DNA of 60,191 nucleotides. It comes from Phycisphaerae bacterium (GTDB lineage Bacteria > Planctomycetota > Phycisphaerae > Tepidisphaerales > Tepidisphaeraceae). The notes beneath the pieces were generated by a model, which was not told the origin of the DNA, did no database searches, and saw nothing but the letters and a program-made list of their open reading frames with translations. Shown one piece after another: positions 1 through 60,191 of this stretch; position 1 is the stretch's first letter, and each line of letters begins with the position of its first letter. A program made the translations under genes and the position numbers. The stretch covers positions 1-60,191 of the forward strand of contig JAICIO010000028.1 in the NCBI GenBank assembly GCA_025924315.1, given 5' to 3'.

Positions 1-95
1 CCCCTTTCTCTCGTGTTGTTTTGGGGGGGGGGGGTCGGGGCCCGCCGCCGGGTCCCGTGCGTACCCGGGGCCCCCCCCCCCCCCGCCCCTACATA
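1..95. other. Low-complexity G/C run at window edge, probable assembly artefact
   Basis: Long runs of G (about bases 26-34) and of C (about 70-84), with broken G/C-only sequence between them, occupy the first 95 bases. The reading frame through here translates to a Gly/Pro/Arg-rich string unlike any aminotransferase, while homology-like sequence begins at once after it. I read this as poor-quality sequence at a contig end, not biology. Confidence 0.75.
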
Positions 96-96
96 T

Positions 97-576
97 AGCC
101 CCGCCGTTTTGTACGAAAACGTCGTGATCCTGCGCGGATTTTCGAAATCCCACGCGATGACGGGTTGGCGATTGGGTTATGCCGCGGGCCCTTCAGAAGT
201 CATCGCCAACATGACCAAGCTGCAGCAGTACACGTTCGTGTGCGCGCCCTCGCCGCTGCAATACGCCGCTCTCAAGGCCCTCGACGTGCCGATGGACAAG
301 CCCGTCGCGGATTATCGCAAGAAGCGCGACATCGTGTTCGGTGAGCTTTCGAAGAAATTCGAAGTCGTCCGCCCGGAAGGCGCGTTCTACATCTTCCCCA
401 AGGCCCCGCACGGCATGACCGCCACCGATTTCGTCACGAAGGCGATCGACCGCAACGTGCTGATCATCCCCGGCAACGTCTTCAGCGAGCGCGACACCCA
501 CTTCCGCATCAGCTACGCGACGACGGACGAAAAGCTGAAGCAGGGCTGCGAGATTCTGAACGCAATCGCCAGTTAG
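97..576 (+). CDS. Class I/II pyridoxal-phosphate aminotransferase, C-terminal part
   Basis: Only the last ~160 codons are present; the 5' part is lost in the low-complexity window edge. The motif FSKSHAMTGWRLGY contains the PLP-binding lysine (SK) and the arginine-containing GWRLGY block of fold-type I aspartate/alanine aminotransferases. Downstream, PEGAFYIFPKAP and the ending HFRISYATTDEKLKQG are the usual small-domain elements, with the carboxylate-binding arginine in FRISY. The enzyme would transfer amino groups between an amino acid and a 2-oxo acid in the cytoplasm; the substrate cannot be told from this fragment. No SD or start is visible. Confidence 0.9.
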   Translation, partial: SPAVLYENVVILRGFSKSHAMTGWRLGYAAGPSEVIANMTKLQQYTFVCAPSPLQYAALKALDVPMDKPVADYRKKRDIVFGELSKKFEVVRPEGAFYIFPKAPHGMTATDFVTKAIDRNVLIIPGNVFSERDTHFRISYATTDEKLKQGCEILNAIAS

Positions 577-610
577 CTCGTCTCCAAACGAAGTCGATCG
601 GACCGTGTTC

Positions 611-670
611 GTGACACGCGGCTTTTAGCCCGTGCTGGCGGTGCTCGCACGGCCTGAAAGGACGTGTCAC
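611..670. repeat. Twin-hairpin palindromic element, GTGACACGGGCT family
   Basis: Starts GTGACACG, ends CGTGTCAC, with inner arms carrying AGCCCGTG and its degenerate complement. It is the same family as 41057-41115, but more decayed. It lies in the 173-bp spacer between the aminotransferase and the convergent RTX gene. Confidence 0.65.
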
Positions 671-686
671 GACAACAGCTCCCGTC

Positions 687-733
687 TTTCTTCCTTCGCG
701 ACCTTCGCGCTTCTTCGCGTCTTCGCGACAAAG
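687..733. repeat. Half copy of the CTTCGCG-rich dyad
   Basis: A run built from repeated CTTCGCG words. It equals one arm of the dyads at 2005-2092 and 10921-11029; the second arm is missing here. It sits just past the 3' end of the RTX gene. Confidence 0.6.
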
Positions 734-749
734 ACGTTCTTCTTCACAG

Positions 750-1931
750 CTAAGGATTGGCAATCGGGATATCGAACTCGTCGAAGAAGAGATCCGACCC
801 GCTGCCACCATCGAAGTGATCTTGATTTCGATCGCCGAAGAGACTGTCGTTCCCATCTTCGCCGAACATGCTGTCGCGCTCGCCATCCACACCGTCGAGC
901 GTATCGTCGCCCGAGTTTCCGAACATCGTGTCCTGGCCGGCGTCACCGAGGATCGTATCGTCGTCGAGTCCGCCGTCCATGAAATCGTTGCCGTCGCCGC
1001 CGCGGATTGAATCGTTGTCGTCGCCGCCGTTGATGCTGTCGTCGCCGTCGTTGCCAAAGAGGGAATCGTCCCCGCCTTCGCCAAAGATTGTGTCGTCTCC
1101 GTCGTCGCCGTTGATCACGTCGCCGTCGCTTCCGCCGCGGATCGAATCATCGCCTTCTTCACCGCTCAGCGTGTCGTGTCCGTCGTTGCCGTAGATCGTG
1201 TCGTTGCCTTGATCGCCGCTGACGAGATCGTCGCCGGCGCCGCCCTGGATGATGTCGTTGCCATCTCCGCCGAAGATGTCGTCTTCGCCTTCGTCGCCGT
1301 TCAGTCGATCCTCTCCGGCTCCGCCGATGATTCGATCGTCGTCTTCATTTCCGCTGAGCAGATCGTTTCCGTCCGCGCCATCGATCGAATCGAGACCTGT
1401 TCCCCCGCTGATCGTGTCGTTGCCGGCATTTCCAAACAAATCATCCTGCCCATCATGCCCCATGATGCGATCGGCCCCGCCACCGCCGCTGATGCGATCG
1501 TTCCCCGCCTCGCCGCGCAACGTATCGTTCCCCGATCCACCAGAAATGTTGTCGTTCCCATTGCCGCCGAAGATGGCGTCGCGTCCCCCGCCGCCGATGA
1601 TCGTGTCGTCGCCATCCTCACCGTAGATGCTCGTGCGAAGCGTAATGTTCTGCGCGAGTATGATCGTGTCGTTCGAGCCGGACGTCGCAACATTGATCGC
1701 GTTGACGCTCGCCGCGCTGTACTTCTTCACCGCCCCGTTCACGCTCACGCGCACGAAATCTCCACCGTTCACCAGCGAAATATCCACGTTCTCCACCGCC
1801 GGCGTTCCGCGCACATTGAGCTGGCCAGAATTGAGCGAGACGGAGAGCAATCGCCGCGCTTCGAGCACCTCGGAAATCACGGGAGAAATCGCATCGGAAA
1901 GGATCGACGTTTTGCCAGGGTCAGTGTTCAC
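750..1931 (-). CDS. RTX-like calcium-binding repeat protein
   Basis: 393 residues. From about residue 100 to 385 the protein is a near-continuous array of about thirty glycine/aspartate nonapeptides of the GGxGxDxUx type (blocks such as GDDGDDTI and GGSGNDTL), which fold into a parallel beta-roll binding Ca2+. The N-terminus (about residues 22-31) has LEARRLLSV, resembling the short LExRxLL motif seen at the N-terminus of many planctomycete secreted or surface proteins. The middle (31-100) is beta-rich. No catalytic domain and no type I secretion genes are seen nearby. Likely extracellular or surface; the exact role is unknown. The strong repeat bias creates long false frames on the other strand. 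Confidence 0.85.
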   Translation of the reverse strand: MNTDPGKTSILSDAISPVISEVLEARRLLSVSLNSGQLNVRGTPAVENVDISLVNGGDFVRVSVNGAVKKYSAASVNAINVATSGSNDTIILAQNITLRTSIYGEDGDDTIIGGGGRDAIFGGNGNDNISGGSGNDTLRGEAGNDRISGGGGADRIMGHDGQDDLFGNAGNDTISGGTGLDSIDGADGNDLLSGNEDDDRIIGGAGEDRLNGDEGEDDIFGGDGNDIIQGGAGDDLVSGDQGNDTIYGNDGHDTLSGEEGDDSIRGGSDGDVINGDDGDDTIFGEGGDDSLFGNDGDDSINGGDDNDSIRGGDGNDFMDGGLDDDTILGDAGQDTMFGNSGDDTLDGVDGERDSMFGEDGNDSLFGDRNQDHFDGGSGSDLFFDEFDIPIANP

Positions 1932-2004
1932 GAATGCACTCCTTCATCGACTACAATACTACAGACAAGAGCCACCTGTGTTAGGTTAGATACAGAAAAT
2001 GCAA

Positions 2005-2092
2005 GTCGCGAAGGCGCGAAGATTCGCAAAGGTCACGATGAGGTGGAAGAGAATTCTTCGCGACCTTCGCGTTCCCTTCGCGCCTTCGCGAC
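2005..2092. repeat. Dyad of CTTCGCG-type repeats upstream of queE
   Basis: The left arm (GTCGCGAAGGCGCGAAG...) is the inverted complement of the right arm (...CTTCGCGCCTTCGCGAC). The core is GATGAGGTGGAAGAG. The same composition recurs at 687-733 and 10921-11029. It ends 11 bp before the queE start. Confidence 0.75.
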
Positions 2093-2103
2093 AAGGTTTT
2101 TGA

Positions 2104-2793
2104 ATGAAGATTTCGGAACTGTTTTATTCGATCCAGGGCGAAGGCAAGCTGACCGGCGTGCCATCGGTCTTCGTGCGCGCAAGTGGATGCAATCTGCGCT
2201 GCGTCTGGTGCGACACGCCCTATGCGAGTTGGAATCCGGAAGGCGAGGAAATGACGGTCGATGAAATCGTGCGCCGGGCCGGTGAGTTCGACGCCAAACA
2301 CGTTGTGATCACCGGCGGCGAGCCCATGATCATGCCGGACATCGTCGAGCTCTGCGCCGCCTTTCGCCGCGAGAAATATCACATCACCATCGAAACCGCC
2401 GCGACGGTATTTAAGGCGCTCGCGATGGATCTCGCGAGCCTGTCCCCGAAGTTGTCCAACTCGACTCCGTGGGAAAGAGAAGGTGGCCGCTTCGCGCAAT
2501 CGCACGAGCGGAACCGGATCAACATCGCGGTGATCCAGCAATTCATCGACGCCGCGCCGGATTTTCAACTGAAGTTCGTCGTGTCAACCGAACAGGATCT
2601 GTTAGAGATCCATGAACTTCTAGCGCAACTGAAGAACTGGCAACCAATCGACGTGCTGCTGATGCCCGAAGGGACGGACCCGGCGACGCTCGATTCGCGC
2701 GCTGGCTGGATCGCCGACATTTGCAAAGAAACCGGCTTTCGCTTCTGTCCCCGACTGCACGTTTTGCTCTACGGAAATACGCGCGGGACCTGA
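2104..2793 (+). CDS. queE: 7-carboxy-7-deazaguanine synthase QueE (radical SAM)
   Basis: 229 residues. Family chemistry: ring contraction of 6-carboxy-tetrahydropterin to 7-carboxy-7-deazaguanine with SAM and a [4Fe-4S] cluster, on the queuosine/preQ0 route. The N-terminus MKISELFYSIQGEG is the family opening. C29, C33 and C36 (SGCNLRCVWCD) form the CxxxCxxC cluster site, and VVITGGEPM (about 75-83) is the SAM-binding GGE motif. Length is typical. queD lies 1.2 kb downstream on the same strand, separated by an unrelated protease gene. The start is the ATG right after the dyad repeat. Confidence 0.95.
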   Translation: MKISELFYSIQGEGKLTGVPSVFVRASGCNLRCVWCDTPYASWNPEGEEMTVDEIVRRAGEFDAKHVVITGGEPMIMPDIVELCAAFRREKYHITIETAATVFKALAMDLASLSPKLSNSTPWEREGGRFAQSHERNRINIAVIQQFIDAAPDFQLKFVVSTEQDLLEIHELLAQLKNWQPIDVLLMPEGTDPATLDSRAGWIADICKETGFRFCPRLHVLLYGNTRGT

Positions 2794-2892
2794 ACCGGGC
2801 ATTCGCAGCAGCAAGCCCCTTGCAAAAAACGCGTTTCCCTGAGGAATTATAAGTGGACTACGTATTGACGTAGGCAAATCTTTGGTTTTAGA

Positions 2893-2919
2893 TCGTCCTC
2901 TCACTTCGAAGGAGGACGA
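2893..2919 (+). promoter_or_regulatory. Hairpin that sequesters the ribosome binding site of the next gene
   Basis: TCGTCCTC (2893-2900) is fully complementary to GAGGACGA (2912-2919), giving an 8-bp stem with an 11-base loop. The 3' arm contains the GGAGG Shine-Dalgarno of the metalloprotease gene that starts at 2920. If it forms, it would block initiation, so translation may be gated. Seen in sequence; the function is inference. Confidence 0.5.
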
Positions 2920-3876
2920 ATGCGCGGGTCTCGTCGAGCGGGATTTCTGAAAGTCTTCGCAGCGGTTGCTTTAACCATCGTCTGCCTTCCATCAGCGCGG
3001 GCGAATCTCACGATCATTCCCACGTACGACACGTCGATCACCAGCGATCCGAACGCGGGAACGATTGAGACCGGGATTCAGGCCGCGATCAACGTCGTTC
3101 AGGCGAATATCGCAAACAACCTCACGGTCACAATCCAGTATTCAGAAACCACCAGCGGACTGGCGAGCACCAGTGCGTCGACCGGCAACGTCTCGCTGAC
3201 CGATTACAAGCTGGCGCTGGCGCAGCAGCATCTCTCGGCGAACGATGTGGTGGCGGATTCGACGCTTCCCGCGACCTCGGGCAGCGGGATATTGCTGACG
3301 CGTCCGCTCTTGCGCGCGCTGGGCTTCGCTGCCGGCTCGGCGGGAGGGTTCGACGGCTTCACGGCACTCAACACGTCGATCATGAATTTCACGCGCACCA
3401 GCGTGAACCCGGCGAAGTCGGATTTACAGGAAGCCGTCGAGCACGAGATTGACGAAGTGCTCGGCATTGGCGGAAAGGGATCGGAGCTCGGTAGCGGGAT
3501 TCCATTAGAGGTCGGTCCGCTGGATTTCTACCGCTACAGCTCGCCGGGGACGCGAAGCTTTGACACCTCGTCAAGCATCGCGCCATACTTTTCCATTGAC
3601 GGCGGGACGACGGACCTCGTGCATTTCAACCAGGCCTTCGGCGCCGATTACGGCGACTGGGGCAACGGCAAAATCCCGGCCGATCTCAACGGCAACACCC
3701 CGCCGCAGGTCCAAGACGCCTTCTCCACCCTCGGCCAGTTTTCGGACATTGGCCCCAATGAACGCATCGCGCTCGATGTCGTTGGCTATGATTTGCCCGA
3801 GCCGACGTCCTTCGGGCTCATGGCTCTCGGCGCGGTAACAGTCCTGGGCATGCGCCGCAAACACTCTCGTCGATAA
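2920..3876 (+). CDS. NF038122-type putative metalloprotease with PEP-CTERM anchor
   Basis: 318 residues. Signal peptide at residues ~1-29 (basic start, then a VFAAVALTIVCL core). A zinc-protease-like helix EAVEHEIDEVLG (about 167-178) carries HE..D and matches the NF038122 family of secreted putative metalloproteases. The C-terminus has PEPTSFGLMALGAV then RRKHSRR, a PEP-CTERM sorting signal (PEP, hydrophobic segment, basic tail) that would be processed by an exosortase. A strong SD (GGAGG) sits 4-5 bases before the ATG, inside a hairpin. It lies between queE and queD but is unrelated in function. The protease activity is inferred from the motif only. Confidence 0.8.
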   Translation: MRGSRRAGFLKVFAAVALTIVCLPSARANLTIIPTYDTSITSDPNAGTIETGIQAAINVVQANIANNLTVTIQYSETTSGLASTSASTGNVSLTDYKLALAQQHLSANDVVADSTLPATSGSGILLTRPLLRALGFAAGSAGGFDGFTALNTSIMNFTRTSVNPAKSDLQEAVEHEIDEVLGIGGKGSELGSGIPLEVGPLDFYRYSSPGTRSFDTSSSIAPYFSIDGGTTDLVHFNQAFGADYGDWGNGKIPADLNGNTPPQVQDAFSTLGQFSDIGPNERIALDVVGYDLPEPTSFGLMALGAVTVLGMRRKHSRR

Positions 3877-3888
3877 TCAGACGCCGGC

Positions 3889-3962
3889 TCTGAGCGCACG
3901 CGAAGAGGCGGATCGACTCGCGCAATTGCACGAATAGATCCGCCTCTTCGCATGCGCTCAGA
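3889..3962. terminator. Long perfect-arm hairpin, probable bidirectional terminator
   Basis: A 26-base arm (3889-3914) pairs with 3937-3962 at 25 of 26 positions, with a 22-base loop. No T-run follows, so it is either a factor-independent roadblock or a stand-alone palindromic repeat. It sits 12 bp after the metalloprotease stop and 60 bp before queD. Confidence 0.6.
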
Positions 3963-4022
3963 AGCGCCGTCCACGGATCTGCTTTCCAATCCCATCGCGC
4001 GCCTCTAAAATCCCAGATTCCT

Positions 4023-4385
4023 ATGTTCGTTCGCCTCTCGAAAACCTTCCGGTTCGAAGCCGCGCACGATCTGCCGACGTTTCCGGCAGATCACAAGTGC
4101 CGGCGTCTTCACGGGCACTCGTTTCGATTTGACGTGATCGTCGAAGGCGAAGTCGATCCGGCGAAGGGATATCTGATCGACTACGGCGACATCAAAAAGG
4201 TCGCGGATCCGATCGTGAAGCGCTTGGATCATTACTATTTGAACGAGATTGAAGGCCTGTCGAACCCCACCAGTGAAGTCCTCGCCGTCTGGATCTGGAA
4301 CCAGCTCAAGTCGGAACTGCCGCAGCTGACCGAGATCGTCGTGCATGAGACGTGTACGTCTACCTGCACCTACCGCGGACGGTGA
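4023..4385 (+). CDS. queD: 6-carboxy-tetrahydropterin synthase QueD
   Basis: 120 residues, normal for QueD/PTPS-family enzymes. It makes 6-carboxy-5,6,7,8-tetrahydropterin from dihydroneopterin triphosphate, the step before QueE. H15 (FEAAHDL), H30 and H32 (LHGHSF) are the zinc ligands and C26 (HKCRRLHG) is the catalytic cysteine. The C-terminal HETCTSTCTYRG carries the conserved substrate-binding glutamate region. It is the last gene before the BMC operon and is probably transcribed separately from it. Confidence 0.93.
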   Translation: MFVRLSKTFRFEAAHDLPTFPADHKCRRLHGHSFRFDVIVEGEVDPAKGYLIDYGDIKKVADPIVKRLDHYYLNEIEGLSNPTSEVLAVWIWNQLKSELPQLTEIVVHETCTSTCTYRGR

Positions 4386-4472
4386 TCTCCACAACTTTCC
4401 CTCGAGCTAAATGCAGGTTAAACCGGCGTTTGAGAGAATTTTGCCAAAGTTTTCCACATTTTATGATTGAAT

Positions 4473-4505
4473 TTGACATCTTCTGAAAACTTCTGCATAC
4501 TTCTG
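4473..4505 (+). promoter_or_regulatory. Predicted sigma-70 promoter and operator of the BMC operon
   Basis: TTGACA at 4473-4478, a 17-base spacer, then CATACT at 4496-4501 makes a good -35/-10 pair 30 bp upstream of pduL. Three copies of CTTCTG start at 4480, 4490 and 4500, exactly one helical turn apart, covering the spacer and -10. DeoR-family repressors bind repeated sites over promoters, so the DeoR gene closing this operon is the natural candidate. The sites are seen; the binding is inference. Confidence 0.6.
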
Positions 4506-4530
4506 GCGTAACAACGACGGAAAACGACGC

Positions 4531-5250
4531 ATGGTGGCAGAAGCTGCTCAAAAACTCGATCGGCGTGAAGTGGAACGGCTCGTTCGCGAGGTCTTGATCC
4601 AGCGGTTACGGGGGTCGATTACCCCGCCGCCGTCGGAAGAGCGTTATGCGTCTTACACGCCCCCTTCGGGTGGTCCGCCGCATCCGCTGGTGGTGAATGT
4701 CTCCGCCCGGCACATGCATGTGTCGCCGGAGAATCTCGAAATCCTCTTCGGTCCGGGCGCGAAGCTGACCAAGCTGAAGGACCTTTATCAGCAAGGCGAG
4801 TTCGCGAGCGAGCAACTCGTCACGATCGTCGGCCCTCGTCAAAGAATTATCCCGAACGTTCGCATCCTCGGCCCCACCCGTGATTACACGCAGATCGAGC
4901 TGAGCTACACCGACGGCATTTACCTCGGCGTCGACCTGCCCCTTCGCATCAGCGGAAATCACGAAGGCACGCCCGGCATCACTGTGCTCGGCCCCAAGGG
5001 CGCGGTGAACCTGACGAGGGGCGTGATCCGCGCCGAGCGCCACGTGCACATGTCGAATGAAGACATGGCCTACTACGGCGTGAAAGACGGCGACTATCTC
5101 AAGCTCAAGATCGACGGCCCCTGCGGCGTGATCTTCGACCGCGTGAAAGTCCGCTGGCACAAAAAAGTCGTCCTCGAAGTGCACATCGACACGGATGAAG
5201 GCAATGCGTGCGATATCGAGACGGCGACGAAAATCGAATTGTTCAAATGA
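4531..5250 (+). CDS. pduL: PduL-type phosphate acyltransferase of the microcompartment
   Basis: 239 residues. Swaps CoA for phosphate on an acyl-CoA inside the BMC (here probably lactyl-CoA to lactyl-phosphate), regenerating CoA. Two duplicated PduL half-domains each carry the zinc-binding HxH: H61/H63 (SARHMHVS) and H171/H173 (AERHVHMS). The first ~28 residues form an amphipathic helix (REVERLVREVLIQRL) and then a proline-rich linker, the classic encapsulation peptide that drives cargo into the shell. It is the first gene of the operon, with a promoter at 4473-4501. Confidence 0.95.
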   Translation: MVAEAAQKLDRREVERLVREVLIQRLRGSITPPPSEERYASYTPPSGGPPHPLVVNVSARHMHVSPENLEILFGPGAKLTKLKDLYQQGEFASEQLVTIVGPRQRIIPNVRILGPTRDYTQIELSYTDGIYLGVDLPLRISGNHEGTPGITVLGPKGAVNLTRGVIRAERHVHMSNEDMAYYGVKDGDYLKLKIDGPCGVIFDRVKVRWHKKVVLEVHIDTDEGNACDIETATKIELFK

Positions 5251-5256
5251 ACTTAA

Positions 5257-5340
5257 GTTGACAGTTGTCAGTTGGCAGTTGTCAGTAAGACAACGCCAGT
5301 AAATGCAATCACTGACAACTGCAAACTGACAACTGACAAC
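5257..5340. repeat. Dyad of GTTGTCAG / CTGACAAC repeats
   Basis: The left arm repeats GTTGTCAGTTGGCAG; the right arm repeats CTGACAACTG, its complement. The spacer of ~20 bases is unrelated. It fills the pduL to BMC-H gap and ends 17 bp before the next start codon. Confidence 0.75.
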
Positions 5341-5357
5341 TATTGAAAGGGTTTGCT

Positions 5358-5684
5358 ATGCCAAGTGAAGCGCTCGGCCTGCTCGAATGCAAAGGCCTCG
5401 TCGCCCTGATGGAAGGGACCGATGCCATGCTCAAGGCGGCCAATGTGGAAATGATCGGTTGGGACAAGGCTGGCAGCGGCATGGTCACCGCCTTTGTGAA
5501 GGGTGACGTCGCCGCGGTGAAGGCCGCGATCGACGCCGGCGCCGAAGCCGCTGGCCGCGTCGGCACGGTCGTCGCGGTCCACGTGATCCCGCGTCCGCAC
5601 GACGAGCTCGGCGGCGTGATGCCGAAGCGAAAGAGCGGCGGCGCGCCCGTCGGCGGTCGCATGGCTGAACCTGCTAAAAAGTAA
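5358..5684 (+). CDS. BMC-H shell protein 1
   Basis: 108 residues from the ATG at 5358 (upstream GAAAGG as SD; an in-frame TTG at 5343 is less likely). A single Pfam BMC domain: [21 protein letters not shown], then [17 protein letters not shown] and [11 protein letters not shown], the hexamer fold whose rings tile the flat facets of the shell. A ~20-residue basic, Gly/Ala-rich tail after IPRPHDEL is longer than in BMC-H 3. It lies directly after pduL. Together with the two other BMC-H paralogues it should set facet and pore properties. Confidence 0.95.
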
Positions 5685-5687
5685 ATC

Positions 5688-5755
5688 GCTCGTTGCTTGT
5701 TGCTGGTTGCTTGTTGTTGCAACACGCAACATGCAACACGCCACTCGCAACAAGC
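5688..5755. repeat. Dyad of GTTGCTTGTTGC / GCAACATGCAAC repeats
   Basis: A left arm of GTTGCTTGTTGC words and a right arm of their complements. Related copies lie at 9621-9684, 43393-43459 and 44350-44410. It occupies the spacer between the first two BMC-H genes. Confidence 0.75.
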
Positions 5756-5771
5756 ATCTTTGGAGACTGCA

Positions 5772-6083
5772 ATGCCAGATGGAAACGGACAATTCGGAAG
5801 CGCCCTGGGCATGATCGAAACCAAGGGCTGGGTCGCGCTGGTTGAAGCGACCGACGCGATGACCAAGGCCGCCAACGTCGAGATCGTGAAGACGGTCCAG
5901 ATCGGCGGCGCGTTTGTGACCACGATCGTTCGCGGCGATGTCGGCTCGGTGAAGGCCGCGGTCGATGCCGGCGCGGAAGCCGCCGGTCGCGTCGGTGAAC
6001 TCATCGCGAGTCACGTGATCGCGCGCCCACATCCCGAGCTCATGGCGGGATTCGGCGCACCGGCGGGTCAGTCGGCGCTCTGA
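5772..6083 (+). CDS. BMC-H shell protein 2
   Basis: 103 residues from the ATG at 5772; the frame is open upstream only through the palindromic repeat, so a longer start is rejected. A single BMC domain: [50 protein letters not shown]. Its N-terminal extension (PDGNGQFGS) and ARPHPELM tail differ from BMC-H 1 and 3. Hexameric facet protein of the fucose/rhamnose-type microcompartment. Confidence 0.95.
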
Positions 6084-6090
6084 TGATTTT

Positions 6091-6155
6091 GTAGGGGCGA
6101 CGCTTGCGTCGCCCTCTTCGGACCCCGTGCAGGGCGACGCACGCGTCGCCCCTAC
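6091..6155. repeat. Twin-hairpin element with GTAG/CTAC feet, GGGCGACGC family
   Basis: GTAG followed by a hairpin of GGGCGACGC and GCGTCGCCC, a short spacer, then the inverted hairpin ending CCCTAC. It has the same two-hairpin plan as the GGTCCGC family but an unrelated stem. It ends 4 bp before the ackA start. Confidence 0.8.
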
Positions 6156-6159
6156 GAAG

Positions 6160-7272
6160 ATGCTCATCCTCGTCGCCAATCTCGGTTCGACCTCGTTCAA
6201 GTTCAAGCTCCTCGACATGGAGCAGAACGGGGCGGAGGTTGCGCGCGGCGGGTACGAGCGCATCGGGCAGAAGGATTCGCCGTACAAAACGCACGGCGAC
6301 GTCATCGACGTCATCCTGAAGCAGATCGGACGCAAGCCGGATGCGATCGGGTTCAAGGCCGTTCACGGTGGCCCCATCTCGGGCGCGGTGCGCGTGACGG
6401 ACGAAGTGATCGCCGTACAAGAGCAGTTCGCCGATGTCGCGCCGGCCCACAATCCGCCGTACATCGCGGCGATGCGTGCGTTCAAGCACAAGCTGCCGGA
6501 TGTTCCGCAGGTGGCGGCGTTTGAGACCGCGTTTCATCAGACGATTCCGCTCTCGCGGCAGGTGTACGCGATTCCGCACGAGTGGACCGAGAAGCTCGGC
6601 ATTCGCCGCTACGGCTTTCACGGCGCTTCGCATCGCTACATCGCGACACGCGTGCCGGAGCTCGTCGGACGCGAGAATTCGAAACGCATCATCTCCTGCC
6701 ACCTCGGCGGGAGCTGCTCGATTTGTGCCATCGAGAACGGCAAGAGCGTCGCGAACAGCTTCGGCATGACGGCGCAGTCCGGCGTGCCGCACAACAATCG
6801 CGTCGGCGACTTCGACACGTTCGCGCTCTTGAAGCTGACGAAGCAATACTCGCTCGACGAGATCTTCAAGAAGCTGAGCAAGGAAGGCGGAATGTTTGGC
6901 ATGAGCGGCGTGTCGCCCGACATGCGCGACATCGAAAAAGCCGCCGCGAATGGTGACAAGCGCGCGAAGCTCGCGCTTGACGCGTTCGTCGAAAGCGTCC
7001 GCTCGTTCATCGGCTCATATCTGGTAATCCTCGGCGGATGCGACGTCCTCGTCTTCACGGGTGGAATTGGCGAGAACGGCGTCGCGATCCGAGAAGCGAT
7101 CTGCCGCAACCTCGAATGGGCCGGTATCGCATTAGACCCCGCGAAGAACCAAGTCCGCGGCAGGGAAGAAAAGATCAGCAAAGTCGAATCGAAGACGGAG
7201 ATCTGGATCGTGCCAACGAACGAAGAACTCGTCGTGGCGCGGTTAACCGAATCAGTATTGAATGCGAATTAA
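6160..7272 (+). CDS. ackA: Acetate kinase family (acyl-phosphate to acid plus ATP)
   Basis: 370 residues from the ATG at 6160; a GTG 33 bp upstream lies inside the palindromic element and is rejected. [15 protein letters not shown] (residues ~3-17) is the phosphate-1 motif of the ASKHA fold, [13 protein letters not shown] the family signature, and FTGGIGENG (about 290-298) the adenosine motif. It makes ATP from an acyl-phosphate. In this operon that is probably lactyl-phosphate, giving the energy yield of the pathway. It is slightly shorter than the ~400-residue norm. It lies between BMC-H genes, as in other PVM-type loci. Confidence 0.93.
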
Positions 7273-7275
7273 CCC

Positions 7276-7347
7276 GTAGGGTCCGCTTTAGCGGACCGGT
7301 TATTCGCCTTTCGAATGAAGTAACCGGTCCGCTAAAGCGGACCCTAC
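7276..7347. repeat. Twin-hairpin element, GGTCCGC family, complete
   Basis: GTAG, then the hairpin GGTCCGC-TTTA-GCGGACC, then GGTTA, a ~20-base spacer, TAACC, and the inverted hairpin ending in CTAC. This is a full copy of the commonest family (others at 15219, 17910, 37464, 38915, 43287). It starts 4 bp after the ackA stop. Confidence 0.9.
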
Positions 7348-7370
7348 GAAGAGAAGACAAGGAGCCTTTC

Positions 7371-7640
7371 ATGGCAAACGGTGAAGCAATCGGATTGATC
7401 GAAACCAAGGGCATCGTGGCGGCCGTTGAGGCGTGCGATGCGGCGTTGAAGGCCGCGAACGTGCAGTTCGTCGAGCAGCACAAAGTCGGCAGCGGGCTCG
7501 TCGCGATCACGCTCAAGGGCGATGTCGCGGCCGTCCGCGCGGCCGTCGACGCCGGCGCCGAAGCCGCCGGCCGCATCGGCGAAGTCGTCAGCGTGCACGT
7601 GATTCCGCGGCCGCATGGTGATGTTTCCAAGATGGGCTAA
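7371..7640 (+). CDS. BMC-H shell protein 3
   Basis: 89 residues, the minimal BMC domain with no tail: [38 protein letters not shown] and [12 protein letters not shown] clear SD (AAGGAG, 7359-7364) stands 6 bases before the ATG. Third hexameric facet protein of the operon; being the shortest and least decorated it may be the main facet protein (inference). Confidence 0.95.
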
Positions 7641-7645
7641 TGAAC

Positions 7646-7716
7646 TGGTGATTGGTGATTGGTGATTGACTCATGCGGTCGATCGCCTGTCTTCAATCAC
7701 CAATCACCAATCACCA
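7646..7716. repeat. Dyad of TGGTGATTGG / CCAATCACCA repeats
   Basis: The left arm repeats GGTGATT three times and the right arm repeats AATCACC three times. A larger relative lies at 49251-49380. It ends 11 bp before the BMC-P 1 start. Confidence 0.75.
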
Positions 7717-7727
7717 TTTGGAGCGTC

Positions 7728-8051
7728 ATGTTTCTCGCAAGAATCACCGGCCACGTCGTCGCGACGCAGAAGGACAAGGTCCTCAACGGCCAAAAGCTCT
7801 ACGTCGTTGAGCCCTTGAACGTGAAGTACGACGAGGCTACGCAGAAGCCCGCGTCGCTCGGCAATACGAACCGCGCGATCGTCGCGATCGACGCCGTCGG
7901 CGCCGGCGAAGGACAGCTCGTCCTCGTCGTGCAAGGCTCGAGCGCTCGCATGACGGACATCACGAAAAACCTGCCCGCCGACGCGGTGATCGTCGGAATC
8001 GTGGACACGGCCGTCTTCAACGGCAAGACGTTTTATCAGGCACAAGGGTGA
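7728..8051 (+). CDS. BMC-P (EutN/CcmL) vertex protein 1
   Basis: 107 residues from the ATG at 7728 (TTGGAG as SD). EutN/CcmL domain: FLARITGHVVATQKD, LNGQKLYVVEPL, IVAIDAVGAGEGQLVLVVQGSS and VIVGIVDT. Such proteins form pentamers that cap the twelve vertices of the shell. This is the longest and most canonical of the three BMC-P proteins of the operon. Confidence 0.94.
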   Translation: MFLARITGHVVATQKDKVLNGQKLYVVEPLNVKYDEATQKPASLGNTNRAIVAIDAVGAGEGQLVLVVQGSSARMTDITKNLPADAVIVGIVDTAVFNGKTFYQAQG

Positions 8052-8056
8052 TTCCT

Positions 8057-8114
8057 GTAGCACGGGTTACCAGCCCGTGCATGAGCGGAGGCATGGGCTG
8101 GTAGCCCGTGCTAC
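8057..8114. repeat. Twin-hairpin element, GTAGCACGGG family
   Basis: GTAG plus a hairpin of GCACGGG and CCCGTGC, a short spacer, then the inverted copy ending GCTAC. It runs to 6 bp before the aldehyde dehydrogenase ATG and contains the alternative in-frame GTG at 8108. Confidence 0.85.
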
Positions 8115-8119
8115 GAAAA

Positions 8120-9616
8120 ATGAATCAAGCGCTTGTACAAGATGTTGTTTCTGAAGTGATGCGACGCCTCGGCGATCGTGGGCTCGGGATGGGCAACGGT
8201 CGCGGAACTTCACGCGGTGGCGTGAAGGCCGGCGAAGACGCCCCCGCCAACGACGCAAAGATGTCCGAGCGGCATCGCACTGAAGTGGCCGACAGTCGCT
8301 ACGGCATTTTCAGCAATGTCGATGACGCCGTTCGCGCCGCCACCGAATCGCAGCAGAAGCTCGTCAAACTTTCGCTCGACGAGCGCGACCAGATCGTCAA
8401 GCTCATCAAATCCACCGCCAAGCAGAACGCCCAAAGCTGGGGCAAGATCGAACTCGACGAGACGAAGATCGGCCGGCTCGATCACAAGATCGAAAAACTG
8501 CAAATCCTGGAACTCGTGCCGGGCGTTGAGTTCCTGAAGACGAACGCGACCAGCGGATCGAACGGCCTGTGCCTCGAAGAATTCGCGCCCTTCGGCGTGA
8601 TCGGGATCATCACGCCGGTCACGCACAGCGTGCCGACCCTCAGCGCGAACGCGATCAACATGATCGCCGCGGGCAATTCGATCGTCGCCAACCCGCATCC
8701 GAGCGGCGTGAATTGCGCCGTCGTCGCGGTGCGCGAATACAACCGCCAGATCGCCAGCAAGTTCGGCATCGAACACCTGATCACCATCGTCACCCCGCCG
8801 ACTTTGGAAACCGCCGACCAGATTTTCCAGCATCGTGGGATTCCGCTGCTCGTTGTCACGGGTGGCCCTGCGGTGGCTCGCGCGGCGCTCGGCGCGAAGA
8901 AGCGCGCGATCGTCGCAGGTCCGGGCAATCCGCCGGTCGTTGTCGATGAAACCGCGTGCCTCGAGAACACTGCCGCCTCGATCGTCAAAGGCGCCGCGTA
9001 CGACAACAACCTTCTCTGCATCGGCGAAAAGCAGGTCTTCTGCGTCGAATCCGTCTTCGACAAGCTGATGAGCACGATGGAAAAGCACGGCGGATACGTG
9101 CTGAACAGCCAGCAGATCGAAGCGCTCACCAGCAAAGCGTTCAAGCTCGATCCGAAAGACAACAAGCTGCACGTGAACAAGGAATACGTCGGCAAAGACG
9201 CCGCCGTCCTCGCGCAGGCCGCGGGCGTGCGCGTTCCGCCGGCGACGCAACTGCTCGTCGGCGAGACGAAGGCCGATCATGTCTTCGTCCAAGAAGAACA
9301 GATGATGCCGTTCGTCCCCTTCGTCCGCGTGAAGAACGCGGACGAAGCGATCGATCTCGCGATCCAGAGCGAGCACGGCTATCGCCATACGGCGCTGATT
9401 CATTCGCGCAATCTCGAGCGCATCACGAAGTTCGGCCGGCGCGCGAACGTCACGGTCTTCGTCGCCAACGGCGCCAGCATGAGCGGACTCGGATTGGGTG
9501 GACAAGGCTATCTGAGCTACTCCATCGCGACCCCGACAGGAGAAGGCATCACGACCCCGCTGACGTTCACGCGCTATCGCCGAATCATGATGACCGGCAG
9601 TCTGCGGATGATCTAA
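8120..9616 (+). CDS. pduP: CoA-acylating aldehyde dehydrogenase (PduP type), encapsulated
   Basis: 498 residues from the ATG at 8120; a GTG at 8108 lies inside the repeat. Oxidises an aldehyde to acyl-CoA with NAD; here lactaldehyde to lactyl-CoA is expected. C300 in NNLLCIGEKQ is the catalytic cysteine, and FGVIGIITPVTHSVPT (about 158-173) and VTGGPAVARAAL are the nucleotide-fold segments. Residues ~3-20 (ALVQDVVSEVMRRLGD) form an amphipathic helix joined by a Gly/Ser-rich linker, the encapsulation peptide. It lies between shell genes of the operon. Confidence 0.95.
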   Translation: MNQALVQDVVSEVMRRLGDRGLGMGNGRGTSRGGVKAGEDAPANDAKMSERHRTEVADSRYGIFSNVDDAVRAATESQQKLVKLSLDERDQIVKLIKSTAKQNAQSWGKIELDETKIGRLDHKIEKLQILELVPGVEFLKTNATSGSNGLCLEEFAPFGVIGIITPVTHSVPTLSANAINMIAAGNSIVANPHPSGVNCAVVAVREYNRQIASKFGIEHLITIVTPPTLETADQIFQHRGIPLLVVTGGPAVARAALGAKKRAIVAGPGNPPVVVDETACLENTAASIVKGAAYDNNLLCIGEKQVFCVESVFDKLMSTMEKHGGYVLNSQQIEALTSKAFKLDPKDNKLHVNKEYVGKDAAVLAQAAGVRVPPATQLLVGETKADHVFVQEEQMMPFVPFVRVKNADEAIDLAIQSEHGYRHTALIHSRNLERITKFGRRANVTVFVANGASMSGLGLGGQGYLSYSIATPTGEGITTPLTFTRYRRIMMTGSLRMI

Positions 9617-9620
9617 CAGA

Positions 9621-9684
9621 TGCTTGTAGCGTGTTGCGTGTCGCTCGTTGAACAACATGCAACAAGCAACGAGCCACGAGCAAT
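9621..9684. repeat. Dyad of GTTGC/GCAAC words
   Basis: TGCTTGTAGCGTGTTGCG on the left and complementary CAACATGCAACAAGCAACGAGC on the right. It belongs to the family of 5688-5755. It fills the spacer and abuts the next start codon. Confidence 0.65.
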
Positions 9685-9942
9685 ATGCAATTAGGCACCG
9701 TCATCGGCCACGCAACTTCGACGATTAAGCATCCATCGCTCAACGGCTGGCGGATGTCGATCGTGCAGTTGCTCGGGAACGACCGAGCCCCCGAAGGCGA
9801 TGCGATCATCGCGGTCGATAAATGGGGCTCGTCGCCGGGACAGACGGTGATCCTGAACAGCGACGGCAAAGGTGCGCGGGAATTGGTTGGTGATCAAAAG
9901 AGTCCGGTGCGTTGGTTTGTGATTGGAATTGTGGACGAATGA
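9685..9942 (+). CDS. BMC-P (EutN/CcmL) vertex protein 2
   Basis: 85 residues. EutN/CcmL domain: MQLGTVIGHATSTIKHPSL, RMSIVQLLG, DAIIAVDKWGSSPGQTVIL and FVIGIVDE. Pentameric shell vertex protein. Its TGA stop overlaps the ATG of the next gene (ATGA at 9939-9942), so the two are translationally coupled. The mid-segment VDKWGSSPGQ replaces the common VDxVGAGxGE loop that lines the pentamer pore. Confidence 0.9.
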   Translation: MQLGTVIGHATSTIKHPSLNGWRMSIVQLLGNDRAPEGDAIIAVDKWGSSPGQTVILNSDGKGARELVGDQKSPVRWFVIGIVDE

Positions 9943-10613
9943 TTTTTTCTGCGCGACAGCTCCAGGAACTGCACAAGACCAACGGTCACGTGACGCTGCC
10001 GTATCGTGCGCGATTGACTCCGCTCGCCCAGGATTGGGTTCGGGCGCAGAAGATCGCGGTTGAGTACTCCGACATGGAGAAGCCGTTTAGCGGTGCCGGG
10101 AACTCGCAAAGCGGGTACTCCCAGGGGCAGGCGTCTTCGGGGTCGAACGCCTCGGGTTCTCCCGCTAAGCCGCAAGCGGCGTCGGGCACGTTTCTCTACT
10201 GGTGCGACGGTCCCTGCGGCCCGGCCAAAGCTGCGATCGTGACGCAGGCGAAGGAATCGAACCTGATCGCAATTGAGACGACTGCTGATCCGCGGCACCT
10301 CGTTGACGTGATCAAGCATCTCGCCGCGGAGGTGAAAGAAAATCGCGTTGTCGGTGGCGTGCTTGTCGTGACGAGCGGCGCGCTGGCAATGCTGTTTGCG
10401 AATCGATGTCCATCACTTCGCGCGGTGCTGGGAAGCTGTCACGAAGCAGTTGAGCAAGGCGTTGCCCAGATGGGCGCGAACGTGCTGGTGATCGAGCATA
10501 AGTACAAGACGTTCCCGCAGGTGAAGAACATGCTCTCGCGCTTCGTGCGCGGAGCGCGAAATGTGAGCGACGACGTGCAACGGCAGCTCAAGGAGTTGAC
10601 GTCATGCGGTTAG
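9939..10613 (+). CDS. BMC-locus protein with RpiB/LacA-like C-terminal domain lacking the catalytic cysteine
   Basis: 224 residues from the ATG coupled to the preceding stop. Residues 1-43 (IFSARQLQELHK, LPYRARLTPLAQDWVRAQKI) match the short LTPxAxD helix found at the N-terminus of several BMC-associated proteins. Residues 50-83 are a Gly/Ser/Gln-rich linker built on palindromic repeats (the 18-mer at 10162-10179). Residues 84-224 read like RpiB/LacAB sugar-phosphate isomerases: GGVLVVTSGALAMLFANRCPS aligns with their GI-CGTG-G-S-AANK block, then LRAVLGSCHEAVEQ and GANVLVIE. The active-site CGTG is VTSG here, so isomerase activity is doubtful. The role in the compartment is unknown. Confidence 0.75.
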   Translation: MIFSARQLQELHKTNGHVTLPYRARLTPLAQDWVRAQKIAVEYSDMEKPFSGAGNSQSGYSQGQASSGSNASGSPAKPQAASGTFLYWCDGPCGPAKAAIVTQAKESNLIAIETTADPRHLVDVIKHLAAEVKENRVVGGVLVVTSGALAMLFANRCPSLRAVLGSCHEAVEQGVAQMGANVLVIEHKYKTFPQVKNMLSRFVRGARNVSDDVQRQLKELTSCG

Positions 10614-10912
10614 GCAAAGTCGTCGGCCGCGTGACCTTGCAGGCGAGCTATCACACGCTCGTCGGCGGGCGGTTCATGATCGTCGAGGTGCAAGACCGTT
10701 TTTCGCTAAGCGGCAAGCCGCGGAAGACAAGCGAATACGTCGTCGTCTACGACCAGCTCGGCGCCGGCGACGGCGACACCATCGCCTTCAGCGAATCGCG
10801 CGAGGCATGCATGCCGTTTTATCCAGAGAAGATCGTTCCGCTCGATGCGTACAACTCGGCGATCCTGGATGCGGCAAAAATCGAACATGAGATTGAAAGG
10901 AGCAATGCGTAA
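10604..10912 (+). CDS. BMC-P (EutN/CcmL) vertex protein 3
   Basis: 102 residues; its start overlaps the previous gene by 10 bp. EutN/CcmL core: MRLGKVVGRVTLQASYHTL, RFMIVEVQDR, VVVYDQLGAGDGDTIAFSES and IVPLDAYNSAI. The stretch SLSGKPR (about residues 34-40) comes from a CGCTAAGCGGCAAGCCGCGG-like palindrome and looks like an in-frame repeat insertion in a surface loop. The C-terminal tail AAKIEHEIERSNA is charged and helical. Third pentamer protein of the shell. Confidence 0.9.
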   Translation: MRLGKVVGRVTLQASYHTLVGGRFMIVEVQDRFSLSGKPRKTSEYVVVYDQLGAGDGDTIAFSESREACMPFYPEKIVPLDAYNSAILDAAKIEHEIERSNA

Positions 10913-10920
10913 GAACTGAA

Positions 10921-11029
10921 ATGCAACCGCGAAGGCGCGAAGGGCGCAAAGAAAAACGCGAAGAAAGATGAGATCCGGCTTTCTTCTTCGCGTCTGTCCT
11001 TCGCGATCTTCGCGCCTTCGCGGTTGCAT
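10921..11029. repeat. Dyad of GCGAAGGCGCGAAG / CTTCGCGCCTTCGC repeats
   Basis: ATGCAACCGCGAAGGCGCG at the left end is mirrored by CGCGCCTTCGCGGTTGCAT at the right end. Same family as 2005-2092. It fills the BMC-P 3 to aldolase spacer. Confidence 0.8.
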
Positions 11030-11051
11030 TTGATATGCGCATTGAAAACCC

Positions 11052-11981
11052 ATGGCATACGGAAGTAGCTACACGAGTGCGAACGGCAACGGCCGGGTCA
11101 GCGAGTTCAAGCTGAAGGAACAGATGTGCGACATTGGCCGCCGCATCTGGCAGAAAGGGTTCTGCGCCGGAAACGACGGAAACCATTCCTATCGCATCGG
11201 CGAGAACCGCATCCTCTGCACGCCGACCGGCATCAGCAAGGGCAACCTCGTGCCGGAAGATCTCTGCGTCGTCGATATGGAAGGCAAGCAGGTCTCGGGG
11301 AAACGCAAGCGCACCAGCGAGATCCTGCTGCACCTGGCGATCTATAAGGCGCGCCCGGATGTGAAGGCCGTCATTCACTCGCATCCGCCGCACGCGACGG
11401 CGTTCGCGGTCGCGGGTGTTGAGCTGCCGACCTGCATTCACCCCGAAGCCGAAGTCTTCCTCGGCGCGGTAAAGACCGCGAAGTACGTCACGCCCGGCGA
11501 CACGCGGCTCGGCGAATCGATTCTGCCGTACGTGAAAGACAGCAACACGATTCTGCTGCAATCGCACGGCGTCGTCTGCTTCCATCCGGATCTCGAGCAG
11601 GCGTATTACCAGCTCGAGATCGTCGATGCCTACGCGCGCATCCTGCTGCTCGCGAAACAAGTCGGCAGCATCCGTCCACTCGATGCAAGCGAGATGAAGG
11701 AGCTGCTCGATTTGAAGGTCCGCTTCGGCCTGAAAGAACCGCGGCTCGACGACGGCGGGAAGGGCTTGACCTGCAACACCGATTTTGTTTCCCGCGTCCG
11801 CGCCGAAGTCGGCGGAAAAGGCCGCATGGCGACGCCGAGCGGCACCGCCCCGGTCCCGAAAGTTGGGGATGCCTCGCCGCTTTCGAAAGCGATCGGTGCG
11901 ATGGTACCGAACCAATACAGCGAAGACGACATCGAACAGCTCGTCCAGACGATCACGGACCAGATCATGGCGAGTGTGTAA
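11052..11981 (+). CDS. Class II (FucA/RhaD-type) sugar-phosphate aldolase with C-terminal encapsulation peptide
   Basis: 309 residues. Zinc-dependent cleavage of fuculose-1-P or rhamnulose-1-P to DHAP and L-lactaldehyde. E90 (RTSEILLH) fits the catalytic glutamate; H109 and H111 (IHSHPPHA) and H172 (QSHGVVC) fit the zinc ligands of the FucA family. The catalytic domain ends near residue 215. A ~75-residue linker then leads to an amphipathic helix, DDIEQLVQTITDQIMASV, at the extreme C-terminus, an encapsulation peptide at the opposite end from those of PduL and the dehydrogenase. It is the enzyme that generates aldehyde inside the shell. Confidence 0.93.
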   Translation: MAYGSSYTSANGNGRVSEFKLKEQMCDIGRRIWQKGFCAGNDGNHSYRIGENRILCTPTGISKGNLVPEDLCVVDMEGKQVSGKRKRTSEILLHLAIYKARPDVKAVIHSHPPHATAFAVAGVELPTCIHPEAEVFLGAVKTAKYVTPGDTRLGESILPYVKDSNTILLQSHGVVCFHPDLEQAYYQLEIVDAYARILLLAKQVGSIRPLDASEMKELLDLKVRFGLKEPRLDDGGKGLTCNTDFVSRVRAEVGGKGRMATPSGTAPVPKVGDASPLSKAIGAMVPNQYSEDDIEQLVQTITDQIMASV

Positions 11982-11989
11982 CGTTTTAT

Positions 11990-12122
11990 CCCCTCTCCCT
12001 ATGAGGGAGAGGGTTAGGGTGAGGGTGGGCCGCGGGAGTCGAGTTGCGTCCTTCACGCGATTGAGTCCGTTCGACTCCCACGCCGAACCCTCACCCCCAC
12101 CCTCTCCCTGAGAGGGAGAGGG
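11990..12122. repeat. Twin-hairpin element, CCCTCTCCCT family
   Basis: Hairpin CCCTCTCCCT-ATG-AGGGAGAGGG, then TTAGGGTGAGGGT, a ~55-base spacer, ACCCTCACCCCC and a second hairpin. The same family lies at 15976-16135, with short single hairpins at 23882-23907 and 37433-37460. Confidence 0.85.
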
Positions 12123-12134
12123 AGAAAGTCAGAA

Positions 12135-13061
12135 ATGAAAGTCAGCATCATCGGCGGCGGTGGACGTGTGGGCTCGAATGCGGCGTTTGCCCTTCAATGC
12201 GCCGGAATTGTCAGTGAGATTCATCTCCTCGACGCCAACGAACAAATGGCGCAAGGCGAAGCACTCGATCTGCTTCACGGCACGAGCGTCGCCGGCGATC
12301 AGAAGATTTACGCGGGCAATTACGACAAGTGCGCCGACGCCGACCTCGTCTGCATTACCGCCGGCCTGCGCCGTAAGCCGGACGAATCGCGGCTCGATCT
12401 GATCAACCGGAACGTCTCGCTCTTCAAGCAGATCCTCGAATCGCTGAAAAATGCCGGTCTGAAAAAGGACGCGATCATCTTCGTCGTCTCGAATCCCGTC
12501 GACGTGCTGACGCGCCTCGCGATCGAGCAGCTGAAGTGGGATCCGAAGAAGGTCATCGGCCTCGGCACTCAGCTCGACACCGCCCGCTTCCGCTCACTGA
12601 TCGCGATGGAAACCGGACTCCCGCCGTCACAGATCAAGGCACTGATTCTCGGCGAACATGGCGACAGCATGGTGCCGATCTGGTCGAGCGCGACCGTTGG
12701 CGGGGTGTCGCTCCTCAAGCTGCCGAATTTCAATACGGCACTGCAGCAAAAAGTTTTTGATCGCACCAAGACAAGCGGAGCAGAAGCAATCAAACTGAAA
12801 GGCGGCGCTGGCTGGGCGGTTGGCCTGACGATCGCGGAGGTGATTCACCCGATCGCGCTGAACCAGCCGAAGGTGATGCCCGTCAGCAGCCAGCTTACGG
12901 GCGAATATGGCATCAATGGCACCTGCACAAGCGTGCCGTCGCTGATCGACCAGCGTGGCGTGGTGCAACGATACGAGATCGAACTCTGGCCGCGAGAACT
13001 GAGCGGCATCCAGCAAGGCGCGAAGCAGTTGGATCAAACGTACGCACAAATTCAGAAGTAG
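12135..13061 (+). CDS. NAD-dependent lactate/malate-type dehydrogenase of the BMC locus
   Basis: 308 residues of the LDH/MDH superfamily. GGGGRVGSNAAFAL (about 7-20) is the Rossmann glycine motif, D34 (HLLDANE) selects NAD, and ILGEHGDSMVP has the catalytic histidine. The specificity loop reads LRRKPDESRLDLINRN. The residue equal to Gln102 of lactate dehydrogenases is arginine, as in malate dehydrogenases, followed by the conserved SR. Real substrate therefore uncertain (malate, or a 2-oxo acid or aldehyde linked to lactaldehyde). In the operon it probably recycles NADH made by the aldehyde dehydrogenase. Confidence 0.85.
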   Translation: MKVSIIGGGGRVGSNAAFALQCAGIVSEIHLLDANEQMAQGEALDLLHGTSVAGDQKIYAGNYDKCADADLVCITAGLRRKPDESRLDLINRNVSLFKQILESLKNAGLKKDAIIFVVSNPVDVLTRLAIEQLKWDPKKVIGLGTQLDTARFRSLIAMETGLPPSQIKALILGEHGDSMVPIWSSATVGGVSLLKLPNFNTALQQKVFDRTKTSGAEAIKLKGGAGWAVGLTIAEVIHPIALNQPKVMPVSSQLTGEYGINGTCTSVPSLIDQRGVVQRYEIELWPRELSGIQQGAKQLDQTYAQIQK

Positions 13062-13139
13062 ATCCGCAGATTGGGCAGATTTCCGCAGATTCAATTCCTC
13101 TTCTGCAATCTGCGTAAATCTGCGAAATCTGCGGATAAA
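13061..13139. repeat. Dyad of ATCTGCGGA / TCCGCAGAT repeats
   Basis: GATCCGCAGATTGGGCAGATT at the left is mirrored by AATCTGCGAAATCTGCGGAT at the right. It starts at the dehydrogenase stop codon and ends 6 bp before the next ATG. Confidence 0.75.
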
Positions 13140-13145
13140 TCTCTT

Positions 13146-14366
13146 ATGCAGAAGTCACTCGATATCAAACTCGCGAATATTCATCGTGATCCGCACGGTG
13201 CCAAAGACTTCATCCTGGCGGATGCGAAGGACGCCGACATGGCCGCAGGCCTTGCGGCGCCTGGAAAGGACGCGCGCACGGGGAAGATCCGTTCGCTCGC
13301 GGACTATCGCGATCAGATGCGCGAGATCGTGAAGCAGGGGCTTGTCGACATCATGCTGATGTCGTGCTCGACGAGCGAAGTGCTCACGATCAACGAGCGG
13401 ATTTTCGACAACAGCGCGATTACCCCCGCCGCCCGCGCGAACGACACCACCGACATTCATCTGCAAAGTGGCGGCGTGTATCCGAAAGAAGCCTCGCGGC
13501 CGTTTCGGTCTGCGACGATCGACCAGATCCAGAGCGGCAAGGTGAATCCAACCGATTCCGAGCGTCGCCTCGGCGCGGATCTTGGCCTCTACTCGATCAC
13601 GCCGAACAACGATCTCGATGCCGACTACGCCACGCTCGAAGCGTACAAGCAGTTCCGCATCGAAGCGGAGACGAAAGGGTTTCGCCACTTTCTCGAAGTG
13701 TTCGATCCGAATGCGTGCGGTGGCGAATGCCCCGCCGACCTCGGCCGATTCATCAACGACTGGATCGCGCGGACGCTCGCGGGTGTTCCATCGAAATCCC
13801 GGCCGGTGTTCCTCAAGATCGCGTATCACGGTCCAAGGGCGATGGAAGAGCTCGTGCAGTATGACCCGCATCTCGTGGCGGGAATCCTCGGCGGATCGAG
13901 CGGCACCACGCACGACGCGTTCAAGCTGCTCGAAGAATCAAAAAAATATGGCGGGCGCGCCGCCCTCTTCGGCCGAAAGATCAACAATTCCGAACATCAA
14001 CTCACGTTCGTCTCGTACCTCCGAAAGATTGCCGACGGCCAGATCGGAGCTGAAGAGGCCTGCCGCGCCTATCACGGCGATCTGCAGAAGCTGAACCTCA
14101 AGCCGTATCGCGCGCTAAAGGACGATCTGGAACTCACGATCCAGGCGAGCAGCTATGCGGGCACGGGATCGAGCGTTTCGCTTTCGAAACCGACTCAAAA
14201 GGAACCCGCTAAGCCGCAAGCGGGCAGAATCGTTGCATCTACTGTGATCGCAAAGCCTGCGTCAAACGGGCCGCAACCTGACTTCAAGAAGATGACCCAG
14301 GCCGAAAAGGTGGCCTTCGCGCGACAGCGAATCAAATCGGATCTCGCGCGACACAATGGAGACTGA
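13146..14366 (+). CDS. DeoC/DhnA-like TIM-barrel protein of the BMC locus, function unknown
   Basis: 406 residues from the ATG at 13146; an upstream in-frame start lies in the palindrome. The sequence reads like a class I aldolase-type barrel: LAAPGKDARTG, VKQGLVDIMLMS, FRHFLEVFDPN, PVFLKIAYHGPRAMEEL, GILGGSSGTTHDAFKLLEESKK and GGRAALFGRKIN. The lysine of FLKIAYHG could be the Schiff-base residue (inference). A flexible tail with in-frame repeat sequence (PAKPQAG) ends in a charged helix, KKMTQAEKVAFARQRIKSDL, which may act as a targeting tail. Its place beside the aldolase and dehydrogenase suggests a role in the sugar pathway, perhaps as a second aldolase. Confidence 0.7.
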   Translation: MQKSLDIKLANIHRDPHGAKDFILADAKDADMAAGLAAPGKDARTGKIRSLADYRDQMREIVKQGLVDIMLMSCSTSEVLTINERIFDNSAITPAARANDTTDIHLQSGGVYPKEASRPFRSATIDQIQSGKVNPTDSERRLGADLGLYSITPNNDLDADYATLEAYKQFRIEAETKGFRHFLEVFDPNACGGECPADLGRFINDWIARTLAGVPSKSRPVFLKIAYHGPRAMEELVQYDPHLVAGILGGSSGTTHDAFKLLEESKKYGGRAALFGRKINNSEHQLTFVSYLRKIADGQIGAEEACRAYHGDLQKLNLKPYRALKDDLELTIQASSYAGTGSSVSLSKPTQKEPAKPQAGRIVASTVIAKPASNGPQPDFKKMTQAEKVAFARQRIKSDLARHNGD

Positions 14367-14370
14367 ATCG

Positions 14371-14443
14371 AAGGATGAACGATGAATTACGAAGGATGAA
14401 GTGAATCCACTGTTTCATCCCTCATAATTCATCCTTCATCCTT
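14371..14443. repeat. Dyad of AAGGATGAA / TTCATCCTT repeats
   Basis: GAAGGATGAACGATGAATTACG on the left is mirrored by AATTCATCCTTCATCCTT on the right. It lies between the barrel-protein stop and the DeoR start, so it would sit in any deoR leader. Confidence 0.75.
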
Positions 14444-14451
14444 ATGCCACC

Positions 14452-15222
14452 ATGCTGATCGCTGAGCGACAATCTCGCCTTCAGGAGCTTCTCGCTCACC
14501 GCGGGATTGCGGATCTTGACACGCTCGCGATCGAGCTTGCCGTTTCGCAATCGACGGTTCGCCGAGATGTGGATCTGCTCGAACAAAAGGGCCTGGTCGC
14601 GCGCACGCACGGCGGGGTGATCTGGACCGGCGATCGCAACTCGCCGGCGCGCCCCTATGCCTTCGATCAGCGCATGGCGTATCAACTCGACGCCAAGCGC
14701 CAAATCGCAAAGGCCGCAAAGGGCCTGATCCAACCCGGCGAAACGGTCCTCATCGATGGTGGAACGACCACCTTTTACCTCGCGGAAAAACTGCAAGGCC
14801 TGCCGCTGCAGATCGTGACGAACTCACTCCCGATCGCGAATCTTTTTCTCAATGACGAAAACGTCGAACTCATCGTGAGCGGCGGACTCGCCTATCCGCG
14901 CTACGGTGTGCTGCTCGGCCCGACGGCGGAGCACGTGCTCGGCCAGATTCACACGAAGACCATGTTCCTGAGCGTCGCGGGGATCAATGATGGCTTTCTC
15001 TACAATCAAAACCTTCTGCTCGTGCAGGCGGAGCAGAAGATGATGAGCCAGGCGCAGCAGGTCGTGCTGCTCGCCGACGCCGGGAAGTTCGGCCAGCAGG
15101 CGCTGGCGAAGCTGTGCGAGTTGAATGAGATCGACGTCGTCGTCACCGATGCGAGCATTTCCGATAAAGATCGCGCTTCCATTCAATCGGCCGGTTGTGA
15201 TTTGATTGTCGCCTCCGCGTAG
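14452..15222 (+). CDS. DeoR-family transcriptional regulator of the BMC operon
   Basis: 256 residues. N-terminal winged helix: RQSRLQELLAHRGIADLDTLA, with recognition helix VSQSTVRRDVDLLEQKGLVARTHGG, the DeoR signature. From residue ~70 a DeoRC sensor domain of the ribose-5-P isomerase fold follows (GETVLIDGGTTTFYLAEKL, ADAGKFGQQALAKLCEL), expected to bind a sugar phosphate of the pathway. As last gene of the operon it is the likely repressor acting at 4473-4505. The stop codon TAG is provided by the GTAGGGT foot of the next repeat. Confidence 0.92.
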   Translation: MLIAERQSRLQELLAHRGIADLDTLAIELAVSQSTVRRDVDLLEQKGLVARTHGGVIWTGDRNSPARPYAFDQRMAYQLDAKRQIAKAAKGLIQPGETVLIDGGTTTFYLAEKLQGLPLQIVTNSLPIANLFLNDENVELIVSGGLAYPRYGVLLGPTAEHVLGQIHTKTMFLSVAGINDGFLYNQNLLLVQAEQKMMSQAQQVVLLADAGKFGQQALAKLCELNEIDVVVTDASISDKDRASIQSAGCDLIVASA

Positions 15223-15291
15223 GGTCCGCTTCAGCGCACCGGTTACCCATTCCGCGAAAACGAATAACCGGTCCGCTGAAGCGGACCCGAC
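15219..15291. repeat. Twin-hairpin element, GGTCCGC family, overlapping the deoR stop
   Basis: GTAGGGTCCGCTTCAGCGCACC, GGTTA, spacer, TAACC and the inverted hairpin ending GCGGACCCGAC. The left hairpin has one uncompensated change (GCGCACC). Its first TAG is the deoR stop codon. It lies between the convergent deoR and lutC genes. Confidence 0.85.
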
Positions 15292-15305
15292 AAATAACCC
15301 ACCGA

Positions 15306-15959
15306 TCATTGGAGGATAAACGCCTTCACCACATTCGGCCCGTGCACGCCGGTGACGACGTTCATTTCGATGTCGGCGGTTTTGCTCGGGCCGCTGATCA
15401 TGCAGACGCCGTTGGCGCAGCCTTCCTTCGCGAGTTTGCCCATCAGGTCCAGCATGTCGGGCAGGAAAATCTTCGGGTCAAGAATCGCGACGTGATACAT
15501 CGGCACGAGTGAAATGCACCGCGGATGGCCGGGGGTGAAGCGGATGACGATGCTGCCCGTCTCGGCGACGGCGTAGGTCGCATCGGTCACTCCACAGTCG
15601 AAGTCATAGGATTCATCAAGTGTTGTCTGATCCCACCGCCGGGCGTCGAAGCCGGCCTTCTTCAGCTCAGAAACGAGGTCGAGCGAGTCGAGCAGTCGCG
15701 AAACCGGCAGGACGACGCGCTGGATCTTCTTCTCGCGCAGGAAGGCAATGAGTTGTCCCGCCACATCATGCGCCGAGGCGAATGAAACGAGCATCTTCAG
15801 CTCGGCGGCGTTCTTCGCGAAGAGCTGTGGGAGGCCGGTTTCGGTGTTGACGAGGCGCGCAATTGATTCCGGAATGGCCGGGGGTGGCGGAACCGTGCCC
15901 AACCGCGTGGTGCGTCCGAGCGCGCGGCGGACGGATTCCATTACCCTTGAATCTTGCAT
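15306..15959 (-). CDS. lutC: LutC-type lactate utilisation protein (LUD domain)
   Basis: 217 residues. Third subunit of the LutABC L-lactate oxidation complex, which feeds lactate electrons to the respiratory chain and yields pyruvate. The LUD fold is seen in VSFASAHDVAGQLIAFLREKK, FDCGVTDATYAVAETGSIVIR (about 122-142), HVAILDPKIFLPDML and the final MISGPSKTADIEMNVVTGVHGP. GGAGAG lies 8 bases before the ATG. It is transcribed after lutB; lutA is not adjacent but 2.2 kb beyond the lutB start. Confidence 0.9.
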   Translation of the reverse strand: MQDSRVMESVRRALGRTTRLGTVPPPPAIPESIARLVNTETGLPQLFAKNAAELKMLVSFASAHDVAGQLIAFLREKKIQRVVLPVSRLLDSLDLVSELKKAGFDARRWDQTTLDESYDFDCGVTDATYAVAETGSIVIRFTPGHPRCISLVPMYHVAILDPKIFLPDMLDLMGKLAKEGCANGVCMISGPSKTADIEMNVVTGVHGPNVVKAFILQ

Positions 15960-15975
15960 TGAGCTTCTCTCCGAT

Positions 15976-16135
15976 CCCCTCTCCCTGAAAGGGAGAGGGT
16001 TAGGGTGAGGGTCGAGCGCGGGGAGTTGAAATCGCGTTTTGCGTCACGACCCGCACCGGCAAATTCCGAGAACCACGGGGCATCACTCTCACGTTTTACC
16101 CTCACCCCTACCCTCTCCCTTTCAGGGAGAGGGGG
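15976..16135. repeat. Twin-hairpin element, CCCTCTCCCT family
   Basis: CCCCTCTCCCTGAAAGGGAG hairpin, GGTTAGGGTGAGGGT, an ~80-base spacer, ACCCTCACCCCTACC and a second hairpin. It separates lutB from lutC and so would lie in the shared transcript. Confidence 0.85.
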
Positions 16136-16143
16136 TAAGACAA

Positions 16144-17625
16144 TCACTTCGTCAATCGTGAACGCTCACGCCACCTCGCATGGAACGAGTGCTTTGCCGG
16201 CTCCGGCATATCTCTCACCTGGGTCCAGCCGCTCGCGATCTTCGGCAGATCGCGGATCCAGCCGTTGTTCCTTTTAGCACGTCGCCGCAAGTCGATCGCC
16301 TGCACTTTCCCGATCAACTGATACAGCACGGGGAACTGAATGCTCCACGCCCAGAAGCGATACACCGCGCGCTCGATCGGGCCGTTGATGTGCTGGTTCA
16401 CGATGTCGCGGCGGAGGTTGATCAGGTGCTTGGGGATGTTGATCTTGACCGGGCACGCTTCATAGCACGCGCCGCAGAGGCTGCTCGCCTGCGGAAGATC
16501 CTTGAACTTTTCGAGCCCTTGAAACAACGGCGTGATGAGCGCGCCGATCGGGCCGGGGTACACGCTGCCGTACGCGTGTCCGCCGATCTTCCGGTAGATC
16601 GGGCACGCGTTCAGGCACGCGCCGCAACGGATGCAGCGAAGCGTTTCGCGGTATTCCGGATCCTTGAGAATCTCCGTGCGGCCGTTGTCGATCAGCACGA
16701 GATGAAATTCTTCCGGGCCGTCTTTTTCACCCGGCGCGCGCGGGCCACCGAAAATGTTCGTGTAAATCGTGATGGGTTGGCCGGTCGCGCTACGCGCGAG
16801 GAGCTTGAGCATCACCGCGAGGTCGGTCATCCGCGGAATGACTTTCTCGATGCCGACGAGGCTCACGAGAATCCGCGGGGTCGTCACACTCTGCCGCTGG
16901 TTGCCTTCGTTTTCGACGCACGCGACGACGCCGGTCTCGGCCACTAGGAAATTTCCGCCGGTCATGCCGAAATCGCTCTTGCGGAACTTGTCGCGGAGAT
17001 ACTTCCGCGCCTGCATCGTCAGCGCATACGGATCATCGTTGTACGGCGTGTTGAAATATTCGCTAAACAACTTCGCGATCGACGCGCGATCCTTATGCAC
17101 GATCGGCGCGACGAGGTGCGAAGGCTTATCGTGGCTGATCTGCACGATGAACTCGCCGAGATCGGTCTCGACGACATCCATCCCCGCCACTTCAAGCGCA
17201 TGCGCGAGGTTGATCTCCTCGCTCACCATGGTTTTGCTCTTGATGCACCGCGTGCAGTGGGCGTCGTTCGCGATCTTGAGAATGATCTGCTTCGCCTCGG
17301 CGCCGTCGCGCGCGAAGTGAACCTGCCCGCCGTTTTTAGTGACGTTATCGACGAGGCGATCGAGGTAGTAATCCAGGTGATCGAGCGTGTGCTGCTTGAT
17401 ATCGCCGGCCAGTTTTCGAAGCGCATCGCTGTCGGGAAGATCGAGCAATCGCTGCTGTCGCCCGACGTATTGCCGAAGCACCGCCGTCCCTACCGCGTTC
17501 TTCAACCGCTCATCCCCCGCCGCTTTCACGCTGACGGTATGAAAATCAAACTTCGATGAAGCCGCTTCTTCAAGAAACTGCTCGGTGTTTTCGTCGAGCG
17601 GCTGGTTGACGAGCGTGTCCGACAT
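16144..17625 (-). CDS. lutB: LutB-type iron-sulfur lactate utilisation protein
   Basis: 493 residues. N-terminal LUD domain (about 60-300; VHFARDGAEAKQIIL, GMTGGNFLVAETGVVACVENEGN), then two 4Fe-4S clusters: CIRCGACLNACPIYRKIGGH and, ~50 residues on, SLCGACYEACPVKINIPKHL. It is the electron-transfer subunit of LutABC in the cytoplasm. Length matches the family. It sits upstream of lutC on the same strand with a palindromic element between them. Placed beside the lactate-forming BMC operon, it could oxidise the lactate made by AckA. Confidence 0.94.
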   Translation of the reverse strand: MSDTLVNQPLDENTEQFLEEAASSKFDFHTVSVKAAGDERLKNAVGTAVLRQYVGRQQRLLDLPDSDALRKLAGDIKQHTLDHLDYYLDRLVDNVTKNGGQVHFARDGAEAKQIILKIANDAHCTRCIKSKTMVSEEINLAHALEVAGMDVVETDLGEFIVQISHDKPSHLVAPIVHKDRASIAKLFSEYFNTPYNDDPYALTMQARKYLRDKFRKSDFGMTGGNFLVAETGVVACVENEGNQRQSVTTPRILVSLVGIEKVIPRMTDLAVMLKLLARSATGQPITIYTNIFGGPRAPGEKDGPEEFHLVLIDNGRTEILKDPEYRETLRCIRCGACLNACPIYRKIGGHAYGSVYPGPIGALITPLFQGLEKFKDLPQASSLCGACYEACPVKINIPKHLINLRRDIVNQHINGPIERAVYRFWAWSIQFPVLYQLIGKVQAIDLRRRAKRNNGWIRDLPKIASGWTQVRDMPEPAKHSFHARWRERSRLTK

Positions 17626-17670
17626 GAAAGTAGTTATAGGTGATGTTCGGACGCGAGGAAACTGCCGCGA

Positions 17671-17892
17671 TTACCTCGAGCGCAGCCACTGCCAGATCCA
17701 CATTCCGAGCGTAAGAAGCACTGACAGCACAACGCAGCTGACGATGGGGAAGTAGATTCTAACATTGCGGCCTTGGTAACTCACATCCCCCGGCAAGCCA
17801 TGAAATCCCGCGCGACCGAGTCCCCACACAATCGCGCCGATGATCGCGAGCGCGATGCCGAGCAAGATCAAAATTTTTCCAGTATCGATCAC
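17671..17892 (-). CDS. DUF2905 small membrane protein
   Basis: 73 residues starting at GTG 17892; longer starts run into the palindromic repeat. VIDTGKILILLGIALAIIGAI opens with the first membrane helix, GRAGFHGLPGDVSYQGRNVRIYFPI is the conserved loop of the DUF2905 family, and a second helix ends at LRSR. Function unknown. It lies 45 bp upstream of lutB on the same strand and may share its transcript. Confidence 0.85.
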   Translation of the reverse strand: MIDTGKILILLGIALAIIGAIVWGLGRAGFHGLPGDVSYQGRNVRIYFPIVSCVVLSVLLTLGMWIWQWLRSR

Positions 17893-17909
17893 GAAGAATT
17901 GTAGGCCTC

Positions 17910-18155
17910 GTAGGGTCCGCTTCAGCGGACCAGTTACTTCTTCCGTCCAAAAAGACGAGTAACCGGTCCGCGAAACAACATTGCGCATGAAGGTATACGT
18001 CTTCGAAGAGAGAAGTGAGTGTCATTCTGAGCGAAGCGAAGAATCTCGATACCGAACACGTGTTGGATTTTGAGATCCTTCGCTTCGCTCAGGATGACAA
18101 GCAGTTGCGCACAGTGATTGCCTGTTCGTGCGGATCGTCGTGAAGCGGACCCTAC
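17910..18155. repeat. GGTCCGC-family element interrupted by a second palindromic element
   Basis: The left part (17910-17971) is a GGTCCGC element: GTAGGGTCCGCTTCAGCGGA, spacer, GTAACCGGTCCGC. The missing final arm, TGAAGCGGACCCTAC, is found at 18141-18155. About 170 bases lie between, including a full ATCCTGAGCGAAGCG-family element (18021-18098). It overlaps the last codon of phyH by 4 bp. Confidence 0.8.
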
Positions 18156-19129
18156 ATTGCCACCGGCTTCCAATGCCGAATCGGATAATGCTTTTTCTTC
18201 ACCGCGTCATAGTGGTTGCGGCGGTTCACGAAGGTTTCGTAATCGCACACGCGCTCGGGATGCTTGCGGCTCTGTATGACGAAATCGGCCTCCGGCGGAT
18301 AGCAGGCCATCAGCAGTTCGGCCGACGCTTCTTCTTCGATCGCGGGCCAGAGGCCCACGTTGTTCGGGGCTTCGGCGCTCTGATAGCGCAGATCGACGCT
18401 CCAGCGGACGATGTCAGTGTTGTTCGGCGTGGAACAATGCGGCGTGAGGTTCGTCATCAGCACGACGCCACCGCGCGGGCATTCGGCGATGATCGGCTCG
18501 GGCGCATCCGCGGGCAGATCTTCCTCGCGAATGATAAGAAATCCCGCATTGCCACCGGTGCGATGTTCAAACACGCCGCGGCGGTGGACGCGCGGGAGAA
18601 TCTTCAGGCAGCCGTTGCGCGCATTCGCATCCACGAGCGGAACCCAGCACGTGATGATCAGGTGCTGATCGCAGTGCGCTTCGAAGTAACCGGAATCCTG
18701 ATGCCATGGCACGACGCCGAGCGTTTTGCCCGGAACTTTCGGCCGAATGCGATAGACCGAGGACGCGACAATCTCCGGCCCCACAAGCGACTCAATCGCC
18801 GCCAGCAATTTGGGATGCCGCAGCAGTTCAAACATCTGCTGCCCCGTATATCCCCCACCCGCGACGCCCTCGAGCGCGCGAATAATTGCGCGGCCATTGT
18901 CCGCCGAATCCGCCTGAATCCGCGCGAGCTGGTGATCAAAATCGGCGTCGGCGTGGCGATTCGTCAGCTTGCCATCGCGCGCAAGCTCTTCAACCACTCC
19001 GCCGATGAACGCGTGCATCTCGGCGCGCAGCAGTTCGGGTTCGTCAGGCTTCCAAAGATCGGGAACGATGAGGTAGCCGTCGTTGAAAAAGAAATCGACT
19101 TCCCGTTTGGAAAGTGTGCCGTTACTCAT
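18152..19129 (-). CDS. Phytanoyl-CoA dioxygenase (PhyH) family protein
   Basis: 325 residues. Fe(II)/2-oxoglutarate dioxygenase fold: H143 and D145 in VPWHQDSGYF, H231 in NLTPHCSTPN, and R248 in RWSVDLRYQ as the likely 2-oxoglutarate anchor; FNDGYLIVPDL at the start is the family opening. The substrate is unknown; planctomycetes encode many PhyH paralogues. The ATG follows directly on the TAA stop of hepT (TAAATG), so it is very probably co-translated with the toxin-antitoxin pair. The 3' end touches a nested palindromic repeat. Confidence 0.88.
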   Translation of the reverse strand: MSNGTLSKREVDFFFNDGYLIVPDLWKPDEPELLRAEMHAFIGGVVEELARDGKLTNRHADADFDHQLARIQADSADNGRAIIRALEGVAGGGYTGQQMFELLRHPKLLAAIESLVGPEIVASSVYRIRPKVPGKTLGVVPWHQDSGYFEAHCDQHLIITCWVPLVDANARNGCLKILPRVHRRGVFEHRTGGNAGFLIIREEDLPADAPEPIIAECPRGGVVLMTNLTPHCSTPNNTDIVRWSVDLRYQSAEAPNNVGLWPAIEEEASAELLMACYPPEADFVIQSRKHPERVCDYETFVNRRNHYDAVKKKHYPIRHWKPVAM

Positions 19130-19468
19130 TTACGCCTTCATTAATTCGTCGAGTTCCTGTTTCAGGACCGGAAGTTTGGTTGTGATGATTCCCCAGCTCG
19201 TTTGATCATCGATCGAGTCGTAACCATGGATGAGCGCGTTCCGGAATCCAGCGATCTTGCGATAATCCGTAATCCGCGCTGCGACTGTCGGATCGCGCTT
19301 GATGAGACGTGTCATTGCTTCGCCAATAATTTCAAACTGCCGCTCGATACCAGATCGCAGCAACTCATCCTTCAGGTAATCGTTATAGGTTTTCGTTCCA
19401 ACGAATCGTCCGATCCGCGCGGCGGCCTGCTGCATGTCGTAGAGAAGCTTCGCTGTTTCAGGCGGCAT
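19130..19468 (-). CDS. hepT: HepT-like toxin (type VII TA, HEPN RNase)
   Basis: 112 residues. HEPN four-helix protein with the catalytic RX4HXY motif at R76-H81-Y83 (RNALIHGYD). Family: HepT cleaves RNA and is neutralised by AMPylation of its active-site tyrosine by MntA. The N-terminal antitoxin gene overlaps it by 11 bp (19458-19468). KDELLRSGIERQFEIIGEAM is the usual second helix. All key residues are present, so it is probably active. Confidence 0.88.
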   Translation of the reverse strand: MPPETAKLLYDMQQAAARIGRFVGTKTYNDYLKDELLRSGIERQFEIIGEAMTRLIKRDPTVAARITDYRKIAGFRNALIHGYDSIDDQTSWGIITTKLPVLKQELDELMKA

Positions 19469-19766
19469 AGAGATTCACGCGCGTTTGATCGACAACCTGT
19501 TTAAAGAACGGGTTGCGAATCGCAGGATAAGAGACGAGATCAATCTTTCGATTAAAAAGATCTCCTAACTCCAGCATTAATCCAAGAAAGCGATCAGCGG
19601 CGTTTTGGATGGTAAAGTTGTTGAACTCGACAACGAAATCGAGGTCGCTGGACCCCGGATCGAAATCGCTGCGCACCGCAGAACCGATCAGATCGAGCCG
19701 CTTCACATCGTACCTCCGGCAGAGATCGACCAAGGCATCAAGATGCTCCTCGATCAGCGGATTCAT
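19458..19766 (-). CDS. mntA: MntA-like nucleotidyltransferase antitoxin
   Basis: 102 residues. Minimal nucleotidyltransferase: G28-S29 and D41-x-D43 (IGSAVRSDFDPGSSDLDFVV) make the GSX11DXD site, close to the GSX10DXD of MntA antitoxins, which AMPylate HepT. The third acidic residue is probably D76 in KIDLVSY. It overlaps hepT by 11 bp, the usual arrangement. A GTAGGCCCTAC palindrome lies just upstream, between it and lutA. Confidence 0.87.
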   Translation of the reverse strand: MNPLIEEHLDALVDLCRRYDVKRLDLIGSAVRSDFDPGSSDLDFVVEFNNFTIQNAADRFLGLMLELGDLFNRKIDLVSYPAIRNPFFKQVVDQTRVNLYAA

Positions 19767-19792
19767 GCTGAAAGTATACCAAGTGGTGCGGA

Positions 19793-19803
19793 GTAGGCCC
19801 TAC
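19793..19803. repeat. Minimal GTAGG/CCTAC palindrome at the lutA stop
   Basis: GTAGGCCCTAC keeps only the two feet of the twin-hairpin elements. On the minus strand its TAG is the stop codon of lutA. Confidence 0.45.
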
Positions 19804-20546
19804 CACCGTGTCACATCAATCCCCATCGCCTCCGCCATCAGCTCGGCAATGTGTTGCGTGCGGCTTTGGACGTTTGCTCTGTGGCACATTCCGCTGATGT
19901 TCATGGCGCAGCCGGCGTCGTTGACGATCGTGACTTCGGCGCCTGTTTTGGCGATGCAATCAACTTTGTCTTCGACGATCGCGCCGCTGATGGCGGGGTA
20001 TTTCACGGCGAAGGTCCCACCGAAGCCGCAGCACTGGTCTGTCTTTTCCATTCCGCGGAAATCGACGTTGCCGATCTGCTTCAGCAGCTTCACGCCTTCA
20101 TCTTTCACACCGATTCCGCGGAGGTGACAGGTGTAGTGATAGGTGACGGTTTTCGGCTGGGGAAGTTTGATCGCGGAGAGATCGACTTTCAGCACCTTGT
20201 CGAGAAACTCGACGAACTCGTACGTGCGACCAACGACTTTTCGCATGCCATGCTCATAAGCGTGATCGTGCTCGAGCAGTTCGGGGAAGTGGTCGCGAAC
20301 CATCGCGCAGCAGCTTCCGCTGGGCGTGACGATGTAATCGTAATTCTCAAAATCCGCGACCCATTTGCGGGCAAGCTCGGCAGCTTCGGGGTGAAAGCCG
20401 TTGTTGAAGAAAGGTTGTCCGCAGCAAGTTTGCGCTTCGGGGAAGCAGACACGACAGCCGTAATGTTCGAGGATCTTGGTAACCGCGATTCCGACCTGCG
20501 GATAAAACTGGTCGGTCAGACAGGTGATGAAGAGCGCGACGTTCAT
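19800..20546 (-). CDS. lutA: LutA-type cysteine-rich lactate utilisation protein
   Basis: 248 residues from the ATG at 20546. Two CCG-type domains binding an unusual 4Fe-4S or haem-disulfide-like centre: AQTCCGQPFFNNG with SGSCCAMVRDHF, then YHYTCHLRG with DQCCGFGGTFAVK and NDAGCAMNISG. It is the catalytic-side subunit of the LutABC lactate oxidase. It is split from lutB and lutC by phyH, hepT, mntA and DUF2905, which look inserted into an ancestral lutABC operon. It is divergent from the rhamnosidase gene across 53 bp. Confidence 0.93.
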   Translation of the reverse strand: MNVALFITCLTDQFYPQVGIAVTKILEHYGCRVCFPEAQTCCGQPFFNNGFHPEAAELARKWVADFENYDYIVTPSGSCCAMVRDHFPELLEHDHAYEHGMRKVVGRTYEFVEFLDKVLKVDLSAIKLPQPKTVTYHYTCHLRGIGVKDEGVKLLKQIGNVDFRGMEKTDQCCGFGGTFAVKYPAISGAIVEDKVDCIAKTGAEVTIVNDAGCAMNISGMCHRANVQSRTQHIAELMAEAMGIDVTRW

Positions 20547-20599
20547 TTCTGTCACGATTAGATTATGCTGCCCGGAATCGCAAAACAAGGAAGCTGCTG

Positions 20600-22993
20600 A
20601 TGTCGGAAACGGAGCGCTGGACGGCGCAATGGTGTTGGACGCGGAAGCATCTCTCGCGGCCGTGGAATACGTACGTGTACTTCCGCAAGGCGTTTCGGCT
20701 GAACGATGAACCGACGCGCGCGATCGTGCGCGTGTCGGCGGACGCGCGTTACACACTTTACGTGAACGGCGTGCGCGTGCATCAGGGGCCGGCGCGATCG
20801 TTTCCCGACAGGCAAAGCTACGACACGCTCGATCTCCGCGATTTGCTTCACGCGGGCGACAACACCATTTGCGCAATCGCGCATCAGTTCGGCGTGCCGA
20901 CGTTCTTCCACATCTTTCGCGATATCCAGGGGTTTATTCTGGATGGTGTGATCGAGGCTGGCGGAGAGACGGTGCCGGTACACACGCCGGAGGGTTGGCT
21001 CGCGCGCGTCGCGAAGGGCTGGCGGAAAGATGTCGTGCGATTGTCGGTGCAGCAGGGATTTCAGGAACACTTTGATGCCGATGCCGATCCCGCGGATTGG
21101 ATGTCGCCGGAGTTTGAGGCGAAGGAAGAGGATGGTTGGGTCGCGCCGAAGTGGAAGGTGCCGGTCGGCGTGCATCCATGGGTGACGATGGAGCCGCGCG
21201 GCGTGCCGCTGCTGTCGGATCATATCGAAAATTTCACAGAAGTGGTCGGCCAATACCGCGGAGAAAACGCGCGGGGATACAAGGTCACCGAGGATGTGTA
21301 TCACCTGCCGTTGCAGGAAGAGCGAAAGAAATCGGGTGATCTGGTCGACGCGCCCGAAGCGATGCTGCGCGACAACGACGACGTAACGACGATCAACCCG
21401 CCGACGGATGGCGAGTTCGTGCAACTCGTGCTCGACTTGGGTCAATATCGCACGGGTCACATCATGATCGACGTCGCCGAAGCTGCCGGGGATGAGATCA
21501 TCGATGTAATCTATGCGGAGATCCTCGACAAGAATCGTCTGCCGCAGATTGTTGGCCCCGGGACGAACAGCGAAGAAGCAACGGCCGACCGATATCGCTG
21601 CCGGCCGGGCGAGCAGAAGTGGGAATCGTTTCAGTTCAAGGGGATGAAGTGCGTTTCGCTGATCTTCCGAAACGTGGAAAAACCGCTGAAAATCCGCCGG
21701 ATTTGCGTGCGACAGGTGCACGCAGGCTTTGAATCGATCGGCCGATTCGAATGCAGCGACGAGCGACTGAACGAAATATGGAAAGTCGCGCGCTGGACGC
21801 AGCTCAACTGCGCGTTCGACGCGTTTGTCGATTGCCCCTGGCGCGAGCAGGCGATGTGGTGGGGAGACGCCCGCGTGCAGTCGCGCGTGACCGCGTTCGC
21901 CTTCGGCGATACGTCGCTGCTTGAGCGGGGAATTCGATTGATGGCGCGCTCGCAGAAGCCGGATGGTTCGCTGCACGCGCATCCCCCCGCCGACATTCCC
22001 GGCCATCGCCTGCCCGATTTCATGATGACCTGGGTCGGTAGTATCTGGGATTACTATTTTTACACTGGAAACCTCGACCTGCTGCGACAGTGCCTGCCGG
22101 TGATGCATCGCCTCTTCGAATTCTTCCGCCAGCACGAAGTCGAAGCGGGTCTCATCGGCAACTTCGAGGGCTGGTGGGTCTTCCTCGACTGGCAGGAAAT
22201 TCACAAGACGAATCTCTCCGGCGTGCTGAACCTGATGTATCTGCAGTCCCTGCGCTGGGCCGCCGCGATTTGCCAGGTGGTCGGCGACAACACTTCGGCC
22301 AGTGGTTACGCGCGCCGCGCCGATGCACTCGCGGGCGCGATCAATAAATACTTCTGGGACGAAAAATCCAAATGCTGGAACGACGGTTATGACCTGACAA
22401 AGAAAGAGCAGATCAACGAGATGTCGCAGCACATGAACGCGCTGGCGGTGCTGCTGAACCTGCACCCGGAGTCGCGTCACAAAATCGCGCGGGACATTCT
22501 CTGGAAGAGCGCGACCGCCAAGAAGCCGAAGGTTCTCACGGCTTCGCCCTTCTTCTACGCCTATGTCCTGCAAGCGATGTCCGACGCCGGCCTGCGCCAG
22601 GAGGCGGTCGAAATCATCCGCGAAAAATGGGGCGCGATGATCGACGAGGGCGCGACGACGTTCTGGGAAACATGGGGCTCGAGTATTCACCTGAGCCGTT
22701 GTCACGCGTGGAGCGCGGGGCCGTTGTATTTGCTGACCGAAAACGTCCTCGGCGTGACGCCGGTCGAACCCGGCTGGCGGCGCGTCCGCATCGCCCCGAT
22801 GGCCGCGAAGCTCGAATTCGCGAAAGGCGTCGTGCCGTCACCGCTCGGACGGATCATCGTCGAATGGGAAAAAGTCGGCGACGACCAGCTCGCCATGCGC
22901 GTCGAGCTGCCACAGGGAATGGAAGCCGATTTCGTCGGACCACTCGGTGAAACGCGCTCGCTCGATTCGGGGATGCATGAGTTCAATACATAA
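20600..22993 (+). CDS. Alpha-L-rhamnosidase (GH78-type)
   Basis: 797 residues. Removes terminal alpha-L-rhamnose from polysaccharides or glycosides. The N-terminal beta-sandwich carries the family VSADARYTLYVNGVRV motif. The (alpha/alpha)6 barrel holds FVDCPWREQAMWWGDARVQS (about 412-431), with the catalytic-acid glutamate region, then GATTFWETWGSSIHLSRCHA, with the general-base glutamate, and a C-terminal beta domain. No signal peptide is seen, so it may be cytoplasmic, acting on imported oligosaccharides. AAGGA lies 8 bases before the ATG. It lies divergent to lutA and 5.4 kb from the BMC operon, linking rhamnose release to its breakdown. Confidence 0.88.
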   Translation: MSETERWTAQWCWTRKHLSRPWNTYVYFRKAFRLNDEPTRAIVRVSADARYTLYVNGVRVHQGPARSFPDRQSYDTLDLRDLLHAGDNTICAIAHQFGVPTFFHIFRDIQGFILDGVIEAGGETVPVHTPEGWLARVAKGWRKDVVRLSVQQGFQEHFDADADPADWMSPEFEAKEEDGWVAPKWKVPVGVHPWVTMEPRGVPLLSDHIENFTEVVGQYRGENARGYKVTEDVYHLPLQEERKKSGDLVDAPEAMLRDNDDVTTINPPTDGEFVQLVLDLGQYRTGHIMIDVAEAAGDEIIDVIYAEILDKNRLPQIVGPGTNSEEATADRYRCRPGEQKWESFQFKGMKCVSLIFRNVEKPLKIRRICVRQVHAGFESIGRFECSDERLNEIWKVARWTQLNCAFDAFVDCPWREQAMWWGDARVQSRVTAFAFGDTSLLERGIRLMARSQKPDGSLHAHPPADIPGHRLPDFMMTWVGSIWDYYFYTGNLDLLRQCLPVMHRLFEFFRQHEVEAGLIGNFEGWWVFLDWQEIHKTNLSGVLNLMYLQSLRWAAAICQVVGDNTSASGYARRADALAGAINKYFWDEKSKCWNDGYDLTKKEQINEMSQHMNALAVLLNLHPESRHKIARDILWKSATAKKPKVLTASPFFYAYVLQAMSDAGLRQEAVEIIREKWGAMIDEGATTFWETWGSSIHLSRCHAWSAGPLYLLTENVLGVTPVEPGWRRVRIAPMAAKLEFAKGVVPSPLGRIIVEWEKVGDDQLAMRVELPQGMEADFVGPLGETRSLDSGMHEFNT

Positions 22994-23049
22994 CGACTCG
23001 AACGGACTCTCGAAATTCCGGTTAAGAACCGTAGGAAGTGATTTGATCG

Positions 23050-23526
23050 ATGGCCAACGTGAAGATCTACGATGCGAAGCAGCCGACGACAGACGATGCT
23101 TTGGACGCGCTGGAGAACCGGCTCGGTATTAAGCTCGTTTCGCAGCATCGAGCGTGGCTGCTCCAGCACAATGGTGGACGTCCTTCCCCCTCGACATTCC
23201 AACAAAAGAGACGCTCCGGCGCGTACTCGGATGGAGTCGTGGCCTGGTTCCTCGCAGTTCATAATCGACCCGAATCGAATCTCGAGTGGCGATTTTGTGA
23301 CTTTCACAAGCATGCGCAACGGATGCCTTCGGACCTCATGCCGATCGCATCAGATCCGTTTGGCAATTACATTTGCGTCGCGTTCGCCGGACCCAACCAC
23401 GGCAAGATCTACTTCTGGGATCACGAACATGAGTTGCAGGCTCGCGATTCAAAGGGCGAGCCGACTTATCAGAACTGTCATCTGGTCGCTGACGATTTCG
23501 ACACCTTCATTCGCGACCTGCGCTAA
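23050..23526 (+). CDS. SMI1/KNR4 (SUKH) family protein
   Basis: 158 residues, complete SUKH fold: DALDALENRLGIKLVSQHRAW with the LLQHNGGRPSPSTF signature, SDLMPIASDPFGNYICVAF and KIYFWDHEHE, then LVADDFDTFIRDL. SUKH proteins are often immunity proteins to secreted toxins, but many are lone housekeeping-like proteins. No toxin gene is adjacent. It is 56 bp after the rhamnosidase gene, possibly in the same transcript. Confidence 0.85.
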   Translation: MANVKIYDAKQPTTDDALDALENRLGIKLVSQHRAWLLQHNGGRPSPSTFQQKRRSGAYSDGVVAWFLAVHNRPESNLEWRFCDFHKHAQRMPSDLMPIASDPFGNYICVAFAGPNHGKIYFWDHEHELQARDSKGEPTYQNCHLVADDFDTFIRDLR

Positions 23527-23605
23527 AGGGGACGATCGCGACGCTGCAAATCGCGTTGCGAGGCGGGCAAGCGACTTCCGCGCTTGCGCGAATTCGGCCA
23601 AAAAC

Positions 23606-23685
23606 GGTGACAGCCACCATTTCTAAGTCGTTATAGTTACGGCTTTCGTCTCGCAATTACCGGTGGAAAAAAGGTGACAGCCACC
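23606..23685. repeat. Two direct copies of GGTGACAGCCACC
   Basis: The 13-mer occurs at 23606-23618 and 23673-23685, each beside an A- or T-run (AAAAAC before, TTTTTT after). Its complement is also present in the hairpin at 58212-58234. It is a repeat found at unrelated places, resembling a dispersed terminator. Confidence 0.65.
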
Positions 23686-23710
23686 GTTTTTTCTTCGATG
23701 TGAGAACAGT

Positions 23711-23788
23711 GTCATCCTGAGCGAAGCGAAGGATCTCGATTCATGCGCGGTATGCGATTTCGAGATCCTTCGCTTCGCTCAGGATGAC
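23711..23788. repeat. Twin-arm element, ATCCTGAGCGAAGCG family
   Basis: GTCATCCTGAGCGAAGCGAA, GGATCTCG, a ~22-base variable core, then CGAGATCC and TTCGCTTCGCTCAGGATGAC. The arms are perfect complements over 28 bases. Other copies lie at 18021-18098 and 44845-44924, with different cores. Confidence 0.9.
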
Positions 23789-23929
23789 GAGCTGGCGCGA
23801 AGTAGTTGCTTACACTACACTCGATCGGTTTGCCGCACGATCGAAGATATGTCCTCCACCGATCGCACCGGCTAGTCTGAGCCCTCTCCCCGCTGGGGAG
23901 AGGGAGTAGATGCTTTTGCTCCATTTGAT

Positions 23930-24553
23930 CTACTTGCTGGCTGGATCAAAGATATACGTTCGCGATGGTGACCACGGTGGATCTTTTTCCGCATCCGCGG
24001 TGCAGGTTTTGGCGTCGCCGGCGAGCGTGGGCATGTTGGTGACTTCGGGGTCGTTCGGATCCGCGGCCTCTTCGTTCACGCGGATGGAGAGATACAAATC
24101 GCCGTCGCGGAGTTCGAGGCGGACGAGGTACTTGTCCATGTCGCCGGGGTCTTGCCGATCTTCGTGATGCCACGCTTTTCCGCAGACGAACTGCGGATGC
24201 TGGTGCAGCGCGTAGAACTGATATTGCCCTTCCGTCGCGGGGCCGTGAAGGACGGCGAGGTCGCCGCCGAGGGTCATGTTCGGGTGCGGCGGGAATGCGC
24301 TCGCAACTTTGTTCACCTCCGCAATCTCGTTCGTGGAGATGCCGATCGCTTTCCAATACGCCATCGTCTTCGCGTGGTTGTAGTTCCACTTGCCTTTGAA
24401 CGGGGCGAGGATCGGGACGTTGATCGAAGTCGATCCACCCGCGGGAGTGTCGTTCGCGGTTGCGCTCGTCGCACTCGTGCTTGAGCTCTTCGACGATTGA
24501 TCGCAGCCCATCAGCAGAATGATGAGCGCGGGGATCAGCATGAAGCGAAACAT
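23930..24553 (-). CDS. Putative lipoprotein of unknown function
   Basis: 207 residues from the ATG at 24553. Signal peptide with lipobox LLMGC (Cys at residue 16), then a Ser/Thr/Ala-rich spacer to about residue 45. The mature part includes FKGKWNYNHAKTMAYWKAIG and YQFYALHQHPQFVCGKAWHHEDRQDPGDMDKY and ends in PPWSPSRTYIFDPASK. No family recognised. It lies 41 bp downstream of the sulfatase on the same strand, so it probably shares the transcript. Likely tethered to the outer membrane or surface. Confidence 0.75.
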   Translation of the reverse strand: MFRFMLIPALIILLMGCDQSSKSSSTSATSATANDTPAGGSTSINVPILAPFKGKWNYNHAKTMAYWKAIGISTNEIAEVNKVASAFPPHPNMTLGGDLAVLHGPATEGQYQFYALHQHPQFVCGKAWHHEDRQDPGDMDKYLVRLELRDGDLYLSIRVNEEAADPNDPEVTNMPTLAGDAKTCTADAEKDPPWSPSRTYIFDPASK

Positions 24554-24594
24554 TGTCTTCCTCGCCCCGCACGCGGGGCGGCTAAACTTTTGAT

Positions 24595-26055
24595 TTACTT
24601 CTTGTCGGCGTTCTTTTTCATGACAGTGTCCCATGCGTTTTTGCGCGGGGCGACGGAGGGGTATTTGTCGAAGACCTCGCCGTTGCCGAGGATTCGCGGG
24701 TCTTTTTGCTCGGTGAGCTCGGTTTTCAGCTGCGACCAGAGGGCGGCTTTCGCTTGCGCGAACTTTGGATCGTCGGCGAGATTCTTGACGCAGCCCGGGT
24801 CGGTCGTGAGATCGTAGAGTTCGTCTTCACCGCGCTTGGCGACGGCGAGATCGTAGAACTTGTCGTGATTCGAAAGCACGAGCGACTTCGTCGGCGAGTT
24901 GTCGATGTCGCTGAAACCGGTTTCGGGTGGGCCGGCGGGCCAACGGTCGGGCTTGAAGTTGTGGGCGTAGAAAAACTCCTTCGTGCGGATTCCGCGGACG
25001 GGATAGCCCTCATCATTCGGTCGGCCGACGTCTTCGCGCTCGCGGCCGACGAGCACGTGATCGCGACCGGGTGCGGTTCCGCGCAGCAGGCCGACGAGGC
25101 TCTGGCCGGTCATGTCTCTCGGCGCAATGCCGGCGATGTCGAGATACGTCGGCGCGAGATCGACGAAGCTGACGAAGTCGTCGATCACGCGGCCGGGCTT
25201 CACGACGCCCGGCCAGCGGATCGCCATCGGCAGGTGGCACGCGTCTTCGTAGATGTGCCCCTTCACGCGCGGGAACGGCATGCCGTTGTCGGCGGTCACG
25301 ATGACGATCGTGTTCTGCGCGAGGCCTTGATCGTCGAGCATCTTGAGCATCTTGCCGAGTTGCGTGTCAAACCACTCGATCTCGCGGCCGTAATCGAGCA
25401 GATCGCCGCGGACGATCGGATCATCGGGAAGATACGGCGGGACGATCACCTTCGTGGGATCACCGCCGGCCTTTTCACCCGAGCCGCGCTCGTACGGCCG
25501 ATGCGGCTCGAATCCGCCGTACCAGAAACAAAACGGCTGATCTTTCGGCCGCGCCTTGAGGAAGTCCGCGAAGTTCGAAGCGTAATCGTTTTTGTTGATG
25601 CCCGTCGTCGGCGGATCGAGCTTGCGATCCTGATACGGATTTCCCGCGGGGTTGTGCTTGAATCCGCCCTTCTTGAAATCGCCGGGGCCCCACCCTTTGC
25701 CCGTGAAGCCGACGAAGTAGCCGGCGTCTTCAAGGATATTCGGATAGACCTGGAACTTCGCGGAGAAGATGCCGTAGTGATCGCACGCGTCTTCGAGCTG
25801 CCAGGGATATTTGCCGGTGAGGATCGAGGCGCGCGACGGCGAGCATTTCGGCAGCGGCGTGAAGCAGTTGTTCAGCAGCGCGCCTTCTTTGGCGATGCGA
25901 TCGAAGTTGGGCGTGTGAACGAACGGGCAGCCGTAGGCGGAGAAGTGCGCAAACGTCGCATCGTCCGCGATGGCGAAGAGGATGTTGACCCTCTCCGCGG
26001 CGCGGGCGCTGATCGCGCAAACGACGAGAAGCAAAACGCAAGTCAGTCGACGCAT
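24595..26055 (-). CDS. Secreted sulfatase (formylglycine-dependent)
   Basis: 486 residues from the ATG at 26055; the frame is open further upstream, but that part reads through a repeat and the next gene's complement. Signal peptide MRRLTCVLLLVVCAISARA. The sulfatase core runs ILFAIADDATFAHFSAYGCP with the metal-binding DD, then C71 in KCSPSRASILTG, the CxPSR site where Cys becomes formylglycine, and IVTADNGMPFP with the second metal-site DN. It hydrolyses sulfate esters of polysaccharides in the periplasm or outside. Large sulfatase sets are typical of planctomycetes. The last ~60 residues are a DPKFAQ...RILGNGEVF domain common in this subfamily. Confidence 0.93.
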   Translation of the reverse strand: MRRLTCVLLLVVCAISARAAERVNILFAIADDATFAHFSAYGCPFVHTPNFDRIAKEGALLNNCFTPLPKCSPSRASILTGKYPWQLEDACDHYGIFSAKFQVYPNILEDAGYFVGFTGKGWGPGDFKKGGFKHNPAGNPYQDRKLDPPTTGINKNDYASNFADFLKARPKDQPFCFWYGGFEPHRPYERGSGEKAGGDPTKVIVPPYLPDDPIVRGDLLDYGREIEWFDTQLGKMLKMLDDQGLAQNTIVIVTADNGMPFPRVKGHIYEDACHLPMAIRWPGVVKPGRVIDDFVSFVDLAPTYLDIAGIAPRDMTGQSLVGLLRGTAPGRDHVLVGREREDVGRPNDEGYPVRGIRTKEFFYAHNFKPDRWPAGPPETGFSDIDNSPTKSLVLSNHDKFYDLAVAKRGEDELYDLTTDPGCVKNLADDPKFAQAKAALWSQLKTELTEQKDPRILGNGEVFDKYPSVAPRKNAWDTVMKKNADKK

Positions 26056-26081
26056 TTGAACCTCCCGTGCATTGACAACAT

Positions 26082-26147
26082 GTGGCACAGCCGCCCTCGG
26101 CTGTGCTCCCTGCGCACCCGAAGCACAGCCGAGGGCGGCTGTGCCAC
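26082..26147. repeat. Twin-hairpin element, GTGGCACAGCCG family, complete
   Basis: GTGGCACAGCCGCCCTCGGC then TGTGC, a ~16-base core, and the exact complement ending GTGCCAC. The hairpin stem is GCACAGCCG / CGGCTGTGC with loop CCCT. The same family is found inside ctaA (42225) and ctaB (42350-42408). Confidence 0.9.
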
Positions 26148-26159
26148 ACCAGATTGGTT

Positions 26160-27275
26160 TTACTCCAACTTCTCTCCCCCGTCTGCTTCGCACTCTTCCG
26201 TGCGGAACCCTTGTTCCGCCTGGCCGATGTCGATGATGCGGTCTTTGTGAAAGAGCACCCCGGCGCCGTGATCGGGGTCCCAGGTGCAGGCGAAGGAAAG
26301 GCCGAAATACGCGACGCCGTCTTTCGCGTACGGGTGCATGTAGAACTGCTGGAAGAGGATGTTCTCTTTCATATCGTCGATCGTTTCGAGCTTCGGCAGT
26401 TCGAGATCCGGATCGTCTTTCAGCCACACCGCGCGCGCTTCGTGAAACAGTTTCAGAAAACGCTCGAGGATCTTGTCGCGCAGCTCGATCTGATGTTCCT
26501 TGAGATACGCATACGCCGCGACTTGCTCCGGCGCCGGCGGGCGCGGGTTTTGATCGTCTTCGTCGAGCCGCGGGAATTCGAATGTGAACTCGCCGTCGGC
26601 TTTGGCTTTTTCCTCCGCGTTCATCTCGTCGGTGTAGTCCGGGTCGCGCGTGTAGTAGCCAATCCACGCGGCAAGGACGTCTTTGCCCTTCCAGTCGTTC
26701 GTGTCGAGCTCGAGCGGAGGGAACGGCGGAAGGTTCAGCGTCTTAGGATTTGCTTTGAGGAACGCTTCGCGACGTCGGCCGATCGCGCGGTCGCGCGCCT
26801 GCATGCCGAGCGTGGGAAAAGTTCCGCCCTCGGGAAGATCGAGCCCCAGGCGTTTGCCTTCTTCGAAACGCTTGCGGCGGTTCGCTTCGTCTTCCGCGAC
26901 CATTTGTTCAGGAGTCTTGTTGCCGACGAGTTGCTTGCGAAGCTCGGCGACCTTGTCACCCATGCCGGTAAGCAAGCCGCCCGGATCTCCGGAGGCGGGA
27001 AGTTTTGCCATCAGGCTCGCGAGCGGCCCGCCCCGCCGCCGCAGCATCATCTGCTCGGCCGCGTGAACCTTTTCGCGATACGCGGCGCGCTCCCAGAGTT
27101 CGAGCGGCACGGTATCGGGCTTGAGTGCGTCGGTCTTGATCCTTCCCGCGTCGATCAGCGCCGCGAGCGCTTTTTCGACGTCTGCGCCGTTCTCCTGCAG
27201 CGCCGTTTCGCATTGCTCCTTCGCGAGCCCGCACATGTCATGAAGCTGATCGACCGCTGAAACTGAATCGGCCAT
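26160..27275 (-). CDS. DUF6985-like protein with N-terminal UBA/TS-N-like helix bundle
   Basis: 371 residues from the ATG at 27275. Residues ~8-43 (LHDMCGLAKEQCETALQENG, then ADVEKALAALIDAG) look like a UBA/EF-Ts N-type three-helix domain. The middle is charged and helical. The C-terminal ~120 residues (YAYLKEHQIELRDKILERFL, ILFQQFYMHPYAKDGVAYFG, SFACTWDPDHGAGVLFHKDR) resemble the DUF6985 domain. No function can be named. It is upstream of the sulfatase on the same strand, across a palindromic element. Confidence 0.7.
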   Translation of the reverse strand: MADSVSAVDQLHDMCGLAKEQCETALQENGADVEKALAALIDAGRIKTDALKPDTVPLELWERAAYREKVHAAEQMMLRRRGGPLASLMAKLPASGDPGGLLTGMGDKVAELRKQLVGNKTPEQMVAEDEANRRKRFEEGKRLGLDLPEGGTFPTLGMQARDRAIGRRREAFLKANPKTLNLPPFPPLELDTNDWKGKDVLAAWIGYYTRDPDYTDEMNAEEKAKADGEFTFEFPRLDEDDQNPRPPAPEQVAAYAYLKEHQIELRDKILERFLKLFHEARAVWLKDDPDLELPKLETIDDMKENILFQQFYMHPYAKDGVAYFGLSFACTWDPDHGAGVLFHKDRIIDIGQAEQGFRTEECEADGGEKLE

Positions 27276-27415
27276 ACGTCCCCGTGGTGAAATGCCCCGC
27301 CCGCATATTCGCGACACACGTTACACGGGTCAGGCAGACCGTGTGGGGAAGCTTACGGAACAGCCCTGCCGTGTCCACTGGCTGCAATTTACCGTTCTCG
27401 AAACTTGCCGCGTGG

Positions 27416-27421
27416 TATAAT
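27416..27421 (+). promoter_or_regulatory. Perfect -10 hexamer upstream of the TIGR03790 gene
   Basis: TATAAT stands 35 bp before the start at 27456, in the 180-bp divergent spacer. No good -35 is present at 16-18 bp, so only the -10 is supported. Confidence 0.4.
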
Positions 27422-27455
27422 CTGCCTGCCTTGAAGGTGGGAGTTTCGAGGGAAA

Positions 27456-28760
27456 ATGCGTCGGCTTTTACAATCGGCCTTAGCCGTCCTCCTGCTGGCC
27501 CTGCTCGCGCAGCGCACGTTTGCGGCGGTTACGCAGGAAAACCAGGTCGTCGTTCTCGTCAACAGCAACAGCCCCACCAGCATCGCGATTGGGAACCAGT
27601 ATAAAGCGATTCACCCGAACGTGAACGTCGCGACGATCAACGTCTCGACGAACGAAGTCATCTCGATCAGCGATTACCAGACGACAATCCTGCCGCAGGT
27701 GCAGAACTATCTTTCGACCAACAACCTTGTCGATTCGACAAATTACATTGTCACGACGAAGGGCATGCCGCTGAAGATTTCGGGGACGGGTGAGTTCACC
27801 GGCACGTTTAATGGCAGCTCAGTTGACAGCGAACTGACGCTCGCCGGCTATGACCTGCGGCGAACGCAAAACGGATCGACCACCTTTTCCAACACGCAAG
27901 GCGCGCTCACGAACCCGTACGCGAAAGTGCAGTCGGTCGGCGTCGGCTCGCTCTACACGACGAACTATGCGCCGCGGCAGACCTTCGCGGATTACAAAGC
28001 GCAATTTACCAACGGCACGCCGGATCATGCGTTTTATCTGACTGCGCGACTCGACGCCTACACGCAGGCGGATGTGTTCGCGATGTTGTCGCGTGCGCAG
28101 AACACGACCAACCCGGTCGGCAAGACGTTCATCCTCGACGATAACGCGACTCCCAACACCGATCCGAACAGCTTCGACCGCATGGAGATCGGCATTCACA
28201 ACTCGCGCGGCGCCCGAGAGGAGATCAACAATCGCGGCGGGAATTCGATTTACGACAACACGTCGCTGCACCTGACGCAATCGAACACGCCGGCGCCGAC
28301 GCCGGTGATGGGATTTGTCAGCTGGGGGACGAACGATCCCCCGATCAATTCAGACTACGCGGCGACGACCGGTTACACGCTGGCAAACGGCGCGATTTTC
28401 AGTTCGTACGAAAGCTTCAATGCGAACTCGTTCGACCCGACCAATCCGAACGTCCGGCGCGCTGGTGGCGGTGGCGCGCAAGGCCTCGTCGCGGATTGGA
28501 TCCAGGCCGGTGGCACCGGCGCGACGGGGACGGTGTGGGAACCGTTCGCGGAGCTCATCGCCCATGAGGAGATGTTTTTCCCCGCGATGATGGAAGGCTA
28601 CACCTTCGCCGACTCGATGTGGATGGCGACCGAAGGTATCTCGTGGCAAAACGTAATGATCGGCGACCCGCTGATGACGTGGGCACCTGAGCCGGGCATG
28701 ATGTCGATGGGCGTGATCGGCGCGCTCGCGTTGGCAAGACGCCCACGCCGTCTTTCGTAG
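27456..28760 (+). CDS. TIGR03790 family secreted protein with C-terminal sorting signal
   Basis: 434 residues. Signal peptide to about residue 23 (QSALAVLLLALLAQRTFA). NQVVVLVNSNSPTSIAIGNQ, then YIVTTKGMPLKISG and VMGFVSWGTNDPP follow the TIGR03790 family of exported proteins of unknown function. The C-terminus has APEPGMMSMGVIGALALARR and a basic tail, a PEP-CTERM-like anchor for an exosortase. SD GAGGG lies 4-5 bases before the ATG. The TAG stop belongs to the repeat that follows, so the original tail may have been altered. Confidence 0.85.
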   Translation: MRRLLQSALAVLLLALLAQRTFAAVTQENQVVVLVNSNSPTSIAIGNQYKAIHPNVNVATINVSTNEVISISDYQTTILPQVQNYLSTNNLVDSTNYIVTTKGMPLKISGTGEFTGTFNGSSVDSELTLAGYDLRRTQNGSTTFSNTQGALTNPYAKVQSVGVGSLYTTNYAPRQTFADYKAQFTNGTPDHAFYLTARLDAYTQADVFAMLSRAQNTTNPVGKTFILDDNATPNTDPNSFDRMEIGIHNSRGAREEINNRGGNSIYDNTSLHLTQSNTPAPTPVMGFVSWGTNDPPINSDYAATTGYTLANGAIFSSYESFNANSFDPTNPNVRRAGGGGAQGLVADWIQAGGTGATGTVWEPFAELIAHEEMFFPAMMEGYTFADSMWMATEGISWQNVMIGDPLMTWAPEPGMMSMGVIGALALARRPRRLS

Positions 28761-28782
28761 GGTCCGCTTCAGCGGACCCTAC
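28757..28782. repeat. Single-hairpin GGTCCGC element with both feet
   Basis: GTAG, GGTCCGC, TTCA, GCGGACC and CTAC, with no second hairpin. It is the smallest complete unit of the family and shows that one hairpin with GTAG/CTAC feet is a discrete module. It overlaps the stop codon of the TIGR03790 gene. Confidence 0.9.
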
Positions 28783-28788
28783 AAAAAT

Positions 28789-29493
28789 CTATTGCATCGC
28801 TGTCAGCTTCGTCTGCGCATCAACGAGGTTTGGATCGAGCTCGAGCGCTTTTTTGTATTCGGCCTTCGCCTGTTCCTTGCGGCCGAGCTGCTCGTAGACG
28901 GAGCCGAGGTTGTAGCGCACCTCGGCCGGCGACAGGACAACCTGAAGCTGGTTCATTGCTTCACTGATCTTTCCGGAGCGGGCGAGCATCAGGCCATAGT
29001 TCACGCGGCAGGCCTGGTTGTATGGATCTTTCTGGATGCCCTTCTTGTAGGCGTTCTCGGCGTCGTCGCGCTGGCCGGCCAGTTCGTAGCAGAAACCGAG
29101 GTTGCTGTAACCGACGGCCGCGCCCTTCGTCACCTTGATGTAATTGTTCCACGTCTCGATTGCTTGCGGCCACTGCTTGAGTTCAGAATAGCAGACGCCC
29201 ATGCGGTAAAGCGCCAACGTGTGGTTTGGGTTTTCCTTGACGCACTCGGCATATTGTTTGATCGCGAGCTGTGGGTTGTTCTGGCTCTCTGCAAGTTGAC
29301 CGGCGGCGTAGCGCGTGTCCGCATTGAGCGGCGGATCCTGCGCGCTGTCGAACTGCGAGCGGTTGGCGTTCATCTCCTTGGCGGTGTCGGGATTGACCGG
29401 CCGAATGCCGTTGACGTCGTCTTTCTTGTCCTGCTGACAGCCGAGGCACAAGACCATCGCAAACGTCGGGATGAGGAGAAATCGCACGCGCAT
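28789..29493 (-). CDS. TPR-repeat lipoprotein
   Basis: 234 residues from the ATG at 29493. Signal peptide and lipobox LCLGC (Cys ~19). From about residue 65 there are five to six tetratricopeptide repeats, for example ALYRMGVCYSELKQWPQAIE, GYSNLGFCYELAGQRDDAEN and VRYNLGSVYEQLGRKEQAKA. A protein-binding scaffold, probably on the periplasmic face of a membrane. Partner unknown. Convergent with the TIGR03790 gene. Confidence 0.88.
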   Translation of the reverse strand: MRVRFLLIPTFAMVLCLGCQQDKKDDVNGIRPVNPDTAKEMNANRSQFDSAQDPPLNADTRYAAGQLAESQNNPQLAIKQYAECVKENPNHTLALYRMGVCYSELKQWPQAIETWNNYIKVTKGAAVGYSNLGFCYELAGQRDDAENAYKKGIQKDPYNQACRVNYGLMLARSGKISEAMNQLQVVLSPAEVRYNLGSVYEQLGRKEQAKAEYKKALELDPNLVDAQTKLTAMQ

Positions 29494-29679
29494 GTGAGTT
29501 TCCCGTAGAAGTGGGCAGATTTTGCGTCCGAAAAGCTTCACCAAACTATATCGGACAAGGCCGCCGTCCAACTACATCAAAGCAAGCTTGAGACAGCTGT
29601 CGCGAGCGAAAACACGATTTTGCCCACGGGGGATCTTTCGGTGTAGTGCTCATTACGACCGGCCTGGAAGGAGACACCG

Positions 29680-31077
29680 TTGGGCAGATTTGCAGCGATT
29701 TGTGCGGTGAACAGCTGTTTGCTTGCCGGTTCGGCGGTGGCGCAAACGACGCAATCCGCGCCGCCGGCAACCGCCCCCGCGTACACCGTTCTTCGCTATG
29801 AGGAAAACTACAGCTATTTGAAAGATTCCTCCGGCCGCACCGATTTCTTCGATCCGATCAAATACATCCCGCTTGGAGACGACTCGTACCTGTCGATCGG
29901 CGGGCAGGCGCGCTACCGGTATGAGTACTTCAACAACAACAACTTCGGCGCCGGCCCGCAGGACGAAGACGGCTATCACCTCACCCGCCTGATGCTGAAC
30001 GCCGACCTGCACGTCGGGCAGAATCTGCGCTTCTTCGTTCAAGGCAAAAGCGCAATGGAAGACGGCCGCGAAGGCGGACCGCGCTCATCGGACGCGGATG
30101 AACTCGATCTGCAACAGGCGTTCGTCGATGGAATTGTTCCGCTGTCGAGCCGCGATTCGCTCACGCTGCGCGTTGGGCGGCAGGGATTGATCTACGGCGC
30201 GCAGCGCCTCATCGGCCCGCTCGACTGGGCGAACGTCATGCGCACCTTCGAAGGCGCCAAGCTCATCTACAAGACCCCGCAGAATCAGCTCGATCTGTTC
30301 TGGGTGCGGCCGGTGATCGTCGAAAAGGAAGAATTCAACAACGGCGACGGCAATGCGTCGTTCGCGGGCGCTTACGACACGCTCGCCCTGCCGGAGTTTC
30401 TCGAACACTCGAACTCGAAGCTCGAATCCTACTTCCTCGCGCTGAACCGTAGCGGTGATCCGAGCACGCCGACGGATTCCGATACGTACACCGCCGGCGC
30501 GCGCTTCACGACCAATCCGAAGCCATGGGATCTGGATGTCGAAGCGGACTGGCAGTTTGGAAATCTCGATGGCGACGCGATTGCCGCCTATTCGCTTGCG
30601 GTGGAAGGCGGCTACACATTCGACCAGCTGATGTTTTCCCCGCGGCCGTTCTTGGGATTCGACATCGCCTCAGGCTCGGCTGACGGAACCGAGCGCTTCA
30701 ATCAGCTCTTTCCGACCGGCCACCCCTTCTTCGGATACATCGATGTCGTCGGCCGGCAGAACATCATCGACATTCACCCCGGCGTGATGCTTCGCTTCAC
30801 ACCAACGGTGACCCTGCGCGCCGAAGACCATACCTTCTGGCGGCAGAGCATCGACGACGGCCTGTACAATTCCAGCGGCGCGCTTCTGCGCGCCGACACC
30901 GGTTCCGACGCCGCATACATCGGCAATGAAATCGATTTGCTGCTCAACTGGCAACTCGATCGTCACCTGAATGTCACGCTCGGCTACTCGCACTTCTTCG
31001 CGGGCGATTTCCTATCCGACACCGGTCCAAGCCACGACATCGATTTCGCGTACGCGCAACTCATGTACACCTTCTAA
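29680..31077 (+). CDS. Alginate-export-like outer membrane porin
   Basis: 465 residues with a TTG start at 29680 and SD GGAAGGAG 7 bases before it. Signal peptide to ~22 (AVNSCLLAGSAVA), then a Gln/Pro/Ala linker. The rest is a beta-barrel resembling the alginate_exp family: DDSYLSIGGQARYRYEYFNN, LRFFVQGKSAMEDGREGG, LTLRVGRQGLIYGAQRLIGP, and the C-terminal FAYAQLMYTF ending in phenylalanine, the outer-membrane beta-signal. The cargo is unknown. No linked transporter gene is seen. Confidence 0.88.
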   Translation: MGRFAAICAVNSCLLAGSAVAQTTQSAPPATAPAYTVLRYEENYSYLKDSSGRTDFFDPIKYIPLGDDSYLSIGGQARYRYEYFNNNNFGAGPQDEDGYHLTRLMLNADLHVGQNLRFFVQGKSAMEDGREGGPRSSDADELDLQQAFVDGIVPLSSRDSLTLRVGRQGLIYGAQRLIGPLDWANVMRTFEGAKLIYKTPQNQLDLFWVRPVIVEKEEFNNGDGNASFAGAYDTLALPEFLEHSNSKLESYFLALNRSGDPSTPTDSDTYTAGARFTTNPKPWDLDVEADWQFGNLDGDAIAAYSLAVEGGYTFDQLMFSPRPFLGFDIASGSADGTERFNQLFPTGHPFFGYIDVVGRQNIIDIHPGVMLRFTPTVTLRAEDHTFWRQSIDDGLYNSSGALLRADTGSDAAYIGNEIDLLLNWQLDRHLNVTLGYSHFFAGDFLSDTGPSHDIDFAYAQLMYTF

Positions 31078-31084
31078 AAAGAAT

Positions 31085-31164
31085 TGAACCACTAAGGCAC
31101 AAAGACACGAAGCGGTCGCCAAGCGATCGGAACCCGCTTCGTGTCTTCGTGGCTTCGTGGTTCA
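31085..31164. repeat. Dyad TGAACCAC...CACGAAG / CTTCGTG...GTGGTTCA
   Basis: TGAACCACTAAGGCACAAAG on the left pairs with CTTCGTGGCTTCGTGGTTCA on the right; the core has its own small inverted repeat (GCGGTCGCCAAGCGATCGG). It lies between the porin stop and the cytochrome promoter. Confidence 0.7.
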
Positions 31165-31209
31165 AATTCAGTTCGGGTTGCGGCATCGTGACGCAGGGGC
31201 GGTTTTTCT

Positions 31210-31239
31210 TTGTAACCCGATTTACCGTTCCTTTATCAT
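31210..31239 (+). promoter_or_regulatory. Possible sigma-70 promoter of the cytochrome gene
   Basis: TTGTAA at 31210-31215, an 18-base spacer and TATCAT at 31234-31239, 101 bp before the ATG at 31341. Moderate match only. It may drive the whole respiratory block. Confidence 0.35.
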
Positions 31240-31340
31240 CCAATTTCGCATTCAAAAGTTGTTGCACGAACGGGAAGGGATTGCCGTCCGAGTCCGGGTT
31301 TCGGATATCGCGGCTAGCCTTTTTTTGGTGGATCTGCGAT

Positions 31341-34300
31341 ATGCCGATTCCAACCGATACGTTCTGGAACATCCGCCGGCTGAATGTCGTGTTTGCCCTG
31401 TCGGCGGTGCTGCTCTTCGCGATCACCGCGGCTTCGATTCTCCAAGATTACGGCAAAGACTGGCACACCCCGCAGCGCGAAGGCCGCGTGTGGGACGCGG
31501 CGCTCACCGAGGAAAAAATCCAATCCGATCTCACCCCCGATAAACAAAAACTGCGCGATCACCTCGACACACAGATCGCCGAGAAACAGAAGCAGATCGA
31601 AGCGAGCGACAAAGACTACGATCGCCTGACCGCGGAGATGAAGAGGCTCGAAAGCGACCGTGCGACGAGCGAGTTTCACTACAACACGCAGAAGTCTTTG
31701 GTCGGCGTGCTCGAATCGAATCTGCAGGATGCGAAGGCCGCCGGTGATTCCACACTGTCATCGGAGATCGAAGAGAAGCTGAAAGAGCCGCGAGCGACGC
31801 TCGCCAGGATGTCGGAAGAGCTCGAAGCGATCAAGGTCGATCAGAAGCAGCGAAAGGAAGCGCGCGACAAGAAAACCGCGGAGATTGATGCGCTTAAGAA
31901 AGAAAAAACCAAGCTCGTCGGCGACGCGGAACTGCTCGAAAAGAAACTCGATGCACTTCAGCCGCAGAGCATTTCGGCGCGCTTGAGCGAAATCATCCGC
32001 GCCGCACCCTTGATGGGTTTCATCAACCCCGCTGACAAGGTCAACCAGATCGTCCTGCCGGATGTGATGACCGACGTCGCCTTCATGAAGATTCCCACGG
32101 TCGACCGCTGCACGACGTGCCACGTCAACATCGCGAAAAAGGAGTTCGCGGAGGACAAGATCCTCGCGTATCTGGAAGAACAAACGGCCACGGCGCGGAA
32201 GCTAAAGCTGCCGACGTCGCAGCCCACGCGCGCGAGCGACCCGGTCGCGTATGAAGCGAAGCCCGGCGCCGTCGCGCTGCCGGAGTTCTGGCATAACTGG
32301 GCGCGCCAGCTCGCGCCGGATGCGGTGAAAAAGTCGGCACCGCGATTGAGCTCGATGACCAACACCGTCGGCAAAATCGCGACGGTGAAGATCGACGGCA
32401 AAGCGCTCTCGTCATTCAAATACGATCCGACACTGAACGATCCCCGCGCCCAGAAGATCGCCGCCACGCAACCCGCGGCGACGACGCAGCCCGTGCTGGC
32501 GGATCCGGAGCTGCAAAGCCAAGTGCTCGTGGCACTGATGAAGGCGTGGTATCTCTACGATCCATCGGGCAAATCGCCTTCGGGTGCGTCAGAGGGAAAA
32601 GTCACGGTCGATCTCGCGCCGACGGAAGCGAAGAACATCACAGCCCCGCGGAACGCGGCCCTTCGATATCCGGAAGAGCTCAAGACAGCACTTCTCACCA
32701 CGCTGGATAAGAATCAGCTGCATTTACTCTTATCGCGATACCGTTATGCACTGATCGACGTCGTGAACCCGGCGCGCAAGGCGCAGCACCTCGAAGCACT
32801 CGACCCATCGGCGGTGCATCTGGCGCATCCACGGCTCGACCTCTACGTCGACGTGGACAGCAAGCACAGCTTCGAAGCCGTCGGCTGCACGAGTTGTCAT
32901 GATGGTTCCGGACAGGAAACCGATTTCGTCGTCGCCGCCCACACGCCACGCGAGATCTACGTCGATAGCAACACTGGCGAGCCGGTGCTGAATTCGCAGC
33001 TCGTTCATCAACCCGCCCCGCCGAACACGATCCCCGCGATGGCGAGCATGCTCGCGGCGATCTATCCGTCGGAAATGGTCGTCCCCGCGAAGGTCGCATC
33101 GCTCGATATCGAAGTGCCGAGCGAGTCGACGACGGAAAAGCCTGAGTCCGCGTCGATCGATTACATCGATCCGATCAACAGTACGAAGCACAAGGCGATC
33201 ACACAGTTCGAGTATTGGAAGAAAACGTACGAGCCCAAGGCCCCGCGGGGTTTTGAGCTGGTCTATCACGAGTGGGATTGGCCGATGCGTTCGCCGGAGA
33301 TGATCCAGGCGAACTGCGTGCGCTGTCACGTCGATGCGTACGACATCAAGCAGGAAGCGCCGGTGGTGTATGAGGGCCGGTATCTCTTCACGAACCTCGG
33401 CTGCGTGAACTGCCACCAGATGGACAGCATTCCGACTTATGAGAATCGCAAAGTCGGCACCGATCTGCGTCACGTGACCGCGAAGCTCTCGCCGGCGTTT
33501 ATCAACTCGTGGATCTGGGCGCCGAAGTCGTTCCGCCCGAGCACGAAGATGCCCCACTTCTTCATGCTCGAAAACAATTCGAGCGACGAAGAACTGCGCC
33601 GCACGCGGCAGGAAGCGCGAGCGATCACGGAATATCTCGTGCGCACCGCCGCGCCACTTCCCCCGAAATACAAGCCTGATCCAACCGCGAAAGGAAGTGC
33701 GGAGGCGGGCCGCGCGTTGTTCGATAGCCTCGGATGTCTTGCCTGCCATCAAAATCTGAACGATCCGACCGACACAAAGCGCAACGGCAAGCCCGTCACC
33801 CGCGGCGAGCAGTGGATCGTGAACGATCTCGTGAAAAGCGGGAAATTGAAGGCGAAGCTGCTCGAGGAATCGGGCAAGGAGCCGGATGAAAAATCCGTCA
33901 CGATCGAGGCGCAGAAGTTGTACGACGGCATGACCTACAACGAGCGGCAGTTGTACGTGCTGGAGAATCTCGAGCAGCTCCCGGGCGCGATGGAGCAGCT
34001 GAAGTATTCCGACAACTCGCCGAAGCCGACCTTCATGCATCACGGGCCGGAACTCAGCGGCATCGGGACAAAACTTCTTTCAGGTCGCACGCGCGAGCAG
34101 GCTGTGGAGTGGGCCTTCAACTGGCTCAAAGAACCGCGGCATTACAGCGAATATACGGTGATGCCGCAGCTGCGGCTTTCCGATCAGCAGGCGATGGATT
34201 TGATCGAGTATCTGCTTTCGCAAACGCGCGAAGCGAACAAGCCCGGCGACGCGTGGAAGGCCCAGCTTACGCCGATCGATTCGCCGAAGCTCGTTGAATT

Positions 34301-36317
34301 GACGAGCCTGTTCCTCCGCGCGCGCTATAGCGTGCAGCGGTCGATTGAGAAAGCCGACGACGACAAAGAGCTGACGGACCTCGCGACGGACGCGCTCACG
34401 ACGCCGATTCAACCGAAGGAAGATGCGAGTGCGATCGCGGCGAAGATGAACAAGGACGAGAAGCGGCTCGTCTTCCTCGGCAAGAAGCTGATCGCGCATT
34501 ACGGCTGCATGAGCTGCCACGCCATCAACGGGGCGGAGAACATCACGAGCCCGTGCGCGAATCTTTCGGACTGGGGCCAGAAACAGGTCAGCAAGCTCGA
34601 CTACGGCTATCTCGATCCGCACCACGTCGAGGAGTTCCACGACGAGGGCGCACCAAATCCGACGCTGATGATGGTGAACGGCCTGTGCGAGAGCGCGCAG
34701 AACATCGCGCACATGAAGACGGATTGGGCCGAGCCGATCGCATCGCCGGTGAAACCCGAGTGGCCGAACGTCGAGCACACCCGCGACAGCTGGCTCGTGC
34801 AAAAGCTCCGCAACACGCGCGTGTACGACCGCGGAAAAGCATTGCTCGAACCGCAACGCGAAGTCGATCGCGATGGGAAACCGGTGATTAAGGAGGGGCT
34901 GCCGGTCGTGAGCGATTCGGGAAAGCCGTACGACAAGCTGCGGATGCCGACGTTTTATTTAAGCGACGAGCAGATCCACGCGATCGTCGTGTTCGTGATC
35001 AGCAACCGCGATCGGCTCATCAGCGAGAAACTGACGAATCGCGCGACGACGGATGAAGCGAAACGCATTGCGCACGGGCGCGAGCTGACGCTCAAGTACA
35101 ACTGCGTCAGCTGTCACGTCATCGAAGAAAATGTTCCGCAGATCCAGCAGTATTACGACCCGACCTTGCTGACCGACGTCGCCCCCCCATCTCTTCGCGG
35201 GGAAGGCAATAAGGTTCAGTTCGACTGGCTGTTCAACTTCTTCAAGAACGTCGAGCCGCTGCGGCCGCTTCTGATGAAGACGATCCGCATGCCGAGTTTC
35301 CCCGCGACGGATCAGGAATGGTCAGACATCCTTGCATACTTCAATACGATCTCGGTGAAGGAATCCCGCGACCTGCACAAGACGCTCGATCCCGTCTTCA
35401 AGTACATCGACGACGAAACGAAACCAGCGGATGCGAAGGCTCGGGAGGGCGAGGCTCCCGCCGAGCCGTCTTCGGCATCGAAAGGTTCAAAACCCGCCAC
35501 CACACAAACGGCTCGGCAGGAGCCTCGCCCTCCCGAGAGCGCGCCCGTCGCTCGGAAGCCAAACGATGTTTGGCCAGGCGACGACTGGTACACGCGGAAC
35601 GAATTCGCGTCGGCCGCGGAGTTTCTACGGAAGTGGTCGCTCGCGCACAAGCAGATGGCGGATCTGCAATTCGATCCCGCGAAGAATACCGGCGTCGGCG
35701 AGCTTGGCCGCAATTATCGGACAGCGCTATTCAAAGCGCGCTTCACGATGGAGCTGTACGACGCGCCGTATCCGTTCGTCGAAAAGGCGCACGCCAACAT
35801 CGACGACGCGCGGATGAAGCACGGCGAGGAGTTCTTCCACCAGATGCAGTGCCTGTCCTGCCATCAATTGGGTGATCCGAGCGCGGCCGGCGCAGTGAAA
35901 GATCCGAAAGGCCCGAACCTTTCGCTCGTCGCATACCGACTCCAGCGAAGATGGACGCGTCACTGGGTTCAGGAGCCGCCGGTCATTCAGGTCAGCACGA
36001 AGATGCCGCAGTTCTTCAGTGGATTACCCATCTTCAAAGCGGATGGGCAAACCTGGGCGGCGGCGCAGGGGCTCTCGGACGACGCAGTAAAATTCTACAA
36101 CGCTCGCTACGGCCAGACGGTAGAGGAAGAGACGAACCTGCTGCTGGATTACCTCTATGCCGCTGGCGTGAAAAATGTGACAAGTGTCCAGCCGCCGAAA
36201 GCCTCGTTGCCCGCGCCGCCGAAGCCGGAGGTAAAGGCAAGCCCGAGCAAGCCTACGACGAAGACCAGTGGCGCGACAAAGGCGACGACGCGGCCGGCAA
36301 CTCGCTCGTCCAAATAA
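31341..36317 (+). CDS. Octahaem membrane-anchored cytochrome c with coiled-coil segment
   Basis: 1658 residues from the ATG at 31341. One N-terminal membrane helix (NVVFALSAVLLFAITAASIL), then a ~150-residue coiled coil (about 55-205, rich in Glu/Lys/Asp). Eight CXXCH haem c sites follow: CTTCH, CTSCH, CVRCH, CVNCH, CLACH, CMSCH, CVSCH and CLSCH. Several are in repeated cytochrome c domains (AGRALFDSLGCLACHQN, LVFLGKKLIAHYGCMSCHAI). It probably lies in the periplasm and passes electrons to the oxidase CuA site encoded downstream (inference). A palindromic repeat is inserted in frame at 35440-35537, giving REGEAPAEP and later RQEPRPPES. The C-terminus is a Lys/Pro/Thr tail. Confidence 0.9.
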   Translation: MPIPTDTFWNIRRLNVVFALSAVLLFAITAASILQDYGKDWHTPQREGRVWDAALTEEKIQSDLTPDKQKLRDHLDTQIAEKQKQIEASDKDYDRLTAEMKRLESDRATSEFHYNTQKSLVGVLESNLQDAKAAGDSTLSSEIEEKLKEPRATLARMSEELEAIKVDQKQRKEARDKKTAEIDALKKEKTKLVGDAELLEKKLDALQPQSISARLSEIIRAAPLMGFINPADKVNQIVLPDVMTDVAFMKIPTVDRCTTCHVNIAKKEFAEDKILAYLEEQTATARKLKLPTSQPTRASDPVAYEAKPGAVALPEFWHNWARQLAPDAVKKSAPRLSSMTNTVGKIATVKIDGKALSSFKYDPTLNDPRAQKIAATQPAATTQPVLADPELQSQVLVALMKAWYLYDPSGKSPSGASEGKVTVDLAPTEAKNITAPRNAALRYPEELKTALLTTLDKNQLHLLLSRYRYALIDVVNPARKAQHLEALDPSAVHLAHPRLDLYVDVDSKHSFEAVGCTSCHDGSGQETDFVVAAHTPREIYVDSNTGEPVLNSQLVHQPAPPNTIPAMASMLAAIYPSEMVVPAKVASLDIEVPSESTTEKPESASIDYIDPINSTKHKAITQFEYWKKTYEPKAPRGFELVYHEWDWPMRSPEMIQANCVRCHVDAYDIKQEAPVVYEGRYLFTNLGCVNCHQMDSIPTYENRKVGTDLRHVTAKLSPAFINSWIWAPKSFRPSTKMPHFFMLENNSSDEELRRTRQEARAITEYLVRTAAPLPPKYKPDPTAKGSAEAGRALFDSLGCLACHQNLNDPTDTKRNGKPVTRGEQWIVNDLVKSGKLKAKLLEESGKEPDEKSVTIEAQKLYDGMTYNERQLYVLENLEQLPGAMEQLKYSDNSPKPTFMHHGPELSGIGTKLLSGRTREQAVEWAFNWLKEPRHYSEYTVMPQLRLSDQQAMDLIEYLLSQTREANKPGDAWKAQLTPIDSPKLVELTSLFLRARYSVQRSIEKADDDKELTDLATDALTTPIQPKEDASAIAAKMNKDEKRLVFLGKKLIAHYGCMSCHAINGAENITSPCANLSDWGQKQVSKLDYGYLDPHHVEEFHDEGAPNPTLMMVNGLCESAQNIAHMKTDWAEPIASPVKPEWPNVEHTRDSWLVQKLRNTRVYDRGKALLEPQREVDRDGKPVIKEGLPVVSDSGKPYDKLRMPTFYLSDEQIHAIVVFVISNRDRLISEKLTNRATTDEAKRIAHGRELTLKYNCVSCHVIEENVPQIQQYYDPTLLTDVAPPSLRGEGNKVQFDWLFNFFKNVEPLRPLLMKTIRMPSFPATDQEWSDILAYFNTISVKESRDLHKTLDPVFKYIDDETKPADAKAREGEAPAEPSSASKGSKPATTQTARQEPRPPESAPVARKPNDVWPGDDWYTRNEFASAAEFLRKWSLAHKQMADLQFDPAKNTGVGELGRNYRTALFKARFTMELYDAPYPFVEKAHANIDDARMKHGEEFFHQMQCLSCHQLGDPSAAGAVKDPKGPNLSLVAYRLQRRWTRHWVQEPPVIQVSTKMPQFFSGLPIFKADGQTWAAAQGLSDDAVKFYNARYGQTVEEETNLLLDYLYAAGVKNVTSVQPPKASLPAPPKPEVKASPSKPTTKTSGATKATTRPATRSSK
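35440..35537. repeat. Palindromic element (GGGAGGGCGAGGCTC family) inside the cytochrome gene
   Basis: A 29-base left arm (35440-35468) and a complementary right arm (35509-35537) differing at a few bases, with a 40-base core. The reading frame stays open through both arms and the core. The same arms flank a small gene at 50677-50703 and 51211-51235. Confidence 0.9.
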
Positions 36318-36322
36318 AGGAC

Positions 36323-36406
36323 GGGATTCGGGATCCGGGACTCGGGATTCGGGTGGGTACAAATGCGTGTTACCCGAGTCCCGAATCCCTCAATCCCGAG
36401 TCCCGG
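36323..36406. repeat. Dyad of GGGATTCGGGA / TCCCGAATCCC repeats
   Basis: GGGATTCGGGATCCGGGACT on the left, and GAGTCCCGAATCCCTCAATC and CGAGTCCCGG on the right. It starts 6 bp after the cytochrome stop. Confidence 0.75.
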
Positions 36407-36547
36407 TTCCGCTGCGACATCAAGCCACATGGCGCGCGCGGGAGTTTCGCTTGAATCGCTGCACTTTGTGACAACAATGTTTGCCAGAGGCATGAGTTAA
36501 CGCGGTTTTCTTCAAATCACACGCAAGAATTCTTAAGGAGAGACATC

Positions 36548-37408
36548 ATGCGATTCCGGAACCTTCTTCTCAGCGCCGCGACCTGTGCGGCGATCTCGCT
36601 GTCCGCGTCCGCGGACCTGACCGGCAAGGTCACCTTCTCCGGCAAAGCGCCGGAGCCCAAGCAGATCGACATGTCGGGCGTGAAAGAATGCGCCGACAAG
36701 CACCCTGATCCCGTGTTCGAGCAGACGCTCGTCGTCGGCGAAAAAGGCGAGCTCGCGAACGTTGTCGTTTCGATCAAGGCGGAAGATTCGCCGGACCTCA
36801 AAGGCGAGCCCTCGAAGGACCCGGCCGTGCTCGATCAGAAGGGTTGCATGTACGAGCCCCACGTGCTCGCGATGTGCGTCGGCCAGCCGCTGGTCGTGAA
36901 GAATGACGACGAGTTCCTGCACAACGTCCACTCGCTCGCGCAGGAGAATCCGAACTTCAACTTCGGTCAGCCGAATAAAGACGACGGCAAGACCGTCGAC
37001 CAGGCGCCGAAGACCAAGGAATACATCCGCATCAAGTGCGACGTGCATCCGTGGATGAGCGCGTACATCGCGGTGTTCGAGAATCCGTACTTCGCGGTCA
37101 CCGGTGAAGACGGCACCTACGCGATCAAGGGCCTGCCGGATGGCGATTACACCGTGCAGTTCTGGCACGAGAAGCTCGCCAGCACGCCGGTGGAAGCAAA
37201 GGTCACGATCAAGGACGGCAAGGGCGAACTGAATCACGAGTTCAAGGCCGAAGGCGCGATGGCGCCGGATACGAGCGACGTGAAGCTCGCCTCGATGACC
37301 AAGACCAGCGAAAAGAGCTGCTGCGAGATGAGCAAAAAGGTCGAGAAAGTCGCCACCGCGACTCCAGCCGCGAAGCCCGCGGACGCGCAGGTGAAGGCCG
37401 CGAATTAG
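36548..37408 (+). CDS. Periplasmic cupredoxin-like protein with carboxypeptidase-regulatory-like domain
   Basis: 286 residues; AAGGAG lies 7 bases before the ATG. Signal peptide to ~22 (ATCAAISLSASA). The central domain has the type-1 copper pattern: DDEFLHNVHS, then IRIKCDVHPWMSAYIAVFEN, giving His, Cys, His and Met ligands in order. After that, VTGEDGTYAIKGLPDGDYTV is a carboxypeptidase-regulatory-like beta-sandwich. The tail has a CC pair (KSCCEMSKKV) and an Ala/Lys/Pro end. It lies between the octahaem cytochrome and coxB, so it may carry electrons or copper to the oxidase. Confidence 0.82.
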   Translation: MRFRNLLLSAATCAAISLSASADLTGKVTFSGKAPEPKQIDMSGVKECADKHPDPVFEQTLVVGEKGELANVVVSIKAEDSPDLKGEPSKDPAVLDQKGCMYEPHVLAMCVGQPLVVKNDDEFLHNVHSLAQENPNFNFGQPNKDDGKTVDQAPKTKEYIRIKCDVHPWMSAYIAVFENPYFAVTGEDGTYAIKGLPDGDYTVQFWHEKLASTPVEAKVTIKDGKGELNHEFKAEGAMAPDTSDVKLASMTKTSEKSCCEMSKKVEKVATATPAAKPADAQVKAAN

Positions 37409-37432
37409 TAAATGCAGTAAGTCTGATCCGAT

Positions 37433-37544
37433 CCCCTCTCCCGGTAATCCGGGAGAGGGGCTTGTAGGGTCCGCTTCAGCGGACCGGTTATTTGTTCTAT
37501 GTGCGAGCACAATAGAATAACCGGTCCGCTGAAGCGGACCCTAC
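37433..37544. repeat. CCCTCTCCC hairpin followed by a complete GGTCCGC twin-hairpin element
   Basis: 37433-37460 is a single hairpin CCCCTCTCCCGG-TAAT-CCGGGAGAGGGG. 37464-37544 is a full GGTCCGC element with GTAG and CTAC feet and GGTTA/TAACC inner boxes; its core holds a further GTGCGAGCAC palindrome. Together they fill the cupredoxin to coxB spacer. Confidence 0.9.
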
Positions 37545-37611
37545 AGGAGCTCCAAGAGATTTGCAGCAACAGACGTTGTCGAAGCACCTCTTCTGCAAGG
37601 AGACCACGCAG

Positions 37612-38904
37612 GTGTTTCAACTCATTCCCTTGAAGCGCGTTTCCCGATTCATCCTCTTCCTGATCTTCGGCGTGTTGCTCGCGCTTCCGGCGCGGGCGGC
37701 CGATGTGCTGCCCGGCTGGGGAAGCTGGTGGCTTCCGCCGAACCATTCGGCCCACGGCGGCGACATCGATTGGCTCTTCAAGCTGATCTTCTGGATCACG
37801 ATGGTGACGTTCGTCGCGGTCGAGATCGTGCTGGTCGTGTTCTGCATCAAGTACCGCAGCCGGGCGGATCGGAAGAAGGCACATTTCACGCACGGCAACA
37901 CGCGGCTGGAGATGGCGTGGACGCTCGCGCCGTCGGTGATCCTCGCGGTCCTCGCGCTACTCAGCAAAAAGGTCTGGGACAATTATCGCTACGCCCCTTC
38001 ATCCGACGATCCGCACCGCGCACAGGTGCTGGTGATCGGGCAGCAGTTCAAGTGGAACGTCATCTACCCCGGCCCGGACGGAAAGTTCGGCCGGTATCTC
38101 ATCTGGCCGAAACCGACCGACGCCAACTGGCCGCCCGGACCGGATGGAAAAAATCCGATGTTCAGCGGCGTCAAAGGCCCCGCGGATTTTCATAATTACG
38201 AAAAAGCCCGCGGGCAGATCGCGACGTACATCGATACGGTCAACCCGCTCGGCAAGGACTTCACCGATCCCGACGGCAAGGACGACAACTACCAGGGCGC
38301 GCTCGCGCGTGAATTAATCCTGCCGGCGCATCGGCCGATCGAAGTGCAGCTTTCCAGCAAGGACGTCATTCACGATTTTTTCCTCCCGAACTTCCGCGTG
38401 AAGCTCGACGCCGTCCCCGGCATGCGCGGCCACATTTACTTCACGTCCCTGATCACCAGCAAGGAACGCGAAGCGCTCTCGAAGAAAAAGTATGGGATCG
38501 ATGAGCTAACGGAGCTGGTGTCGTCGCCGTCGAAGCCGGACTTCCACGTGATCGTCAATGAGAATGAAAATACCGAGGGCGCCGAGCTCTACAAAGTTCC
38601 GCACACGTCGGTGAAGTACTGGCGCTACGCCGACAAATCGAAGAAGACGATCGTCCGCGACGGCGGATCGATCTCCCCCGCGATCGCGAAACAGTTGAAA
38701 GACGCGGGCGTGAAGGAGGTCTACGCGTCGGAGCCCGGCGTGTGGGATCTCGTCTGCGAAGAGCTCTGCGGCCAGGGCCACGGCACGATGCGCGGGCAGG
38801 TGACGTTCATCGATTCCGACGAGTACGACAAGAAAGGTTTCGACGCGCAGTATCACCCGACCACCAAGCCATCGAACCTCGCGGCATTGGGCGCAGCGCA
38901 ATGA
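37612..38904 (+). CDS. coxB: Cytochrome c oxidase subunit II (CuA protein)
   Basis: 430 residues from GTG 37612, chosen because AAGGAG stands 9 bases before it; a TTG at 37561 in the same frame is less likely. Signal or first helix RFILFLIFGVLLALPARAA, then two TM helices (LFKLIFWITMVTFVAVEIV, WTLAPSVILAVLALLS). The cupredoxin domain holds the CuA site CEELCGQGHGTMRGQ (C-x3-C-x3-H-x2-M) and the earlier His in VIHDFFLPNFRVK. It has an insertion of ~70 residues between its halves and no C-terminal haem c domain, unlike Thermus caa3, so an outside cytochrome must donate electrons. Confidence 0.95.
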   Translation: MFQLIPLKRVSRFILFLIFGVLLALPARAADVLPGWGSWWLPPNHSAHGGDIDWLFKLIFWITMVTFVAVEIVLVVFCIKYRSRADRKKAHFTHGNTRLEMAWTLAPSVILAVLALLSKKVWDNYRYAPSSDDPHRAQVLVIGQQFKWNVIYPGPDGKFGRYLIWPKPTDANWPPGPDGKNPMFSGVKGPADFHNYEKARGQIATYIDTVNPLGKDFTDPDGKDDNYQGALARELILPAHRPIEVQLSSKDVIHDFFLPNFRVKLDAVPGMRGHIYFTSLITSKEREALSKKKYGIDELTELVSSPSKPDFHVIVNENENTEGAELYKVPHTSVKYWRYADKSKKTIVRDGGSISPAIAKQLKDAGVKEVYASEPGVWDLVCEELCGQGHGTMRGQVTFIDSDEYDKKGFDAQYHPTTKPSNLAALGAAQ

Positions 38905-38914
38905 AAGGACGCGT

Positions 38915-38985
38915 GTAGGGTGCGCTTCAGCGCACCGGTTATTTGTTTTCGAATCGAATAACCGGTGCGCTGAAGCGCACCCTAC
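38915..38985. repeat. Twin-hairpin element, GGTGCGC variant
   Basis: Same plan as the GGTCCGC copies, but the stem is GGTGCGC / GCGCACC in both hairpins: every change is compensated. GTAG and CTAC feet are intact. It lies 10 bp after the coxB stop. Confidence 0.9.
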
Positions 38986-39017
38986 ACAGAACGAACAAGA
39001 ACCACGGGAATAGAACC

Positions 39018-41045
39018 ATGACGGCCATCCCACACCATCTTGCTCACGCCGACCACTCGGATGCTCATGCGCATCACGAGATTGGGTTCATGAAGCGATA
39101 CATCTTCTCGACGGATCATAAGATCATCGGGATCCAGTTTCTGTTCATGTCGCTGTTGTTCTTCGTGCTCGGCGGATTGCTGGCGATGTTGATCCGATGG
39201 CAGCTGGCCTGGCCGAGCGATCCGAATCATCCGGTGCCGATCCTCGGACAGCTCATGGGCTGGTCCAAGGGCGTGATGCCACCGGACTTTTACACCATGG
39301 TCTTCTCCATGCACGCGACGATCATGATCTTCTTCGTGATCATCCCGCTGCTGGTTGGCGTGTTCGGCAACTACCTCATCCCGCTGAAAATCGGCGCCGG
39401 TGACATGGCGTTTCCGTTCCTGAACGGCCTCGCGTTCTGGAGCGCGCTGCCGGCCGGCTCGATCATCCTCGCGGGCTTTTTCCGTCCCGGCGGACACGCC
39501 GCCGCGGGGTGGACCGTTTACCCGCCGCTCAGCGCCGTGATGCAGAACAGCGGCTTCGGCATCGCCGGAGCGCAGTTCGGCAACGTGCTGCATCCGCTCG
39601 GAAGCACCTGGCCGATGACGCCTGTCATCATGACCTTCATCGCGTTGTTCATGTTTGTCGCGTATGTCTGCGCGTATTACGTGAACCTCGGCAACAAGGT
39701 GCTCGACATCTGCGTGTCGGTGGTCCTCTCGCTCATCGGTGGAATCGTCATCACCCGCGGCGTGCAGCACGCGGTGTTCGATGGGCAAAGCGCATGGTTT
39801 CTAAGCATCACATGGCTCGGCTTCTCAAGCCTGATGGGCGCGGTGAATTATCTCACCACGATCATCAAGCTGCGCTGCCCCGGCATGACGATGTTCCGCC
39901 TGCCGCTGAGCATCTGGTCGCTGTTCATTACGTCACTGCTCGTGCTGCTCGCGACGCCCGTGCTGGCGGCGACGCTCACGATGAACCTGCTCGATCACCT
40001 TCGCCTCACGAGCTTTTACGAACCGTTCAACTGGGTGGTGACGAACGTCCCGCAGGAAAACTCCGGCGGCGGGTTTGCGATCATGCACCAGCACATGTTC
40101 TGGTTTTACTCGCACCCGGCGGTCTACATCATGATCCTGCCGGCGATGGGCATGGTGAGCGACATCCTCGCGGTCTTCGCGCGCAAGCCGATCTTCGGCT
40201 ATCGCCCGATGGTCTATGCGATGTCGGGAATCGCGTTTCTCGGCTTCATCGTCTGGGCGCATCACATGTTCCAGAGCGGCATGAATCCGACGCTCGGCAC
40301 CACCTTCGCCGTCAGCACCATGTTCATCGCGGTGCCTTCCGCGATCAAAGTGTTTAACTGGCTCGGCACGCTGTGGGGTGGGAACATCCGCTTCGAGGTG
40401 CCGATGCTCCACGCGATCGCGTTTGTCGCGATGTTCACCATCGGCGGGCTGAGCGGCATCTTCATGGCGAGCACCGCCGTCGACGTCCACATTCACGACA
40501 CCTACTTCATCGTCGCGCACATTCACTACGTTCTTTTCGGTGGAAGCATGTTCGGCATCTTCGGCGCGATCACCTTCTGGTATCCGAAGATGTTCGGACG
40601 GATGATGAACAACGCCCTGGGCCACATCCATTTCTGGCTGAGCTTCATCGCGTTCAACTGCACGTTCTTCGCGATGCACATTCTGGGCATCGGCGGAATG
40701 CCGCGACGTGTGGCCGACTACACCAGCTACCCGACGTTCGCGCACTTCCAGCCGATGAACCAGTTCATCAGCATGAGCGCATTTACCCTTGGCGCGGTGC
40801 AGATCCTTTTCGTGATCAACTTCATTGGCAGCTGGATCTGGGGCAAAAAAGCCCCCGGAAACCCTTGGGAAGCCACCACCCTCGAGTGGAACGACTGCCC
40901 CAGCCCGCCGCCGCACGGGAATTTCGCAAAAACGCCAGTCGTCCACCACGGTCCATATGAATACAGTTCACCCCTGGTCGAAGAAGACTGGCTCGCCCAG
41001 ACACGGTATGTCGAAGGCGCGGAGAATTTTGTCGTGAAGCACTGA
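39018..41045 (+). CDS. coxA: Cytochrome c oxidase subunit I, A2 type
   Basis: 675 residues from the ATG at 39018. Catalytic subunit with haem a, haem a3 and CuB. FSTDHKIIG opens the protein; FYTMVFSMHATIMIFFVIIP holds a low-spin haem histidine; HQHMFWFYSHPAVYIMILPA holds the CuB histidine and the cross-linked tyrosine region; and HIHDTYFIVAHIHYVLFGG holds the other haem ligands. The motif is YSHPAV, not GHPEV, so the D-channel glutamate is absent and the YS pair marks an A2-type oxidase. About 13 to 14 membrane helices. The C-terminal segment is hydrophilic. Confidence 0.96.
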   Translation: MTAIPHHLAHADHSDAHAHHEIGFMKRYIFSTDHKIIGIQFLFMSLLFFVLGGLLAMLIRWQLAWPSDPNHPVPILGQLMGWSKGVMPPDFYTMVFSMHATIMIFFVIIPLLVGVFGNYLIPLKIGAGDMAFPFLNGLAFWSALPAGSIILAGFFRPGGHAAAGWTVYPPLSAVMQNSGFGIAGAQFGNVLHPLGSTWPMTPVIMTFIALFMFVAYVCAYYVNLGNKVLDICVSVVLSLIGGIVITRGVQHAVFDGQSAWFLSITWLGFSSLMGAVNYLTTIIKLRCPGMTMFRLPLSIWSLFITSLLVLLATPVLAATLTMNLLDHLRLTSFYEPFNWVVTNVPQENSGGGFAIMHQHMFWFYSHPAVYIMILPAMGMVSDILAVFARKPIFGYRPMVYAMSGIAFLGFIVWAHHMFQSGMNPTLGTTFAVSTMFIAVPSAIKVFNWLGTLWGGNIRFEVPMLHAIAFVAMFTIGGLSGIFMASTAVDVHIHDTYFIVAHIHYVLFGGSMFGIFGAITFWYPKMFGRMMNNALGHIHFWLSFIAFNCTFFAMHILGIGGMPRRVADYTSYPTFAHFQPMNQFISMSAFTLGAVQILFVINFIGSWIWGKKAPGNPWEATTLEWNDCPSPPPHGNFAKTPVVHHGPYEYSSPLVEEDWLAQTRYVEGAENFVVKH

Positions 41046-41056
41046 GAACCGTCAAC

Positions 41057-41115
41057 GTGACACGGGCTTTCAGCCCGTGCTGGCGGTTCATGCACGGGCT
41101 AAAAGCCCGTGTCAC
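41057..41115. repeat. Twin-hairpin element, GTGACACGGGCT family, complete
   Basis: GTGACACGGGCTTTCAGCCC then GTGC, a short spacer, GCACGGGCTAAAAGCCCGTG and TCAC. It lies between coxA and ctaA and ends 17 bp before the ctaA ATG. Confidence 0.88.
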
Positions 41116-41132
41116 AGAAAGACGTTGTTCAC

Positions 41133-42305
41133 ATGATCGCTGTTGACTACGCAACTCCGAAGACTCGCACGGGCAAGAAAGGCCTGGCACTACACTACGT
41201 CGCTCTCGTTACAGCGGCGGCGACGTTTCCGTTGATCTTCATGGGCGGGCTCGTCACGTCGAAACAAGCGGGTATGAGCGTGCCCGATTGGCCGACCAGC
41301 TGGGGCTACAACATGTTCGCCCTGCCGTTCAGCTACTGGGTCGGCGGAGTGTTTTACGAGCATACGCATCGCCTCATGGGCACGGTCGTCGGCTTTTGCT
41401 CGATTATCCTCACAATCGTTGCGTGGAAAACCGAATCCCGGCGATGGGTCCGCTGGCTCGCGACGAGCGTCTTGGCCGCAGTGATCTTCCAAGGGGTTTT
41501 AGGTGGCCTGCGCGTCGTGCTGGTCAAACTCGACCTCGCGATCGTCCACGCCTGCGTCGCCCAGGCCTTCTTCTGCCTCACCGCGTTCATGGCGCTGGTG
41601 ACGTCGCGCTGGTGGCTCAGGCACGTCACCCCAAATGGTGGCACCGACATTCCTGTCGGTGACGGGGCGAGGTACTCCTCGATCCGTTCATCGGCCACCG
41701 TATACGGTGACCGATCACAGACAAGAATGTCCGTGCCACCAAAAGAGGCGCCGAAAGCGGATCGCGCGTTCGTCGTCGCTTGCGGTTTCGCGGTTGCGAT
41801 CATCTATGGCCAGCTCATCATTGGCGCTGTCATGCGTCACTACGAAGCGGGCCTCGCCATCCCGGATTTCCCCACAACTTACGGAAAGATCCTTCCGCCA
41901 ACCACAACGGCGGAAGTGAATCACATCAACCTCACGCACCTCGACGCCCCGAATTTTACCCTCGGCCAGATGTGGCTCGCGTTCGGGCATCGCATCGGCG
42001 CGCTTCTCGTGACGATCGCGCTCGTTACGGTCTTCGTAATGGCGATCCGTCGCAAGATCTACATCCGGTCGATCGTGATCATCGCCGGGTTGCTCGTCGC
42101 GCAGATCACGCTCGGCATTCTCACCGTCCTGATGAAAAAGCCCGCCGACATCGCCTCGCTTCACGTCGCGGTCGGCGCGCTCACCTTGATGACCACCTTC
42201 GTTCTCTTCGTCCGCGCGTATGTTGTGGCACAGCCGCCCTCGGCTGTGCTTTCCCAAGAAACTCAAAACGATTTTGACGAAAAGGCTGTCGGCGTACCTG
42301 CATGA
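41133..42305 (+). CDS. ctaA: Haem A synthase (CtaA/Cox15), with a palindromic element in frame
   Basis: 390 residues from the ATG at 41133; a GTG at 41109 lies in the repeat. Oxidises haem O to haem A for the oxidase. Eight TM helices; the paired haem histidines are in YEHTHRLMG and AIVHACVAQA (first half) and AFGHRIGALL and ASLHVAVGAL (second half); the Cox15 motif is SVPDWPTSWGY. Between the halves, about residues 168-203 (PNGGTDIPVGDGARYSSIRS then MSVPP) come from a palindromic element (41637-41741). The tail QPPSAVLSQ is from a second element. The halves themselves are intact, so the enzyme may still work. Confidence 0.93.
   Translation: MIAVDYATPKTRTGKKGLALHYVALVTAAATFPLIFMGGLVTSKQAGMSVPDWPTSWGYNMFALPFSYWVGGVFYEHTHRLMGTVVGFCSIILTIVAWKTESRRWVRWLATSVLAAVIFQGVLGGLRVVLVKLDLAIVHACVAQAFFCLTAFMALVTSRWWLRHVTPNGGTDIPVGDGARYSSIRSSATVYGDRSQTRMSVPPKEAPKADRAFVVACGFAVAIIYGQLIIGAVMRHYEAGLAIPDFPTTYGKILPPTTTAEVNHINLTHLDAPNFTLGQMWLAFGHRIGALLVTIALVTVFVMAIRRKIYIRSIVIIAGLLVAQITLGILTVLMKKPADIASLHVAVGALTLMTTFVLFVRAYVVAQPPSAVLSQETQNDFDEKAVGVPA
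41637..41741. repeat. Palindromic element (GTGGCACCGACATTC family) inside ctaA
   Basis: The left arm (41637-41658) and right arm (41720-41741) are complementary at 20 of 22 bases. The core has its own inverted repeat (CGGCCACCGTATACGGTGACCG). The reading frame is kept. It sits in the loop joining the two halves of the protein. Confidence 0.88.
42225..42250. repeat. Half element (GTGGCACAGCCG family) at the 3' end of ctaA
   Basis: One hairpin, GTGGCACAGCCGCCCTCGGC then TGTGCT, read in frame as VAQPPSAVL. The matching second hairpin is missing. The last 18 codons of ctaA follow it. Confidence 0.88.
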
Positions 42306-43267
42306 AACCTGCTTCGGATATTTCTGAACTCCCGGATGGTGCTTTGTGTGTGGCACAGCCGCCCTCGGCTGTGCGCGCGCCGAGCACAGCCGAGGGCGGC
42401 TGTGCCACATGGTCCTCCAAGCTCGTCGATTACTACGAGCTCACCAAGCCGCGGATGAACTTCCTCATCCTCATCACGACGATGGTGGGCTTTTACATGG
42501 CCTCGCGCGGCGCGATCGACTGGCTGCGGCTCTTCAACGCCCTGCTCGGCACGCTGTTGTGCGCATCGAGCGCCGGCGTGATCAACCAGGTGATCGAGCG
42601 CAACTACGACCGGCTCATGGACCGTACGCGCAACCGACCGATCCCCGCCGGCCGCGTCCATCCAACCGAGGCGTTCCTCTTCGGCGCCGCTTGCGGCTTA
42701 GCGGGGATTACCGAGCTGCTCGTCACGGTGAACCCCCTCACCGCGGCGCTCGGCGCCTTCACGCTGCTCAGTTACGTCCTGATCTACACGCCGCTGAAGC
42801 GCATCACGTCGCTCAATACCGTCGTCGGCGCGATTCCCGGCGCGATCCCGCCGGTGATGGGTTTTACCGCGGCAAGCGGCGCGCTCTCTCCCGCGGCCCT
42901 CAGCATCTTCGGCATCCTCTTCCTCTGGCAGATGCCGCACTTCCTCGCGATCGCGATCCTCTACAAGCGCGATTACGCCGCGGGTGGGTTCAAGATGCTG
43001 CCGGTCGTCGATCCGCACCTCGAGCAGACACGCAAACAGATTCTGCTGTACGGCCTGGCGCTGATCCCGATGAGCCTGGTGCCCGCCCTGCAGCACACGG
43101 CCGGCGTGGTTTATTTCACCGCCGCCGTCTTGCTCGGGCTGGCATTCTTGAGCTTTGGCGTTTCGTGCGCCGCCACGCGCAGCCGCGAAGACGCTCGCAA
43201 ACTCTTTTTCGCGTCGATCATCTACCTGCCGCTGCTGCTTGCGGCGCTGATGCTCGACAAGATGTGA
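42302..43267 (+). CDS. ctaB: Protohaem IX farnesyltransferase (haem O synthase)
   Basis: 321 residues. Adds farnesyl to haem b to give haem O. UbiA fold: YYELTKPRMNFLILITTMVG, then NYDRLMDRTRNRPIPAGRV with the NxxDRxMDR Mg-diphosphate motif, then the second site YKRDYAAGGFKMLPV, with about nine TM helices. ATG overlaps the ctaA stop (ATGA), so the two are coupled. Residues ~17-36 (VAQPPSAVRAP then TAEGGCAT) are a translated palindromic element, giving a foreign N-terminal extension. The 3' end is duplicated (43365-43386). Confidence 0.95.
   Translation: MKPASDISELPDGALCVAQPPSAVRAPSTAEGGCATWSSKLVDYYELTKPRMNFLILITTMVGFYMASRGAIDWLRLFNALLGTLLCASSAGVINQVIERNYDRLMDRTRNRPIPAGRVHPTEAFLFGAACGLAGITELLVTVNPLTAALGAFTLLSYVLIYTPLKRITSLNTVVGAIPGAIPPVMGFTAASGALSPAALSIFGILFLWQMPHFLAIAILYKRDYAAGGFKMLPVVDPHLEQTRKQILLYGLALIPMSLVPALQHTAGVVYFTAAVLLGLAFLSFGVSCAATRSREDARKLFFASIIYLPLLLAALMLDKM
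42350..42408. repeat. Complete GTGGCACAGCCG twin-hairpin element inside ctaB
   Basis: GTGGCACAGCCGCCCTCGGC then TGTGC, a short GCGCGCCGA core, and GCACAGCCGAGGGCGGCTGT ending GTGCCAC. It begins at codon 17 of ctaB and stays in frame to the start of the conserved protein. Confidence 0.92.
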
Positions 43268-43386
43268 ATGGGCTGTTGGTTCGTTTGTAGGCTCCGCTTC
43301 AGCGGACCGGCTATTTGCTTCTTGGACGAATGAATAACCGGTCCGCTGAAGCGGACCCTACAAGGCTGATGCTCGACAAGATGTGA
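43246..43386. repeat. GGTCCGC twin-hairpin element flanked by a 22-bp direct duplication
   Basis: The element proper is 43287-43361 (GTAG...CTAC, with GGCTA and TAACC inner boxes). The last 22 bases of ctaB including its TGA (43246-43267) are repeated exactly at 43365-43386, just past the element. Such a duplicate on both sides is what an insertion with target-site duplication, or a tandem slip, would leave. Confidence 0.9.
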
Positions 43387-43392
43387 GGCGAT

Positions 43393-43459
43393 TGTTGCAC
43401 GTTGCACGTTGCGTGTTGGAACAACATGCACCAAACAAGACGCAACATGCAACATGCAA
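43393..43459. repeat. Dyad of GTTGCACGTTGC / GCAACATGCAAC words
   Basis: The left arm repeats GTTGCACGTTGCGTGTTGG; the right arm is CGCAACATGCAACATGCAA. Family of 5688-5755. It lies directly before the coxC SD. Confidence 0.72.
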
Positions 43460-43477
43460 GTCCGAAAGGAGCGTTCC

Positions 43478-44347
43478 GTGTCTGACACGGTTCTCAACCA
43501 CGGGTACATCCCCGAAGAACACGCGCCCGATCCGGTCATCGGCCACGGCGATCCGACTCCGCCGGGGAAAGTCGGCATCTGGCTCTTCCTCGCCAGCGAA
43601 ATCATGTTCTTCGTCGCGATCCTCGGGTCCTACGTCATCCTGCGCTCCGGATCGCACGAGCTTTTCGCCAAACACGCGCTGGCGCTCAGCAAGCCGCTTG
43701 CAGGCATCAACACGCTCGTGCTCATCTTCAGCTCTCTCACGATGGCGCTCGCGGTCGATGCGTCGCAAAAAGGTAAGCGCAATAAGACGATCATCTGCCT
43801 GTTTATCACCTTTCTCTGCGCCGCCGGATTCCTGGGCATCAAGGCGATCGAGTACACGAGCAAGTTCAAGCATCACACGATTGTCGCGCGCGAATCCGCC
43901 AACGGTCCGCTCTACGTCTACGACGGCCATCTTCATGAAGAAGATGCTGCGTCAATGACGATCGAAGGCTATCGCATGCCGGTGCCCGAGCACGGCTCGA
44001 TCGACATTCATCTGATCAGCGAACACGACGTGATGAACGGCGGAATTGAGCCGGCCGAGGCGGGACAGAAATCCGAAAAGGCGATGGAGACGTTTACGAT
44101 TCCCAAGAGCGAGATCGCGCAGGACATCATCTATGGCCCGTGGAAGAACATTTTCTACGCGGACTATTTCACGCTGACGGGCATTCACGCGATCCACGTG
44201 ATCGGCGGAATGTTCCCGATCGCGTTCCTCTGCATTTTCGCGATCCGCGGGAAACTGCTTCCGCACCACACCGAATACGTCGGCCTCTACTGGCACTTCG
44301 TCGACCTGGTGTGGATCTTCCTGTTCCCGCTGCTGTACCTGATTTGA
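43478..44347 (+). CDS. coxC: Cytochrome c oxidase subunit III
   Basis: 289 residues from GTG 43478 with SD GAAAGGAG 6-7 bases before it; earlier in-frame starts lie in the repeat. TM helices include VGIWLFLASEIMFFVAILGS, NTLVLIFSSLTMALAVDAS, KTIICLFITFLCAAGFLGI, LTGIHAIHVIGGMFPIAFLC and FVDLVWIFLFPLLYLI. A ~110-residue hydrophilic loop between the third helix and the pair of C-terminal helices (GPLYVYDGHLHEEDAASMTI to GPWKNIFYADYF) is much longer than in typical subunit III. Supports assembly and proton uptake of the oxidase. Confidence 0.93.
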   Translation: MSDTVLNHGYIPEEHAPDPVIGHGDPTPPGKVGIWLFLASEIMFFVAILGSYVILRSGSHELFAKHALALSKPLAGINTLVLIFSSLTMALAVDASQKGKRNKTIICLFITFLCAAGFLGIKAIEYTSKFKHHTIVARESANGPLYVYDGHLHEEDAASMTIEGYRMPVPEHGSIDIHLISEHDVMNGGIEPAEAGQKSEKAMETFTIPKSEIAQDIIYGPWKNIFYADYFTLTGIHAIHVIGGMFPIAFLCIFAIRGKLLPHHTEYVGLYWHFVDLVWIFLFPLLYLI

Positions 44348-44349
44348 TT

Positions 44350-44410
44350 GTGGCTCGTCGCTTGTTGCTTGTTGTTTGACAACACGCAACACGCCACACG
44401 CAACATGCAA
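44350..44410. repeat. Dyad of GTTGCTTGTTG / CAACACGCAAC words
   Basis: TGGCTCGTCGCTTGTTGCTT on the left is mirrored by AACACGCAACACGCCACACG on the right. Same family as 43393-43459. It starts 3 bp after the coxC stop. Confidence 0.72.
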
Positions 44411-44421
44411 TCGGAGCAAAT

Positions 44422-44817
44422 ATGACCGCTCACAGCCAATCGCGAATGCCCGAAGAACCGCATGATGTCTCGCGGCCGGAGCCGCATCACGTGGTCCCCT
44501 ACTTCACGATCTTCATCGTGCTGGTGGTACTCACCATCATCACCGTCGCCGTCGCGCTGGTGCGCTTTCCCAATGAGATTGTGAACGTCCTGCTCGCCCT
44601 GCTCGTCGCGACGATCAAGGGCTGCTGCGTCGCGCTATTCTTCATGCATCTGAAATACGAAGGAAAGCTAATCTACCTGATGCTGATCGTCCCGATCTGC
44701 CTGATGCTGATTCTCGTCTTCGCCCTGATCCCGGATATCGTCATGACGGATCCCGGCAGCAGCAGCGCATCGCTTCATTTGTTCAACGCGCATCCCGCGA
44801 TTTACAACCCGCATTGA
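44422..44817 (+). CDS. Cytochrome c oxidase subunit IV-type small membrane protein
   Basis: 131 residues. Three TM helices: YFTIFIVLVVLTIITVAVAL, NVLLALLVATIKGCCVALFF followed by MHLKYEGK, and LIYLMLIVPICLMLILVFAL. The MHLKYE loop is the hallmark of the prokaryotic subunit IV (CyoD/COX4_pro-like) family. It closes the oxidase operon. The C-terminus is a short soluble tail (HLFNAHPAIYNPH). Confidence 0.9.
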   Translation: MTAHSQSRMPEEPHDVSRPEPHHVVPYFTIFIVLVVLTIITVAVALVRFPNEIVNVLLALLVATIKGCCVALFFMHLKYEGKLIYLMLIVPICLMLILVFALIPDIVMTDPGSSSASLHLFNAHPAIYNPH

Positions 44818-44844
44818 GTTGCACACGCGGACGCCGCGCACAAT

Positions 44845-44924
44845 GTCATCCTGAGCGCAGCGAAGGATCTCGGGAAGGGAAAGCGATTCTCAATCCCGAG
44901 ATCCTTCGCTTCGCTCAGGATGAC
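44845..44924. repeat. Twin-arm element, ATCCTGAGCGAAGCG family
   Basis: GTCATCCTGAGCGCAGCGAA with GGATCTCGGG on the left, the complement on the right, and a ~20-base core. One base (GCGCAG for GCGAAG) is uncompensated. It is in the spacer between the oxidase operon and the ABC ATPase. Confidence 0.9.
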
Positions 44925-44956
44925 GGTTCTTTTGGGTAATCGTAAGGTTGCTGTCT

Positions 44957-45880
44957 ATGTCCCAACCCATTGTTGTTATCGATAACCTCTCTCATCACTA
45001 CGGCGTGCGGGCGGCCCTCACCGATGTTTCGCTCTCCGTGAACGCCGGCGAGATCTTCGGGTTCCTCGGCCCCAACGGCAGCGGAAAGACCACGCTCTTC
45101 CGCGTCCTCTCGACGCTCATCGCCCCGCAGCGCGGGACCGTTACCATGATGGGCCTCGACGTCGCATCGCAGCGCGATCTCGTCCGCAAACAGATCGGCG
45201 TCGTCTTTCAATCGCCGAGCCTCGACATCAAGCTGACCGCGAACGAAAACCTGCGGCATCACGGTCATTTGTATGGCCTTCGCGGCGCGGATCTGAGCGC
45301 TCGCATGGATCGCGCGCTGGGCGAGTTGGGTCTGGGCGATCGCGCGAACGAGTTCGTCGAAACCTTCAGCGGTGGAATGCGCCGCCGTGTCGAGCTCGCG
45401 AAAGGGATGCTCAATGAACCCAAGATCCTGCTGCTCGACGAACCGAGCACAGGCCTGGATCCCGGCGCGCGCATCGATCTGTGGAACACGCTGAAATCGC
45501 TGCAGTCGCGCGGCGTAACGATTCTGCTCACCACGCATCTCATGGATGAAGCCGATCGCTGCTCGCGCCTCACCATCATGAACCGCGGAGTGGTCGCGGC
45601 TTGCGATACGCCCGATGCGCTCAAGCGCCGCATCGGCGGAGACGTCATCACGCTCACGAGTCACGAGCCGACCCAGTTGCGCCAGGCGCTACAGGAGCGC
45701 CTGGCGGTGGATGCGATGGAGTTTGAAAATGGAATACGGTTTGAGCGGGCGAACGGCCATCAGTTCGTCCCGCAACTGATCGAGACACTGCCGGGAATGG
45801 TCGACTCCGTTTCAGTCGGAAAGCCAACGCTGGAAGATGTGTTCATGCATGTCACCGGTCGCGAATTTCACGACGAGTAA
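44957..45880 (+). CDS. ABC transporter ATP-binding protein without a linked permease
   Basis: 307 residues from the ATG at 44957. Walker A GPNGSGKTT (about 37-45), signature FSGGMRRRVELAKGML, Walker B ILLLDEPSTGLDP and switch TTHLMDEADRC. It matches the DrrA/CcmA-like drug or copper/ABC-2 exporter subfamily, with a C-terminal DUF4162-like segment (VDSVSVGKPTLEDVFMHVTG). An ABC-2 permease usually follows; here the next gene is a convergent ArsR regulator. The permease may be elsewhere. Position after the oxidase genes suggests a role in oxidase or cofactor assembly, but this is speculation. Confidence 0.92.
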   Translation: MSQPIVVIDNLSHHYGVRAALTDVSLSVNAGEIFGFLGPNGSGKTTLFRVLSTLIAPQRGTVTMMGLDVASQRDLVRKQIGVVFQSPSLDIKLTANENLRHHGHLYGLRGADLSARMDRALGELGLGDRANEFVETFSGGMRRRVELAKGMLNEPKILLLDEPSTGLDPGARIDLWNTLKSLQSRGVTILLTTHLMDEADRCSRLTIMNRGVVAACDTPDALKRRIGGDVITLTSHEPTQLRQALQERLAVDAMEFENGIRFERANGHQFVPQLIETLPGMVDSVSVGKPTLEDVFMHVTGREFHDE

Positions 45881-45927
45881 CGTGCACCTGCCTCAGATGA
45901 AACCTGGATGAAAATATCGAGACGTCA

Positions 45928-46278
45928 TCAAATCGTCATGCTGGCGGCTGCGTGTTGTGATGCTTGTATATCGATTCGGTATTTCTCGACCTTCAACGAC
46001 AACCCAGCGCCATCATTTGTATCGACACGGCCGTCAAGGTTGTAGAACACCTGTTTCCCATTCCTTCGGTTCCCAATGATATTGTTCATGCGAAGCAAGC
46101 CAAGATGATGACTCACCGTCGGCTGCGGAAGACCGAGCTCCTGGCAAAGTGTTGTAACGTTGCGCTCACCCTGCGCGAGAAGCATCAGGATGTTCAACCG
46201 CGTCTTGTCGGAGAGCAGGCGGAAGAGTGTCGTAAGTTGTTCCAGATCCTGATCGGTGTGCCCTGGTGCCTTGGCCAT
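45928..46278 (-). CDS. ArsR-family winged-helix regulator
   Basis: 116 residues from the ATG at 46278 (GGAG 9 bases upstream); an in-frame ATG at 46293 would add five residues. HTH: LFRLLSDKTRLNILMLLAQG and LCQELGLPQPTVSHHLGLLR, followed by the wing NRRNGKQVFYNLDG. The ArsR ELCVCDL metal site is only ELGLPQ here with a single Cys (TLCQE), so a metal sensor of the usual alpha3 kind is not indicated. It lies tail to tail with the ABC ATPase gene and is probably self-regulated. Confidence 0.88.
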   Translation of the reverse strand: MAKAPGHTDQDLEQLTTLFRLLSDKTRLNILMLLAQGERNVTTLCQELGLPQPTVSHHLGLLRMNNIIGNRRNGKQVFYNLDGRVDTNDGAGLSLKVEKYRIDIQASQHAAASMTI

Positions 46279-46314
46279 TGAAAGTGTCTCCATCCCATAT
46301 TGCCACCCGTAGCG

Positions 46315-46344
46315 ATGATATGGCTTACAAAATGTTGTAGTCAA
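46315..46344 (-). promoter_or_regulatory. Promoter and operator dyad of the ArsR gene
   Basis: On the minus strand, TTGACT (46344-46339), 18 bases and TATCAT (46320-46315) form a promoter ending 36 bases before the ATG. The spacer contains a perfect TACAA-N4-TTGTA dyad (46326-46339), the size of an ArsR operator. Confidence 0.55.
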
Positions 46345-46944
46345 TGAAAGCGTCGCGACTTAACGCCTTGCCAAACATTGACATGTAAACATGCATATGT
46401 GCGTAATAAATTCCGATATATAGATGGCCGTGGCGTTGCACCCCCTCTGGCTGAGAGCTCCTTCGTTTGCTCTGCGAAAGCAGCAATACGGCACGGATCC
46501 GTTCCTAGACGCCGACAGCAGCCGCGTGCCCTCCACCGCCTGATCGCTCAATCGCTTATCCGCGTCGCACACGATACCCCACTCACCGCCGGCGTGGCGT
46601 GACAGATACTTCTGGAAATTCTCGCCAGCCGCGGCTTCCCAGCGCTTCGGGTGTTGCCCGTAACTGGCCGAGCCTGAATCGTTTTGCCATCCGTTCCCTT
46701 CGACTGCAACCATTGGCCGTCGAATTGAGCGGTCGAGAGTGGCGACTGTCCAGATCAGACGAGTGGAAGGCAACATGTTTGAACAAGATCCCCCACTCGC
46801 GGCATAATCGCGGGGACCGGATGGGGTTTCACCAATTTGGCGGGCTGATCGACCAACTCGAACCGCGGCGGATGAACGAGACGACTGTTCGCGATTATGA
46901 GCGCAAAATAATCTGGATGTCCCCGTTTTCGGTTCCTTTGCCGG
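46345..46944. other. 600-bp stretch with no convincing gene
   Basis: It has lower GC and weak codon structure in every frame. Several open frames exist on both strands (for example 46360-46776 minus, 46599-47231 plus) but none has an SD or recognisable protein. It may be decayed sequence at the edge of an old insertion near the tRNA. Confidence 0.5.
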
Positions 46945-47199
46945 TCACTTGCTCGCACGCTTCTTCTGAAATCGCCTCTTCTTGGCCACAAGCGTCTTTT
47001 GCAAAGCCTCGATTCGCTTCTTGCCCCAATGCGCGTGGCACTCACCAGAGGAAATCATCGCCTCCGTTTCTCGAATCACGCGAAGGAGATATCCGCTGTT
47101 TGGATTACGGAGGTGGCGATGATGGACATCGGTGCCAGCAGGTATTTTCCCGCTACGTGCGACCTCAGATTTGCGCGCCTGACGTTCGACTCTTCGCAT
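46945..47199 (-). CDS. Small hypothetical protein, basic C-terminus
   Basis: 84 residues. It has a good SD (GGGAGAGG, 7 bases before ATG) and a TATAAT at 47231-47236 (minus strand), so expression is credible. No family recognised. The last 45 residues (RVIRETEAMISSGECHAHWG then KKRIEALQKTLVAKKRRFQK) are helical and very basic, so nucleic-acid binding is possible. It lies in a gene-poor region and may be a spurious frame. Confidence 0.4.
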   Translation of the reverse strand: MRRVERQARKSEVARSGKIPAGTDVHHRHLRNPNSGYLLRVIRETEAMISSGECHAHWGKKRIEALQKTLVAKKRRFQKKRASK

Positions 47200-47285
47200 A
47201 CGGCTGCCTCTCCCTGCCGGATAACCTGTGATTATATGTCGCGCGCGGTCGAATGCGCGTCGGCTACGATCTCCGCGCGATGCCC

Positions 47286-47659
47286 GAGCGATGCCCGGAA
47301 TGCGGAACGGCGAGCGCGGCGGAGTAGCAGCTATGATGCAGATTCTGACTGGTGACGGAACGCGCGGTACCGCTTAACTGCAAACTGTGCTTCAAAGGAG
47401 GCAAGGATGACCCACGGGAGCAAATTGATGAGCAATGGGAAGACCAGATAAACCCAGGTCACGCTGCCGGGGATGATGAGTTTCGACTCGTACGCGATCG
47501 ACGTCACAACACAACCAAAGCCGCTACCGATCACGAATCCTCGGAAGGCGTGGTACCAGTTGGGATACGTTGGCTTGGACCCCATCTGCAATGAGCATAA
47601 AGCGTGAATTCAGAATATCCAGCGGTGCAGCCACGCCGGAGCGATGCCCGGAATGCGGA
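47286..47659. repeat. Direct repeats flanking an 86-residue gene
   Basis: A 21-base sequence (GAGCGATGCCCGGAATGCGG plus A) occurs exactly at 47286-47306 and 47639-47659. It is followed in each case by ACGGCGAG..GGCGGAGTAGC, directly in the first copy and after a ~24-base insert in the second (47684-47705). Confidence 0.75.
47331..47591 (-). CDS. Small two-helix membrane protein, unknown
   Basis: 86 residues. Two predicted TM helices: GFVIGSGFGCVVTSIAY and WVYLVFPLLINLLPWVILAS, with a positively charged C-terminus (VKRYRAFRHQ). No family recognised. It lies between two copies of a 21-base direct repeat, and its stop codon is inside the tail of the first one. It may be a captured cassette or an ordinary orphan. 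Confidence 0.5.
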   Translation of the reverse strand: MQMGSKPTYPNWYHAFRGFVIGSGFGCVVTSIAYESKLIIPGSVTWVYLVFPLLINLLPWVILASFEAQFAVKRYRAFRHQSESAS

Positions 47660-47828
47660 CTTCGACAGGATCAGTCGAGTCAAACGGCGAGGGTGGCGGA
47701 GTAGCTGTTAACGGCTGCTAATTTTCAATTACATTTACGGAAAGATTGCTCAGGGAAGTGCGCGGAAGAGACGTGTACAAGAGTGTGTACAAAACCCCTC
47801 CCGAACCCCCTCTTTGACGCGAAACGAA

Positions 47829-47899
47829 TGGAGCGACGGGGAATCGAACCCCGATTTGCTGAATGCGATTCAGCCGTCATCCCGTTAGACCATCGCCCC
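47829..47899 (-). tRNA. tRNA-Ala, anticodon CGC
   Basis: A 71-nt cloverleaf on the minus strand. Acceptor arm GGGGCGA/TCGCTCC, with G3-U70, the alanine identity pair. The anticodon arm is GCTGA-ATCGCAT-TCAGC, with U33 and anticodon CGC (reads GCG). T arm CGGGG-TTCGATT-CCCCG; discriminator A73; no encoded CCA. The D-stem is weak (GTCT/TGAC with one mismatch). It lies 69 bp downstream of the prepilin gene's complement and borders the gene-poor stretch. Confidence 0.85.
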
Positions 47900-47967
47900 G
47901 GGAACGGGGCATTTTATGCGATCGGTGGACCTGGTCAAGCTATTGAATGGGCCGTGCGGACAGTCAC

Positions 47968-48774
47968 CTAATCCAGCGGCAGCAGCACCGAATCTTTTGC
48001 GTTGGCGGGCGAGACCATCAGGTTGGGCTTCGTTGCGCCCTGGGCGGTGTAGATATTGTCCTGATTCACGCCGACAAAGGGGTTCGGCACGTATACCACA
48101 TGCCCGTCGCCGAAGAGAACGTTCTGCCCTTCGCGCTCGTGGTTTTCGCTGTTGGCCATCATCATGTCGGACTTGGCGGAGGTGGCGTTGGGGCGGAAGA
48201 CATCCGCCTTGCGCAATGTTGACACGCCCGGATTCAGATCTGCCATGATCGCGAAATTGGCGCCGGTTTTACCGGTAAGCTTGTAGCCTTTCGCGACGGC
48301 GGAGTCGTCGGGATATGGGTTCGCGTAGGAATAGCCAAGGTTTTTCGCGTAGTTCGTGAAGTTCGCCTGCGTTGCCGGATTTCCCGGATCGATCTCGAAC
48401 TCGTTCACGTCGTTGTAAGGGCAGATGAAGATCTTCGGCGGTAACTTTTGATTCCGCGCGAGCAACCACAGCGGCGCCGTCACGTCGTTCGCCGCAACCC
48501 CTCCGCGAAAGGCGTCTTGCGCCGCCGCGCCGGTACCGGCGACGGGCGGTGCGCCCGCGACGTAAATCGTCCGCGGATAGTTCCCGTGATTGTCGTTTGC
48601 ATACATCGTGATCGCCTGGCCGATCTGGCGCAGGTTCGAGGCGCACGCGTCGATGTACCCCTTGTGCCGCGCGACTTCCATCGCCGCCAGCAGCAGGCCC
48701 ATCAACACGGCGATGATCGCGATGACGATGACGAGTTCGATCAATGTGAAGGCGCGCGGCCGTTGCTGGCTCAT
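47968..48774 (-). CDS. Type II secretion/type IV pilin-like protein (H-X9-DG family)
   Basis: 268 residues from the ATG at 48774; GTG and ATG codons a little upstream have no SD. The N-terminus RPRAFTLIELVIVIAIIAVL is a class III prepilin leader with F+1, T, L, I and E+5, followed by one hydrophobic helix. CPYND holds a lone Cys; VLFGDGHVVYVPNP is the C-terminal GDGHV element typical of planctomycete DUF1559-like pseudopilins. Probably secreted and processed by a prepilin peptidase. A separate family from the Tad pilus genes at 54-60 kb. Confidence 0.88.
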   Translation of the reverse strand: MSQQRPRAFTLIELVIVIAIIAVLMGLLLAAMEVARHKGYIDACASNLRQIGQAITMYANDNHGNYPRTIYVAGAPPVAGTGAAAQDAFRGGVAANDVTAPLWLLARNQKLPPKIFICPYNDVNEFEIDPGNPATQANFTNYAKNLGYSYANPYPDDSAVAKGYKLTGKTGANFAIMADLNPGVSTLRKADVFRPNATSAKSDMMMANSENHEREGQNVLFGDGHVVYVPNPFVGVNQDNIYTAQGATKPNLMVSPANAKDSVLLPLD

Positions 48775-48861
48775 TTCCCGGTTCTCCGACAGGCCCATTC
48801 GCACGAAGATGATAGCGACGAACGATGAGCCTTCGATGAAACGGAAACCGTAGCGGTCGAA

Positions 48862-49077
48862 TTACAGAATGACCGGTCCGCCGTCTTCGCTTCCGTCGTC
48901 GATCCAATCCTTCATCGCCTCGAGCAATTCCGCGAGCGAGTGATAGGCTCGATGCTCCCGCAACGGCTGCTCACCTGCTTTGGGATATTCGAGAGAAGGC
49001 GGATTTGATTTCAGATCCGAGATCGGCGGGGGAACTTCGTGTTGAGGCTCGAAGTTGTGTGGTACACGCGTCTCCAT
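48862..49077 (-). CDS. Small hypothetical acidic protein
   Basis: 71 residues. SD TTGGAG is 6-7 bases before the ATG. Proline-rich first half (PPPISDLKSNPPSLEYPK), then an acidic helix (YHSLAELLEAMKDWIDDGSE) and a terminal GGPVIL. No family recognised. It is 58 bp upstream of the prepilin-like gene's start on the same strand and could be its co-transcribed partner. Confidence 0.5.
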   Translation of the reverse strand: METRVPHNFEPQHEVPPPISDLKSNPPSLEYPKAGEQPLREHRAYHSLAELLEAMKDWIDDGSEDGGPVIL

Positions 49078-49424
49078 GATGGCTCCAATCTGGCAGCACT
49101 GAGACGGCCTTAAAGCCTGACGGACAACAGTTTAGCAAAGCAGCAAACCGTCGGCTGATCCGATTTCACACCATTCCGTATTATACCATCCGAACGGGCG
49201 GTTGCCCTTTCGATGTCACCGATTTCTTTTCGCGTACATTTCCCCACGCTGGTGATTGGTGATTGATGCGTGAAACAGTCGAGTATTGATGATGATTGAT
49301 TGTTGATTAACAAGAACGCGCGTGGATTAATCACTTATCAATAATCAATAGCCCCGTCACGCACCAATCACCAATCACCACGCCCCACATCACCGATTCG
49401 CACTCTTTACGGTAAACTTCCCCC
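49078..49424. other. 347-bp spacer holding a large palindromic repeat
   Basis: No credible gene. The right part is the TGATTGGTGATTG dyad (49251-49380). The left part is AT-richer and would hold the promoter of the 71-residue gene; TATAAT-like matches are weak. Confidence 0.6.
49251..49380. repeat. Nested dyad of GGTGATTGGTGATTG / CAATCACCAATCACC
   Basis: Outer arms GGTGATTGGTGATTG (49251-49265) and CCAATCACCAATCACC (49364-49379), with an inner dyad of TGATGATTGATTGTTGATTAA against TTAATCACTTATCAATAATCAATA. A relative of 7646-7716. Confidence 0.75.
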
Positions 49425-50675
49425 ATGAGTAAACTCGCGATTCACGGCGGAAAGAAGGCCGTGCCGGACGGGTGCATCAAAACCTGGCCGCCGATCAACG
49501 ACGTCGATCGGCAATATGTGATGGCGTCGCTCGAGCAGTCGAACCACGCCTACGGTCCCAACTGCGCCGCGTTCGAAAAAGAGTTCGCGGCGTGGAACAG
49601 CAACCAATTCGCCATCACGACCAACAGTGGCACGGCCGCGCTGCACATGGGCGTGGCCGCGTGCGGGTGCGGCGCGGGCGATGAAGTGCTCGTCACCGCC
49701 TATTCCTGGTCGAGCTCCGCGACGTGCATCCTCCACGCCAACGCTATTCCTGTGTTCGTCGACATCGATTTCGACACGATGAACATGGACGTGTCGAAGA
49801 TCGAGGCCGCCATTACTCCCCGAACGAAGGCGATTGTTGCGGTTCATCTGCACGGTCTCGCGCTCGACATGGATCGGCTCATGAGAATCGCGCGCAATCA
49901 CAACCTTAAGGTGATCGAAGACTGCTGCCAGTCGCATGGCGCTACCTTCAACGGCAAAAAGGTCGGCACGTTCGGCGACTGCGCCGCCTTCAGCTTCAAC
50001 CAGAACAAATGCCTCTGCTCCGGCGAAGGCGGGATGTTCGTGACGAACGACGAAGAGATCCTCAATAAAGCGAGAATGATCTGGTCGTTCGGCGAAACGC
50101 GCAGCCCGAGCGAATCGCGCGATTACCATGCCTACGCGCTGGGTTGGATGTATCGCAACAACGATCTGACGGCGGCGTTCGGACGATCGCAGCTCACGCG
50201 ACTCACGGAATACATCGCAGCGCAGCGCTCCAACGCGTCGGTGCTTTTGCGAGAATTGAATGGCGTAAAGGGCCTCATTCTCCCGACCGAACCGCCGAAG
50301 CACGGACACAACTACTACAATTTCACTTCTCGCATCGACTCCGAAGTTCTCGGCTGGAAAGATCACCCCGCAAAGTTGCGCGAGCTGATCATGAAAGCCT
50401 TGCAGGCGGAGGGAACCCAGGTCGGCGTGTGGCAGCAATTCATCCTCCCGGCGATGACCGTCTTCCAGGCGAAAAACGCCTTCGGAAAAGGCAGCCCGTG
50501 GTCCCTCGGCGGACCGGTCGACTACAACCCTGCGCGCTTTCCCGTCGCGCAAAAGCACACCGACTCTCACTTCGGCATGACGACACCGCTCCGCGCCCCC
50601 AATGGTGAAGAGCAAGCCAAGCGCGTCGCGGAGGGGATCCGAAAGGTCTTCGAGAACGTCGGCGATCTCGTTTGA
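49425..50675 (+). CDS. DegT/DnrJ/EryC1/StrS-family sugar aminotransferase
   Basis: 416 residues. PLP-dependent transfer of an amino group to a keto-sugar, usually for surface polysaccharides. TTNSGTAALHMGVAACG is the PLP-phosphate site, VIEDCCQSHGATFNGKKVGT holds the Asp and Gln that contact the cofactor, and AFSFNQNKCLCSGEGGMF holds the Schiff-base lysine before GEGG. Length is normal. No sugar-nucleotide genes are adjacent, so the pathway is unknown. An IR-flanked cassette follows its stop by only a base or two. Confidence 0.93.
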   Translation: MSKLAIHGGKKAVPDGCIKTWPPINDVDRQYVMASLEQSNHAYGPNCAAFEKEFAAWNSNQFAITTNSGTAALHMGVAACGCGAGDEVLVTAYSWSSSATCILHANAIPVFVDIDFDTMNMDVSKIEAAITPRTKAIVAVHLHGLALDMDRLMRIARNHNLKVIEDCCQSHGATFNGKKVGTFGDCAAFSFNQNKCLCSGEGGMFVTNDEEILNKARMIWSFGETRSPSESRDYHAYALGWMYRNNDLTAAFGRSQLTRLTEYIAAQRSNASVLLRELNGVKGLILPTEPPKHGHNYYNFTSRIDSEVLGWKDHPAKLRELIMKALQAEGTQVGVWQQFILPAMTVFQAKNAFGKGSPWSLGGPVDYNPARFPVAQKHTDSHFGMTTPLRAPNGEEQAKRVAEGIRKVFENVGDLV

Positions 50676-50676
50676 T

Positions 50677-50768
50677 CGGGAGGGCGAGGCTCCGGCCGAG
50701 CCGAATCTCCGTGGGGTGTGGTTCACCACGCCTCATTTCGGCGAACGGTGTGGTGAACCACACCCTAC
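50677..50768. repeat. Left arm of a GGGAGGGCGAGGCTC element plus a GGTGTGG twin-hairpin element
   Basis: 50677-50703 is one arm of the element also found inside the cytochrome gene. 50711-50768 is a twin hairpin with stem GGTGTGG-TTCA-CCAC, ending in CCACACCCTAC, the same plan as the GGTCCGC family with a different, compensated stem. Confidence 0.8.
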
Positions 50769-50785
50769 AAGAAAGATTCCTCCCA

Positions 50786-51205
50786 ATGGGATGGAAACAA
50801 GACCAGTTTCTGCCGCCAGTTGCTGGGATAACCGCCGTCGTCGAAAGTGGACTCAGGCCAACCATCGCGCAAGTGTTGAGCGAATACGGGATAACTCGCA
50901 TACGCGGTGAGATCCGTGTTTGGGTCGGTCAAACTCCTCAGGACCTACACCATCCGCTTGATCCTTCGCCCTCGTCTGATGCAATCCTCGGCGAAATGCG
51001 GTTGCGATTTCGTAGAACGGTCAAGCCTTCGCGACAACTCTATTTCGCGCAGTTAAAACTCGTGCGCACGGAAACCCCGGCCACGGTTACTGACCTGATC
51101 ATTCGAGGCGAAATCGATTCATCCGTCGAGCCGGCGCTCGTAAAGACCACGTCGTGCACGGTTATTCACAATCGTTTTGATTGGATCGATCCAGCCCGGC
51201 TCTAA
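50786..51205 (+). CDS. Hypothetical protein framed by the arms of a palindromic element
   Basis: 139 residues from the ATG at 50786 (weak SD AAAGATT). No family recognised. The composition is normal for a folded protein: ITRIRGEIRVWVGQTPQDLH, LRFRRTVKPSRQLYFAQLKL and VTDLIIRGEIDSSVEPAL look beta-rich. It is flanked by 50677-50703 and the complementary arm at 51211-51235, as if it were cargo in the loop of one palindrome, or had displaced the core of a repeat. Confidence 0.55.
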   Translation: MGWKQDQFLPPVAGITAVVESGLRPTIAQVLSEYGITRIRGEIRVWVGQTPQDLHHPLDPSPSSDAILGEMRLRFRRTVKPSRQLYFAQLKLVRTETPATVTDLIIRGEIDSSVEPALVKTTSCTVIHNRFDWIDPARL

Positions 51206-51210
51206 CCCGC

Positions 51211-51235
51211 GGCTCGGCAGGAGCCTCGCCCTCCC
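51211..51235. repeat. Right arm of the GGGAGGGCGAGGCTC element
   Basis: GGCTCGGCAGGAGCCTCGCC then CTCCC, complementary to 50677-50703, about 510 bp away. The core is replaced by a hypothetical gene and a second element. Confidence 0.8.
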
Positions 51236-51266
51236 ATTTGCCTTGCTTCGCCGTTAGGTTATTCGC

Positions 51267-52544
51267 ATGCCGATTCGCGCCGCCTGCGTTGAAGTTGATA
51301 TCTCTCCCGAACTCCCCATCGAAAAGCCCGGATGGCTGATCAAGATCCTCGCGACGAAGATCGAAGATCCGGTGTTCGCGAAAGTCGCGGTGATGGAGGC
51401 GGATGGCGTTCGCGTGGCCATCGTTTCGATCGATGTGCTAAGCATTCGATGGCCGCAGGTGGAGGCGGTTCGCGATGCGGCGCAGTCGCTGGGCATTCCG
51501 CGGGAAAATGTGCTCGTCGCGGCGACGCACAATCACACGGGCCCGGCGGTCTCGAGCGCCGGCCTCGGTCGGCGGGATGAGAAATATGTCGCGTTTATGG
51601 TTGAACGCATCGGCGATGCGCTGCGGCGCGCGGTGGAAAAACTCGCGCCGGCGCGACTATCCGCTGGCTCTGGGATCGAAGCGCGCGTGTCCGGGATTCG
51701 GCGGATGATCATGCGCGATGGCTCGGTGCGCACGCATGCTCCGCCGACGCCGGAGATCCGTTGTCCGGAAAGCGTGATCGATCCGGAAGTCGGCCTGATA
51801 CGCATCGACGACCAACAGGGCAATACCATCGGCGTGATCGTCAACTTCGCCTGCCATCCGGTACACCGCGGCGGCGAGCCGATCATCTCCGCGGGTTGGC
51901 CGGGCGTGATGTCGAATTCGATCAAGGCTTCGCTCGGGAATGACGTCGCTGTGCTCTTCCTCAACGGCGCATTCGGCGACGTGCATCATCAAAGCTCGCT
52001 CGTGCCGGGTTATGTTGACACGAAAGAGAATGTGGGCCAGACCCTCGCCGCGACCGTGCTCAGCACGCTACCGACACTTTCACCCATTGAGCGACCCTCG
52101 TTCGCCGGGTCGACGAAGACGATTCAAATCCCGCTGCGGGACATCGATGGCCCGTTCGGCACAAACATGCCCCGCCGCCAGCGCTTCGCGAAGGATGAGG
52201 TTTACGAAGAGCTGATCGCGCGGCTTCGCGCCAAGAAAGCGAAGCGCGATCACGTGCTGGCGACGATGCAGTCGCTGTGGATCGATCCGCAGACGGCGTT
52301 GGTCACGATCCCGGGCGAGCCGTTCAGCAAGATCGGTTTCGATCTGAAATTCGCCAGCCCATTCAAGAACACATGGGTCGTCGGCGCCGCCGGCGGAATG
52401 ATCGGCTACATCCCGACGCGCGAAGCGTTCACGCGCGGTGGATATGAATGCACGCTCTCGATGGGCAGCAAGCTCGATCCGTCAGCGGCGGAGAGGATCA
52501 CGCAAACTGGAATTCAATTGCTGAGAGATGCCGTCGCGAGGTAG
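51267..52544 (+). CDS. Neutral ceramidase-like (ceramidase_alk) protein
   Basis: 425 residues. Matches the neutral/alkaline ceramidase fold in its N-terminal domain: AACVEVDISPELP, VAVMEADGVRVAIVSIDVLS, VLVAATHNHTGPAVSSAGLG (His for the zinc and catalytic region), VNFACHPVHRG and LNGAFGDVHHQ. No signal peptide; it is much shorter than true ceramidases (~700 residues) and lacks their C-terminal Ig-like domain, so the substrate may be another amide or sugar ester. Similar short proteins are common in planctomycetes. The TAG stop lies in a degenerate GTAGGGT repeat end. Confidence 0.82.
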   Translation: MPIRAACVEVDISPELPIEKPGWLIKILATKIEDPVFAKVAVMEADGVRVAIVSIDVLSIRWPQVEAVRDAAQSLGIPRENVLVAATHNHTGPAVSSAGLGRRDEKYVAFMVERIGDALRRAVEKLAPARLSAGSGIEARVSGIRRMIMRDGSVRTHAPPTPEIRCPESVIDPEVGLIRIDDQQGNTIGVIVNFACHPVHRGGEPIISAGWPGVMSNSIKASLGNDVAVLFLNGAFGDVHHQSSLVPGYVDTKENVGQTLAATVLSTLPTLSPIERPSFAGSTKTIQIPLRDIDGPFGTNMPRRQRFAKDEVYEELIARLRAKKAKRDHVLATMQSLWIDPQTALVTIPGEPFSKIGFDLKFASPFKNTWVVGAAGGMIGYIPTREAFTRGGYECTLSMGSKLDPSAAERITQTGIQLLRDAVAR

Positions 52545-52556
52545 GGTTTGCTTCAG
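52541..52556. repeat. Degenerate end of a GTAGGGT element at the ceramidase-like stop
   Basis: GTAGGGTTTGCTTCAG keeps the foot, part of one stem and the TTCA loop; no partner follows. It provides the TAG stop codon of the preceding gene. Confidence 0.6.
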
Positions 52557-52601
52557 ACTTCGACGCGCTCAGTCGAGTCGCATACCACTCAGGGAGGCCT
52601 C

Positions 52602-53954
52602 ATGCGCTGGATCACAATCTTATGCGCCTGCATCGTCTCGACCGCGCTCTTCGCCGATGTGATCGTCAAATCAGGCGAGTCGATTCAGAAAGCAATCGAC
52701 GCGGTCGCCGACGGTTCGACCATCATCGTCGAAGCCGGCACTTATCCCGAACACCTCAATATCACGAAGGCGCTTACCCTGCGCGGCGCCGGATCGGACA
52801 AAACGATTCTAGAGCCCAAGGTCGAAAGCGTGCCGCTCACCGATGCGCAGAAGATCGACTTCGCGAATCGATTGCTCGCAGAGAAGAACGAGGAGCGGCA
52901 GCTTCAAATCGTCGCGGATTTTCTGCGCCATCCCACGCCGCCGACGATCGGCATTCAAGCGACCGCCGGTGTGACGATCTCGGGGCTGCGCGTGCGCGCA
53001 CCTGCGCCGAACAACGTCGGCGTAATGGGCAATGATTCGATCATCAACATCAATGGCGGGAAGACGAAGATTACCGATTGCGTGATTCTCGGGCCGTGCA
53101 TGAATGGAGTGACCATCGCGAACGCCGCGGATTGTGAGATCAGCCATTCGCTGATTGCCGCCTGCTGGGGCACGGGCGTGGTCATCGCCGCCGGCGATCG
53201 TTCGCGCGTTGCACGCACGCTCGTTGCCGCGCCGCTCCACGTGCAAATCGTTGAGAGCGACGTCCGCAATTGCTACTACGCAGGGATGACGATTCACGCC
53301 GAAGGCGTCACAGTCGAACGCTGCCGCGTTTCCGGCGCCGCCTGGCACGGCATCCGTTACGACAACTGTTCGCCGACGATTACCGATTGCGCGATCTTCG
53401 CCAACGCTCGCTGCGGCATTTATGCCTCCGGCAAGACGCATGGGACCATACGTGGAAATGTGTTCTGGAAGAATGAGATGGACGGCGTGTCGTGCTGGTT
53501 CGACAACACGGATGCGGTCGATCACAACACGTTCGTCGCGAATCTTCGGGAAGGCACAGCGATCCTGGGCAACGCGAAGCCGACACTGTCGGATAACCTT
53601 TTCGTGAACAATCCTGTCGCCATGCACCAGAATCAAATCGCGGATCGAAATGGCGGCGGAGGCGCAGGCGATCCGCAGCCGACACTGCGGGGCAATCAGT
53701 TCTGGAAGAATCCGAAACTCGTGCAGCGAATGCAGAAGGACGAGCCCGTGCCGGACGGAAGCTTGCAGACAGATCCGAAGCTGGCGAACGAGGCGGCGCT
53801 GGATTTCACTCCCGCGGACGCGAATGGGCCGGGCGCGCATCACGCGGCCGCGATCAAATCGCCGTGGGAGATCCTGCCGGAAGAAAAGTCGATCATCCCC
53901 GACACCGACACGCGCGATTATCAGCAATGGAAGAAGCCGGCGGGGATGCGATAG
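52602..53954 (+). CDS. Secreted right-handed beta-helix (PbH1) protein
   Basis: 450 residues from the ATG at 52602 (SD AGGGAGG). Signal peptide ITILCACIVSTALFA. GESIQKAIDAVADGSTIIVE then AGTYPEHLNITKALTLRGAG is the start of a pectate-lyase-like beta-helix, followed by many ~22-residue rungs (for example CVILGPCMNGVTIANAADCE, CAIFANARCGIYASGKTHGT, VSCWFDNTDAVDHNTFVANL) to about residue 350. Probably binds or cleaves a polysaccharide in the periplasm or outside; no catalytic triad can be named. It follows the ceramidase-like gene on the same strand. Confidence 0.88.
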   Translation: MRWITILCACIVSTALFADVIVKSGESIQKAIDAVADGSTIIVEAGTYPEHLNITKALTLRGAGSDKTILEPKVESVPLTDAQKIDFANRLLAEKNEERQLQIVADFLRHPTPPTIGIQATAGVTISGLRVRAPAPNNVGVMGNDSIININGGKTKITDCVILGPCMNGVTIANAADCEISHSLIAACWGTGVVIAAGDRSRVARTLVAAPLHVQIVESDVRNCYYAGMTIHAEGVTVERCRVSGAAWHGIRYDNCSPTITDCAIFANARCGIYASGKTHGTIRGNVFWKNEMDGVSCWFDNTDAVDHNTFVANLREGTAILGNAKPTLSDNLFVNNPVAMHQNQIADRNGGGGAGDPQPTLRGNQFWKNPKLVQRMQKDEPVPDGSLQTDPKLANEAALDFTPADANGPGAHHAAAIKSPWEILPEEKSIIPDTDTRDYQQWKKPAGMR

Positions 53955-53986
53955 CTTTACCCGCGACGGAGTCGCTGGGCTCTCTG

Positions 53987-54014
53987 GCGGGATTTTCTCA
54001 AACGAAAATCCCGC
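53987..54014. terminator. Perfect hairpin between convergent genes
   Basis: GCGGGATTTTC (53987-53997) and GAAAATCCCGC (54004-54014) make an 11-bp stem with a 6-base loop. It stands between the beta-helix gene and the convergent lipoprotein gene, a good position for a bidirectional terminator, though no long T-run follows. Confidence 0.6.
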
Positions 54015-54088
54015 GGGGGATGGGGATGCCATCCACCGCGGGCCGTGCTTTGGGGGCACGAAGCCGTCTCCACTCCGGAAGACACGGC

Positions 54089-54607
54089 TTATTTCATTGC
54101 GCCGGGACCGAACGAGCTGGGCGATTCGGCTCCGACCGGCGCGTTCATCGTCGGCGCGGGCGACTGCGACGGCGCGATTGCGCTGGCGGTCGACGTGTAC
54201 GTGCCCGGATTGTCGCCGTACTCAATCTTGATCTGCTCGTCGCTGAGGCCTTTGTCCTTCAGGTATCGGACGACCGATTCCTCGCGCTGCTTCGTCGTCA
54301 CGTCATCCTTCGGCAGCTGGATGTAGACCGTGAACGGCTCATTGACGTCGTCGTCCTGCATCATGAGGTCGAGCTTCTGTTCGCCGAGCGAGCCGAGGTC
54401 TTTGCCGTTGAAGTGCTGCGCGTTGAGCGTCGCATCATGGCGTGCGCCGGCGGCTTCCTGCGCGAGCATGAACTTCTCGCTGGCGCGCATTGTGTCGTTG
54501 GGGACGAAATCTTCGCCGTGCATGACGGGCGCGTTCTTGTCCTGCTCGCAGCCGCTCGCCAGGGCGAGCAAGGCGGCAAACACGATTGTGGGATACAGCT
54601 TGTTCAT
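54089..54607 (-). CDS. Putative lipoprotein downstream of the Tad genes
   Basis: 172 residues from the ATG at 54607. Lipobox LASGC (Cys ~20). The middle (HFNGKDLGSLGEQKLDLMMQ, EPFTVYIQLPKDDVTTKQRE and VVRYLKDKGLSDEQIKIEYG) looks like a small alpha/beta domain of the SPOR- or OmpA-like size, but no family can be claimed. The C-terminus is Ser/Ala/Pro-rich. It is the last gene on the minus strand after tadC, across one palindromic element, so it may be a Tad-associated lipoprotein. Confidence 0.7.
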   Translation of the reverse strand: MNKLYPTIVFAALLALASGCEQDKNAPVMHGEDFVPNDTMRASEKFMLAQEAAGARHDATLNAQHFNGKDLGSLGEQKLDLMMQDDDVNEPFTVYIQLPKDDVTTKQREESVVRYLKDKGLSDEQIKIEYGDNPGTYTSTASAIAPSQSPAPTMNAPVGAESPSSFGPGAMK

Positions 54608-54701
54608 AGTCGTCTCCGTTCGTCTCATCGGGCGATTCCGTCGTCGCCATTACAGCCCAGGAAAATAAATAGCTCTCGTCCCTATTTTCTTCCGCTTTGT
54701 C

Positions 54702-54755
54702 GTAGGGTGTGCTTCAGCACACCGTTTGCGCGCGGTGTGCTGAAGCACACCCTAC
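54702..54755. repeat. Twin-hairpin element, GGTGTGC variant
   Basis: GTAG, GGTGTGC-TTCA-GCACACC, a short core of TTTGCGCGC, GGTGTGC-TGAA-GCACACC and CTAC. All stem changes from the GGTCCGC type are compensated. It lacks the GGTTA/TAACC boxes. Confidence 0.9.
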
Positions 54756-54761
54756 CGTCGC

Positions 54762-55688
54762 TTACTTCATGAAGTCCGAGTTCATCAGCTGGATCACGGT
54801 CGGTCCGGCCAGGACGATGAACGTCGCCGGGAAGATGAAAAGCACCAGCGGGAAGCTCATCTTCACCGAAGCCTTGGCGGCGAGTTCTTCGGCGGCAGCC
54901 TGACGCGAATTTCGCAGGGACTCCGCGTGAATTCGCAGCGCCGACGCGATGCTCGTGCCGAACCGATCCGCCTGAATCAACATCGCCGCGAGCGATTGCA
55001 GCGCCGGCGAACCGGTGCGCGTGCCGAGATTCTTCATCGCTTCCGATCGCGAAAGGCCGACACGCGTTTCCATGTGCGCGATGCCCAACTCGCGGCTGAG
55101 GTTCGGATGCGCCAGGCCCAGTTCCTGGCCGACGCGCTGCATAGCCGAGTCCACCGTCAGCCCCGCTTCGACGCAGACGACCATCAGGTCGAGCGCGTCC
55201 GGAAGGCCGAGCGTGAGCGCACGCTGATTGTTCTTGACCCGAGTCTTGAGCCAGAAGGTCGGGCCGAGGTAACCGATCAATCCGCCGAGCGAGAGGCCGA
55301 GAAACGTGTTGTCGACCGACTTGCCTACTGCGTAACCAATCGCCAGGCCCATGCAGAGGAAAATGACCTTAAAGCCGGTCATGACCTTCATCGCGCTGGG
55401 CGAATAAATGCCCGCGTAGCCGAGCTTCTTCCGCATGCTCGACTGACGTTCGCGCGTCTTGGGCATGAACGGCTCGGCGGCGGCCTGCCCGATTTTCTGC
55501 AGCATCGGGACCACTTCGTCCCTCATGCTGCGCTTTTCTTTATCGACGGTGGCGTTTGTGCCCGCGTCGCTCAGGCGGCTGCGCAGCAGTTTGTCGTCGG
55601 CATTGCCCATGAAGCTGCGCGATACCCAGTACACGACCGCAGCGATCGCGCCGAAGATGCAGACCACGAAAATGATTTGCGGATCCAT
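54762..55688 (-). CDS. tadC: TadC, inner-membrane platform protein of the Tad pilus
   Basis: 308 residues. GspF/PilC-type domain: NQRALTLGLPDALDLMVVCVEAGLTVD, with the conserved EAGL, then QADRFGTSIASALRIHAES. TM helices lie at the N-terminus (IIFVVCIFGAIAAVVYWVS), the middle (MTGFKVIFLCMGLAIGYAVG) and the C-terminus (FPLVLFIFPATFIVLAG). With TadB it forms the membrane base on which the ATPase acts. It follows tadB by 21 bp. Confidence 0.94.
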   Translation of the reverse strand: MDPQIIFVVCIFGAIAAVVYWVSRSFMGNADDKLLRSRLSDAGTNATVDKEKRSMRDEVVPMLQKIGQAAAEPFMPKTRERQSSMRKKLGYAGIYSPSAMKVMTGFKVIFLCMGLAIGYAVGKSVDNTFLGLSLGGLIGYLGPTFWLKTRVKNNQRALTLGLPDALDLMVVCVEAGLTVDSAMQRVGQELGLAHPNLSRELGIAHMETRVGLSRSEAMKNLGTRTGSPALQSLAAMLIQADRFGTSIASALRIHAESLRNSRQAAAEELAAKASVKMSFPLVLFIFPATFIVLAGPTVIQLMNSDFMK

Positions 55689-55709
55689 GTCGTCCTCTTC
55701 TCTTGCGCG

Positions 55710-56672
55710 TTACACGCGAACCGTCGTGATCTTTTTGATACAGAACAGGCCCATGATCGTCAGCAGGCCCGCGGCGCCGAGCAGCCACCGTCCGCCGGAC
55801 GTGTTCAACAACACGCCTGCGTACGACGGATTGAGCGTATAAGCAATCACGAACATTAAGCCCGGGAACGCGGCCAGAATGTAGCCGGTGAACCGGCCTT
55901 CCGCGGTCTTCGCTTTCACATGCTGCTGCAGGCGAATGCGCTGGCGGATCATTCCGCTGATGTTGTTGAGCACTTCCGACAAATCGCCGCCCGTCTGACG
56001 CTGAATCAGCACCGCCGTCACGAAGAAAGCGAAGTCGGTCGATTCGATGCGCGTCGACATGTGTTTGAGGGCGTCGTCGAGCGGTTGACCAAGGCTGTGC
56101 TCGTCATACGCCCGGCGAAATTCCTGCGACAACGGCTGAGGCAACTCTTCCGACATCATCTGCAGCCCGGTGCTCAAGCTGTGTCCCGCTTTGAGAATTC
56201 GCGAAAGGAAATCGAGCGCTTCGGGGAGCTGATCGGCCAGCATGCGCTGACGCTTGTTGCGACGCTGAGCAAGCGCGAGGAAAGGAATGTATCCGCCGAT
56301 CGCGCCGGCGATCGCGCCGACCGTGAATGAACGCGTCACGCCGGTGAGGATGATAAAACAGAAGCCGCACATCACCGCGGCGATCGTCAGAAACTTCGCG
56401 AGCGACGTTTCCGGAAACGCCTGGATCACACGGCGATGCAGTTGCTCCATCGGCGACCAGCGCGTGAGCAACCCGGAAATCCCCTTCACATCGGTCTGCA
56501 TCATGAGCGACCGATTCGTCATGCTGTTGAGATCGATGCGGTTTTCGGTGCTGAGGCGCTCCTGGAGCTTCTTGCGCTCCGGGTCCATCACGGCGGAGAC
56601 GATCTGCCACACGCCGAACACCAGCAGCGACCCAGCAATCGCGACGAGGATGAAGAGGAAATTGCCGTCCAT
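55710..56672 (-). CDS. tadB: TadB, inner-membrane platform protein of the Tad pilus
   Basis: 320 residues. N-terminal helix FLFILVAIAGSLLVFGVWQI; GspF domain DQLPEALDFLSRILKAGHSL and AVLIQRQTGGDLSEVLNNIS; C-terminal helices FPGLMFVIAYTL and WLLGAAGLLTIMGLFCI. A typical TadB. It is upstream of tadC and 92 bp downstream of tadA; the gap holds a GTCCCC hairpin. Confidence 0.94.
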   Translation of the reverse strand: MDGNFLFILVAIAGSLLVFGVWQIVSAVMDPERKKLQERLSTENRIDLNSMTNRSLMMQTDVKGISGLLTRWSPMEQLHRRVIQAFPETSLAKFLTIAAVMCGFCFIILTGVTRSFTVGAIAGAIGGYIPFLALAQRRNKRQRMLADQLPEALDFLSRILKAGHSLSTGLQMMSEELPQPLSQEFRRAYDEHSLGQPLDDALKHMSTRIESTDFAFFVTAVLIQRQTGGDLSEVLNNISGMIRQRIRLQQHVKAKTAEGRFTGYILAAFPGLMFVIAYTLNPSYAGVLLNTSGGRWLLGAAGLLTIMGLFCIKKITTVRV

Positions 56673-56735
56673 AACGATCTCGCTATCTGAATTTCGGCCA
56701 ATCCTTCAATCGTGCTTCGAACCCCGTCCGCCATC

Positions 56736-56766
56736 GAAATTAAAGGGGACAGTCCCCTTTAATTTC
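56736..56766. terminator. Perfect 31-base palindrome at the tadA stop codon
   Basis: GAAATTAAAGGGGAC, one base, then its exact complement. It spans the 3' end of tadA (stop at 56765-56767) and would form a strong hairpin in the tad transcript before tadB, perhaps reducing read-through into tadB/tadC. Confidence 0.65.
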
Positions 56767-58186
56767 AGCGCGCCTCGAGAATGCGTCGCGAAAAGAGCTC
56801 GGCAGGCAGCTTGATCCCGCGGTTCTCGATGCGATCCGCGCAGCGCGGCCGGATGCCGGTGCAGACGAATCGCCCCGTTGCATGACCGTCGCCATCCACG
56901 CCGTCTTGTTCGAAGTTGAACAGGTCGTGCATCTGGATCTGATCGCCTTCCATGCCAGTAATTTCGCTGACGCTCACGACCTTGCGGCGCCCGCCGGTCA
57001 GACGGCGCGCCTGGACAACCAGCTGAAGCGCGCCGGCGACCTGCTGACGCATGGCGCGAACGGGAATGTCGTACCCCGCCATCGCGACCATCACTTCGAC
57101 ACGACCGAGCGCATCGCGAGTATTGTTCGCGTGCACGGTGGTCATTGAACCGTCGTGGCCGGTGTTCATGGCCTGAAGCATGTCGAGGGTTTCGCCGCCG
57201 CGGCACTCGCCGATGATTACGCGATCCGGACGCATACGCAGACAGTTCTTCACCAGGTCGCGCTGCGTGACTTCGCCCTTGCTTTCAATGTTCGGGGGAC
57301 GCGTTTCCAATCGCACGACGTGCGGCTGCTGCAGCTGCAATTCCGCGGCGTCTTCGATCGTGATGACGCGTTCGTCGGCCGGGATATAACGCGAAAGACA
57401 ATTCAGCAGCGTCGTCTTACCGGAGCCGGTCCCGCCGGAAATGAGAATGTTGCAGCGCGCCTGCACAGCCGCAGCGAGGAAATCCATCACCGCCGGCGGA
57501 AATGCGCCGTGGCGGATCAGGTCTTCGAGCTGTAGCGGCTTGGCGCCGAACCTGCGAATCGACATCGCCGGGCCATCAAGCGCCAGCGGCGGAATGATCG
57601 CGTTCACGCGGCTTCCGTCCGCGAGTCGCGCGTCGACCATCGGGCTGATTTCGTCGATACGACGGCCCACGCGTCCGACGATTCGATCGATGATCTGCCG
57701 CAGGTGCTGATTGTCGCGGAACTGAACGTCGACGAGCTCCAGGCGCCCCTTCTTTTCGCAATAGATGCGATCGAAGCGGTTGACGAGAATATCGCTGATC
57801 AGTGAATCCTTCAGCAGCGTTTCAAGCGGGCCGAGGCCGAACGTTTCGTCCAGCACTTCGTCCATCAACTTGTCTTGTTCGCCCGAGCTGAGCAGGCCCT
57901 TTTCGTCGCGGCACAAATCGCGAATGAGCGCGCGAACTTCACCGCGGACGGTTTCGGGCGGCATCGTGCGCAGGTTCTGCATGTCCAGCCGCTCGACCAG
58001 CTGCTGGTGAATGCGAACCTTCAGCTGCTGCAGGTAGACCTGTCGTTCGCTCAGGGGGGTCGGAGCGGTGAACGTCGGCCGCGGCGGCATCACGACTGCC
58101 GGCTCGGGCACTGGAGCGTTCGCCGGTACGGTAACCGGCTTGTCCGCTACCGCTGCGTTCGAATTGCTGCGTGTGAAGAGTCCCAT
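56765..58186 (-). CDS. tadA: TadA/CpaF secretion ATPase
   Basis: 473 residues. GspE-type ATPase powering pilus assembly. The N-terminal ~45 residues are Pro/Ala-rich. Walker A is [11 protein letters not shown] (about 259-269), [12 protein letters not shown] holds the Asp box, and [23 protein letters not shown] is the Walker B/His box. Full length for CpaF. It is downstream of tadZ with a hairpin terminator-like element between. The C-terminal ~50 residues ([20 protein letters not shown]) are normal for the family. Confidence 0.95.
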
Positions 58187-58211
58187 GTTTACAGTCCCGA
58201 TAGCCTTTTAG

Positions 58212-58234
58212 AAAAAGGTGGCTGTCACCTTTTT
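58212..58234. terminator. Hairpin AAAAAGGTG / CACCTTTTT after tadZ
   Basis: A 9-bp stem with a 5-base loop. Its core is the GGTGACAGCCACC repeat seen at 23606 and 23673. On the minus strand it starts at the tadZ stop and ends in a T-rich run, so it resembles an intrinsic terminator that would attenuate tadA. Confidence 0.6.
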
Positions 58235-59367
58235 TAAGCCGCCTGAGCGAGGGTTTTGCTGTTGAGCGCTTGAGCAAGGCCTTTGAGGCTGACGCTCATT
58301 TCGCTCTTGGGCGCTCGCAGCACGACCGGCTCACCGAAATTGATCGCGGCAATCGCGTTCTTGAAATCGTTCGGCACCATCCACGAAATCTTCAGGCCGA
58401 GCGCGCGCTCCACTTCCGACGGCTCGATGTCCCAACCCTTCTTCACAAAACGGTTCACGACGATGCGAATCTTGTTCGCCTCGATCCCCATGCGACGCAT
58501 CGCGCCCACAAATCGCTCCGCGTTCTTCGCGCTGGGAACGTTCAGCTGCATCACGATCACGTTCAGATCGGACGCCTGGATCGCGGTGGTGTAAATCGGA
58601 TCGATGCTCATCATCGAATCGATCACCACGTTGTCGAACATGCGGCCGAGGATGTTGAGCAGGCGATGGAGGCCCGGCTGATTGACGCGCTGCGTGTCTT
58701 CCGGAAGTTCCGGTCGCGCGAGGATCGCCAGGTTGCTCGAGCGATGGATCGCCAAGGCATTGTCGAGCAGTTGCTTATCGACCTTCTCCGCAGAGGCCAT
58801 GATGTCCGCGATCGTGTAGCGCGGGCGGCAGTCGAACGAACCGGCCACCCCACCACGCATCAGATCGAGATCGATCAGCGCCGTCTTGCTTTCCTGCGCG
58901 AGCGACGCGGCGACGTTGCATGCCACGGTTGTCGATCCGCATCCACCCATGGTCGGGATGACGTGGATGACGCGGGCTTTCTTGCCCATGCCGTACGTCT
59001 GCGCCACGCGCTCGATGGCGGCGGCGAATTTGTCTTCCGAAATCGGCAGCGGGATGAATTCCTTCACGCCCAGGTGCATCGCGTCCATCAGCAGGTTTGC
59101 ATCGATCACCTGCGACATGGCGAAGAAGCTGATGTTGGGGAACTGCCGAGGAAGATGGCCGACCTTCTTCAGGTTTTCCTGCGAGTTGGGATCGAGATTC
59201 ACGATGACCAACTGCGGCGCATCGGCCCGGCCGAGCAGCGCGGCCAGCGGCTCCGGCGTCGCATACTGTCCGACAAGGTTGACGCCAAATCCTGTGAGGA
59301 AGTGCGCCAGCTCCTGCCGGTTCGTATCGTCGGAATCGATGATGACTGCATTCAGTTGGACGAACAT
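58234..59367 (-). CDS. tadZ: TadZ/CpaE, ParA-like localisation ATPase
   Basis: 377 residues. The N-terminal ~120 residues are a receiver-like domain (LNAVIIDSDDTNRQELAHFL). The ParA/MinD domain starts at VIHVIPTMGGCGSTTVACNV. The Walker A is GGCGSTT, a divergent form in which the usual lysine of GGVGKT is serine. IDLDLMRGGVAGSFDC holds the conserved D. Other family elements (VIDSMMSIDPIY, IVVNRFVKKGWDI) are in place. Places the Tad machine at a cell pole. First gene after the secretin in this direction. Confidence 0.9.
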   Translation of the reverse strand: MFVQLNAVIIDSDDTNRQELAHFLTGFGVNLVGQYATPEPLAALLGRADAPQLVIVNLDPNSQENLKKVGHLPRQFPNISFFAMSQVIDANLLMDAMHLGVKEFIPLPISEDKFAAAIERVAQTYGMGKKARVIHVIPTMGGCGSTTVACNVAASLAQESKTALIDLDLMRGGVAGSFDCRPRYTIADIMASAEKVDKQLLDNALAIHRSSNLAILARPELPEDTQRVNQPGLHRLLNILGRMFDNVVIDSMMSIDPIYTTAIQASDLNVIVMQLNVPSAKNAERFVGAMRRMGIEANKIRIVVNRFVKKGWDIEPSEVERALGLKISWMVPNDFKNAIAAINFGEPVVLRAPKSEMSVSLKGLAQALNSKTLAQAA

Positions 59368-59397
59368 GACTAGCTACCTTCTGTTACTTTTCGCTTC

Positions 59398-59454
59398 GTA
59401 GGGTGTGCTTCAGCACACCGATTCGACTCCATGGTGTGCGGGGGCACACCCTAC
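59398..59454. repeat. Twin-hairpin element, GGTGTGC variant, partly decayed
   Basis: GTAG, GGTGTGC-TTCA-GCACACC, an ~18-base core, GGTGTGCGGGGGCACACC and CTAC. In the second hairpin the TGAA loop is lost. It separates the secretin gene from tadZ. Confidence 0.85.
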
Positions 59455-59465
59455 GTAGCGGCTGG

Positions 59466-60191
59466 TTACTCCTTGGCTTCCGCGATGGGCTGCGTGCTCG
59501 GCGTGAAACCGTACTGCCCGAAGTATCGCGGGGCCGGACCGCTCGGACGCGTCGTCGCGCCGTGCTTGCCGGTGCTGTCCACTTCCTCGCCACCGAGGTC
59601 GGCGCCGAAGTAGAGCTGAAGATCGTTCGGATCGCGCCACTTCTCGCCCGGAAGCGTCGGCACCTGCGCCGGGTTCATCGCTTCGACGAAGTGCGGCGTC
59701 ACGAGCACAACCAGTTCCGTTTCCTTGCGCTGATAGCGCACCGAGCGGAAGAGCGCGCCCACCACCGGGAGATCGCCCAGGAGCGGCGTCACGTCCTTGT
59801 TCGCGGTGATCGAGTTGTTCAAGAGACCCGCGATTGCGAACGTCTGGCCTTCGCCTAGCTCGACGGTCGTGTTGACCTTGCGGCTCGTGAGACCCGGGAT
59901 GACGAAGCCGTTCAATCGGACGGCGGTCGTGAAGTCGAGGTCGCTGACTTCCGGCATAACCTGGAGCCGGACGCGGCCATCGCCGAGCACGGTCGGGATC
60001 ATGCGGAGCTTCACACCGAATTCTCGGTATTCGACCGTGACCGCGCCCGCGGTCGCGCCGCCTTGCGTCACCGGCACCGGGAATTCACCACCGGCGAGGA
60101 AGCTGGCTTCCTGACCACTGATGGCGGTGAGGTTCGGCTCAGCGAGCATGCGAACCAGGTTGTTCTGACGCAGCGCGTTGAGGAAGTATTC
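59466..60191 (-). CDS. rcpA: RcpA/CpaC-type outer-membrane secretin of the Tad pilus, 5' part missing
   Basis: The last ~241 codons; the frame continues past the window edge. The C-terminal secretin domain is clear: LAEPNLTAISGQEASFLAGG and EFPVPVTQG, then VEYREFGVKLRMIPTVLGDG, VNTTVELGEGQTFAIAGLL and VTPLLGDLPVVGALFRSVRY, ending RKETELVVLVTPHFVEAMNP. Such proteins make the outer-membrane channel. The tail (PSGPAPRYFGQYGFTP) is the family-specific S-domain-like end. First gene of the visible tad unit. Confidence 0.94.
   Translation of the reverse strand, partial: EYFLNALRQNNLVRMLAEPNLTAISGQEASFLAGGEFPVPVTQGGATAGAVTVEYREFGVKLRMIPTVLGDGRVRLQVMPEVSDLDFTTAVRLNGFVIPGLTSRKVNTTVELGEGQTFAIAGLLNNSITANKDVTPLLGDLPVVGALFRSVRYQRKETELVVLVTPHFVEAMNPAQVPTLPGEKWRDPNDLQLYFGADLGGEEVDSTGKHGATTRPSGPAPRYFGQYGFTPSTQPIAEAKE

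Follow-up and report, generated by a model that had tools for sequence, protein, structure and literature searches.

A REPIN-like repeat read in frame in the haem A synthase gene ctaA of a Phycisphaerae bacterium, and RAYT transposases within the reading frames of other proteins

A 102-nt repeat element was found to lie in frame within ctaA, the haem A synthase gene, in the window examined here (a stretch of 60,191 nt that constitutes contig C28 of a 6.57-Mb, 97% complete genome assembly of a Phycisphaerae bacterium). The element belongs to a dispersed repeat family, has an ordered hairpin structure, leaves the frame of its host open, is absent from the ctaA genes of relatives and resides in a protein whose histidines are conserved. 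We consider it highly probable that this element is a REPIN which was copied into ctaA by a RAYT (REP-associated tyrosine transposase) and was tolerated in a variable loop of the enzyme. RAYTs themselves also occur, unusually, as insertions inside other proteins of related bacteria. Pfam families encoded in the genome, such as PF07596/DUF1559, are suggestive of Planctomycetota.

The element was first described as a palindrome in the middle of ctaA, with 20 of 22 arm bases complementary, a count that was reproduced when the arms were counted from position 41636. The inverted arms stand (the longest, at 41636-41662 and 41715-41741, are 27 nt in length, 89% complementary and spaced by 52 nt), but a single long palindrome does not; rather, two inverted GTGG-tagged REP hairpins enclose two inner hairpins in a REPIN-like anatomy (Table 1). 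At its best-fit limits the element comprises 34 codons, is preceded by TG and followed by CA, and has the composition GTGGCACCGACATTCCTGTCGGTG - 54 nt - CACAGACAAGAATGTCCGTGCCAC.

Table 1. Features of the ctaA region (window coordinates)
Feature	Coordinates	Strand	Reading or evidence
REP pair, third family (GTGACACGGGCTTTCAGCCCGTG), between COX1 stop and ctaA	41057..41115	+	
ctaA, haem A synthase (COX15-CtaA), 390 aa from ATG, element host	41133..42305	+	Pfam PF02628, E 1.9e-33
REPIN-like element, 102 nt, in frame in ctaA	41638..41739	+	reads GGTDIPVGDGARYSSIRSSATVYGDRSQTRMSVPP
Left REP: GTGG + hairpin CACCGACA-TTCC-TGTCGGTG	41638..41661	+	exact pattern match; hairpin covariation
Inner hairpin 1	41662..41687	+	fold of 54-nt interior
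Inner hairpin 2	41690..41715	+	fold of 54-nt interior
Right REP: GTGG + hairpin CACGGACA-TTCT-TGTCTGTG, one G-T pair	41716..41739	-	exact pattern match
Single REP, second family (GTGGCACAGCCGCCCTCGGCTGTG), in ctaA C-terminal tail	42225..42248	+	read in frame
REP pair, second family (GTGGCACAGCCGCCCTCGGCTGTG), near predicted ctaB start	42350..42408	+	read in frame

In the sequence fetched from the genome, 56 distinct paired copies of the ctaA-type repeat were identified. The REP consensus over these copies was GTGG + CACMGACA-TTCN-TGTCKGTG, in which the GTRG-type tetranucleotide that marks the 5′ end of a REP is followed by a short hairpin with an 8-bp stem and a 4-nt loop. Stem positions were paired in 880 of 896 cells, while 3′ halves dealt from other REPs over 1000 shuffles gave a mean pairing of 87% and a maximum of 90%, and the same columns paired as two outer arms matched in only 739 of 896 cells; thus, each end of the element is better read as its own hairpin. 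Two stem positions were found to covary (A-T in 57 and C-G in 51 REPs; A-T in 81 and G-C in 26), and the interior folded into two further hairpins in seven of the eight copies shown, the ctaA copy included. The ends were constant, with G preceding and C following 55 of the 56 copies each, and the two letters after the element were CA or CG in 53 of the 56. A length of exactly 100 nt was the mode (27 of 56), such that the inverted REP pair behaves as one unit of preferred length, as is characteristic of a REPIN. The copy number was high, as expected of a REP: the 24-base pattern was detected exactly at 44 + 34 sites (78) in the genome versus 0 + 0 in the control, and GTGGCACCGACATTC with up to two mismatches at 72 + 73 sites (145) versus 2 + 1 (3) in the reversed control. 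Of 26 genomes searched from the family of the window, two carried the 24-mer pattern, namely the source genome (78) and G021 (8). Across named genomes at least 115 stretches had this pattern, mostly from few genomes, with Ignavibacteria, Kapaibacterium, Gemmataceae and other Planctomycetota, as well as Verrucomicrobiota, Acidobacteria, Lentisphaerae and Coatesbacteria MAGs, being among the matches listed.

This structure raises the question of whether the element is kept for a role in the RNA of the oxidase operon (in pausing, or in the stability or processing of the mRNA), with the peptide as a by-product. The predicted folding is very stable, at -59 kcal/mol for the sense and -68 kcal/mol for the antisense strand, and such functions have been proposed for REPs (PMC3733652). 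However, the position of the element is not conserved in relatives and its copies occur in many unrelated places, and we regard an RNA role as unlikely.

The ctaA gene sits between COX1 and ctaB, and its match to the heme A synthase model NF045570 was below the family cut-off. Consistent with what the first-pass annotation had proposed, the element was found to join two four-helix halves, as hydropathy analysis placed four transmembrane-like segments on each side of it (an eight-helix split that represents a choice among overlapping hydropathy windows). The retention of the haem histidines was likewise borne out, with the six positions (77, 79, 139, 236, 286 and 344) kept in all 22 usable relatives. 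The ORF was open across the element without a stop, in agreement with the earlier claim that the frame is maintained. These observations bear on whether ctaA was inactivated by the insertion and is now a decaying pseudogene. A 35-residue insert could harm the folding of a membrane enzyme; nonetheless, the ORF is open to its end, the histidines are conserved, the codon-usage signals before and after the element are in phase and the surrounding cytochrome oxidase genes are intact, all of which render decay quite improbable.

In-frame copies of the element were not restricted to ctaA. A copy was taken to be firmly within a gene when relatives lacked the insert, and by this definition two further cases were found in the same genome: (i) a beta-ketoacyl synthase (L088) with a copy of 117 nt, whose element-coded segment was absent in 6/6 aligned relatives; and (ii) an Eco57I-type methylase (L090) with a copy of 111 nt, whose segment was absent in 5/5, where in both comparisons only the closest matches of each search were aligned. 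As described for intragenic REPs, the ctaA, ketoacyl synthase and methylase copies lie wholly within the ORF and keep its frame, with lengths (102, 117 and 111 nt) that are all divisible by three. A 103-nt copy with domains on both sides (L087:5087-7807) is a probable fourth case. The entry phase was identical in all four and reads G[GS]T[DG]I. When stop-free readings were counted per offset, one offset had 7 of 112 versus 82 and 70 for the other two. Purifying selection on the frame is the simplest reading of these data, in which the numbers are small. In total, 35 open frames spanning a copy were listed, of which 30 were sent to Pfam and the ctaA frame was analyzed separately. A spanning open frame alone was rejected as evidence of a gene, since many 100-nt copies lie in long non-gene frames or before the start of a gene. 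Codon-usage scoring of the flanks was also tried as a means to place copies in genes, found to be too weak and left out of the counts; the ctaA copy was the only one of 59 to pass the threshold on both sides in phase, with three too near to contig ends.

Removal of the element before or during protein production, whether intron-like or by ribosome bypass, would yield a CtaA of normal length. The strong hairpins and the precedent of the IStron, a group I intron plus IS (PMC4227781), speak for such a process, but an Rfam scan of the window at gathering scores detected no intron family (one tRNA was the only match) and the three firm in-gene copies consist of whole codons, which would be needless if they were excised. 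We judge removal to be very improbable.

The loop between TM4 and TM5 was compared with that of relatives. The element lies inside a 52-residue loop with seven K/R residues, which by the positive-inside rule suggests that the loop is on the cytoplasmic side. A CtaA match was found in 24 relatives, and exclusion of L068 (a contig-end fragment) and L073 (wrong frame) left 22 that were usable. Measured from the TSRW motif to MRH, the loop is 77 residues here versus 37-54 in 20 of the 22 relatives, and it exceeds the 42 residues of a typical relative by 35, which compares with the 34 codons of the element. The remaining two relatives had long loops of unrelated sequence (88 residues in G013 and 70 in G003), and no REP pair was found in either by sequence or fold. 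In G003, which is of another genus, the loop (L054) is extended by an unrelated GGCACGAAGGCACGGAG-type repeat, and the ctaA loop may thus have accepted foreign sequence repeatedly. Neither a second strain nor a near-identical empty site was seen for the ctaA element, whose limits are thus best estimates. The G013 and G003 loops provide some precedent for an ancestral, lineage-specific CtaA loop that is palindromic by accident, yet since loops are short in 20 of 22 relatives, the other two are unrelated in sequence and the extra residues come from one of 56 dispersed copies, this explanation is scarcely credible, and the ancestral, conserved loop that the first-pass annotation had set against its own interpretation is contradicted.

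Overall, these findings favor the copying of a REPIN into ctaA. In such a model the element would be a non-autonomous mobile unit of inverted GTGG-tagged REP hairpins with two inner hairpins, and a RAYT, an HUH/Y1 transposase that would cut single-stranded REP DNA under the guidance of the GTRG tetranucleotide, would have copied it into the gene, probably as single-stranded DNA. Copies that land in genes would be expected to persist only if whole codons are added, the frame stays open and the loop is tolerant. The ctaA copy presumably survived because it has whole codons and an open frame and resides in a variable, charged and probably cytoplasmic loop between the four-helix halves. With about 35 residues added and the haem-ligand histidines untouched, the CtaA enzyme most likely still works. 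From the genomic evidence we infer mobilisation by a RAYT, the identity of that RAYT, translation of the insert and its neutrality for the enzyme.

Other repeats were detected around the oxidase genes. The neighboring palindromes are of the GTGACACGGGCTTTCAGCCCGTG and GTGGCACAGCCGCCCTCGGCTGTG families, which upholds the earlier view that the ctaA element is of a different family from its neighbors; in addition, REPs of the second family lie in frame in the C-terminal tail of ctaA and close to the predicted ctaB start, in line with the suggestion that several families can enter coding DNA. REP pairs of a further, GTAGGGTCCGCTTCAGCGGACC-type family were found around the cytochrome oxidase genes (window 37463-37545, 38914-38986 and 43285-43363), and downstream of the oxidase operon is an inverted repeat, GTCATCCTGAGCGCAGCGAAGGATCTCGGGA (window 44845-44924), with arms that are 97% complementary.

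The genome was examined for RAYTs, and ten PF01797 matches were found. The RAYT on C20 is flanked by GTGGCACAGCC... REPs (the ctaB type), the RAYT on C124 by GTGACACGG... REPs (the type at 41057), and the loci on C56 and C235 are near GTAGGGTSCGC... repeats. None of the ten loci of the assembly was directly flanked by a ctaA-type REP; a cognate RAYT, the usual though not universal partner of a REP family, was thus not found for this family in its own genome. One ctaA-type copy is positioned about 0.85 kb away from the RAYT on C20, whose own flanking REP is a different one, and the best match in the genome to a RAYT of the cognate type was only 43% identical. Elsewhere, RAYTs were identified among ctaA-type REPs in two Planctomycetota MAGs (L271 and L217) and a Verrucomicrobia MAG (L187).

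These three RAYTs (at the loci L271:2180-6253, L187:672-4856 and L217:1-2199) are flanked by the ctaA-type REP and lie within an open frame resembling an Eco57I methylase, in each case after the ...YTPREIV.YM... region of the methylase start. The frame continues to a ...GSGAFP... motif and the Eco57I domain in L271 and L187, while in L217 it runs to the end of the stretch with Pfam reporting the RAYT only, such that its methylase identity is by likeness to L271. The L187 ORF has two additional REP-coded stretches. In the source genome, a whole RAYT with two REPs was found in frame in a 915-aa ORF for a DinG/YoaA helicase (L013/L291, G000:C124), where the flanking REPs include the GTGACACGGGCTTTCAGCCCGTG family. 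At this DinG site a whole RAYT was present in seven of the 22 family genomes covered, the source genome included (the RAYT of G003 runs into a contig end, and G016 was left out because its sequence is truncated at a contig end). Two others, G001 (L318) and G022 (L315), have 86-87 residues like a REP-coded peptide without a RAYT, possibly a deletion product or a REPIN; the remaining 13 of 22 have 29-65 residues. The RAYTs from the seven DinG genes group in a single clade (support 97/96), but the DinG tree is too weakly resolved to separate a single entry followed by losses from multiple entries (parsimony gives 5 changes, and the AU test of a single clade gives p 0.099). In L275 (G022) and L280 (G021), a ThiD2-ThiE protein continues in frame at its C-terminus into a RAYT.

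In a draw of 199 genomes of the phylum, 32 were found to have a related RAYT (E 1e-15). Thirteen loci, picked mainly for their long frames and thus not a sample, were read further, and 11 of these (L353 and L363 being outside of the domain scan) were scanned for domains. A second family besides the RAYT was detected in 11/11: FabZ in four (FabZ-like hosts L344, L346, L347 and L348), AlaS in two (L341 and L343), Eco57I in two (L351 and L352), and PurH (L350), a PglX-like methylase and a DEAD helicase in one each. The FabZ, AlaS and PurH hosts have one apparent RAYT site per protein. PurH scored above its NCBIfam cut-off (540 vs 528), as did its inner RAYT against the REP-transposase cut-off (80.6 vs 80); several other hosts scored below whole-protein cut-offs, as expected of interrupted proteins. 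Upon alignment of 22 embedded RAYTs, both HUH histidines and the tyrosine were present in 22/22. Internal start codons precede the RAYT in 18 of the 22, and it is therefore possible that the RAYT is made separately. No intein domain appeared in the Pfam/NCBIfam results for the embedded ORFs scanned. The data come entirely from assemblies, including many MAGs. Where one site is shared by several genomes, as for DinG, FabZ and Eco57I, a misassembly is unlikely, but single cases may reflect one.

Based on these observations, we put forward the wider proposal, which we hold to be evenly balanced, that planctomycete-like bacteria harbor a RAYT lineage living inside genes as 'translated REPtrons', with the ctaA element as a short and non-autonomous version of such an insertion. 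A translated REPtron would consist of an active-looking RAYT plus flanking REPs in one open frame, located in protein loops of hosts that would include DinG, AlaS, FabZ, PurH, and Eco57I-type and DUF1156 methylases, with the transposase made as an internal domain. The REP-coded ends may serve as small linkers with proline and glycine, which may explain how a 200-residue RAYT is tolerated. Selection may keep at least one frame of such REPs open, which would permit mobility without gene killing, RNA splicing or protein splicing. Mobile repeats would in this manner contribute preformed segments to the interior of a membrane enzyme, and the embedded RAYTs point to transposases as internal domains of normally essential proteins. 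Should these RAYTs be both translated and active, a gene would not have to be disrupted by insertion and protein loops would be a habitat for mobile DNA.

The system was compared with those published. In-frame REP dimers inside genes were already reported by Di Nocera et al. 2013 (PMC3733652), and the ctaA copy alone is thus an instance of a known phenomenon. In that study over half of intragenic inserts were dimers or groups coding 20-30 residues, and intragenic GTAG repeats were most numerous in the verrucomicrobium Opitutus terrae, with GTAG-20 elements mostly carrying GTGG. Shared features are the paired in-frame REPs in ORFs and the several REP families per genome; however, the hosts highlighted were mostly DNA-repair genes, in contrast to the membrane haem enzyme, ketoacyl synthase and methylase found here, and the present elements have two extra inner hairpins and 34-39 codons. 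A RAYT inside a host ORF was not found in the accessible portion of that paper, and none was recognized in the literature searched, which was thin in subscription papers and did not include bioRxiv preprints. The Rickettsia palindromic elements (cited in PMC3733652) are similar in being palindromic repeats in frame in unrelated proteins, but RPE-4/-6 are CGTC-type, a tag that is lacking here where the tag is GTGG, and CGTC repeats were reported without associated transposase genes. With the REPIN/RAYT system of Bertels and Rainey 2011 (PMC3116915) the ctaA element shares a mobile unit formed by two inverted REPs, constant REP ends and an association with RAYTs, whereas classic REPINs are extragenic and here copies lie within coding frames, with the cognate RAYT not found in the assembly. 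For one RAYT, in vitro cutting at CA or CC was compatible with a GTGG guide (PMC8266576). The RAYT core with HUH and Tyr and the flanking REPs resemble the 'REPtron' of the TnpA(Y1) superfamily survey (PMC6006769). Proteins longer than expected were set aside in that survey as fusions or annotation errors, a category into which the embedded RAYTs would fall, and the phenomenon may thereby have been filtered out. Judged from sequence, what appears to be new beyond the known intragenic REPs is the pair of inner hairpins and the RAYTs embedded within host proteins.

Follow-up and report, generated by a model that had tools for sequence, protein, structure and literature searches.

A duplicated ctaB gene end beside a REPIN-like element in a Phycisphaerae genome, most likely a rare secondary scar

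Described REP dimers and the element behind ctaB

The closest described systems are the REPINs, REP dimers and BIMEs, in which two inverted GTAG-headed REPs with a variable spacer form a long hairpin, and which occur in high copy numbers at extragenic positions; most lie behind genes, and divergent gene pairs seldom have one between them (Bertels and Rainey 2011, PMC3116915; Di Nocera et al. 2013, PMC3733652). The GTAG of these REPs often supplies a TAG stop codon (PMC3116915, PMC3733652). Local duplication of REPIN-flanking DNA is known from the tandem REPIN clusters of P. fluorescens SBW25 (PMC3116915, Figure S7), and in bacterial species direct repeats, mostly shorter than 30 bp, border 10-18% of the small variable segments (Touzain et al. 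2010, PMC2884548).

The REPIN traits recur in a palindromic element, E, located between ctaB and ctaE in the window, i.e., the whole stretch of 60,191 nucleotides analyzed here, which is contig C28 of a 6.57-Mb assembly of 262 contigs. The element survey covered 2.37 Mb of this genome. The palindrome, taken for REP-like in the sequence-only reading, proved to be a dispersed unit with 96 full copies, or 195 clusters when singles are included. The REP unit has the consensus GTAGGGTCCGCTTCAGCGGACC, an imperfect palindrome with a GTAG-type head, and the inverted pair has the family consensus GTAGGGTCCGCTTCAGCGGACCGGTTA...TAACCGGTCCGCTGAAGCGGACCCTAC, with both arms perfect in 32 of the 96 copies. 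The arms of the ctaB copy (43285-43315 and 43333-43363) measure 31 nt each and are 94% complementary, and its DNA fold has a z of -6.4. It is 79 bp long, while family members range from about 70 to 81 bp with loops that vary from copy to copy.

Copies were placed in 45 codirectional, 44 convergent and 3 divergent intergenes, and one lay within a gene. The stop-codon trait was found as well, with the TAG of the GTAG head serving as the stop codon at 26 of the 127 gene ends that face an element. E is a dispersed REP-like unit with the traits of a REPIN (GTAG head, inverted dimer hairpin, high copy number, extragenic position behind genes), and its family is a new sequence family of this already known kind. 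It differs from the described REPINs and BIMEs by its own sequence, by its host, a genome of the planctomycete class Phycisphaerae, and in that no RAYT gene with complete copies of the E-type REP on both sides was found within the 1.5 kb searched per side. The ctaB copy is not especially young, because it carries two mismatches to the consensus, while 44 of the 96 copies have at most one in both arms.

The repeated gene end at ctaB and its relatives

Table 1. Features of the ctaB-ctaE region, with positions in the window.
Feature	Position	Strand	Basis
ctaB (heme o synthase)	ORF 42302-43267	+	PF01040 9e-64; TIGR01473 cyoE_ctaB 308.6 bits; gene call
P, first 22-bp repeat copy, formed by the final 22 nt of ctaB including TGA	43246-43267	+	exact-repeat search
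Q, 17 bases separating the ctaB stop from the palindrome	43268-43284	+	outside the element family, whose matches begin at 43279-43287
E, REPIN-like palindromic dimer of two inverted GTAG-type REPs with variable loop	43285-43363		GTAG at 43287, CTAC ending at 43361
P', second copy of the ctaB end, non-coding	43365-43386	+	exact-repeat search
E2, second dispersed palindromic repeat of GTTGCAYGTTGC type, unrelated to E, directly behind P'	43387-43460		14 genome matches; fold
ctaE (cytochrome c oxidase subunit III), next gene	43478-44347	+	PF00510 3.8e-14 on ORF 43409-44347; gene call

As the sequence-only reading had noted, the last 22 bases of ctaB with their stop codon, GCTGATGCTCGACAAGATGTGA, recur exactly past the palindrome (start-to-start spacing 119), and the gene itself is intact upstream of the second copy. 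With up to three mismatches allowed, the whole 6,567,401-bp assembly holds only these two sites. In a control of 20,000 random pairs of 60-bp flanks with a 75-bp gap, shared words were at most 18 nt long and only two pairs reached 15, so a chance origin of the repeat is excluded. The two copies are 97 bp apart, most of which is the REP dimer. That the duplication flanks the element holds closely for the right side, where a single G separates palindrome and P', but not for the left, where P stands off by the 17 unique bases of Q, ATGGGCTGTTGGTTCGT. The first 16 bases of Q occur once in the genome. An origin of Q from a donor element was considered and rejected, as this 16-mer is unique and the loci of its neighbors at one to two mismatches lack an element core.

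The nearest named relatives of this ctaB come from Phycisphaerales metagenome assemblies. In a family relative of another genus (L032, 61% protein identity), ctaE follows ctaB after 18 nt with neither element nor duplication; this junction is element-free, but given the different genus it does not represent an exact empty site. Another relative (L039) carries a different palindromic insert behind ctaB. Within the 200 bp past ctaB, a second gene-end copy was found in none of the relatives with a readable ctaB end, so that the same duplication in an element-free relative, which would have marked a plain tandem duplication, was not among them.

Two further palindromic repeats were observed around these genes. 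The GTTGCAYGTTGC type is present in the window at 43387-43460, 44346-44410, 9624-9690 and 5692-5737, and several of these copies begin at most about 10 nt from a stop codon. A third type, GGCACAGCCGCCCTCGGCTGTGCC, lies at 42224-42250 in the ctaA-ctaB junction and at 42349-42409 in the 5' region of the long ctaB ORF, and it also has matches in many further genomes of the class. Because 42349-42409 is such a repeat, the true start of ctaB is probably located downstream of 42349, at about 42371 by codon statistics.

Gene-end copies elsewhere in the genome

A search of all element clusters that was blind to genes returned an exact 15-bp direct repeat at locus L241 (contig C21, 14361-14375 and 14447-14461). 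The 3' end of ORF 13340-14374, a putative endonuclease/phosphatase-like gene by its sequence, forms the first copy. The layout resembles that of ctaB: the gene end with its TGA is followed by 23 bp, by an element that breaks off within its loop, and immediately by the 15-bp copy. The duplication of a gene end beside a REP is therefore rare rather than strictly unique. At a third locus (L158, contig C22, 17560-17726), the 17-bp end of a minus-strand gene, stop codon included, is copied 150 bp away (17560/17710), and this pair brackets 133 bp holding other palindromic repeats. The three gene-end repeats of 22, 15 and 17 bp end 0, 1 and 3 nt past the stop codons. A further candidate on contig C5 at 60605 (13/14) was dropped, as its second copy is located within a convergent gene and chance alone should produce several scores of this kind.

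Direct repeats of at least 15 bp spanned 2 of the 195 element clusters, compared to 0.07 expected from shifted positions. The enrichment is nevertheless modest, because with gapped scoring the two clusters that reach a score of 30 stand against 0.6 expected. Gene-end copies of at least 15 nt were found for 3 of 1856 genes, where 0.4 are expected from in-gene anchors and 3.3 from anchors placed 20-62 nt behind genes; since repeats abound in the latter positions, the excess is suggestive only. An element lies within 135 bp of 11% of gene ends, and by arithmetic the probability that two of the three gene-end cases would fall at one by chance is about 0.035. Among the 23 unique separated repeats of at least 15 nt that were listed, four pair coding with non-coding sequence, and three of those four include a stop codon. 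Inverted flank copies around elements did not exceed background. In 500 kb of E. coli K-12 no gene-end copy longer than 12 nt was found, where about one would be expected at the rate of the Phycisphaerae genome, so this absence carries no information.

Origin of the ctaB repeat

The ctaB duplication is most likely a rare secondary scar of local repair or recombination beside the repeat. That this scar stems from a distinct local event that took place after E had arrived is given a probability of roughly 55%. E would have inserted 17 bases past the ctaB stop with no duplication, and a later chromosome break or replication stall would have occurred at the palindrome's right foot. Repair may then have slipped back and re-copied 22 nt of the ctaB end, for which a donor is not needed, or the broken end may have been joined to the end of another ctaB copy without E, on sister or incoming DNA, with homology confined to one side. 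The order gene end, 17 bp, E, gene end would result in both cases. The succession of events is inferred.

The scar is supported by the unequal distances of 17 bp and 1 bp between the palindrome and its left and right repeat copies, unlike a target duplication, by the ctaB copy being the only one of the 96 full copies with a flanking repeat longer than 10 bp, and by the bare 18-bp junction of L032. Palindromes are known sites of breakage and rearrangement (e.g., PMC3315005). At L241, the element stops precisely at the start of the gene-end copy, which fits an order of element first and break second and argues for a break at or in the palindrome as the cause of the copy. Neither junction shows clear microhomology. 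A break with slip-back alone leaves the endings at 0, 1 and 3 nt past the stops unexplained. The one-sided homology route explains these endings better, because alleles with different intergenic DNA would diverge just past the stop, yet it requires an unseen donor.

In homology-facilitated illegitimate recombination (PMC3240628), homology on one side with an illegitimate join on the other would produce the ctaB layout; a donor molecule, however, was not identified at ctaB. The SBW25 clusters share with ctaB the local duplication of REPIN-flanking DNA, but there the whole flank-REPIN-flank unit repeats, whereas at ctaB the gene end alone is repeated and the element is single. The segments of Touzain et al. 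(2010, PMC2884548) are likewise bounded by short direct repeats, which are read there as substrates of deletion, while the ctaB repeat includes a gene end.

A more general process can be put forward tentatively, in which REP palindromes behind genes promote the copying of the adjacent gene end and stop to the far side by recurrent repair or recombination. It draws on the three loci found across 2.37 Mb, of which two involve the E family. The counts suggest a recurrent REP-linked process, but three cases are too few, and we consider it rather improbable. If gene-end copies were recurrent, REP feet would be marked as places in bacterial chromosomes where illegitimate repair or allele exchange preferentially occurs.

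It is unlikely that the ctaB end was first duplicated in tandem, over 22 bp or more, with E inserted between the copies later. Element-free short intergenic duplications do exist in the genome, e.g., at C5 43314/43661 and C6 69014/69181. However, the relatives show no such duplication, the truncated L241 element stops exactly at the gene-end copy, and the 17 bases after P have no counterpart after P'; the idea that Q and the bases following P' are diverged duplicates was rejected, as their alignment score is reached by 40% of shuffles. Equally doubtful is an artifact by which co-occurring haplotypes, ctaB-Q-E and ctaB-E2, were laid end to end in the metagenome assembly. A false haplotype duplication is expected to look like this, with a shared gene end, two differing downstream sequences and a join at a high-copy repeat, and the 262-contig draft has an estimated contamination of 4.6%. 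Against this, the 2.37 Mb contain zero N runs, and repeats of 22, 15 and 17 bp are not of one length and hence do not reflect a fixed k-mer overlap.

A target-site duplication, in which E inserts with a target copy of 15-25 bp that was retained at ctaB as it restores the gene, is very unlikely. It would account for an exact repeat on either side of one dispersed element and for the restored ctaB end, and L241 provides a second gene-end case. When the 60-bp flanks of the 96 full copies were compared, however, the longest shared direct word was 4-10 nt for 95 copies and 22 nt for that at ctaB, and the 95 include the 44 copies within one mismatch of the consensus. Duplications of 15-25 bp, which were to be expected at other recent copies, were thus limited to ctaB itself (1 of 96) and, with 15 bp, to one truncated element. 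Among the 56 copies tested, direct repeats abutting the element ends were at most 2 bp long, and at ctaB the repeat stands off the left element end. In addition, the IS200/IS605 relatives of REP transposases act without larger target duplications (PMC2817692).

On these grounds target duplication was rejected. The E family leaves none and sits just behind stop codons. Of the two events proposed in the sequence-only reading, insertion with duplication falls away, while a copying that took the flank along may still apply. The duplication had also been valued as a clue to mobility, but it tells nothing about how E moves, because nearly all other copies lack one. With this tempting but wrong clue removed, the E family, which makes no long target duplications, agrees with the single-strand transposition expected for REPs.

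Integrative elements classically target gene 3' ends and restore them afterwards. A remnant of such an element, with the ctaB 3' end as attachment site and att-like gene-end repeats left behind, is nonetheless hardly credible, given that just 97 bp, mostly REP dimer, lie between the repeats and that the parallel cases are unrelated gene ends with different repeat sequences.

Ten Y1_Tnp matches were found in the genome in the search for a partner transposase. Of the six Y1_Tnp genes scanned with NF047646 (REP-associated transposases), five scored 40-79 bits, all below the curated cut-off of 80. Within 1.5 kb on each side, element copies accompany only two genes. At L101, a variant copy lies some 0.6 kb from the gene, at a contig end. 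The other, an IS200/IS605-type tnpA (L092, contig C56, 1316-2058; NF033573, 136 bits), is nested in the loop of one element copy. It was rejected as the parent transposon and is interpreted as having inserted into an element, because its ends bear their own hairpins and the flanking halves are the two sides of a single element loop.
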